This document shows, in pieces, positions 1-41,561 of a stretch of 41,561 nt of DNA (position 1 is its first letter; every line of letters starts with the position of its first letter). The notes beneath the pieces are model-generated. The model made no database searches. It was not told the origin of the DNA and was given only the letters and a program-made list of their open reading frames with translations. The DNA lies in the NCBI GenBank assembly GCA_002084825.1, contig NBMF01000025.1:1-41561 (forward strand), written 5' to 3'. The position numbers were made by a program, and so were the translations under genes. This DNA comes from Fusobacteriia bacterium 4572_74 (GTDB lineage Bacteria > Fusobacteriota > Fusobacteriia > Fusobacteriales > Fusobacteriaceae).

Positions 1-389
1 ATTTTTAAAAAATTTAAAAATGAGGGTTCATTCATTTTTTGAATGGTGTTTTTATTTATTTGTTTATAAAATGAGAAGTTTGTTAATGAAATCTATATTA
101 TTTATATATAATATATATATATTGTTGTTTGTTGTATGTTAAAATACGTTTAAATGATTAATTTTCAGACAAAAAGTTTGGATTTGGATGATTAATGTAT
201 TAATATAAAAGGGAAAGGTATATTTGGTTAATAAATAATACATATAAATTTATAATTATAGTTGAGAGGTGTTTTTTTACAAAATTTATTTCAAATAAAA
301 AAATTGTTATGTTCCTGCGTTTAATATATTATAAGTATGTTGTAAAAAATATATGAGTTAAAAAAACATTAGGAGTGTGAAGTGAAAAA

Positions 390-1594
390 ATGGAATTAAA
401 TGTTAAAAGACCTGTTTGGGTAGAGATTAATCTAGATAATTTAGGGCACAATATCAGAGAGATAAAAAAATATATAAAATCGGGAACCGAGGTCATGGCA
501 GTAATAAAAGCTGATGCATATGGTCATGGAGCTTTGGGAATGATAGATACACTAAAAGCAGAAAATATAAATAAATTTGCAGTGGCAGTTTTGTCGGAAG
601 CTATAGAGATAAGGAACAAAGATAAGAATATACAGATTATATTACTCAGATTATATTACTAGGATATACTCCAGATGCTAATTTAGAGGAGGTAATTAAA
701 TGGAATATTACTCCTACAATATATTCTCTCAGACAGGCTAAAGTATTGGATAAGTTAGCTAAATTACACCGAAAAAAAATTGCGGTACATATAGATGTAG
801 ACACAGGAATGCATAGGGTTGGATTACCTATAAAATATAGGACGGTAGAAGTTATAAAAGAAATAAGTGAGATGAATAATTTATATTTAGAGGGAGTATA
901 TACCCATTTTGCAGTGGCTGATGAAGTAGATAAATGGTACACTATAAAACAGGTAGAAAAATTTAAGTATATAATAGAAGAATTAGAAAAATTAGGAGTA
1001 GAAATACCAATAAAACATGTGTCAAATAGTGCTGCTATATTAGATTTACCAGAATTTAATTATGATATGGTAAGGGCAGGACTCCTCATGTATGGACACT
1101 ATCCATCGGAAGTACAGGAAAAGGATAAGGTGATAAACCTAAAACCTGTGATGTCACTGCACAGTAAGATCTACCACATAAGAACATTGGAAAAAGGAGA
1201 ATCCATAAGTTATGGGCTTACATATACGGTAAATAGAAAATCTGAGACAGGATTGATACCAATCGGATATGCAGATGGATACAGTCGTGGACTCAGTAAT
1301 AAAGGAAGAGTGATTATCAAGGGCAAAAATGCAGTAGCAAAAGTGGTGGGAGCCATCTGTATGGATAAATTTGTAGTGGATGTTACAGACATAGATGTAG
1401 ATGGAGGCGATGAAGTTATCTTATTCGGAGAAGATGAGTACAATAAGGTGACTACAGAGGAGATAGCAAATATATTGGGGACTATAAGTTATGAAGTCTT
1501 ATGCAATGTAAGTAAAAGAGTTCCTAGAGTGTATAAAAAAGGTAATAAAATTATAGAAATAAAGGATGAAGTGTTAGATAAGATAGAATTGTAA
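390..1594 (+). pseudogene. alr: Alanine racemase, frameshifted by a 14-bp tandem duplication
   Basis: ORF 390-662 has the PLP-lysine motif (AVIKADAYGHG). The 746-1594 frame, readable from ~660 (GYTPDANLEEV...), carries the rest (HIDVDTGMHRVG, VGAICMDKFVVDVT). Removing one copy of CAGATTATATTACT (633-646/647-660) restores NIQIILLGYTPDANLEE in frame. Confidence 0.9.
633..660. repeat. 14-bp perfect tandem duplication (CAGATTATATTACT x2)
   Basis: Read directly in sequence. Confidence 0.98.
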
Positions 1595-1738
1595 CTTAAG
1601 TACTCATAAATTGAGGGGAAGTAAGGGTAAAGGAGTTAATTATAAATTATCAATTCGACCTAAGATCGTCAAAGGAGATAAAAAATAAGAAATATTAAGA
1701 TAGTGATGATATAAAATAAAAATTAAGGAGTTGATTTT

Positions 1739-2593
1739 TTGAAAACAAAAATAATAGGGGTGCCGTTAAACTTTGGAGCCAATAGGTGCGGTTTGGAATT
1801 TAGTATAAAAAATTTTATAGATAAATATCCAAAATATAGAGATAAGATAGAGATATTAGAAGTGAAAAAAGAATTAGAAGATTTTTCAATAAAGGATGCT
1901 AAATATCTGAATACAATAGCAAAAACTTGTGAAGAATTGGCCGTGAGTGTAAATGAGATAATAAAGGATGGAGATTTTCCTATTAGTCTGGGAGGAGATC
2001 ATGCTATAGCCATAGGGAGTATAGCCGGGGTATCCAAAGAAAAAGAAATCGGAATATTATGGATGGATGCTCATGGAGATATGAACACTCCTGAAATAAG
2101 TAATACAGGACATATACATGGGATGCCATTAGCTATCTCGGTAGGATATGGACATTCTAAATTGATAGATTGTTTATATAAAGGAGCTAAGGTAAAAACA
2201 GAAAATGTAATATTATTTGGAACGAGAGATATAGATGAAGAAGAAGAAAAATTGATAAATAAGCTGGGAATTAAAAATTATACCTGGGAAATGATAGTAG
2301 AGATGGGATTTGAAAAAGCTTTAGGAGAGGTAAAAAAATTCTTTAAAGGTCGAAATTTACATATTAGTTTTGATCTGGATGGGATAGATCCTATAGAGAT
2401 AACAGCTGTTGGGACACCTGTTGTAGGAGGACTTAGTCGTGAAATGGGTAAGATTCTGATATCAGAGATGATAGATACGGCATCTGTAACATCTATAGAT
2501 ATAGTGGAATATAACCCAATATATGAAAAGGAAATGGAAACTGTTGAATATGTAGATGAGTTACTCCAATTAATAGAAAAAAAGATAAATTAA
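1739..2593 (+). CDS. rocF: Arginase/agmatinase family ureohydrolase, likely arginase
   Basis: GGDHAIAIGS, WMDAHGDMNTP, SFDLDGIDP metal-binding motifs; TTG start after AAGGAG. Confidence 0.85.
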   Translation: MKTKIIGVPLNFGANRCGLEFSIKNFIDKYPKYRDKIEILEVKKELEDFSIKDAKYLNTIAKTCEELAVSVNEIIKDGDFPISLGGDHAIAIGSIAGVSKEKEIGILWMDAHGDMNTPEISNTGHIHGMPLAISVGYGHSKLIDCLYKGAKVKTENVILFGTRDIDEEEEKLINKLGIKNYTWEMIVEMGFEKALGEVKKFFKGRNLHISFDLDGIDPIEITAVGTPVVGGLSREMGKILISEMIDTASVTSIDIVEYNPIYEKEMETVEYVDELLQLIEKKIN

Positions 2594-2744
2594 AGTTAAA
2601 ATAAAAAATATTTAGTCATAGACAATAATATGGATAGATAATAATTATATTATGGCTTCTTTGGGAATCTTTTCAAAATATAATGGAAAGTCAGCAGTTA
2701 AATTGCTAAAAAAAAAATTTAAAGATAGAGGAGGTGAAAGCTTT

Positions 2745-3815
2745 ATGACAGAATACCCAAGGGTGGTAGTAGATCTGAGTAAGATAAGAGAAAATGTAAA
2801 AAAATTAACAAAAAAATGCAAGGAATTCCAGATAGATGTAGTGGGAATAACTAAAGTTTTTTCAGGGAATATAGAGATAGCCAAGGTATTTGTAGAAGGA
2901 GGAGTTAGATATTTAGGAGATTCTAGAGTGAAAAATTTAAAAAAATATGAAAATTTAGATGTTCCCAAAATAATGATCCGTCTGCCTATGAGGTCTCAGA
3001 TAAAAGAAATAATAAAACATGTAGATATAAGTCTAAATAGTGAAATATCTACAATAGTTCTTTTAAATGAAGAGGCCGGCAAACAATATAGAGTCCACAG
3101 AATTATACTGATGCTTGAATTAGGGGATTTGAGAGAAGGAATCCTGCCAGAAGATGTAGAAAGATATATGGAACAAATAAATTCTATGAAAAATATTAAA
3201 TTAGAGGGAATAGGTGTGAACCTAACTTGCTACGGAGGAATTATTCCAAGTTTCGATAATTTAGGACAATTAGAAAAAATTTCAGATTTAATAGAGGAAA
3301 AGTATAATTTAAAGCTAAATGTTATATCAGGAGGGAATTCTAGTAGTTTGGATCTACTATGGAAAAGCAACATGCCTTCTAAAATAAATAACTTAAGGCT
3401 TGGAGAATCACTAATTTTTGGTCGAGAAACGGCTTATGGAAAAGATCTAGAAGGCTGCTTCTATGACAGTGTGAAATTAGAGGCAGAAATAATAGAGTTA
3501 AAGGAAAAGCAATCTTATCCAGTTGGGGAAATTGGATTTAATGCCTTTGGGGAAAAACCTACATTTATCGATAGGGGAAAGAGAAAAAGGGCTATTTTAG
3601 CTATTGGGAAACAAGATGTAGATCAATTTAGTCTAAAAGCAATGGATGAAAAATTAATAATATTAGGTGCCAGCAGTGATCATTTGGTGTTGGATGTAAC
3701 TGATTCAAAAATTGAATATAAGGTAGGAGATATAGTAGAATTTAAGCTAGATTATGGTTCCCTTCTACAGCTAACCACATCACCCTATGTAAAAAAAGTG
3801 TTTAATGAAAATTGA
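2745..3815 (+). CDS. orr: Alanine racemase N-terminal-fold PLP protein, likely ornithine racemase
   Basis: MTEYPRVVVDLSKIRENVKKL...GITKVFSGN; start set at ATG 2745 after AGGAGGTG; next to arginase and nhaC as in ornithine-fermentation loci. Confidence 0.7.
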   Translation: MTEYPRVVVDLSKIRENVKKLTKKCKEFQIDVVGITKVFSGNIEIAKVFVEGGVRYLGDSRVKNLKKYENLDVPKIMIRLPMRSQIKEIIKHVDISLNSEISTIVLLNEEAGKQYRVHRIILMLELGDLREGILPEDVERYMEQINSMKNIKLEGIGVNLTCYGGIIPSFDNLGQLEKISDLIEEKYNLKLNVISGGNSSSLDLLWKSNMPSKINNLRLGESLIFGRETAYGKDLEGCFYDSVKLEAEIIELKEKQSYPVGEIGFNAFGEKPTFIDRGKRKRAILAIGKQDVDQFSLKAMDEKLIILGASSDHLVLDVTDSKIEYKVGDIVEFKLDYGSLLQLTTSPYVKKVFNEN

Positions 3816-3904
3816 TAAAGGTAATAAATTATTATAAAATAACTCTTAAAAGACAAAAATTTAGATAGAGGCCGTAAATATTAAAAAGTAATTTTAGGTT
3901 AGTC

Positions 3905-4048
3905 ATGACAAGCATTGATCCTAGAATGAAAGGTAAATTTGCCGAAACACAGAGAAAAAAGTCAAACTTTTTTGTGTTGGGGTTATTGATAGTGTTATTG
4001 ATAGCTCTTTTTTATTATTTATTAATAAATAAATTAGGAGGGAATTGA
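3905..4048 (+). CDS. Small single-pass membrane protein, 47 aa
   Basis: ATG 3905 to TGA 4046-4048: MTSIDPRMKGKFAETQRKKSNFFVLGLLIVLLIALFYYLLINKLGGN; charged N-terminus then one hydrophobic helix; ends 2 nt before the nhaC ATG. Weak RBS. Confidence 0.5.
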   Translation: MTSIDPRMKGKFAETQRKKSNFFVLGLLIVLLIALFYYLLINKLGGN

Positions 4049-4050
4049 TT

Positions 4051-5460
4051 ATGGGGAGTAAGATGAAAAAGAAAACGACACTGATATACGCACTGATACC
4101 GTTGTTATTTTTAATAGGGAGTTTATTTTATGCAATTCAGATTGCACACATTGATGTACATATACCTATCTTAGTATCAGCATTTTTTGCAGCAGGAGTG
4201 GCTATATTTGGGTTAAATTATACATGGGGTGAGATAGAAGAAGGAGTAATTGAAACTATTAAGATGGCTTTAGGTGCTATTATAATTCTTATGATAATCG
4301 GAATGGTAGTAGGAACTTGGATTCAATCTGGTGTAGTACCAACTATGATCTTTTATGGATTGAAGATATTGTCACCGGGGATATTTTTACCGGCAACGCT
4401 TATTATATGTGCTATTGTATCTGTGGCTACTGGTTCATCATGGACAACAGCGGCAACAGTTGGTATTGCACTTATTGGTGTAGGAGAGGGACTTGGAATA
4501 CCTAGAAATGTAGTAGCAGGTGCTATTATTTCTGGAGCATATATGGGGGATAAATTATCGCCATTATCAGATACAACAAATTTAGCACCAGCAATGGCAG
4601 GGACAGATTTATTTACTCATATTAAACATATGATGTATACAACAATACCTAGTTTTATTATATCTATAATTTTGTTTGGATTTCTTGGAGCTAAATATAC
4701 AGGAGCAGCATTAAATACAGAGATGATCGACAAAATATTAAACAGTTTAAATGGAAACTTTAATATTAATCTTTTATTATTATTGGTACCGGTTATTGTA
4801 ATTGGAGCAGTAATAATGAAAGTTCCAGCAATACCTGGATTATTTGGAGGAGCTGTCTTAGGTGGAATAGCTGCAATAATCTTTCAAGGAGCTTCATTAG
4901 GTTCGGTATTTTCAACATTGCATTATGGTTACGCAGGTGAGTCGGGATTGGCTATGGTAGATAACCTATTAAATAGAGGAGGACTTGACTCTATGATGTG
5001 GACTGTTTCATTAATTATTTGTGCCATGATCTTAGGTGGAATAATGGAAAAAACACAAATGTTAGAAATCTTAGCAATGAAAATTCTATCTGTGGCACAT
5101 ACCACTGGAAACTTAATATTAGTAACTATATTAACACCAATTTTTGTAAATGCAGTAGCTGGAGATCAATATCTTGCTATAGTTGTGCCTGGAAGAATGT
5201 TTAAAGGTGCCTATGAACAAAAAGGATTACATCCTAAAAACCTTTCTAGATCATTGGAGGATGCCGGAACTCTTACATCACCATTGATTCCTTGGAATAC
5301 ATGTGGGGCATATATGATTGCTACCCTAGGGCTGGCACCGTGGACTTATGTTCCGTATTGTTTCTTGAACTTAATTAATCCAATTATAGCTATAATTTAT
5401 GGATATACAGGATTTACAATTGAAAAAATAGATAAAGAAAAAGTAAAAGCAGAAGCGTAG
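4051..5460 (+). CDS. nhaC: NhaC-family Na+/H+ antiporter
   Basis: Multiple TM helices; ATGSSWTTAATVGIA, GAYMGDKLSPLSDTTNLAPA typical of NhaC; ATG 4051 after TTAGGAGGG. Confidence 0.85.
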   Translation: MGSKMKKKTTLIYALIPLLFLIGSLFYAIQIAHIDVHIPILVSAFFAAGVAIFGLNYTWGEIEEGVIETIKMALGAIIILMIIGMVVGTWIQSGVVPTMIFYGLKILSPGIFLPATLIICAIVSVATGSSWTTAATVGIALIGVGEGLGIPRNVVAGAIISGAYMGDKLSPLSDTTNLAPAMAGTDLFTHIKHMMYTTIPSFIISIILFGFLGAKYTGAALNTEMIDKILNSLNGNFNINLLLLLVPVIVIGAVIMKVPAIPGLFGGAVLGGIAAIIFQGASLGSVFSTLHYGYAGESGLAMVDNLLNRGGLDSMMWTVSLIICAMILGGIMEKTQMLEILAMKILSVAHTTGNLILVTILTPIFVNAVAGDQYLAIVVPGRMFKGAYEQKGLHPKNLSRSLEDAGTLTSPLIPWNTCGAYMIATLGLAPWTYVPYCFLNLINPIIAIIYGYTGFTIEKIDKEKVKAEA

Positions 5461-5469
5461 AAAAAAATA

Positions 5470-5503
5470 AAAATCTCTCCTAATTTTAGGAGGGATTTTT
5501 ATT
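5470..5503. terminator. Intrinsic terminator after nhaC
   Basis: AAAATCTCTCCTAA-TT-TTAGGAGGGATTTTT hairpin with T-run. Confidence 0.8.
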
Positions 5504-5524
5504 TTAAAGAATATAATAATATAT

Positions 5525-5719
5525 CTATACTGTAATCTCTTTTACCCTTCCAACTTGTCCATCTGTAAGCCTTACTTTTATTCCATGAGGATGAAACTTA
5601 CTGTTAGTCAGAAGATCTTGTACTATTCCATAAGTTAAGTTACCGCTTCTTTGATCATTTTTTAGAACAATTGCTACTTCTATACCGGGTTTTATATCAT
5701 TTCTATTTCTTCCATCCAT
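5525..5719 (-). CDS. YwbE family (DUF2196) protein
   Basis: MDGRNRNDIKPGIEVAIVLKNDQRSGNLTYGIVQDLLTNSKFHPHGIKVRLTDGQVGRVKEI; GGAG RBS upstream. Confidence 0.8.
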   Translation of the reverse strand: MDGRNRNDIKPGIEVAIVLKNDQRSGNLTYGIVQDLLTNSKFHPHGIKVRLTDGQVGRVKEITV

Positions 5720-5919
5720 TATAATAACTCCTTCTATATATTATGATTGTGTTTCAAAGAATTTTACCATGAAAATAACTACTTTTAAAGTTGAAATTTT
5801 TATTTTAATTTCACCTACAACAATTTGATAGTATCAAATCCTCATAAACATTTTGCAACCCCCTTATTAATAGTGTAAAATAGTTTTAGATATATGTAAA
5901 TAAAAAAAAGGAGGGATCT

Positions 5920-7596
5920 ATGTTTGGGCTTGTTGGAAATTTAATAAATAGTTTGGGTTATATTATAACAATAGCATTTTTTCTGTCGAGAGCTAGGGGA
6001 TTTAAACGGTTAATAAAAAAAGAAAAATATAAAAAACTAGATATGGTGTTATTATCTTTAATATTTTCTGTGCTGGCTATAGGTGGAACCTATATGGGGA
6101 CAGACTATAATGGTGCCATAGCCAATACGAGAAATATAAGTGTAGTTGTAGCAGCGATTATAGGTGGGCCTATGATTGGATTTATCACAGGATTAACTGC
6201 AGGAATACATAGGATTATGATAGACCCCTATGGAATAACAGCGATTCCTTGTGGTATAGCCACTTTTTTAGGTGGATGGGGACTGGGTTATTTAAAAAAA
6301 TTCGATATGAAAAATAAATATATATTGGGATTTATAGGTGGTATTATTATTGAAAACATTAGTATGGGGCTGATATTACTGATGTCAAAACCATTTTATC
6401 TGGCTTTAAATATAGTGGAAACTATCTATTTCCCCATGGTTTTGGTGAATGCCCTAGGTGTATCTATAGTACTTCTAATAACAGAAAATATAATGTCGGA
6501 AGAAGACAAAGTAGCTGGAGAAGAGGCTAGATTAGTTTTGGAAATAGCCAATAAAACGCTGCCATATTTCAGAGAAGTAAATGAAAATTCATTAAAAATT
6601 GTATGCAGGACTATATTAGAATCTTTAGGTGCTAAAATAGTGGTGTTTACCGATATGGAGAATATAATTTCATACTACAGTCAAGATGATGAATATAAAA
6701 TAATGCATAGAAAAATCAAAGGAAATGTCACAAAGGAAGTACTCAGAACAGGTAAATTCAGAGTGGTTAACAAGGATGACGAGGAAGAGATCAGGTTAGA
6801 TTGTATCTCTGAGGATATTATTTCATTTATAATAGTACCACTTAAATCAGGAGTTGAAGTAACCGGAGCATTAAAAGTTTATTTCTCGGAAAATTCTTAT
6901 ATATCTGAAAGAAATAAAAATTTAGTATTGGGATTATCTGAACTGATATCTACCCAGCTTGAGATAAGCAGAATAAAAAAATTGGAGGAGATGGCCAGAG
7001 ATGCAGAGATAACAGCATTACAGACCCAAATTAACCCGCATTTTTTATTCAATGCATTGAATACAATAATTTCCTTTGTGAGAATAGATCCTATTCAGGC
7101 CAGGAGTACAATAATTGATCTGGCGACCTATCTTAGATATAATTTAGACAATGGAAATAAACTAGTGGATATAGAGATGGAATTGGAGCAGGTAAAAGCC
7201 TATGTGAATATAGAAAAAGCTAGATTTTATGATAAAATAAATATGCACTATGAGATAGATGAAAATGTTAAGAGGATAAAGATACCAAGTCTGACAATTC
7301 AACCCCTGGTAGAGAATGCAATACAGCATGGGGTATTAAATGGAACAAAAGGAAAGGATATCTTTCTAAAAATATACAGGGTAGATGGGGATAAAATACG
7401 TGTAATCATAGAAAATAATGGAAGGAGTATAGATCAAGAAGTAATAGATAAAATATATAGTGACAGTATTGAAAGCAGCAAGATAGGGCTATATAATGTA
7501 CACCGGAGGATAAAATTGATCTATGGAAAAGGGCTAGAAATAGAAAGATTAGAAGAGGGAACAAGAATAACTTTTGATATTAGGGAGGAAGAATGA
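5920..7596 (+). CDS. LytS/BtsS-type sensor histidine kinase (5TM-LYT, GAF-like, His_kinase)
   Basis: N-terminal TM region, then ALQTQINPHFLFNALNTI and an ATPase domain (QPLVENAIQHG). Confidence 0.88.
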   Translation: MFGLVGNLINSLGYIITIAFFLSRARGFKRLIKKEKYKKLDMVLLSLIFSVLAIGGTYMGTDYNGAIANTRNISVVVAAIIGGPMIGFITGLTAGIHRIMIDPYGITAIPCGIATFLGGWGLGYLKKFDMKNKYILGFIGGIIIENISMGLILLMSKPFYLALNIVETIYFPMVLVNALGVSIVLLITENIMSEEDKVAGEEARLVLEIANKTLPYFREVNENSLKIVCRTILESLGAKIVVFTDMENIISYYSQDDEYKIMHRKIKGNVTKEVLRTGKFRVVNKDDEEEIRLDCISEDIISFIIVPLKSGVEVTGALKVYFSENSYISERNKNLVLGLSELISTQLEISRIKKLEEMARDAEITALQTQINPHFLFNALNTIISFVRIDPIQARSTIIDLATYLRYNLDNGNKLVDIEMELEQVKAYVNIEKARFYDKINMHYEIDENVKRIKIPSLTIQPLVENAIQHGVLNGTKGKDIFLKIYRVDGDKIRVIIENNGRSIDQEVIDKIYSDSIESSKIGLYNVHRRIKLIYGKGLEIERLEEGTRITFDIREEE

Positions 7597-8309
7597 AGTG
7601 TATAATAATAGAGGATGAATACCCAGCAAGGGTGGAGCTTCAGCATTTTATAGAAAAATATAAAGAGTTAGAGATTGTAGGAGAGTTTGAAGATTCTATG
7701 TCAGCACTTAATTTTTTTGAAAAAAATAGTGTAGATATAATATTTTTAGATATAAATATGCCAAATATGAATGGGATGGCCTTAGCCAAATTAATTTCAA
7801 AATTTGAAATTAAACCACGGATTATATTTATTACCGCATATGGTGAATATGCAGTAGATGCTTTCAGTATAAAGGCTTTTGATTATATATTGAAACCATA
7901 TTCTGAAGAAAGGATAATGAAAACTTTAGATAGTTTAATAGAGAAAAACATAGCAGAAAAACCTAAGGAAGAGAAATATATAAATAGGCTAACTCTGTGG
8001 AAAGGTGAGAAAATGCATGTTTTATCTTTAGATGAAATTTATATTTTTGAAGCTTGTGAAAGGGAGACAAAGGTATATGCTAAGGGTGAGATATATTTTT
8101 CCAAGCAGAAAATATCTGATTTAGAGGGAGAACTTCCGAATATATTTTTTAGAACCCATAGATCATATATCGTAAATATAAATAAGATTAAGGAAATAAT
8201 ACCATGGTTTAACAGTACGTATAATCTAAAGATAGAGGATTTAGATATAGAAGTTCCTGTGAGTCGGAATAAGATAAAGGAATTTAGAAATTTATTGAAT
8301 ATAAAATAA
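7593..8309 (+). CDS. LytTR-family response regulator
   Basis: Receiver domain (IIEDEYPAR, FLDINMPNMNG, ITAYGEYAVDAF) and LytTR domain (FFRTHRSYIVNINKIKEI...VPVSRNKIKEF); ATGA overlap with kinase. Confidence 0.9.
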   Translation: MKCIIIEDEYPARVELQHFIEKYKELEIVGEFEDSMSALNFFEKNSVDIIFLDINMPNMNGMALAKLISKFEIKPRIIFITAYGEYAVDAFSIKAFDYILKPYSEERIMKTLDSLIEKNIAEKPKEEKYINRLTLWKGEKMHVLSLDEIYIFEACERETKVYAKGEIYFSKQKISDLEGELPNIFFRTHRSYIVNINKIKEIIPWFNSTYNLKIEDLDIEVPVSRNKIKEFRNLLNIK

Positions 8310-8368
8310 ATTAATATGCTAAATGTTCTAAAATAAAACTATACGATTCGATAAAGTTCATAATTTCG

Positions 8369-8425
8369 AAATGCATTTCATGATGAATATTTGTATTTAA
8401 TGTTTGAAATTTTGTATTTCATTTC
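8369..8425 (+). promoter_or_regulatory. Phased direct repeats, candidate LytTR-regulator binding region
   Basis: GCATTTCATG (8373), GTATTTAATG (8393), GTATTTCATT (8414): spacing 20 and 21 bp; TATAAT at 8455-8460 downstream with no good -35. Confidence 0.5.
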
Positions 8426-8499
8426 AAAACTACACCTTGAATCTTTAATAAATGTATAATAATCATATCAAGTATATTAAATTTATTTAGGAGGACGAT

Positions 8500-9927
8500 A
8501 TGATTACTTTTTTATTATCGATAGTTTTATTAGTTTTAGGTCATTTATTTTATGGGAAGTTTGTTGAGAAGGTATTTGGAATAGATCCAAAAGCAAAAAC
8601 ACCGGCAATTAGATTAGAGGATGGAGTAGACTTTATACCATTACCAGGTTGGAAAATATTTATGATTCAATTTTTAAATATTGCAGGATTAGGACCAATA
8701 TTTGGAGCCATTGCAGGAGCTTTATTCGGACCGGTAGCATTTATATGGATTGTAATTGGATCAATATTTGCAGGTGGAGTACATGACTATATGTCAGGGA
8801 TGTTATCACTTAGAAACGATGGTAAATCAATACCAGAATTAGTTGGGAAATATTTAGGACAACCTTATAGAATGGCAATGAGAGTTATATCTGTAGTATT
8901 ATTGGTATTAGTAGGAGTAGTATTTGTAGCAGGACCTGCAACCATCTTACATGGATTAACAGGATTGAATGTTCAAATGTTAATCTATATCATATTTGCT
9001 TATTATTTAATAGCAACATTAGTACCAGTAGATAAGATAATAGCTAAGATCTATCCATTGTTCGGAGCAGCACTGTTATTCATGGCAGCTGGTGTAGGAG
9101 TTATGTTATTTGTAGGAGGATTTGAGATCCCGGAATTATTTGGTAATATAACAAATATGCAGGCGACACCTATGAAAACCCCTATATTCCCAATGTTATT
9201 TATCACAATAGCATGTGGAGCAATATCAGGATTCCATTCAACTCAATCACCGCTTATGGCAAGATGTTTAACTAATGAAAAGCAAGGTAGAGGTGTATTT
9301 TATGGTTCTATGATTGCAGAGGGTGTAGTAGCATTAGTATGGGCAGCAGCAGCAATGGCATTCTTTGGAGGAATAAAAGGATTAGCAGGATTTGACGGAA
9401 ATGCAGCAGCAATTGTAAATGTAATATCTAACTCATTATTAGGAAAAGTTGGAGGAGCATTAGCAGTATTTGGAGTAGTAGCAGCACCTATCACATCTGG
9501 AGATACAGCATTTAGAAGTGCTAGACTTACAATAGCAGACGCACTTAACTTTGAACAACACTCTATGAAAAATAGATTATTAGTAGCTATACCATTATTT
9601 GTTATTGGATTCTTCCTTTCAAAAGTAGACTTCAACATTGTGTGGAGATATTTTGGATTCACTAACCAATTGATCGCAACTATGGTATTATGGACTGCTA
9701 CAGCTTACTTTGTAAGTGAAAAGAAAAATTTCTGGATTACATATATCCCGGCAGTATTCATGACATCTGTATGTATCGCATTTATCATGATGGCACCAAT
9801 TGGATTTGGATTACCGGTAATGATGTCTAAGTATGCAGGGATTGCTATAGCAGTAGTTATAGGAGGAGTATTCTTAGCGGTAAAAGATAAGGTATATAAT
9901 AAGAAAGAGGAAGAAGTAACAGTATAG
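8500..9927 (+). CDS. CstA/BtsT-family carbon starvation or pyruvate transporter
   Basis: Polytopic; GGVHDYMSGMLSLRNDGKSIPELVG, CGAISGFHSTQSPLMARC, PITSGDTAFRSARL are CstA hallmarks. Confidence 0.88.
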   Translation: MITFLLSIVLLVLGHLFYGKFVEKVFGIDPKAKTPAIRLEDGVDFIPLPGWKIFMIQFLNIAGLGPIFGAIAGALFGPVAFIWIVIGSIFAGGVHDYMSGMLSLRNDGKSIPELVGKYLGQPYRMAMRVISVVLLVLVGVVFVAGPATILHGLTGLNVQMLIYIIFAYYLIATLVPVDKIIAKIYPLFGAALLFMAAGVGVMLFVGGFEIPELFGNITNMQATPMKTPIFPMLFITIACGAISGFHSTQSPLMARCLTNEKQGRGVFYGSMIAEGVVALVWAAAAMAFFGGIKGLAGFDGNAAAIVNVISNSLLGKVGGALAVFGVVAAPITSGDTAFRSARLTIADALNFEQHSMKNRLLVAIPLFVIGFFLSKVDFNIVWRYFGFTNQLIATMVLWTATAYFVSEKKNFWITYIPAVFMTSVCIAFIMMAPIGFGLPVMMSKYAGIAIAVVIGGVFLAVKDKVYNKKEEEVTV

Positions 9928-9950
9928 AATTTTCTTATATAAGAGTAATA

Positions 9951-9988
9951 AAAAAGCTAGGAATTCCATTTGGAATTCCTAGCTTTTT
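9951..9988. terminator. Bidirectional terminator between cstA-like gene and trpS
   Basis: Perfect 17-bp arms AAAAAGCTAGGAATTCC-ATTT-GGAATTCCTAGCTTTTT. Confidence 0.92.
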
Positions 9989-9991
9989 CTA

Positions 9992-10954
9992 TTATATTAG
10001 CCCTACTGCTTTTTTAACTTCTATCATCTTAGCTTTAGCTGTTGCACGGGCTTTCTTAGCACCTTCAATTAAGATTCTATCTACATATTCAGGATTAGCA
10101 ACTAACTCTTCACGTCTAGTTCTTGCTTCTGCAAAGTGTTCTAGGATAGCTTCCAAAAGTTCTTTTTTAGCATGACCATATCCATAGTTACCTGCTCTGA
10201 ATTTTTCCTTCATCTCATCTAACTTTTCAGGGGTAGCGAATAATTTATATAGAGTAGTTACATTATTATCTGGATCTTTAGGATCTTCTAATGGTGTAGA
10301 ATCAGTTACAATACTCATTACTTGTTTCTTTAATATCTTTTTAGAAGCAAACATATCGATGGTATTACCGTATGATTTTGACATCTTAGCTCCATCTACT
10401 CCAGGAACTACAGCTGTACTTTCTACGATCATAGGTTCAGGGAGTTTAAAAATATCAGCGTATTTATCATTGAACTTTGTAGCTATGTCACGAGTCATTT
10501 CTAGATGTTGTTTTTGATCTTTTCCAACAGGAACCATATCTATATCATACATTAAGATATCTGCGGCCATAAGTACTGGATATGTAAATAATCCTGTATT
10601 GGATGAGATACCACGAGCACTTTTATCCTTAAATGAATGACCTCTTTCTAAAAGTGCCATAGGCGTAAGGTTAGACAGTACCCACATAAGCTCTGTATGT
10701 TCTGGTATATGGGACTGGATAAAGATACTGGCCTTTGTAGGATCTACTCCTAATGCTAAGTAGTCTAAAACTACATCTCTAGTGTTTTTACGCAGTGCAT
10801 CTGCATCCGAAGAAGATGTAAGAGCATGGTAATCCGCTACGAAGAATAGACAGTCGTTTTCTTCTTGAAATTTGATAAATTGTTGTATTGCACCAAAATA
10901 GTTTCCTATGTGTAAGATTCCACTTGGCTGTATTCCTGATATTATTTTTTTCAT
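9992..10954 (-). CDS. trpS: Tryptophanyl-tRNA synthetase
   Basis: SGIQPSGILHIGNYFGA (HIGH-type) and GAKMSKSYGN (KMSKS) motifs. Confidence 0.95.
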   Translation of the reverse strand: MKKIISGIQPSGILHIGNYFGAIQQFIKFQEENDCLFFVADYHALTSSSDADALRKNTRDVVLDYLALGVDPTKASIFIQSHIPEHTELMWVLSNLTPMALLERGHSFKDKSARGISSNTGLFTYPVLMAADILMYDIDMVPVGKDQKQHLEMTRDIATKFNDKYADIFKLPEPMIVESTAVVPGVDGAKMSKSYGNTIDMFASKKILKKQVMSIVTDSTPLEDPKDPDNNVTTLYKLFATPEKLDEMKEKFRAGNYGYGHAKKELLEAILEHFAEARTRREELVANPEYVDRILIEGAKKARATAKAKMIEVKKAVGLI

Positions 10955-11031
10955 GGTTCCCTCCTAAAATAAAAAAATTGGCTGTATTCCTGATATTATT
11001 TTTTTCATGGTTCCCTCCTAAAATAAAAAAA
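10924..11031. repeat. 54-bp tandem duplication covering trpS RBS and first codons
   Basis: TTGGCTGTATTCCTGATATTATTTTTTTCATGGTTCCCTCCTAAAATAAAAAAA at 10924 and 10978. Confidence 0.95.
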
Positions 11032-11052
11032 GACCAGCCGAGATGACTGGTC
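11032..11052 (-). promoter_or_regulatory. Hairpin plus T-run in the trpS leader, candidate attenuator
   Basis: On minus strand GACCAG-TCATCTCGG-CTGGTC-TTTTTTT just upstream of trpS RBS. Confidence 0.5.
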
Positions 11053-11204
11053 AAGTATATATGTTTTTCCTCTGATTCTATATTTTAATACAGAATTAAA
11101 GGATAAAAAAGATATAACTATTGATTAATAAATAAATAATACCTTTTTTAGATGGGAATGTCAACTAAAAAAACTTTGTGGTATACTAAGAGAAGAGTAA
11201 AAAA

Positions 11205-11420
11205 ATAGAGTTTAGAAAGGAAATAATCTATACTCTTGATGGATATAAATCCTACACAGGGGAAGCTGTTTTATATTATGACAAGGATAATATAGAGAGT
11301 AGAGGTTATTCTAAAGATGGGAAATCAAACGGAGAGTGGACATATTATTTTTATAACGGGAAGATAAAGAGAAAGGGCAGTTATTCAGAGGGAAGAGATC
11401 GATTTTTTATGAATAATTAA
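11205..11420 (+). pseudogene. Fragment of a MORN/YwqK-like repeat protein without a start codon
   Basis: Open frame ...KEIIYTLDGYKSYTGEAVLYYDKDNIESRGYSKDGKSNGEWTYYFYNGKIKRKGSYSEGRDRFFMNN*; no ATG/GTG/TTG between the upstream in-frame TAA and the repeats. Confidence 0.45.
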
Positions 11421-11499
11421 ATATGGAATAATAATTTTTTTACGGGTGTTCTTTCTTGATTCCGTTATTTGGACAAGCAAAGAATGAATGGAGGAACTT

Positions 11500-13372
11500 A
11501 TGTACAAAGACTTATACAATAAAATAGAAAATTTAGATATAAAGGGTGTAGGAGAAAAAACTATAGCTGCCTTAAAAAATCTGGGAATAAATACCATCAT
11601 GGATTTGATATATTTCTTCCCACGAACCTATGAGGACAGATCCAATATAAAGAAAATAGGAGAGATCAGGTCGGAAGAATATGTGGTGGTAATCGGAAGG
11701 ATTATTTCGGTGGAAAACAGGAAAACTAAAACCCGTAAAATCATGACTGTAGCTCGTATTACCGACGGGACTGGGATGCTGGATCTGGTATGGTTTCAGA
11801 TGCCGTATCTAAAGAAAAGTCTTCAGGGAGGAGAGGAATATGTATTTATCGGGAATGTAAAGAGGGGATATAACTTTCAGATTGTTGGTCCGGAATACAG
11901 GAAATACAGCGGTAAATTAAGTGAGGAGATAAAACCTATCTACAGCAGCAATAGAAATTTATCTCAAAATGGATTACGTAAAATAATAAGAGATACAATA
12001 AAAAAGTATATTTCATATATAGAGGAAAATATTCCCAAAGAAATATTAGAAAAATATAAATTGATGGGGAGAAAAGAAGCAATTCTAAAAATTCATCTGC
12101 CAAAAAACTTGAAGGAGATAGAGGAAGCTGAAAATAGGATGGCTGTAGAGGAACTTCTAATTTTAGAATTAGGAATTCTGTCTAAAAGGTTTCAATTGGA
12201 TGCCAATAACAACTCTAAATATAAGCTGAATGATGACAGACATATGGTGAAAAAATATCTAAACAGCCTGGAGTTTGATTTAACCAAGGCACAAAAAAAA
12301 GTGATTACAGAGATATATAAGGATTTATCAGGGGGTAAAATCGTAAATAGATTGATTCAGGGGGATGTAGGATCAGGGAAAACAATTGTAGCTGTTTTAA
12401 TGCTTTTATATCTTGTAGAAAATTCTTATCAAGGGGTAATTATGGCTCCTACAGAGATTTTAGCTATACAACATTATTTATCAGTGGTAGATGACTTGGC
12501 TGAATTAGGCATAAGAGTAGAAATCCTTACAGGGAGTATAAAAGGTAAGAAACGAGAAAAATTATTATCTGAAATAAAAGAGGGAGTTGTTGATATAGTA
12601 GTAGGAACTCATGCTCTTATTGAGGATCATGTAATTTTTCATAAATTGGGACTTATTGTGGTAGATGAACAACATAGATTTGGAGTAGAACAACGGAAAA
12701 AACTAAGAGATAAAGGAGAGATATCTAATCTACTAGTTATGAGTGCGACACCTATCCCAAGATCTCTGGCTCTTAGTATCTATGGGGATTTGGATGTATC
12801 TATTATAGATGAATTACCTCCAGGGAGGATCCCTATAAAAACCAAGTGGATAGAATCTGATAACGATTTAGAAAAAGCCTATGATTTTATTAGAAAACAA
12901 TTAGTTAATGGAAGGCAGGGATATATTGTAGCTCCTCTTATTGAAGAAAGTGAAAAAATGGCTGCAACTTCTGCTACAGAACTTTATAAAGAGATGGTAG
13001 GTAGATTTTCTGAATTTGAGATAGGACTTCTTCATGGTAAGATGAAAAATAAAGAAAAAGAAGAGATTATGAATAAATTTAAAAAAAATAAGATACAGAT
13101 ACTCGTATCTACTACAGTAATAGAGGTAGGAGTGGAATGGTTTTTTAATAGCCGAGGAAGATCTAAAACTTCGTAAGCCAGGAGAAATATTCGGAACCCG
13201 TCAAAGTGGGATGTCGGATCTAAAATTTGTGGATATAGTCTACGACGTAAAAACTATAAAATTGGTCAGAGATATCTCCATAGAGTATCTAAAAAAGTAT
13301 GATGGAGAGATACAAAAAAATACATTGAGGATGGATATCGTAGAAAAATTTAAAGTGGATGAAATTAAATAG
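11500..13372 (+). pseudogene. recG: ATP-dependent DNA helicase RecG with internal out-of-frame deletion
   Basis: Walker A QGDVGSGKT, DEQHRFGVEQR, SATPIPRSLAL, VSTTVIEVGVE; after ~13137 the sequence resumes one frame over at GFLIAEEDLKLRKPGEIFGTRQSGMSD...KVDEIK*. Confidence 0.88.
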
Positions 13373-13382
13373 GAGTAAATTT

Positions 13383-14087
13383 ATGAATATAGTAAAGTTA
13401 AATATGGAAGATTATGACCGGGTATGGGTTATAAGTGATATCCATGGATATCATGATCTGTTTTTAAAATTATTGGATAAGATTAAATTGACAGCAAAAG
13501 ATCTATTGATTATAAATGGTGATTCCTGTGACCATGGTCCTTCTAGCTTTGGGATGTATGAAACAATAGAGAAACTGATCCATGACGGGTTAAATATAAT
13601 TCATACCTTTGGCAACCACGAAGATATGATGGTTAATGCCATTGAAGAGGGGGAAATATTTGCCTGGTATAGAAATGGAGGAAGACAGACTGTTGATTCC
13701 TACAAGAAAAGATATGATATTCTGAATAAACACTTAAAGTATATGAAAAATATGCCCATAGCTGTGGATCTGGGAAAATATTTTGTAGTCCATGGAGGGA
13801 TAAATCCTAAAAAAAAAATTGAAGATCAAATTCCTTATGAGATGACATGGATAAGGGGTGATTTTATAGATCATCCCCTCCTAAAAACCAATAAAATTAT
13901 AGTTTATGGACATACTCCTAACTTAGACGGAAAGATCCATTTTGTTGATGACCAAAAAATATCTATAGACTGCGGAAGTTATGACACTGGAGTTGTAGGA
14001 GCTATAGAGTTAAAAAGTATGAAGATTATATATGAAAGTACACATAGGTTAAATATATATTTGAATCAACATTTTAAAAAAAGATAA
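13383..14087 (+). CDS. Calcineurin-like (PP2A-type) metallophosphoesterase
   Basis: ISDIHGYHD, INGDSCDHGP, TFGNHEDMM, VHGG motifs; ATG 13383 after AGGAG. Confidence 0.8.
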   Translation: MNIVKLNMEDYDRVWVISDIHGYHDLFLKLLDKIKLTAKDLLIINGDSCDHGPSSFGMYETIEKLIHDGLNIIHTFGNHEDMMVNAIEEGEIFAWYRNGGRQTVDSYKKRYDILNKHLKYMKNMPIAVDLGKYFVVHGGINPKKKIEDQIPYEMTWIRGDFIDHPLLKTNKIIVYGHTPNLDGKIHFVDDQKISIDCGSYDTGVVGAIELKSMKIIYESTHRLNIYLNQHFKKR

Positions 14088-14173
14088 GTTTCTAATTTAT
14101 TTTGAAGATTTGAGAATTAAGCAGGTATAAATCGGTATAAACTATAGAAATTTTTCATATATCAATAAAAATT

Positions 14174-14202
14174 TTGATAAACCAAAACAAACTTGATATA
14201 AT
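14174..14202 (+). promoter_or_regulatory. Sigma-70-type promoter for proS
   Basis: TTGATA - 17 bp - TATAAT. Confidence 0.65.
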
Positions 14203-14298
14203 AATAGATAAGAAAAATTACAAGATAAAATAATTTATTAATTTAAAATTATTGATGGAAGATAAAATTTCATTAAAATATTAGGAGGATTAGATCAT

Positions 14299-16017
14299 AT
14301 GAGATTCAGTAAGATGTATGCAAAGACATTGAAAGAAACACCAAAAGATGCTGAGGTAGTCAGTCATCAATTGATGTTGAGATCAGGAATGATAAAAAAA
14401 TTAGCAAGTGGAGTGTATACATACCTTCCTTTAGGGTATAGAGCATTAAGAAAGGTTGAAAAAATAGTTAGAGAAGAGATGGATAGAGCAGGTTCTCAAG
14501 AAATATTTATGCCAGTATTACAACCAGCAGAATTATGGAAAGAGACTGGAAGATGGGATGCAATGGGACCGGAAATGATGAGACTTCAAGATAGACATGG
14601 TAGAGACTTTATATTAGGTCCTACTCATGAAGAAGTAATTACAGATATAATCAGGAATGATATATCATCATACAAATCTTTACCGCTTAGTCTTTATCAA
14701 ATTCAAACTAAATTTAGAGATGAAAGAAGACCTAGATTTGGACTTATGAGAGGAAGAGAGTTCTTAATGAAGGATGCTTATTCATTTCATGCAACGGATA
14801 AATCTTTAGATGATGAATTTGAAAATATGAAAGCAGCTTATAGTAGAATTTTTGAAAGATGTGGAGTTGAATTTAGATCTGTAGAAGCAGATTCAGGAGC
14901 TATCGGAGGAAGCGGATCACAAGAATTTCATGTATTAGCTGAATCTGGTGAGGACGAAATAATCTATTGTAATACTTGTGGATACGCAGCTAACCTTGAA
15001 AAAGCAGAGAGTGTTGTTAAAGAAAATTCTAATTCAAAAGAAGACTTAAAACCAGCAGAATTATTGGATACTCCTGATGTTTCAAAAATAGAAGATATTG
15101 CTAAATTTTTAGAAATAGAAACTTCTCAAACTGTAAAAGCTATCACTTATATGGATACTTTATCATTAAAAGCTTACATGGTTTTACAAAGAGGAGACTA
15201 TGAGATAAACGAGGTTAAACTTAAGAACTTATTAAATGAAACTGATCTAGTTATGTTAAGTGAAACAGATTTAATCGCTAATAATTTGATAAAAGGTTAT
15301 ATGGGACCATATAATATTGAACTAGGCGATATGATACTTGTTGCTGATGAGAGTGTAACTAAGATTATAAACCATACTGCCGGTGGAAACCAAGTGGATA
15401 CACACTATATCAACGTAAACTATGGTAGAGACTATACTGCTGATATTGTAGGAGATGTTAGGAGCGTAAAAGCTGGAGAAGGATGTCCTAGATGTAGCGA
15501 GGGAGTATTGGAAAGTGCTAGAGGAATAGAAGCTGGTCACGTATTCAAACTTGGAAAGAAATATTCTGAAAGTATGGGAGCTACATATTTAGATGAGAAT
15601 GGGAAGACAAAGACAATGACTATGGGGTGTTATGGTATAGGAGTTTCTAGAACTATGGCAGCTGCAATAGAGCAAAATAACGATGATAATGGAATTATTT
15701 GGCCTATGTCAATAGCTCCTTACTTAGTAGATGTAATTCCTGCAAATATAAAAGATGCAGATCAATTAGGATTAGCAGAAAAATTATACGCTGAATTAGT
15801 GAATAAAAATATCGATACTGTAATTGATGACAGAAAGGAAAGACCGGGATTTAAATTTAAAGATGCAGACTTAATCGGATTCCCTATTAAATTAATAGTT
15901 GGAAGAGGAGCTAAGGATGGATTAGTAGAAATTAAGATTAGAAAAACTAATGAAGCTTTTGAAGTAAAAGCAGAAGAAGTAATTTCATTTATTCAAGAAA
16001 TAATAGTTAAAGGTTAG
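14299..16017 (+). CDS. proS: Prolyl-tRNA synthetase
   Basis: MRFSKMYAKTLKETPKDAEVVSHQLMLRSGMIKKLASGVYTYLPLGYRALRKVE; class II motifs (GPTHEEVIT, RPRFGLMRGREF). Confidence 0.96.
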   Translation: MRFSKMYAKTLKETPKDAEVVSHQLMLRSGMIKKLASGVYTYLPLGYRALRKVEKIVREEMDRAGSQEIFMPVLQPAELWKETGRWDAMGPEMMRLQDRHGRDFILGPTHEEVITDIIRNDISSYKSLPLSLYQIQTKFRDERRPRFGLMRGREFLMKDAYSFHATDKSLDDEFENMKAAYSRIFERCGVEFRSVEADSGAIGGSGSQEFHVLAESGEDEIIYCNTCGYAANLEKAESVVKENSNSKEDLKPAELLDTPDVSKIEDIAKFLEIETSQTVKAITYMDTLSLKAYMVLQRGDYEINEVKLKNLLNETDLVMLSETDLIANNLIKGYMGPYNIELGDMILVADESVTKIINHTAGGNQVDTHYINVNYGRDYTADIVGDVRSVKAGEGCPRCSEGVLESARGIEAGHVFKLGKKYSESMGATYLDENGKTKTMTMGCYGIGVSRTMAAAIEQNNDDNGIIWPMSIAPYLVDVIPANIKDADQLGLAEKLYAELVNKNIDTVIDDRKERPGFKFKDADLIGFPIKLIVGRGAKDGLVEIKIRKTNEAFEVKAEEVISFIQEIIVKG

Positions 16018-16021
16018 ACAA

Positions 16022-16055
16022 ATGAAAAAGGAACTCTTAGGAGTTCCTTTTTCAT
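16022..16055. terminator. Terminator after proS
   Basis: ATGAAAAAGGAACTC-TTAG-GAGTTCCTTTTTCAT. Confidence 0.85.
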
Positions 16056-16165
16056 AGATAGATAGTTTTAAAAATACATTAAATATACTAATAGAAATAC
16101 AATAATTTTTTAATTTTTAACTTTTTACTCTAATACTTTTAAATTTCTATGTTTAATACTTTTTT

Positions 16166-16210
16166 TTTAAAATAATATCCAACTCACAATTAGTTGGTTG
16201 TTATTTTAAA
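16166..16210. repeat. Long imperfect palindrome in a large intergenic region
   Basis: TTTAAAATAATATCCAACT-CACAATT-AGTTGGTTGTTATTTTAAA; 19-bp arms, 2 mismatches. Confidence 0.75.
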
Positions 16211-16261
16211 TTTGAAATCAATAACCATCATCTAGAAGGGGTTATTTTTGAACTCTGTAAC

Positions 16262-16293
16262 ATAACGAATAACTCTCAATAGTTATCTGTTAT
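16262..16293. repeat. Second imperfect palindrome
   Basis: ATAACGAATAACT-CTCAAT-AGTTATCTGTTAT; 13-bp arms, 2 mismatches. Confidence 0.7.
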
Positions 16294-16730
16294 TTGTAAA
16301 TTTATTCTTTATTTTTTTACCTACAACTAGTTGGTTTAACATGAAGCTACTAATTACTTTGTACGAATAATTAATGAATCATCCCCTATTTATTCTATTA
16401 CCCTTGTTATTTTCAAAATACATTTTAACAAAAAACATTAACTTCTAATAATGATAATCTTAATGACCGACATTAACCAAAATTAAATTAACTTTTTGAA
16501 ACTACCAACTATCTATCTTATTATATTAATACACTAAAAAAAATCAAAAGTCAAATTTTTTTTGAAAAAAATCATAAAAATTTAAAAAAGGTTATAAAAC
16601 ATCATTTTTTTGATGTTCAATTTTTGTTTAAAGGAAAAGCAAAGTTGTGGTAGAATAAATTGAATAGAAATATATTTGTAGTAGAATATGAAATGTTTAA
16701 AAAAAATAAATAAATAGATAGGGTGATATT

Positions 16731-17306
16731 ATGAAAAAATTATACATGTTGATGTTTTTTATATATTCTATTGTGGGTCTGGCAGAAGATACAGATGAGT
16801 TAGAATTTAGGATAGGTGGAAATTTAGCAGGGAAATACAAAGAGGTTAATAAAACCAATTTTAGAAACGAGAGCGAGTCCCAAGGGGAGGGGTATGAATT
16901 TATTGTAGAATTAGTCCATGAACCTATTTCAAATTTGATAACTGGTTTAGGAACAGGCTATCAAAGAGGAAGTGAAATAAGAATAGATGGAGCAGATTAT
17001 GGAATAATCGATACTATACCTATTTATGCTACTGTGAAATATAGGTTTAATGAAGAAAGTATATATAAACCATATATAAAATTAAATCTAGGTGTATCTA
17101 TACCCTATACCAGGGCAGATTTAGATAGAACTGGTGTTATAACAGAAACAGGATTTTATTATTCTTTAGGGGGAGGGATTGAATATAAAAATACGATAAT
17201 TGATCTTAGTTATCAATATAATAAAAATGAATTAGATGGAAAATATGATGGTAAGGTAGAGTTTTTTAGGTTGACATTGGGTATAGGGTATAGGCTAGAT
17301 ATATAG
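16731..17306 (+). CDS. Outer-membrane beta-barrel protein
   Basis: Signal peptide MKKLYMLMFFIYSIVGLAE; alternating beta strands; C-terminal FFRLTLGIGYRLDI. Confidence 0.65.
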   Translation: MKKLYMLMFFIYSIVGLAEDTDELEFRIGGNLAGKYKEVNKTNFRNESESQGEGYEFIVELVHEPISNLITGLGTGYQRGSEIRIDGADYGIIDTIPIYATVKYRFNEESIYKPYIKLNLGVSIPYTRADLDRTGVITETGFYYSLGGGIEYKNTIIDLSYQYNKNELDGKYDGKVEFFRLTLGIGYRLDI

Positions 17307-17390
17307 GAGGTTGTTATGATAGATTATCGATGTCTAGAGGTCTATAATATTTAAATTTTTTCTACACTGGAATATTTTGATGTGGAAGTA

Positions 17391-17431
17391 AAAAAAAGTA
17401 CTAAAAACTATAGAGTTTTTAGTGCTTTTTT
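17391..17431. terminator. Bidirectional terminator
   Basis: AGTACTAAAAACT-ATAG-AGTTTTTAGTGCT with flanking A/T tracts. Confidence 0.8.
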
Positions 17432-18093
17432 CTGAATGGCAGATACATTAGTGTGAATAAGATTATCATAATTACTTCTAAAGAGATTATATAATACGGC
17501 CAATGGCCTAGGTAGTCTATGGGACTTTTTAGAGGTTTTGCCTTTAAAAACATATAGTTTGTATTGAGTAAAAAATTAAGAGGGAACAGCACTAGCATTA
17601 TTCCATTGATATATATATATGATTTTTTTAAAGAATCAAAAGTAATGGTAAACCTAAAGTATTTTAAACCATAAAACATAGCAAAATAGATATAGTAATG
17701 TGTTACAAAAAAACTAATATTTGAATAATTTGGAAAAGCAATTCTGATATCTGGTGTCAATATAGCTAAGATAGCTCCAATACTCCAAAAATAAACAAGG
17801 TTAAAGAGCTTATTTGATCTAAATATCATCATAAAAGCTGCTAAAACCAGGGTGTAATTACACATATTAAACGGTAAAAGGTTGGTAAATGGTTCCTTAA
17901 AAATAATATATCTATAAATTAATTCAATAAATTTATCTATTAAAATAAAATATCCAGAAATTTTGGCAAATTTATCTATATCAAGTTTAAATATTTTAGG
18001 CAAATAAAAAGCTAAAATAGCTAAACCGCCATAGCCAAAAATATAAAAAAAGTGTTCTCTACTAAATAATGTAAATTCTCTGATTATAATCAC
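17419..18093 (-). CDS. YwaF (TIGR02206) family integral membrane protein
   Basis: Polytopic; LPFNMCNYTLVLAAF...GAILAILTPDI...LGHWPYYI pattern; GTG start next to rnhA stop. Confidence 0.7.
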   Translation of the reverse strand: MIIIREFTLFSREHFFYIFGYGGLAILAFYLPKIFKLDIDKFAKISGYFILIDKFIELIYRYIIFKEPFTNLLPFNMCNYTLVLAAFMMIFRSNKLFNLVYFWSIGAILAILTPDIRIAFPNYSNISFFVTHYYIYFAMFYGLKYFRFTITFDSLKKSYIYINGIMLVLFPLNFLLNTNYMFLKAKPLKSPIDYLGHWPYYIISLEVIMIILFTLMYLPFRKKH

Positions 18094-18876
18094 CTACCTA
18101 TGAAATCCTAGATCTGAAGGGTTGATATCTCCCGATACGTGGGCAATATTTCCTCCTAATTTTTCAAACTCTCTTCGAAGTTTTACTACCTTTTTAGCCA
18201 ATTCGACAGTATCAATACTTAAATTTTCTGCTTTTATCCGTCCTTTTGACCAATATTCTATGATTAATTTACTATCTCCATAGATATTTTTTTCTCCTTC
18301 TTTTAGAGCTATATTTAGAGCTATATAACATCCTAAAAGTTCACCAAAGTTATTGGTACTTCCTGGTTTAGTCAGGTAATTACCAAATTGATTTATTTTT
18401 TCCTGAGGTACAAAATGATGGAGTATGGAATTTCCATATTTATCAGTTACTCTGACTTCAGTACCAATACCACGGCCGGTTCCAGCATCAAAATAAATTC
18501 CTATAGGTAGTTTTTCTTGGAGCATTTCTTTGGTTTCGTAGACTCCTCCATTTGCTATCCAGTTTTGGGCTTCTTTACGACTTTTAAATGACTTATAACG
18601 GGTATTTCCGCCACGGGTAAGGGTTTTACATTCATCCCAATCGTTAGTGATTACACCAGTATTTGAATGGGTATAAAAACAGGCATAAAACTTATTTAAT
18701 TTTTTTTTATAGTTTCCCCCTGCATCTAACCATTTTTCGGCTTCTAATTTAGTTACAAAACCTTTATACCTAGCTTTTTTACCCTTAACTTTATTTTGGC
18801 ATTCTGGCCAGGATGTCAATATACCAGTTTCATTTATATTTTCAATTACATATGCGTAAAATTTATTTTTTGCCAT
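18094..18876 (-). CDS. rnhA: RNase H with two N-terminal viroplasmin/hybrid-binding-like domains
   Basis: Two related blocks (KFYAYVIE...ARYKGFVTKLEAEKWLDAGG; KFYACFYT...TRYKSFKSRKEAQNWIANGG), then RNase H with IYFDAGTG, NNFGELLG, IYGDSKLIIEYW, NPSDLGFH. Confidence 0.85.
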   Translation of the reverse strand: MAKNKFYAYVIENINETGILTSWPECQNKVKGKKARYKGFVTKLEAEKWLDAGGNYKKKLNKFYACFYTHSNTGVITNDWDECKTLTRGGNTRYKSFKSRKEAQNWIANGGVYETKEMLQEKLPIGIYFDAGTGRGIGTEVRVTDKYGNSILHHFVPQEKINQFGNYLTKPGSTNNFGELLGCYIALNIALKEGEKNIYGDSKLIIEYWSKGRIKAENLSIDTVELAKKVVKLRREFEKLGGNIAHVSGDINPSDLGFHR

Positions 18877-19091
18877 TATTATCTCCTATTTTTAATGTTG
18901 TATAGATTTTTCTTCTTGTTATTTTTTACTTTACCCATTATGATTCTTATATGATAGATTTTAATTCTTAACATTCAGTATTTAATACTCAGTTATTATA
19001 CCATTATATTATAAAATCAAAAAAATAAAATTTAAAAGGGAAATAAAAATATTTATAGAAAAAATAGATAGGAAATTTTGGAGGTGGAAAG

Positions 19092-19790
19092 ATGAAAAAA
19101 ATAGTGATTTTATTTTTTATTGTGACGAGTCTGACTATGGCAGATTATTTGGATACCTGGGATGAACTCCTACAAAACTATACATCTATTGGGGAAAAAG
19201 ATGGCATAACTTTAATGGTAGTAGATTATAGGAGACTGAAGGAGGATCTTAAGTTTGAAAAATTATTAAAAGAGGTCAAGGGTGTAGAAATTCAAAAAAT
19301 ACAGGGAGATGAATTGAAGGCATTTTGGATAAATACCTATAATATAGGAGCAGTTAAGATGATCGTGGATAACTATCCTATAAATGGAATCAAAGATGCA
19401 GGATCAGTATTTAAATCGGTTTGGAATAAAGAAATTATAGAGGTGGAAGATAGGATATATTCTTTGGGGGAAATAGAAAATAAAATTTTAAGAAAAACCG
19501 AAGATGAACTCATCCATTTTGCCATAGTATGTGCATCGATCTCGTGTCCAAATTTAAAAATGAGTGGTTATCGTGGTGAGGATTTGGATATGCAGCTTTT
19601 AGACCAGAAGTTAAAATTTATGGAGGAAAAAAATAAGGGAATCTATAGAGAGGGGAATACCGTATACCTATCTAAAATTTTTAAATGGTATAAGGGAGAT
19701 TTTGGAAATGTTAGGGAATACTTAGGTATTTCTGAGAATAAGAAAATAAAGTATCTAGACTATAATTGGAAATTAAATGATTTAAATTAG
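19092..19790 (+). CDS. DUF547 domain protein with signal peptide
   Basis: MKKIVILFFIVTSLTMAD; AFWINTYNIGAVKMIVDNYP; IVCASISCPNLK. Confidence 0.8.
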   Translation: MKKIVILFFIVTSLTMADYLDTWDELLQNYTSIGEKDGITLMVVDYRRLKEDLKFEKLLKEVKGVEIQKIQGDELKAFWINTYNIGAVKMIVDNYPINGIKDAGSVFKSVWNKEIIEVEDRIYSLGEIENKILRKTEDELIHFAIVCASISCPNLKMSGYRGEDLDMQLLDQKLKFMEEKNKGIYREGNTVYLSKIFKWYKGDFGNVREYLGISENKKIKYLDYNWKLNDLN

Positions 19791-19827
19791 TAAAAATTTG
19801 TCAAGTAAATTAAATTTACAAAAACAC

Positions 19828-19856
19828 TTGAATTTATATGGTTTTTCTGATATAAT
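19828..19856 (+). promoter_or_regulatory. Promoter for rpmE
   Basis: TTGAAT - 17 bp - TATAAT. Confidence 0.7.
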
Positions 19857-19900
19857 TATTCTCGTGAATAAAAAATTTTTATAAAAGGAAGGTGACTAGA

Positions 19901-20110
19901 ATGAAAAAAGGTATTCATCCTGATTATCACTTAATTAACGTTGAGTGTTCATGTGGAAACAAATTTGAAACTAGATCAACATATGCAAAAGAAACTTTAA
20001 ATGTAGCTGTTTGTTCTGAGTGTCATCCATTCTATACAGGTAAGGCGAAATTCGTTGATGCTGCTGGTAGAGTAGATAAGTTTAACAAAAGATACAACCT
20101 TAAGAAATAA
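19901..20110 (+). CDS. rpmE: Ribosomal protein L31, zinc-type
   Basis: [28 protein letters not shown]...[28 protein letters not shown]. Confidence 0.95.
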
Positions 20111-20111
20111 T

Positions 20112-20146
20112 AAAAGTAGGACTTTTTTTAAAGTCCTATTTTTTTA
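20112..20146 (+). terminator. Terminator after rpmE
   Basis: AGTAGGACTTT...AAAGTCCTATTTTTTT. Confidence 0.8.
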
Positions 20147-20182
20147 GGGAAAAATAAGTATAAAAAAATTAGGAGGTAAAAA

Positions 20183-20806
20183 ATGTCAGTAATAGAAATT
20201 AACCACCCATTAGTACAACATAAATTAACTTTACTTAGAAATAAAGATGCAGAAACAAAATTATTTAGAGAAACTTTAACGGAAATAGCAGGATTGATGA
20301 CCTATGAAGCTACAAAGGACTTCAGATTAAAAGATGTAGAGGTAGAAACTCCGATAATGAAAACAACAGCTAAAGTATTAGCTGATAAGGTAGCTGTAGT
20401 TCCTATTTTAAGAGCAGGACTAGGTATGGTAGAAGGAATCACAACATTTATTCCAACGGCTAAAATAGGGCATATAGGAGTGTACAGAGATGAAAAAACA
20501 TTACAACCAGTATACTACTATTGTAAATTACCAGAAAATATAGCTGAGATGAAAGTTTTATTAGTAGATCCTATGCTTGCAACTGGTGGATCAGCAATCT
20601 ATTCAATCGATTACCTTAAAGAAGCAGGTGTAAAAGATATTTCATTTATGTGTATCATAGCAGCTCCTGAAGGAATTGCCAAAGTAATTGAAAAACATCC
20701 TGATGTAAATATCTTTGTAGGAAAGATAGATAAAGGATTAGATGAAAATTCATATATCTATCCAGGATTAGGAGATTGTGGAGACAGAATATTTGGAACT
20801 AAGTAA
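20183..20806 (+). CDS. upp: Uracil phosphoribosyltransferase
   Basis: [61 protein letters not shown]. Confidence 0.96.
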
Positions 20807-21018
20807 TAGGAAAGTAAAATAATATAATTTTGAAGACTTTCTTTAGGGAGAGTCCTCTTTTTATATAGTTTTTAATATGAAATTTAATAATTTTGTGTTA
20901 TCTTTAATATTGTAACTATAATAATTTTTATGCTGTTTTGTAAAAAAAATAAAACAAAAGATTGGATAATAGTATAGCTAAGTTATAAAAATTATAAAAA
21001 CAACAAAGGAGAGGTTGC

Positions 21019-21603
21019 ATGAAAGTATTGTATATAAAAGCGAGCCCAAAACCAGAAGATAAATCAGTTTCCCATAAACTTGCTAAAGCATTTATAGGGG
21101 AATATATAAAAAATAATCCAAAGGATGAAGTGACAGAACTAAATCTCCATGATAGGGGATGTCGACATGTAGATTATGAGATCCTATGTGATTCATTTGA
21201 GAGAAAAGGGCTTATGGTGGAAACAGCAAATAAATTTATGGAATATGATAAATATATAATTAGTTCTCCTATGTGGAATCTTTCAATTCCAGCGATTTTA
21301 AAATCTTATATAGACCTTATAACGGTAAAAGGAATTACTTTTGAATATAGTAAATTGGGAATTCCTATTGGTCTTGCAAAAGGAAAAAAGACAATTTATT
21401 TAGGATCTAGAGGAGGAGGATACCCATTCCCACTTTCACTGATTACATTTGATATGAGATATATAAAATATATATTTAGATTTATAGGAATAAAAGATTT
21501 TAAGAGTTTCATACTTGAAAATGTGGATAAATCACCGGAAAAAACAAAACAAAATTTTGAAAAAAATCTAGAAAAAGTCAAAAAATTAGCAATAAAATTT
21601 TAA
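21019..21603 (+). CDS. Flavodoxin-fold FMN-dependent NADH:quinone oxidoreductase / azoreductase-like
   Basis: MKVLYIKASPKPEDKSVS; ISSPMWNLSIPAILKSYIDLI; YLGSRGGGY. Confidence 0.8.
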   Translation: MKVLYIKASPKPEDKSVSHKLAKAFIGEYIKNNPKDEVTELNLHDRGCRHVDYEILCDSFERKGLMVETANKFMEYDKYIISSPMWNLSIPAILKSYIDLITVKGITFEYSKLGIPIGLAKGKKTIYLGSRGGGYPFPLSLITFDMRYIKYIFRFIGIKDFKSFILENVDKSPEKTKQNFEKNLEKVKKLAIKF

Positions 21604-21628
21604 TATGAAAAGAATAGGGTGGTAATAG

Positions 21629-22494
21629 ATGTATACAACTAGTAAATTTATGAAACAGCTTTTAAAATCAAATAAAATATATAATAAAGTGATAAAAGAT
21701 GTAAGAAAAGATCTATCTGAACTATCTTTTTTTGATAAAATAGAGATACAGGAAGAAAATTTAAAAGAAAATTTTAAAAAAAATTTTTTTTCTATATTTA
21801 TGTTGAGTTTAATAGAATTTTTAGAAGCTGAAAAAGAAGATATAGTTAAATATGGGAAATGTTTATTCTCCCTTAGAGGAATAATAACCTGTACAGATAA
21901 TATTATAGATAATGAGAGTAAGGGAGTCATATTTTTAAATGGGATAAAGGAGAAAACAACAGAAAATACTCTGTTAACCCTTCTACTTCAAAAGAATTTA
22001 GAAAAAATTATCTTTGAATTGGATGTAGAAAATACAGGGATAAGCAACAAAGTACTTGAAAGTATATATTTGATACATTATGTCTGGAGGGAAATGATGA
22101 ATTTAAAGATATATCAACTATATTATATAATTTAGGGATGTCTTTACAAGGGTTGGATGACCTCTGTGATATGGGAGAGGATTTTTGTGCTCAAAAGATA
22201 AATTTAGCTACTTCATTTTTCATGGAGAGATTAGAGATAGATGAGGAGACTGCAGCTAATTTGGATATTTTAGAGACTTCTGTTACAGAGGAATATTTAC
22301 AGAAAATCATGGGTTATTCTATGGAAAGTTTTAATATGTTAGAGGAGATAGGCTATCCAATCAATAAAAAATTAGGCATGAAATTACTGTTTCACCTATT
22401 TAAGATAAGGGGATTAGAAAATCTTTGGAATATTTATAAAGAGGAGGAAGAAAATGAAAAAAATAATTTTGGGATTTATGCTTTTTATGACTAG
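21629..22494 (+). pseudogene. Class I isoprenoid-synthase-like protein (squalene/phytoene-synthase-like), frameshifted
   Basis: ORF 21629-22135 has Asp-rich TDNIIDNE. The other frame, readable from ~22081 (LEGNDEFKDISTILYNLGMSLQGLDDLCDMGEDFCAQKINLATSFFMERLEI), resembles the PSY/SQS second Asp motif region. Confidence 0.45.
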
Positions 22495-22942
22495 TTTAAC
22501 ATTTACACAAGATGGATATACAGGCTATTGGATGATGCCGGAGGGGAAATTTATCATCCATATTGAAAAGGCTGAAAATGGTGAATATATAGGTCAAGTT
22601 GCCTGGCTGAAAGATCTATATTATCCTGAAGGGGATAAGATGGAAGGAATAGAGCAATATGATAGAAATAATTCAGATAAGAGCTTGAGAGTAGAAAGTA
22701 GAAAAGTTATGGGGCTGCCAGTTGTAGGAGAATTATTTGAAAAAAATGGTAAATTACAAGATGGATGGATCTATGATTCTTGGAATGGAAAGATGTATCA
22801 TGGGAGTGCCAAATTATTAGATGAAAATACTCTAAAATTAAGAGGATCATTTGATAAATGGGGAATTTTGGGATTGAGTCAAAAGGCTAAGAGGGTCGTA
22901 AACCTAGAAAAATACGGGATACTAACAGATGGGAAAGAATAA
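22454..22942 (+). CDS. DUF2147 domain secreted protein
   Basis: MKKIILGFMLFMTSLTFTQDGYTGYWMMPEGKFIIHI...GWIYDSWNGKMYHGSAKL. Confidence 0.75.
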   Translation: MKKIILGFMLFMTSLTFTQDGYTGYWMMPEGKFIIHIEKAENGEYIGQVAWLKDLYYPEGDKMEGIEQYDRNNSDKSLRVESRKVMGLPVVGELFEKNGKLQDGWIYDSWNGKMYHGSAKLLDENTLKLRGSFDKWGILGLSQKAKRVVNLEKYGILTDGKE

Positions 22943-23546
22943 TCACAGTGAAAGATCTAAGATTTTTTTTGATAAGGCTGCAAATACTAATTATGGTAAT
23001 TCAGAAAAATTAGATAAGTATATCCTAAAAAATATAGTTATAGACGATAAAACAACCATCCTTGATTTAGGATGCGGAGATGGAAGGTTTTTGCAAAAAT
23101 TAAGGGGGTTAAATTCAAATAACATTCTCTATGGATTGGATATATCTGACAAAATGTTGGAATTAGCTGACTCTAAAAATATAAAAAAATGTGGGTTTAC
23201 CCTTGGGGATAGTAGTTATTTACCCTATAGTGAGGGAAGTATAGACCTGATAGTCTGCTTAAATTCATTTCATCATTATTCGACTCCAGAGTTGACTCTA
23301 AAGGGAATAAAAAGAGTTTTAAGTTCAGAGGGAAGGGTAATAATAGGGGATATATTTACCCTTCCAATTATTACAGAGATAATTAATTTATATCTGCCAT
23401 ATAGTAAAAGTGGAGATTATAAGATGTATTCTAAGAGGAGTTTAGATAAATTATTTAATACAGAAGGGTTTAAAAATCAAAAGTTTTCTATAATATCTCC
23501 TTGGTTATTTGTGTCAGAATATAAAATAAAAAAATCATCCAATTAA
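22929..23546 (+). CDS. Class I SAM-dependent methyltransferase
   Basis: TILDLGCGDGRFL, GLDISDKMLELA, LNSFHHYSTPE motifs. Confidence 0.85.
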   Translation: MGKNNHSERSKIFFDKAANTNYGNSEKLDKYILKNIVIDDKTTILDLGCGDGRFLQKLRGLNSNNILYGLDISDKMLELADSKNIKKCGFTLGDSSYLPYSEGSIDLIVCLNSFHHYSTPELTLKGIKRVLSSEGRVIIGDIFTLPIITEIINLYLPYSKSGDYKMYSKRSLDKLFNTEGFKNQKFSIISPWLFVSEYKIKKSSN

Positions 23547-23559
23547 GGATGATTTTTTT
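23527..23559. terminator. Terminator
   Basis: AAAAAAATCATCC-AATTA-GGATGATTTTTTT. Confidence 0.8.
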
Positions 23560-23596
23560 CTATATAAACTACTAACTGTTAATTAACAATAGCTAA

Positions 23597-24730
23597 TTAA
23601 TAGCAATATTCATTTCTTTTGTCACCATTAAGGTCATTAGGGAATCTATATGTGAAACCAAGTGAGTAAGTAGTTGTTTGTAATGAAGATTCAGTACCAG
23701 AGAATCCGGCTAATGCATCAGCTGTATCAGTTTTTGTTGAAGAGTTATTAAATCCATATACGATAGCTCCATTGATAGTAAAATTAGGATTTACATCATA
23801 TCCAAGACCTGCTGTAATATGGTGTTCTACTATCGCTGGGAATAATGGCATAATTGTACTGGTTGGAACAGGATTTTTTCCATAGTTATATCCAAGTCTG
23901 ATTCTAAGAGTATCGGCAGCTAAATATTCCATTCCCACTGAGTAAACCATTTGATCGTCCCAGTTTAAAGGCATATCCATTGTTCCATTAGGTCCAAGTG
24001 CATCACTTGAAATTTCCATTTTTTCCATAGCAGATTTCCAACCTACCCATTTTACATCAGTAGCAAATATTAGTTTGTTTGTAATATGGTAAGATGTTCC
24101 TAATGTTAACTCAGAAGGCCATGCCATCTTCGCGGAACCATCATGTTTATTATTTGGGATTGGAGAGCCATCTCGCATCATTTTTACATTAATTGGAGTT
24201 TTCATTTCCATCGAAGAATAAGACATGAATGGTGCTATACCTACAGACCATTGAGGTGTTATAGCATAGGATGCAGCTAGGTTAAGAGTTCCATAACCAA
24301 CCTCTGACTCATGTGTTCCAACTGGACCCATTCCATAAATATCATCATAGCTAGCTCCCATTCCACCCTGTGCATAAGCACCTATTCCATATGTCCAATT
24401 TGAATTAGGATTTACATAGGCATATGAAAATGTAGGAATTGGATATTGTTGAGATTTAGCTTTTTTAGTATCTCCACCTTGAGTAGCTTCTACTGTAGGA
24501 TCTAAAACACTCATAGTAAAATTTAAAGTACTAGAATTTAGGTATGATAAGTTTGCTGGATTTGTATCTACAGCTGATGCAAAACCGATTACACCAACAC
24601 TAGCTCCTCCCATACCTGCTGATCTAGCAGTTCTAGCAGTACTAAGCATTCCATTGGTTGCATATGCAGAACCTGAGATTAATAATCCTAAAGCGATTAA
24701 TTTAAATGACGTTGATAGTTGTTTTTTCAT
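23597..24730 (-). CDS. OmpP1/FadL/TodX-family outer membrane protein
   Basis: Signal peptide; TNGMLSTARTARSAGMGGASVG..ASAVDTNPANL is a FadL-type N-terminus; beta-barrel pattern. Confidence 0.8.
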   Translation of the reverse strand: MKKQLSTSFKLIALGLLISGSAYATNGMLSTARTARSAGMGGASVGVIGFASAVDTNPANLSYLNSSTLNFTMSVLDPTVEATQGGDTKKAKSQQYPIPTFSYAYVNPNSNWTYGIGAYAQGGMGASYDDIYGMGPVGTHESEVGYGTLNLAASYAITPQWSVGIAPFMSYSSMEMKTPINVKMMRDGSPIPNNKHDGSAKMAWPSELTLGTSYHITNKLIFATDVKWVGWKSAMEKMEISSDALGPNGTMDMPLNWDDQMVYSVGMEYLAADTLRIRLGYNYGKNPVPTSTIMPLFPAIVEHHITAGLGYDVNPNFTINGAIVYGFNNSSTKTDTADALAGFSGTESSLQTTTYSLGFTYRFPNDLNGDKRNEYCY

Positions 24731-25195
24731 TTTATTCCCCCTTATAATATATGTGAAAATTTTATTATATAGATTTAAAAAAAATCTACAAATAAAGTTT
24801 TCAATTCGTTTGGTTATAGGACACAGTTAAAAATTATTATAATGTTTGTGAAATTAGTAATTTAAGTGTTCGAAAATACTCTTTTAAATATTTTATAATA
24901 ATGCACTTTAACCCTTTATAATTAAGGATATCATATAAATGATAAAAAATCAATTAATATTATAAAAACATAATATTAAAATTGTATAATGTAATGATGT
25001 GTGTAAAAAATATTTACATCAGACAACGGAAAGGAAATTTTAGGATTTAAATAATTCTTGGGTGAAGCCTAGTGTTGCATTTAATTTGATGATCTATGAA
25101 ATAAAAAAAATCAAATATTTTTTGAATATAGTAATAAGATTAAAATGATGCTATAATTCATCATTAATTTTTTTTGACAAATGGAGGGAATTTCG

Positions 25196-25828
25196 ATGGA
25201 TAGAGAAAAAATACGAAAAAAACTAAATGATGGAATAATAGGAAGAAAAAAATTTTTTAATAGTGCAGTATTGGCTAGTATTATAGAGATAGATGGGGAG
25301 TATAATTTTATTTTAGAAAAAAGATCAAAAAATATAAGACAAGGTGGAGAGATAAGTTTTCCTGGAGGAGGATGGGAAAAAACAGATAAAAATTTTGAAG
25401 ATACAGCTGTAAGGGAAACTGTAGAAGAATTGGGGATATTTCCTGAAAATATAGAGATACTAGGGAAATTAGGAACTCTCATAATACCTGCTGGTGTATT
25501 GATAGAAGCATATGTAGGTGAGATCTTATGTAAGGTAGAAAATTTAAATATAAATATAGAGGAAGTGGATGAAATTTTGATAGTTCCTATAGATTATTTT
25601 AGAAATAACCCTCCTAAACTTGAAAAAATAACTGTACAGATGCATCCTTTCTGTGAAGTTAATGGGAAAAGAGTAGAATTTCCAGCTAAATATTATAATT
25701 TACCTGAAAAATATCATAAGCCTTGGAATGGAAGGGAAAGAGAGGTATATATATATGAATATCAGGGGGAAGTTATTTGGGGAATTACAGCAGATATAAT
25801 TTATGAAATTATAAATAAAATAATTTAA
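25196..25828 (+). CDS. NUDIX hydrolase, CoA pyrophosphatase-like
   Basis: GGEISFPGGGWEKTDKNFEDTAVRETVEELGI Nudix box. Confidence 0.85.
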   Translation: MDREKIRKKLNDGIIGRKKFFNSAVLASIIEIDGEYNFILEKRSKNIRQGGEISFPGGGWEKTDKNFEDTAVRETVEELGIFPENIEILGKLGTLIIPAGVLIEAYVGEILCKVENLNINIEEVDEILIVPIDYFRNNPPKLEKITVQMHPFCEVNGKRVEFPAKYYNLPEKYHKPWNGREREVYIYEYQGEVIWGITADIIYEIINKII

Positions 25829-25835
25829 GAGACAA

Positions 25836-25884
25836 GAAAAAATAACCAAACTAGATTATTTAAATCTGGTTTGGTTATTTTTTA
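25836..25884. terminator. Terminator
   Basis: AAAAAATAACCAAACTAGATT...AATCTGGTTTGGTTATTTTTT. Confidence 0.85.
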
Positions 25885-26061
25885 TTATCTAGGAAATTAA
25901 ATACTATATCACGTTATTTTTTCATCAAATCTTTCCTAATCTAGTCAACTTTTAGAGTATGTGATATAATAGAAATAAATAAAATTTGAAATTAACCTCA
26001 ATATTTTTTTAAAGATCTAATAAAAAATATGAGATTTTAAATTATCTATGGAGGAAAAATT

Positions 26062-26913
26062 GTGAATAAAAATTGTGAAATATTAGATATAAAAAATATA
26101 GATTTAAATGGGTTTAAGACTCGTGGGGAGATGGCTACTGACAGCTTGAGAAAAACTTATAGAAAAAAAATATGGAGAAAATTTGTCAAAGCGATAAAGG
26201 ATTTTAATTTGATAGAAGATGGCGATAAGATAGCAGTAGGAGTATCCGGGGGTAAGGACAGTCTATTACTCTGTAAATTATTTCAAGAATTAGCCAGGGA
26301 TAGAACTAAAAATTTTGAGCTTAAATTTATCTCTATGAATCCAGGATTTGAATCTATGGATATAGACCAATTTAAAAAAAACTTGGAGGAGTTAGAGATA
26401 CCATGTGAATTATTTGAGGCAAATGTATGGGAAGTAGCCTTTGAACAAAATCCAGAAAATCCCTGTTTTTTATGTGCAAAGATGAGAAGGGGAGTACTAT
26501 ATAAAAAAGTGGAGGAGCTTGGATTCAATAAATTAGCCTTGGGGCATCATTTTGATGATGTAATAGAGACTACTATGATAAATATGTTCTATGCAGGAAC
26601 TATAAAAACTATGATCCCAAAGGTGAAATCTACTAGTGGCAAACTATCTCTTATTAGACCTATGGTCTATATAAAAGAATCTGAAATAATTAATTTTACC
26701 AAAAGAAACGGGATAAAGCCTATGAGCTGTGGATGTCCAGTAGAAGGTGAAAAGACTGATTCTAAAAGAGCGGAATTAAAAAAATTATTAAAAACTTTAG
26801 AAACTACAAACCCAAATATAAAACAGAGTATATTTAATTCTATGAAAAATATAAACTTAGATTATGTGTTAGATTATACAAGGGGAAATAAGAAGGATAA
26901 GTACCCCCTCTAA
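26062..26913 (+). CDS. TtcA-like PP-loop ATPase (tRNA 2-thiolation family), copy 1
   Basis: GVSGGKDSLLL; CFLCAKMRRG; LGHHFDDVIET; SCGCPV; GTG start after GGAGG. Confidence 0.8.
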   Translation: MNKNCEILDIKNIDLNGFKTRGEMATDSLRKTYRKKIWRKFVKAIKDFNLIEDGDKIAVGVSGGKDSLLLCKLFQELARDRTKNFELKFISMNPGFESMDIDQFKKNLEELEIPCELFEANVWEVAFEQNPENPCFLCAKMRRGVLYKKVEELGFNKLALGHHFDDVIETTMINMFYAGTIKTMIPKVKSTSGKLSLIRPMVYIKESEIINFTKRNGIKPMSCGCPVEGEKTDSKRAELKKLLKTLETTNPNIKQSIFNSMKNINLDYVLDYTRGNKKDKYPL

Positions 26914-26945
26914 ATCTCCCCCTTTGAATAAATGAAGGAGAATTT

Positions 26946-27890
26946 ATGAAAATAGAAAATATTGAAGATTTAGATAATTTAAAATATGAAAATTTTAGAT
27001 TTCAAATTATAGATAATGAATTGATTATAAAAAACATTGAAGAAAAATATGAGATAAAGTTTCCTTTAAATGAAAAAAACAGGGTAAAAATAGCTGAATC
27101 TATAGAAAAACTTATAGGTTTAAAATTAAGAATTTCAAAATTAGATGGGAGAGAGATTATAAAATATATTGAATCTAAGGGATTTAATAAGAATATCTGG
27201 AGTCTGGCTGGGAAGGCTATGTGTGATTATAATATGATTGAAGAGGGAGACAGGATAGCTGTAGGAGTATCGGGAGGTAAGGACAGTCTTGCCCTCCTAA
27301 ATATACTAGTACGTGTAAAAATGATCACCAAGGTGAATTTTGAGATAATTCCTATTCATATCCATCCCAAGCAAAAGAGTATTGCCACAAATGAAATTGA
27401 AGATTATTGTAAATTCTTAGGACTAGAACTAATGGTAGAAGAAACCAATCTAGAGGATATCTTATTTGGAGAAAATAAGATGAAAAATCCTTGTTTTATG
27501 TGTGGACGTATGAGGAGAGGGATCCTCTATAGATTGATGAAGGAAAAAAATATAAACAAATTAGCATTGGGTCATCATAAGGACGATATTATTGAAACAT
27601 TTTTACTCAATACTTTTTATCAGGGGAATTTAGGGGTTATGAAACCAAAATATATGTCTAAAGAACATGGGGTAGAAGTTATCAGACCTATGGCATATAT
27701 AGAAGAAAGTACCATAATTAAGTATGCTCAGAAGATAAAACTACCGATATTAAAATCTGAATGTGAGTATGAAATAAGTAAAGATTCTAAGAGGTTAGAA
27801 GTAAAAGAAATGATAGAAGAGCTGGGTAAAAAAAGTAAAAATATTAGGAGTGTAATTTTTAACAGTATAAAACCATTGTTAGTAGATTAA
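26946..27890 (+). CDS. TtcA-like PP-loop ATPase, copy 2 with N-terminal extension
   Basis: GVSGGKDSLAL; CFMCGRMRRG; LGHHKDDIIET; ~90-residue N-terminal extension not in copy 1. Confidence 0.78.
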   Translation: MKIENIEDLDNLKYENFRFQIIDNELIIKNIEEKYEIKFPLNEKNRVKIAESIEKLIGLKLRISKLDGREIIKYIESKGFNKNIWSLAGKAMCDYNMIEEGDRIAVGVSGGKDSLALLNILVRVKMITKVNFEIIPIHIHPKQKSIATNEIEDYCKFLGLELMVEETNLEDILFGENKMKNPCFMCGRMRRGILYRLMKEKNINKLALGHHKDDIIETFLLNTFYQGNLGVMKPKYMSKEHGVEVIRPMAYIEESTIIKYAQKIKLPILKSECEYEISKDSKRLEVKEMIEELGKKSKNIRSVIFNSIKPLLVD

Positions 27891-27929
27891 AACTAAAATT
27901 TTTACAAAATTTTTTAATACAAAAGCTTA

Positions 27930-28060
27930 CGGAGGTTCACAGAGTTAAATTATTTTTTGGTTAGAATCTTTTTTTTGTCACTGAGATTCACTGAGGGTCA
28001 GATGAGAGTTACACAGAGTTTTCTCTGTGTAACTCTCTTTTTTCCTTTGTGTCCATTCGT
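27930..28060. repeat. ACAGAG/CTCTGTG-rich intergenic repeat with perfect 15-bp hairpin
   Basis: GGAGGTTCACAGAGTTA, CACTGAGATTCACTGAGG, GAGAGTTACACAGAG-TTTT-CTCTGTGTAACTCTC (28004-28037), CTTTGTGTCC. Confidence 0.7.
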
Positions 28061-28364
28061 AACTATCTTTTTATCAATTTTCAATTATCCTCTTTCATTT
28101 GCCTCCTGTGCTCTTCTAAAAACTTCCCCTTGTAATTATACCCTTATAGTCGAAATATATTAAATGAAAAGGCCGTAAATCCATTGGTATTATTGGGATA
28201 GAGAGGATGTTTTTTAAAATATATCATGGTGAGAAAAAGCGTGTCATGAAGAGATAAATGGTATCACTATGACACCTTTTTAGGGTATAAATAGTAGTTT
28301 AATTACAGTAATTTACAACCTTTAAATACTATAGAATGTGAATTTTTATCGAGTAATTAAATAA

Positions 28365-28404
28365 AAAAATAGATATTTTCTATGATTAGAAAATATCTAT
28401 TTTT
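28365..28404. terminator. Terminator
   Basis: AAAAATAGATATTTTCTA-TGAT-TAGAAAATATCTATTTTT, 18-bp arms. Confidence 0.9.
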
Positions 28405-28409
28405 AATTA

Positions 28410-28920
28410 TTATTTATTTGTTTGTTTTAAGTTTATCTCGTCTAATCTAGCTTTAACTGTATCTATAAACCATTTTCTATCTTCAGGATTTTCTTTTATA
28501 TCTACATTATCTACATTAATTCTCAAGATATTTGAAAGATTATAAGAGTTAAAATAACTTTTATAATTTTGATTCAAACTTTCCCAATAAGATTTAGGGA
28601 CAATTTTTTCATAGTCTCTACCCCTTTTAGAGATCTTATCAATAGCACCTTCTACAGATGACTCTAGATAGATCATTAATTTAGGAGGAGATAGATGTTC
28701 TAGCATATTATGAAGGAGTTCCTCATAAAGTTCAAATTCTTCAGGAGTCATATCTCCATCTTCCATAAGCATCCTAGCAAAGATAACATCACCATAGATA
28801 CTCCTGTCCATAACACAGCCATCCAATAAATTAGCTTCCTTTATCATCTTAAATCTTTTATTTACCTAAAGTACTCTTTCCAGCTCCTACAACACCATCA
28901 ATACAAATAATTCCGTTCAT
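28410..28920 (-). pseudogene. Deoxynucleoside kinase with internal deletion
   Basis: ATG at 28920 reads MNGIICIDGVVGAGKSTLGK* (P-loop); after ~28860 another frame reads (N)KRFKMIKEANLLDGCVMDRSIYGDVIFARM...; the intervening lid/substrate segment is missing. Confidence 0.85.
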
Positions 28921-29000
28921 GTCATCTCCATTCAATCTCGTTTTTTTAAAATATTCTTTATAATACATCATTTGCCTCACAAAAATTTATTAATATAAAA

Positions 29001-29594
29001 TTATTTACTTATTTTTTTTAAGATATCTTTTATAGCCATTTCTATAGTCTCATATGAATCTAAGTCTTTAGAAGTTACGAATTTATCTATATCTTTTTTT
29101 GAATATCCAAGGGATCCTAAAGCTAGATAAATATCTTCCTCTAACTGAGCCTTAATACTGCTATTACCATTATCTATACTGTCTACAAGTTGAAAGTTTT
29201 TCATCTTGTCTTTCACATCAACTATGAGTTTCTGTGATTTTTTAGCTCCTAATTTAGGAACCTTAGTTAAGAGTTTGGTATCCTCATTGGCTATGATTTG
29301 TTTCAAATCGTTGATAGTGAATGTTGATAGGATAGCCAAGCCAAGGGACATTCCTATTCCATTTACATTGATTAGGATCTCAAAGAAATCTCTTTCTCTT
29401 TCTTCTGCAAATCCAATTAATTTAAACATATCTTCCTTTACATGATTATAGATATATAATCTTGTAGTTTCACCTAGTTTAATTTTATCTAAAGTTTGGA
29501 GGGATACAAACACCTTATAACCAATACCATTTACATCTACGGCAACATATCCCATTTTTTTTATGGTGATCTTACCATCTAAATATTCAAACAT
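29001..29594 (-). CDS. ruvA: Holliday junction branch migration protein RuvA
   Basis: MFEYLDGKITIKKMGYVAVDVNGIGYKVFVS; ILINVNGIGMSLGLAIL; VPKLGAKKSQKLIVDVKDKM. Confidence 0.93.
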   Translation of the reverse strand: MFEYLDGKITIKKMGYVAVDVNGIGYKVFVSLQTLDKIKLGETTRLYIYNHVKEDMFKLIGFAEERERDFFEILINVNGIGMSLGLAILSTFTINDLKQIIANEDTKLLTKVPKLGAKKSQKLIVDVKDKMKNFQLVDSIDNGNSSIKAQLEEDIYLALGSLGYSKKDIDKFVTSKDLDSYETIEMAIKDILKKISK

Positions 29595-29691
29595 AAATTC
29601 TCCTTTTGCTTTTCCTTTTTATGGTTTCTCTAAAAATAGATAGCAATAGGCTTCACCTTATGAGGGAGAAACCGACAACAAGGGAAGAGGG

Positions 29692-30597
29692 TTATCTCTT
29701 TCTCATTCTTTTAAATACTTTTTCAAAACTAGCAGGAATTTTAGTTTCAAACTTATATTCTTTTCCTGTTATTGGGTGAATAAACTCTAATACTCTAGCA
29801 TGTAATCCCAGTCTTTTAATTGGATTTCCACTGGCACTATATTTTTTATCCCCTACAATTGGATGTTTGATATCTTGCATATGTACTCTGATTTGATTCT
29901 TTCTTCCAGTTTCAAGAGAGGCCTCTAATAGTGTAAAGTTATTAGTTTTTTTGATTACCTCATAGTTTGTGATAGCTTTTTTACCACCGTTATCTGTTTT
30001 ACTTGAGTAAACTACAAATGCAGCATTCTCCTTTAGCCAAGATGTAATAGTTCCCTTATCATTTTCAACTTTTCCCTCTACTAATACAGTGTACTTTCTA
30101 CTGAGAATATATTTTTTCCAGTCACTTTGTAGAAGTTGTTGAGCTTCTGCTGTTTTAGCAAACATCATTATTCCAGAGGTATTTCTATCCAGTCTATGAA
30201 CGATGAAAATTTTGTTTGCAGGGTTATTTGCTTTAATATGATCCTTTAATTTATTATAAGCTGTATCTTCATTTCTACCGCCAGTAGATACTGAAAGAAT
30301 ACCTGCATCTTTATTTGCAACAATGATATTATCATCTTCAAATAAGATTTGAACGCCTTGTATTTTTTTTACATCTCTATCTTTATTCCAGTTTATTTGC
30401 ACTGTTTGATCAACACTTAAGATATGATTGAACTGACTTACCATTTGGCTGTCTACAGTTATTTGACCATGGGTAAGCAATGATTTTAAATTATTTTTAT
30501 TTTTTCCTTGTAGGTGGAAAGCTAAAAAATCCATTAATTGTATTTTTTCTTTTACTTTTAAGATAGTGTCTCTTTTTATTTTCATATTTTTTTTCAA
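29692..30597 (-). CDS. RluA/RluD-family 23S rRNA pseudouridine synthase
   Basis: IFIVHRLDRNTSGIMMFAKT; TGRKNQIRVHMQDIKHPIVGDKKY. Confidence 0.9.
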   Translation of the reverse strand: MKKNMKIKRDTILKVKEKIQLMDFLAFHLQGKNKNNLKSLLTHGQITVDSQMVSQFNHILSVDQTVQINWNKDRDVKKIQGVQILFEDDNIIVANKDAGILSVSTGGRNEDTAYNKLKDHIKANNPANKIFIVHRLDRNTSGIMMFAKTAEAQQLLQSDWKKYILSRKYTVLVEGKVENDKGTITSWLKENAAFVVYSSKTDNGGKKAITNYEVIKKTNNFTLLEASLETGRKNQIRVHMQDIKHPIVGDKKYSASGNPIKRLGLHARVLEFIHPITGKEYKFETKIPASFEKVFKRMRKR

Positions 30598-30680
30598 AAT
30601 AAATCTCCTTGTATTACATTTTTTTATTTACCTATAATTATATCATTTTATCGATAGTTTAGCCATGAAATTTTAAGAAT

Positions 30681-30715
30681 ATAAAAATGCTGGTAAGGAT
30701 CACCAGCATTTTTAT
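30681..30715. terminator. Terminator
   Basis: ATAAAAATGCTGGT-AAGGATC-ACCAGCATTTTTAT. Confidence 0.85.
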
Positions 30716-30758
30716 ATTTTTATTGCCATGTGAGATTGTTCGATAAAATTGGGGATGT

Positions 30759-32219
30759 TTATCTCTTTCTAAATATTACAGAATAAACTAATATTAAAAC
30801 TGAATATATCTCTAGTCTACCTAAAAGCATACAAAAGATAAGCACTCCCTTGCTGTATGAATCAAAAAATCCAAAGTTTTCAATAGCTCCTACTCGAGCG
30901 AGCCCTGGTCCAATATTCCCGAGACAAGAGATAGCGGCGGTAAAACTTGTGATGATATCATACCCCATTCCTGCTAGAAAAAGTGTAGATACAGTGAAGA
31001 TCGCCACAAATAATATAGCGAAGCCTAAGACATTTCTAACTACGTGATTTTCTACGTGCTCCTCTCCTACTCTCAGGGAAAAGAATGCTCTAGGGTGAGC
31101 TAATTTTTTAATCTCATTAGAGAGATGTTTAAATAATATCAATATTCTAATTTGTTTCATACCACCACCTGTAGATCCGGCACAACCACCGAAAAACATC
31201 AATGTAACCAAGAGAAGGGCAGAAAATGAAGGCCAAAGATTAAAATCTGCGGTCATGAAACCAGTAGTAGTAGTTATAGATATCACTTGAAATGCAGAAT
31301 CAAGGAGTGCACGGCCATAATTTGCAGTATATTTTTCTATCCCTGAGGAAAAATATATATTTAACGAGATCAATATAGTTGTAATTGTAACTACAGCTGT
31401 ATAAAATTTTAGCTCACTGTCTTTAAAAAAGTCTCTAAACCTCCCCTTAATAAGGTAAAAATGGAGTGCAAAATTAATTCCAGCTAAAAACATAAAGATA
31501 GTTATAACTATTTCTATATAAACACTATGAAAGCCTAATACAGAGTTATTTAGTGTAGAAAAACCACCTGTGGCTACAGTAGCAAATGAATGATTGATTG
31601 CTGTATATAGATCCATACCTCCAAACATTAAAAATATAGTTTCAATAATAGTGAGCCCAATATAGATAAGCCATAATATTTTAGCTGTATCTTTTATTTT
31701 AGGGCTCAATCTATCCTTTGTAGGCCCTGGAACCTCTGCATTATATAGCTGTCCTGGAGCAATTCCAAACATAGGTAAGATGGCTATAGTAAATAAAACT
31801 ATTCCCATTCCACCTAGCCAATGGGTCAATGATCTCCAAAATAATAATCCTCTGGGAATAGATTCTATATCGGATAGTATAGTAGAACCTGTGGTAGTAA
31901 AACCTGACATAGCTTCAAAAACGCAGTTTATATACGGACCAAAAGATCCATGAAAAAAATATGGTAGACCTCCAAAGAGAGCTGCTAAAATCCAACCTAA
32001 TGAAACACTTGCAAAACCTTCCCTAGCTTTAAATTTTTTATCTGATTTAAATATTAATATAAAGACCATTCCAGTAATTAAAGTTGTTGCAATAGAAAGA
32101 GCTATAGCATTTAGATCTCCTCCACCATAATGAAACGAGATCATAAGGGGAAAAAACATCATAATTCCTAAGATGACTAAAAGATATCCCTGTACTTTCA
32201 TTATTAAGCTCCAGTTCAT
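30759..32219 (-). CDS. trkH: TrkH-family potassium uptake channel subunit
   Basis: MSGFTTTGSTIL, SLTHWLGGMGIVLF, FFGGCAGSTGGGMKQIR. Confidence 0.93.
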   Translation of the reverse strand: MNWSLIMKVQGYLLVILGIMMFFPLMISFHYGGGDLNAIALSIATTLITGMVFILIFKSDKKFKAREGFASVSLGWILAALFGGLPYFFHGSFGPYINCVFEAMSGFTTTGSTILSDIESIPRGLLFWRSLTHWLGGMGIVLFTIAILPMFGIAPGQLYNAEVPGPTKDRLSPKIKDTAKILWLIYIGLTIIETIFLMFGGMDLYTAINHSFATVATGGFSTLNNSVLGFHSVYIEIVITIFMFLAGINFALHFYLIKGRFRDFFKDSELKFYTAVVTITTILISLNIYFSSGIEKYTANYGRALLDSAFQVISITTTTGFMTADFNLWPSFSALLLVTLMFFGGCAGSTGGGMKQIRILILFKHLSNEIKKLAHPRAFFSLRVGEEHVENHVVRNVLGFAILFVAIFTVSTLFLAGMGYDIITSFTAAISCLGNIGPGLARVGAIENFGFFDSYSKGVLIFCMLLGRLEIYSVLILVYSVIFRKR

Positions 32220-33592
32220 CTTCTACCTCCAAATTTTGGGGCAGCAAACATTTTTTCCACCTCATAGATTGCTTCGGGAAGTAAGAATACAATAACTTTA
32301 TCTCCCATTTTTATTATGTCGTCTCCAGTAGGGATAATAACGTTATTTTCTCTGATTATCACACCGATTATAGATCTTTTAGGAAAATTAATATCTTTTA
32401 TAGGAATATTTAAAATAGGTGAATTTTGAGTAATATTTATACCTATAGTCTCTGCATCAATCTCTGTAAATGGGGAGACTGAAAAAAGGTCAGTTTTTCT
32501 AGTATATTTTAATATATCTCCAATTGTAAGTGCATGGGGAGAAATTACAGTATCGATAGGATCAAGATTATTAATTAGATTTACAATAGAACTGTTTTTT
32601 ACCATACACATGGTTTTAGAAGCACCATATTTTTTTGCTGTGAATGCAGACAAGATATTATATTCATCGTTATTACTCATGCTAATTACACAAGAATTTT
32701 CTATAGATACTTCATCCATTAGATGAGAATCGGTAGCCGATCCATTCATGATTATGACATTATCCAATAGGAAACTTAATTTTTTACATCTAAATTTATC
32801 CTCTTCAATAATTGTGATATTTTTTCCTGATTTATTGAGAGTCTTGGAAAGTTCGATAGCATGTTTAGTTCCACCAACGATGATTATATTTTTTAAATTC
32901 ATAGGAGTAAAAAAATATTTTTTAACTATATCTTTTACAATGTTTGTCTTACCTACTAAATATAATTTATCTTTTGGATAAATTATATCCTGCCCATTTG
33001 GAACAATAACTTTTCCCTCTCTTTGTATGGCTACCAACCTGACTTTGGAAAAGATATTATCTTTTATAGAAATTTCAGAGATAGGGATCCCTTTATGTTT
33101 AAAGTCTCTTTTAACTTTAACTCCTACTAATTGAGCCATATTATCTGCATAGTTCATAATTTCAAATATATTTGGATTATTTATAAGATCCATGATTTTT
33201 GCCACGGTAATTTCTAGTGGTTTTATTATGGTTTCTATCCCAAAATCATTGGGGGAAATATATTTTTCATTAAAATATTGGTAATAATTATCGATCTTAC
33301 AAGTTATAGAGATATTGTTTTTACAACATTTTTTTACAAGACTACAAGCTATAAGATTATCTCCGTCACTGTTTGTAACTGCGATAAAAGAGTCGGCACT
33401 CAAGATGTTTGTCTCAAGAAGAGTGTTGATGTTAGTTGCATCTCCCGATATGATCATGGCATCTAACTTACTTTGTAGCGTTCTGATTAATTGTGGATCT
33501 TTTTCTAAAATTGTAACGTCATGGTTTTCATAGATGAGTTTTTCGGCTATTTTTACTCCTACATCTCCACCACCAGCAATAACTATTTTCAT
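32216..33592 (-). CDS. trkA: Trk system potassium uptake protein TrkA
   Basis: Two Rossmann/RCK halves (MKIVIAGGGDVGVKIAEKL; IIIVGGTKHAIELSKTL); ATGA overlap with trkH. Confidence 0.92.
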   Translation of the reverse strand: MKIVIAGGGDVGVKIAEKLIYENHDVTILEKDPQLIRTLQSKLDAMIISGDATNINTLLETNILSADSFIAVTNSDGDNLIACSLVKKCCKNNISITCKIDNYYQYFNEKYISPNDFGIETIIKPLEITVAKIMDLINNPNIFEIMNYADNMAQLVGVKVKRDFKHKGIPISEISIKDNIFSKVRLVAIQREGKVIVPNGQDIIYPKDKLYLVGKTNIVKDIVKKYFFTPMNLKNIIIVGGTKHAIELSKTLNKSGKNITIIEEDKFRCKKLSFLLDNVIIMNGSATDSHLMDEVSIENSCVISMSNNDEYNILSAFTAKKYGASKTMCMVKNSSIVNLINNLDPIDTVISPHALTIGDILKYTRKTDLFSVSPFTEIDAETIGINITQNSPILNIPIKDINFPKRSIIGVIIRENNVIIPTGDDIIKMGDKVIVFLLPEAIYEVEKMFAAPKFGGRR

Positions 33593-33810
33593 TTTATTCC
33601 TCCAGTTTATATCTATATAGTGCTTTTAAACATAAATATTAATTTCAATCATTTATTATATAGTCATTTTTAATTACTGTCAATAATATCAATATTTAAA
33701 AGATTAATGGTTTTAATTTGAATTAAATTAAAAAAAATTAATACTTCATAATTAAGAAAAATATTATACTGATTTGAGTTATTTTTAATTTAAGTAGGAG
33801 GAAGAAGAAG

Positions 33811-34012
33811 ATGATTAATGGCTGAAAATACAGATACGGGAGAAAAAGTTATGGTTCCTTTAGACTATGGTTTTAATGGTTGGTTTATTGGAAGTATTTT
33901 CTTACCTTTTGGTGTAATTGTTGATTTGATTACAGGATCTGTTACTGATTTAGGTCAAACTAATTATTATGTGAATTTTGATGAAGAGATGAAAAATAAG
34001 ACAAAAAACTAA
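33811..34012 (+). pseudogene. Probable remnant of a small secreted/lipoprotein gene (C-terminal tail)
   Basis: AGGAGG + ATG 33811 gives MING*; +7 nt frame from 33818 encodes ...PLDYGFNGWFIGSIFLPFGVIVDLITGSVTDLGQTNYYVNFDEEMKNKTKN*, like the tail of a longer protein. Confidence 0.35.
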
Positions 34013-34053
34013 AAAAAAAGTCGTAAAAATTAAAACTTTTACGACTTTTTTTT
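34012..34053. terminator. Bidirectional terminator
   Basis: AAAAAAAGTCGTAAAA...TTTTACGACTTTTTTTT. Confidence 0.88.
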
Positions 34054-34068
34054 CCCAATGAAATCAAC

Positions 34069-34464
34069 CTATAATCTAAATCCATATGGAAATATATCAG
34101 TAAATTTTACTACTTTATATTCTTTTTTCATATTTGCCATAATAACAATAGTATCTTCAGTAGAGAATTCATTTATGACTTGTCTGCAAGCACCACATGG
34201 TGAGATAGGACCCTCTGTTTCTCCTACAACAGCTATAACCTTAATTTTTTTCATCCCTTTGGAAACAGCATGGAAAATAGCATTTCTTTCTCCGCACATA
34301 GATAATCCATAAGAAGAGTTTTCTACGTTACATCCTGAGTAATGATTTCCTTTATCGTCGATTAGAGTAGCTCCAACCTTAAAGTTTGAAAATTTTGCAT
34401 ATGCTCCTTCACGAGCTATGATAGCTTCGTCGATTAACCCTAATATCTCTTTTTCATTTAACAT
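34069..34464 (-). CDS. cdd: Cytidine deaminase
   Basis: GCNVENSSYGLSMCGERNAIF; GPISPCGACRQVINEF. Confidence 0.95.
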   Translation of the reverse strand: MLNEKEILGLIDEAIIAREGAYAKFSNFKVGATLIDDKGNHYSGCNVENSSYGLSMCGERNAIFHAVSKGMKKIKVIAVVGETEGPISPCGACRQVINEFSTEDTIVIMANMKKEYKVVKFTDIFPYGFRL

Positions 34465-34551
34465 ATTCTCACCTCTTTTTTATTATCTTATAAATTACAA
34501 GAATTTAAATTATACCTAACTGAGTACAATGTCACTTTACCTAAGGGTATT

Positions 34552-34579
34552 AAAAGGCACACCAAATGGTATGCCCTTT
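34552..34579 (-). terminator. Terminator after deoD
   Basis: AAAGGGCATACCATTTGGTGTGCCTTTT. Confidence 0.7.
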
Positions 34580-34619
34580 GTATTATAACATATTTTTTTT
34601 ATTACAGATTGAGATTACC

Positions 34620-35324
34620 TTATTTTTCTAAAGTACCTAATGCTATTTCGATCATTCCACTAAAAGTAGTTTGTCTTTCAGCAGAAGTAGTTTCTTCTCC
34701 AGTAACTAAGTGATCAGAGATAGTAAGTAGAGTAAGAGCTTTTACTCCATGTTTAGCTGCTACAGTATATAGACCAGCTGTTTCCATCTCTACACATAGT
34801 ACACCATATGATGCCCATTTTTTATAATCATCAAAGTTATCTCCATAAAATTCGTCGGAAGTAAATACATTCCCAGCCTTTACTTTAATATTTTGTTCTT
34901 CAGCAGATTTAATAGCTTTCATCATTAGATCAAAATCAGCTGTAGGAGCATAATCTGCACCATTAAATCTGATTTTGTTTAATCCTGAATTTGTAGAAGC
35001 AGACATAGCTAGAACGATATCTCTGACTTTTATATCTTCTCTATAAGATCCGGCAGATCCTACTCTAATCAAGTTTTTTACTCCAAAATCTTGGATTAAT
35101 TCATTTGCATAGATAGAGATAGACGGAACGCCCATACCAGTTCCTTGAACAGATACTTTTTTCCCTTTATAAGTACCAGTATATCCATACATTCCTCTAA
35201 CTTCATTATAGCACACTACATCTTCTAAAAATGTATCAGCAATCCATTTTGCTCTAAGTGGATCTCCTGGTAATAATACCGTTTCTGCAATATCACCTTT
35301 TTTTGCGTTAATATGTATACTCAT
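34620..35324 (-). CDS. deoD: Purine nucleoside phosphorylase
   Basis: [61 protein letters not shown]. Confidence 0.96.
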
Positions 35325-35391
35325 CTTTTATTTCCTCCCCTGCGACTTTTGGTCGAATGTATAATTGATAATGAATAATTAAATTTTTAAA

Positions 35392-35460
35392 ATTATCTGT
35401 GTTAATCCATTCTTTATCTGTTAGATCTGTGTCAAAAAAAATTTAATATTAATTTGTGGC
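35392..35460. repeat. Degenerate TCTGTG-type intergenic repeat
   Basis: TTATCTGTGTTAATCC...TTATCTGTTAGATCTGTGTC...AATTTGTGGC. Confidence 0.4.
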
Positions 35461-35484
35461 TAAGATTTATTATTGCCATAATAT

Positions 35485-36681
35485 TTAAAATAGATCTTTA
35501 GCAAAACTAGTTCCTGGTAATTTATTTGAATCTAAGATCAATTCTTCAATAGTAGAAGCTATATCAGCAAATGATTCTCTGTCTCCTAAGTTTACTCCTT
35601 TTTTTAACCCCTGTCCATATGTGAGGATAGGAATATATTCCCTAGTATGATCTGTTCCTTCATAGGTAGGATCACATCCATGATCAGCTGTTAATATTAA
35701 AAGATCTTCCTCTTTCATAGCATCTATAATTTCAGGAAGTCTATTGTCAAATTCTTCTAAAGCATGCTTATATCCTTCTGGATTTCTTCTATGTCCAAAA
35801 TTCATGTCAAAATCAACTAAATTTGTAAAAATAAGACCTTTAGTATCTTCCTTAAGAGCTTTTATAGTTTTATTGACTCCATCCATATTATCAATATTTG
35901 TTCCACGAGTATCAGTCACTCCTACACCTGTAAATATATCATTGATTTTTCCAACAGCAACTACATCTAAACCTTTATCCTTAATCATGTCTAAAAGTGT
36001 AGTTCTTGGTGGGACTACTGAATAATCGTGTCTATTAGGAGTTCTTTTATAATTTCCTATTCCATCTCCAAGATATGGCCTAGCAATTACTCTGGCTACT
36101 GGAGCCATCTCACTACATATTTCTAGTGCTATTTCACAGGCTTTATATAGTTCTGCCAGAGGTATATCTTCTTCATGTGCTGCTATTTGCATTACTGGAT
36201 CAGCAGAAGTATAAACTATCCAAGCTCCTGTTTTTTTTTGTTTTGTCCCATAATCATCCAATACTTTAGTTCCTGAATATGGCATATTACAAAGAATTTT
36301 TCTTCCAGTTCTTTTTTCTAATTCATCCAAAACTTTTTTTGAAAATCCATTTGGATATGTTGGAAAGGGTGTTTCATTGATAATTCCAGTAATTTCCCAA
36401 TGACCTGTAGTAGTATCCTTTCCTTTAGAAGATTCTTTAGCTTTTCCATAAGCTCCTAATGATTTTTCTCCAGAACAATCTATAGTTTTAGCTACTCCTT
36501 TTATATCTGTTAAGTTCCCTAGACCTAATCGTTCCATATTGGGTAAGTTGATCCCCCCTGTAGAACTTGCAATGTGACCAAAAGTATTTGATCCTATGTC
36601 TCCATAATCTTTAGCATCAGGTAATTCTCCTACTCCAGCACTGTCAAGTACTATGATTATAGCTCTATCTATATTTTTCAT
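35485..36681 (-). CDS. deoB: Phosphopentomutase
   Basis: MKNIDRAIIIVLDSAGVGELPDAKDYGDIGSNTFGHIA; ILTADHGCDPTYEGTDHTREY; start at 36681 after GGGAGGCAG. Confidence 0.95.
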   Translation of the reverse strand: MKNIDRAIIIVLDSAGVGELPDAKDYGDIGSNTFGHIASSTGGINLPNMERLGLGNLTDIKGVAKTIDCSGEKSLGAYGKAKESSKGKDTTTGHWEITGIINETPFPTYPNGFSKKVLDELEKRTGRKILCNMPYSGTKVLDDYGTKQKKTGAWIVYTSADPVMQIAAHEEDIPLAELYKACEIALEICSEMAPVARVIARPYLGDGIGNYKRTPNRHDYSVVPPRTTLLDMIKDKGLDVVAVGKINDIFTGVGVTDTRGTNIDNMDGVNKTIKALKEDTKGLIFTNLVDFDMNFGHRRNPEGYKHALEEFDNRLPEIIDAMKEEDLLILTADHGCDPTYEGTDHTREYIPILTYGQGLKKGVNLGDRESFADIASTIEELILDSNKLPGTSFAKDLF

Positions 36682-36785
36682 AACTGCCTCCCTATCTTTA
36701 AATAATTTTTTTATTCTTTTAATCATTCTATAATGATTAATCTATGATATATAGGACAAATGTCTTTATTTTTTCAAGTTGGTAT

Positions 36786-37193
36786 CTATTCATCTAAAAA
36801 TTTTAAATATTCAGTTTTTTCTATTTCAACGAGGGAGAGATTAGGGCTCATACCTTTAATGAATTTCATAAGCGGGTCATCGGAGCTTATATTATTGAAA
36901 GTAATTTTTTTACAGACTTTTTCAAGGATGATACATCTACTTTTTACTCCCATACCCTGTATTTTTTTATAACTGCTTTCTATTACAGTAGTAGCACACA
37001 CAAGGTCTATATTTTCACAGTCAAAACAGATCACAATATCTCCTACTTTGATGTTTTTAAAGTCTTTTCTATACTCTCTAGACGATATCTCTATCCTATC
37101 ACCTACTTCATCAAAAATATCTGACCATACAGTCAAATTTTTATCAGTGGTCCTACATTCCTTGTCCCTTCTCAATAGATAATATTTTTTCAC
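36786..37193 (-). CDS. Small protein, possibly EVE/PUA-like fold
   Basis: KVGDIVICFDCENIDLVCATTVIESSYK...; weak resemblance only. Confidence 0.35.
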   Translation of the reverse strand: MKKYYLLRRDKECRTTDKNLTVWSDIFDEVGDRIEISSREYRKDFKNIKVGDIVICFDCENIDLVCATTVIESSYKKIQGMGVKSRCIILEKVCKKITFNNISSDDPLMKFIKGMSPNLSLVEIEKTEYLKFLDE

Positions 37194-37341
37194 CTAAAAT
37201 CCTCCCTTATAAAGAATATTTTAACCTACATTATATTCTACTCTTTTTTTTATAAAAATTAAGAATTTATTTAAAAAATTTTTGGAGAAGGAATGATTTT
37301 AAATTTTTGGTATACTTTATAAGTAGGAGGTGAATAGTAGG

Positions 37342-38373
37342 ATGGAAACTCAAATTATGATTAGTGGAAAAAAATTATTCTATAAAAACGGTTATTTTAA
37401 GACTAAGGTCTCTCATATAACAGATGATATAGGAATATCTACGGGGAATTTCTATACTTACTATAGCTCCAAAGAGGTACTTTTAGATAGGATTTTGAGA
37501 GAACAGCTAAATATTTTAGATAGGGAATTTAAGATAGCTATAGATGTATATGGGGAATTATCAGATATATTAAATAATTTTTTTATTACAAATATTAATT
37601 TTGTAATAAATATGATCCCATTGTATATTTTAAAAGAGGAAGTTGAAGAAAATATCAATAAATTTAAAGATACAACTGTTAAAATTATAAGGGAATATGA
37701 TGAAATTTTATCCCATTATATCAAGAAAATTCTTTTGAAAGAATCTATAAATTTAAAACAATTAGACATAATAGTCTCACTCATAAATATCCAGGTTAAA
37801 ACATACATGACTTACCTTATAAAAAGGGAAAACATAGAATATCTAAATATTAAAAGCATAGGGGAAAAAGCTGATATATTAACATCATTGTCACTTTCAA
37901 TCTGTACTATATTTAATTTGAATTTTAAAAATATTGATAAGTATGATAGTTTGACAGGAGTATATTCAGAAGAATATTTCATTAATTTTTTAAAAGAGGT
38001 GACATTGACAAATGAGATGAATGACACGGTTTTTTTTGTGGTATATCCACCGAGATTAAAAATAAATAAAAAAGATTTTTTTTCAGATTCAATATTGAAG
38101 GGAATATCGGATATTTTGAAAAAATATACAAAATCAGATGATATTATAGGCCTTGTAAATGAAATATATTTCATTATATATATGAAAAAGATAGGCGGAA
38201 TGGAAGTGGGAAAATCTATTGAAAAAAGACTGAAAAAAATGTTTGAAGGGATGGAAAAAAAATATTCTAATAAAGGGACTTGTACCATACAGATTGAATT
38301 TATTTCTATAAAAGAATCGATGTCTTATGTCACAATTAAAACAAAGATAGATGAAATCATATACCGAAAATAA
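37342..38373 (+). CDS. TetR-type N-terminal regulator with degenerate GGDEF-like C-terminus
   Basis: N-term GKKLFYKNGYFKTKVSHITDDIGISTGNFYTYYSSKEVLLDRIL (TetR HTH); C-term YDSLTGVYSEEYFINFLKEV...LKGISDILKKYTKSDDIIGLVNEIYFIIYM aligns by eye with DxLTGLxNRRYF...SDxxGRLGGDEFxxxL, with GGDEF replaced. Confidence 0.7.
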   Translation: METQIMISGKKLFYKNGYFKTKVSHITDDIGISTGNFYTYYSSKEVLLDRILREQLNILDREFKIAIDVYGELSDILNNFFITNINFVINMIPLYILKEEVEENINKFKDTTVKIIREYDEILSHYIKKILLKESINLKQLDIIVSLINIQVKTYMTYLIKRENIEYLNIKSIGEKADILTSLSLSICTIFNLNFKNIDKYDSLTGVYSEEYFINFLKEVTLTNEMNDTVFFVVYPPRLKINKKDFFSDSILKGISDILKKYTKSDDIIGLVNEIYFIIYMKKIGGMEVGKSIEKRLKKMFEGMEKKYSNKGTCTIQIEFISIKESMSYVTIKTKIDEIIYRK

Positions 38374-38493
38374 AAAAATAAAAATTAAGAGGATCTGAAA
38401 GTTATTCTTTTTGATCCTTTTTATTTGTAAGATTAAATATGAATGATGTAATATAGTTGTATACATAAAGATTATATAAATAAGGAGGGAATT

Positions 38494-41400
38494 GTGAACA
38501 ATAAGATTATTATTAAAGGAGCACGTGAACATAACCTTAAAAATATAAATTTAGAGATACCAAAATATAAATTTGTAGTTATTACAGGAGTGAGTGGCAG
38601 TGGAAAATCCTCCCTTGCCTTTGATACAATATATTCTGAAGGGCAGAGAAGATATGTAGAAAGTTTATCAGCTTATGCCAGGCAATTTATCGGACAGATG
38701 ACAAAACCTGATTTAGATAGTATAGAGGGATTGTCTCCAGCAATTTCAATTGAACAGAAAACAACCAACAAAAATCCAAGATCTATAGTGGGAACAATGA
38801 CTGAAGTATATGACTATATGAGGTTACTCTACGCTCATATTGGGATAGCATACTGTCCAATATGTAATTCTCCAGTAGAAAAACAAAGTGTAGATGAGAT
38901 TGTAGATACTATTATGGGAAAAGGAGAGTTAGGAGATAAACTCCTCCTCCTGTCACCTGTTATAAAAGATAAGAAAGGTACCCACAAAAATCTATTTATC
39001 AATTTAGTAAAAAAAGGATTTGTAAGGGCTAGGATAGATGGTGAGATCCTATATCTAGAAGATGATATAGATTTAGATAAAAATAAAAAACATGATATAG
39101 AGGTTGTTATAGACAGACTTATAATAAAAAAAGAAACTGAATTTTTAACTCGATTGACAGATGGAATAGAGAGTTCTATAGGATTATCAGAAGGCAGAGT
39201 TATAGCCAATATAAATGGTATAGATCATTCTTATAGTGAAAATTTCACCTGTCCCAATCATGAAAATATAGAGATACCTGATATTAACCCCAGATTATTT
39301 TCTTTTAATGCTCCCTATGGGGCTTGTCCAGAGTGTAATGGATTAGGGAAAAAATTAGAGGTTGATGAAAATAAGCTGATCATAGATGAAAAAAAATCCA
39401 TTAATGATGGGGGGCTATATATACCAGGGGCTTCAAGTACCAAGGGATATGTATGGACAATATTTTCTGCCATGGCAAAAGCTTTTAAGATAGATTTAGA
39501 TAAACCATTAAAAAAACTGACAAAAAAAGAAAAAAATATTATATTTTATGGGAGTTCTGGAAAAAAATTTAAAGTTGACTACATTGGACGGGAATTTAAC
39601 TATAATGGGATGAAAACTTTTGAAGGGATAGTGAAAAATCTAGAAAGAAGATACTACGAAACGGGTTCTGAATCTACAAAAGATGAGATAGAAAATAAAT
39701 ATATGATGCGTAGAACCTGTAACAGCTGTCATGGGAAGAGACTCAGAGAGGAAGTGTTGTCCATTACAATTAATAAGATGAATATTATGGATGTGAGTTT
39801 TTTAAGTATAAAGGATTGTTTAGTATTTTTTAATGGGCTTATTCTAAATCCTAAGGAAGAGATTATTTCCAAAGATATATTAAAAGAAATAAAAGAACGT
39901 CTCAACTTCATGATAAATGTAGGTTTAGATTATCTGAGCCTTGCCCGTGAGACAAGAACCCTGTCTGGAGGAGAATCTCAAAGAATTAGGCTAGCTACTC
40001 AGATTGGAAGTGGATTGACAGGGGTACTTTATGTACTCGATGAACCTAGTATAGGTCTACATCAGAGGGACAATGATAAATTATTGAAGACTCTCAATAG
40101 ACTTAAAGAATTAGGTAATACTTTGATAGTTGTAGAACATGATGAGGAAACTATGATGCAGTCGGATTATATTTTTGATTTAGGACCTGGAGCTGGAAGA
40201 TTTGGAGGAGAAATAGTAGCAAAAGGAACTCCTAAACAAATTATGAAATCTAAAAAATCCCTGACTGGAAAATATTTAAAGGGGGAGATTGGTATAGAAG
40301 TTCCACTAAAAAGGCGTAAATCTAAAGAATATTTGGAGATACTAGGAGCTTCTGGAAATAATCTAAAAGATGTAGATGTGAAGATACCACTAGGAATAAT
40401 GACAGCTATTACAGGAGTCAGTGGAAGTGGGAAGTCCACCTTAATCAATCAAACCCTGTACCCCATATTATTCAACAGTTTGAATAAAGGGAAGTTATAT
40501 CCATTGAATTATAAAAAAATAAAGGGTTTAGATTACCTAAATAAAGTTATAGACATAAATCAAAGTCCTATTGGACGAACTCCTAGATCAAATACGGCTA
40601 CTTATACCAAGATGTTTGATGATATTCGTGGAATATTTACTGAAACTCGTGAAGCTAAACTTCGGGGATATCAAAAAGGGAGGTTTTCATTTAATGTTAA
40701 AGGAGGCCGGTGTGAAGCCTGCCAAGGTGCTGGAATCATAAAAATTGAGATGAACTTCTTGCCAGATGTATATGTAGAGTGTGAAGTGTGTAAGGGGAAA
40801 AGGTATAATCGTGAAACTTTGGAGATAGTGTATAAAGGGAAAAATATATCTGAAATTTTGGGCCTCAGTGTAGGAGAGGCTTATGATTTTTTTAATAAAA
40901 TTCCATCTCTAGAAAGAAGATTGAAGGTACTTATAGATGTAGGATTAGATTATATAAAATTAGGGCAGCCTGCTACTACTCTGTCTGGAGGAGAAGCTCA
41001 AAGGATAAAACTAGCAACAGAACTGTCTAAAATGAGTAGAGGGCATACAATATATATATTAGACGAACCTACTACAGGGCTTCATTTTGAAGATATAAGA
41101 AAATTATTGGAAGTTTTGAATAGATTGGTGGATAAAGAAAATAGTGTAATTATAATTGAACATAATCTAGATGTAGTAAAAATAGCGGATTATGTTATAG
41201 ATATTGGTCCTGAAGGAGGAGACGGTGGCGGTGAGATCATAGCCACAGGGACACCTGAGGAAATAATAAACTTTGAAAATTCTTATACTGGAAAATATTT
41301 AAAAAAATTAGCAACTGATACAGGATGTACTGAGGTACAAGTAGCTATATTAACTGAGAGAATCAATCACTTAACTGATCATTTAAGAACTAACAAGAAG

Positions 41401-41526
41401 GATCATCATTCTAGATTAGGATTAATGAAAATGGTTGGTAAAAGAAGAAGATTATTAGACTACATGATCAAGAAAGATTTAGATGGTTACAGAACATTAA
41501 TCTCTAAATTAGGAATCAGAAAGTAA
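38494..41526 (+). CDS. uvrA: UvrA excinuclease subunit fused in frame to N-terminally truncated ribosomal protein S15
   Basis: Residues to ~...[18 protein letters not shown] are UvrA ([36 protein letters not shown]). The rest, [70 protein letters not shown], is S15 without ~20 N-terminal residues. GTG start after AAGGAGG. Confidence 0.92.
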
Positions 41527-41532
41527 TTAATT

Positions 41533-41559
41533 AGACAGGCCTTGGGCCTGTCTTTTTTT
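41533..41559 (+). terminator. Terminator after the S15 segment
   Basis: AGACAGGCC-TTG-GGCCTGTCTTTTTTT. Confidence 0.92.
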
Positions 41560-41561
41560 AT

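Follow-up and report, generated by a model that had tools for sequence, protein, structure and literature searches.

We describe a predicted transcriptional regulator in which a DNA-binding module of the TetR family is followed by a degenerate GGDEF domain. Its gene, here termed tetR-dGGDEF, is found on the forward strand at positions 37342–38373 of the analysed DNA of Fusobacteriia bacterium 4572_74, a stretch of 41,561 nucleotides from contig NBMF01000025.1 to which we refer as the window. The two-domain architecture is certain. That the protein is a repressor which employs its catalytically dead GGDEF domain as c-di-GMP receptor, and which would act as a one-component regulator of pili, is a proposal to which we assign about even chances and for which we infer ligand binding, the DNA target and the sign of regulation.

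The open reading frame starts with an ATG at 37342 that is preceded by a good Shine-Dalgarno sequence, ends with a stop codon at 38371–38373 and encodes 343 amino acids, matching the boundaries given in an initial interpretation of the window made from its letters (the sequence-only reading). A GTG at 37330, which would give a longer version, falls within the ribosome-binding site. The gene is kept in the genus, with orthologues of 79–83% identity in four congeners and a fragment in a fifth. For the region encoding the C-terminal part, we find dN/dS values of about 0.04–0.21, which place it under purifying selection. These values, the full-length reading frames in the four congeners and the presence of two paralogues in Propionigenium maris stand against the view of the GGDEF-like part as a functionless, decaying remnant, as could be proposed from its strong divergence and from a Pfam score slightly below the cut-off. 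This view is largely refuted by the observed purifying selection and appears very improbable.

In the N-terminal half, Pfam identifies a TetR_N helix-turn-helix (PF00440) at residues 9–50 (37366–37491, forward strand) with a score of 31.9 bits, which exceeds the cut-off of 24, and which confirms the DNA-binding motif recognized in the sequence-only reading. It is followed by an all-helical core encompassing residues ~51–191 (37492–37914, forward strand), with helices extending up to residue 190 in AlphaFold predictions. In Foldseek searches, the N-terminal part resembles FasR with a TM-score of 0.82 (by target length), besides matching other TetR regulators. The helix-turn-helix and the core, the latter defined from predicted structure, together assign the protein to the TetR/AcrR family. 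Congeners also contain a protein of 373 residues with two tandem TetR-like modules (L175:235–1356 and L174:231–1352), which in L174 is encoded upstream of a CoA-transferase-like gene.

The C-terminal domain comprises residues 200–338 (~200–340; 37939–38355, forward strand). Its best Pfam match outside the TetR family is GGDEF (PF00990) with 20.5 bits (E 4e-4), slightly below the cut-off of 23.8, and the same two Pfam families were found independently in both distant P. maris homologues, where GGDEF scores 22.7 and 21.9 bits. AlphaFold models based on seven homologues, with a mean pLDDT of 78, display a succession of a helix (210–222), a strand (229–235), a helix (249–262), a hairpin (268–272/276–282), a helix (287–309), a strand (317–323) and a final helix (329–340). 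When this part was modelled alone, GGDEF or GGDEF-EAL proteins accounted for all 50 of the Foldseek matches listed, including WspR, PleD, GcbC and DgcR, with TM-scores of up to 0.75 by query length, and a sequence profile searched against the PDB retrieved chains of cyclases and GGDEF proteins as top matches (E 2.4e-8 and 2.2e-6 for the leading two). The domain thus combines the fold with detectable sequence homology to the GGDEF superfamily, with a single-sequence Pfam score slightly under the cut-off. The GGDEF-like C-terminus proposed in the sequence-only reading is borne out by Pfam, AlphaFold, Foldseek and the PDB profile, the predicted structure being a GGDEF fold and not the all-helical ligand domain that would have contradicted it.

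Despite this relationship, the domain is, as judged from its sequence, almost certainly a dead cyclase. In an alignment with 31 GGDEF domains from related genomes and with DgcR, the catalytic motif is replaced by NEIYF at residues 273–277 (38158–38172, forward strand) and by CQDKF and GYSTF in the two P. maris proteins. The replacement of the signature had been recognized before; its assignment as VNEIY is off register by one residue, and NEIYF fits better because its terminal phenylalanine aligns with the phenylalanine of GGDEF in every homologue. The metal-binding aspartate, equivalent to Asp 327 of PleD, is missing in all homologues, and the TetR-linked domains retain the DxLT start but lack the equivalent of Asn 335 and the C-terminal region containing Lys 442 and Arg 446. 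The combination of a GG(D/E)EF motif and a metal-coordinating aspartate that characterizes active diguanylate cyclases is therefore absent, and with the loss of these residues no cyclase activity would be expected, as had been predicted.

A different picture emerges for the I-site, which in PleD involves Arg 359, Asp 362 and Arg 390 (PMC7288161). The equivalent of the RxxD motif is KSDD at residues 264–267 (38131–38142, forward strand), and the equivalent of Arg 390 is Arg 296 (38227–38229, forward strand), a register that is confirmed by the alignment with DgcR, where Arg 296 corresponds to the arginine of ILDRVR. Asp 267 and Arg 296 are invariant in all seven homologues and are among only 13 of about 143 C-terminal positions without variation in these proteins, which represent three lineages. 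At the position of Arg 359, both P. maris proteins carry an arginine (RDED and RKND) and thus contain the complete RxxD motif and the second arginine, and in the genus of the window a lysine (Lys 264) results in KxxD combined with the arginine. A fourth PleD residue, Arg 313, is not evidently kept. The loss of the A-site together with the retention of most of the I-site fits a dead cyclase retained as a c-di-GMP receptor, which from these residues is the likely assignment. The likely ligand would thus be c-di-GMP, a more specific reading than the nucleotide sensing or dimerization considered in the sequence-only reading. The lysine in place of the first arginine counts against this assignment in the genus of the window. 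It would be compatible with a GGDEF-like domain that solely serves in dimerization or as a structural module, with the ligand binding in an ordinary TetR pocket, as would the known dimerization of GGDEF domains and the complete appearance of the TetR core in the AlphaFold and Foldseek results. The selective retention of Asp 267 and Arg 296 between lineages that share only about 25% identity is unexpected for a purely structural domain, and we thus regard this explanation as unlikely.

The architecture is narrowly distributed. Among 98 genomes of the phylum Fusobacteriota, full-length matches are confined to the genus of the window and to two proteins of P. maris DSM 9537 (G011). Across 1,097 genomes from other phyla (those of four sampled genomes), a weak search that scored the best 5–20 candidates per genome and, without positive control, is of limited sensitivity yielded no full-length homologue at thresholds of E<1e-16 to 1e-18, and none was found in a search of plasmids. 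A description of a TetR-GGDEF protein was not found in the open-access literature, consistent with the earlier impression that this is not a common TetR architecture, and reviews of c-di-GMP receptors treat the TetR-type LtmA and the GGDEF-type PopA, PelD and YdaK separately (PMC12564702, PMC10519070).

TetR genes often control their divergent neighbour. In the window, tetR-dGGDEF is divergent from a small open reading frame of 135 amino acids (36786–37193, reverse strand) and from the nucleoside catabolism genes deoB, deoD and cdd, which adjoin the regulator on the opposite strand in the window and in the congeners G002 and G006. This arrangement makes local control of nucleoside catabolism a real alternative and counts against pili as target. 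According to this alternative, the regulator would act on deoB, deoD, cdd and the small reading frame, and its GGDEF-like domain would respond to a nucleotide with a purine or pyrimidine base, for instance GTP, instead of c-di-GMP. A precedent is provided by CC3396 of Caulobacter, whose degenerate GGDEF domain senses GTP (PMC7288161). In TetR-dGGDEF, most of the GTP-binding residues, including the equivalents of Asn 335 and of Lys 442 and Arg 446, are gone while the I-site is kept, and both P. maris copies are located at pilus operons, which renders local control rather unlikely. The small reading frame itself had been labelled as EVE-like. This identity finds no support, as it shows no Pfam family at E-values up to 10 and a PDB profile search returned only a cupin at chance level (E 0.31), and the frame is missing beside the gene in the congeners G006 and G007. 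Upstream of tetR-dGGDEF, an AT-rich block of about 50 bases (37235–37290, no strand assigned) shows conservation between the window and four congeners, including those that lack the adjacent frame. It contains a dyad that does not clearly exceed chance, and is a candidate for a promoter or operator.

Elsewhere in the window, a lysine riboswitch (3858–4017) precedes a gene resembling NhaC-type antiporters (4045–5460), and a RecG-like reading frame (11488–13176) ends abruptly after VIEVGV and continues with an unrelated tail, pointing to a frameshift or to a join made in assembly at around 13140. At the contig end, the UvrA sequence runs on in frame into that of ribosomal protein S15 (41300–41526), a fusion that looks like an assembly deletion, since uvrA and rpsO are separate in congeners, at a distance of about 130 bases.

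The link to pili is provided by P. maris. Its two paralogues, which are about 31% identical and mutually convergent, are each divergent from a chaperone-usher pilus operon containing a PapD-like chaperone, DUF4402-like subunits and an usher. In Pfam, one of the operons yields an Usher match (PF00577, 27.2 bits) and the second a PapD_N match (PF00345, 24.2 bits), each exceeding its cut-off, and since the two ushers are homologous to each other, both loci classify as chaperone-usher operons. By gene position, pili are thus a well-supported target in P. maris. The support is weaker in the genus of the window. An orthologue of the second P. maris operon, in which the genes are arranged identically and the usher is 43% identical, is found in the genome of the window and in three congeners, where it is not linked to the regulator gene. 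The near-complete genomes that contain the gene (G002, G006, G007 and G011) all harbour this usher subtype, and the near-complete congener G005 lacks both, a co-occurrence that is weakened by the relatedness of the genomes.

Searches for regulatory elements did not reveal an operator above chance in the AT-rich upstream regions. The best words shared by the region upstream of the gene and the pilus operon of the genus were no better than those of shuffled controls, and a 33-bp dyad consisting only of A and T upstream of the gene in the window was equalled in 9 of 200 shuffles, with no significant counterpart in the remaining four orthologues. Upstream of the pilus operon, the strongest dyad was rejected as operator, as it is followed by a T-run and located just past the preceding ArsR-like gene, of which it looks like the terminator. 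A candidate operator is a conserved inverted repeat, ATTCACTT...AAGTGAAT, whose halves are separated by about 30–35 bases and which precedes the TetR-associated pilus operon (L207:13322–13374 and orthologues).

Signalling by c-di-GMP is in use in these bacteria, as the near-complete genomes searched encode about 30 GGDEF domains apiece and c-di-GMP-I riboswitches reach a number of 11 per genome. Such riboswitches are located upstream of 20 of 43 related usher loci of the family, compared to about 0.2 expected by chance (counted over the 6.5 kb that precede a locus on its own strand, with a chance of about 0.5% per locus). These include G007:C3:497129–497214 (L210), G005:C84:2867–2942 (L211) and 18 other loci, with the riboswitch in G007 being placed 89 nt ahead of the chaperone reading frame. 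Conversely, a c-di-GMP riboswitch was found neither at any of six TetR-associated usher loci nor at tetR-dGGDEF itself, as would be expected if another sensor takes over at these loci, although the contrast between 20/43 and 0/6 is not significant (Fisher p=0.069), with the loci being non-independent and four of the six being orthologues. This distribution suggests that c-di-GMP may control these pili via RNA in some operons and via the TetR-dGGDEF protein in others.

In the proposed c-di-GMP-dependent mechanism, the ligand would bind at the I-site formed by RxxD or KxxD together with Arg 296, where it probably locks the GGDEF pair of a TetR dimer. The locked pair would shift the spacing between the two DNA-binding heads, by which binding to the operator would either be released or strengthened, so that the expression of pili would follow the c-di-GMP level. 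In the genus of the window, the regulator would have to act on the pilus operon in trans.

The protein can be compared with several known systems. With PleD and DgcR it shares the fold and the I-site positions Asp 362 and Arg 390, but it lacks the A-site residues and carries a TetR part where the receiver domain stands. For PopA, a dead A-site and a retained RxxD I-site are described (PMC12564702, PMC10519070), and together with PelD and YdaK it belongs to the GGDEF-type receptors, none of which is described in these reviews as fused to a DNA-binding domain. LtmA and HpoR of Mycobacterium smegmatis are reported to respond to c-di-GMP, the former containing a TetR-type helix-turn-helix, whereas a GGDEF domain is given for neither in the reviews (PMC12564702, PMC10519070). 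DarR, which Foldseek returned for the N-terminal part, combines a TetR fold with a cyclic dinucleotide ligand but binds c-di-AMP and has no GGDEF domain. Finally, those chaperone-usher loci of the same bacterial family that are linked to c-di-GMP-I riboswitches share the pilus output and presumably the signal, with the sensor being RNA instead of protein.

We thus tentatively propose, with somewhat less than even confidence, that TetR-dGGDEF stands for a new class of one-component transcription factors that respond to c-di-GMP. In these proteins, a TetR repressor would be joined directly to a dead GGDEF domain whose I-site still works, and in some Fusobacteriaceae they would substitute for c-di-GMP riboswitches as regulators of chaperone-usher pili. 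If true, coupling a dead GGDEF receptor directly to TetR would constitute a simple and portable device to convert the level of c-di-GMP into transcription, and the family would offer a possible natural case of a single link between signal and output, from c-di-GMP to pili, that is built with either an RNA or a protein sensor. As pili are surface fibres, TetR-dGGDEF may be an undescribed link between c-di-GMP and attachment.
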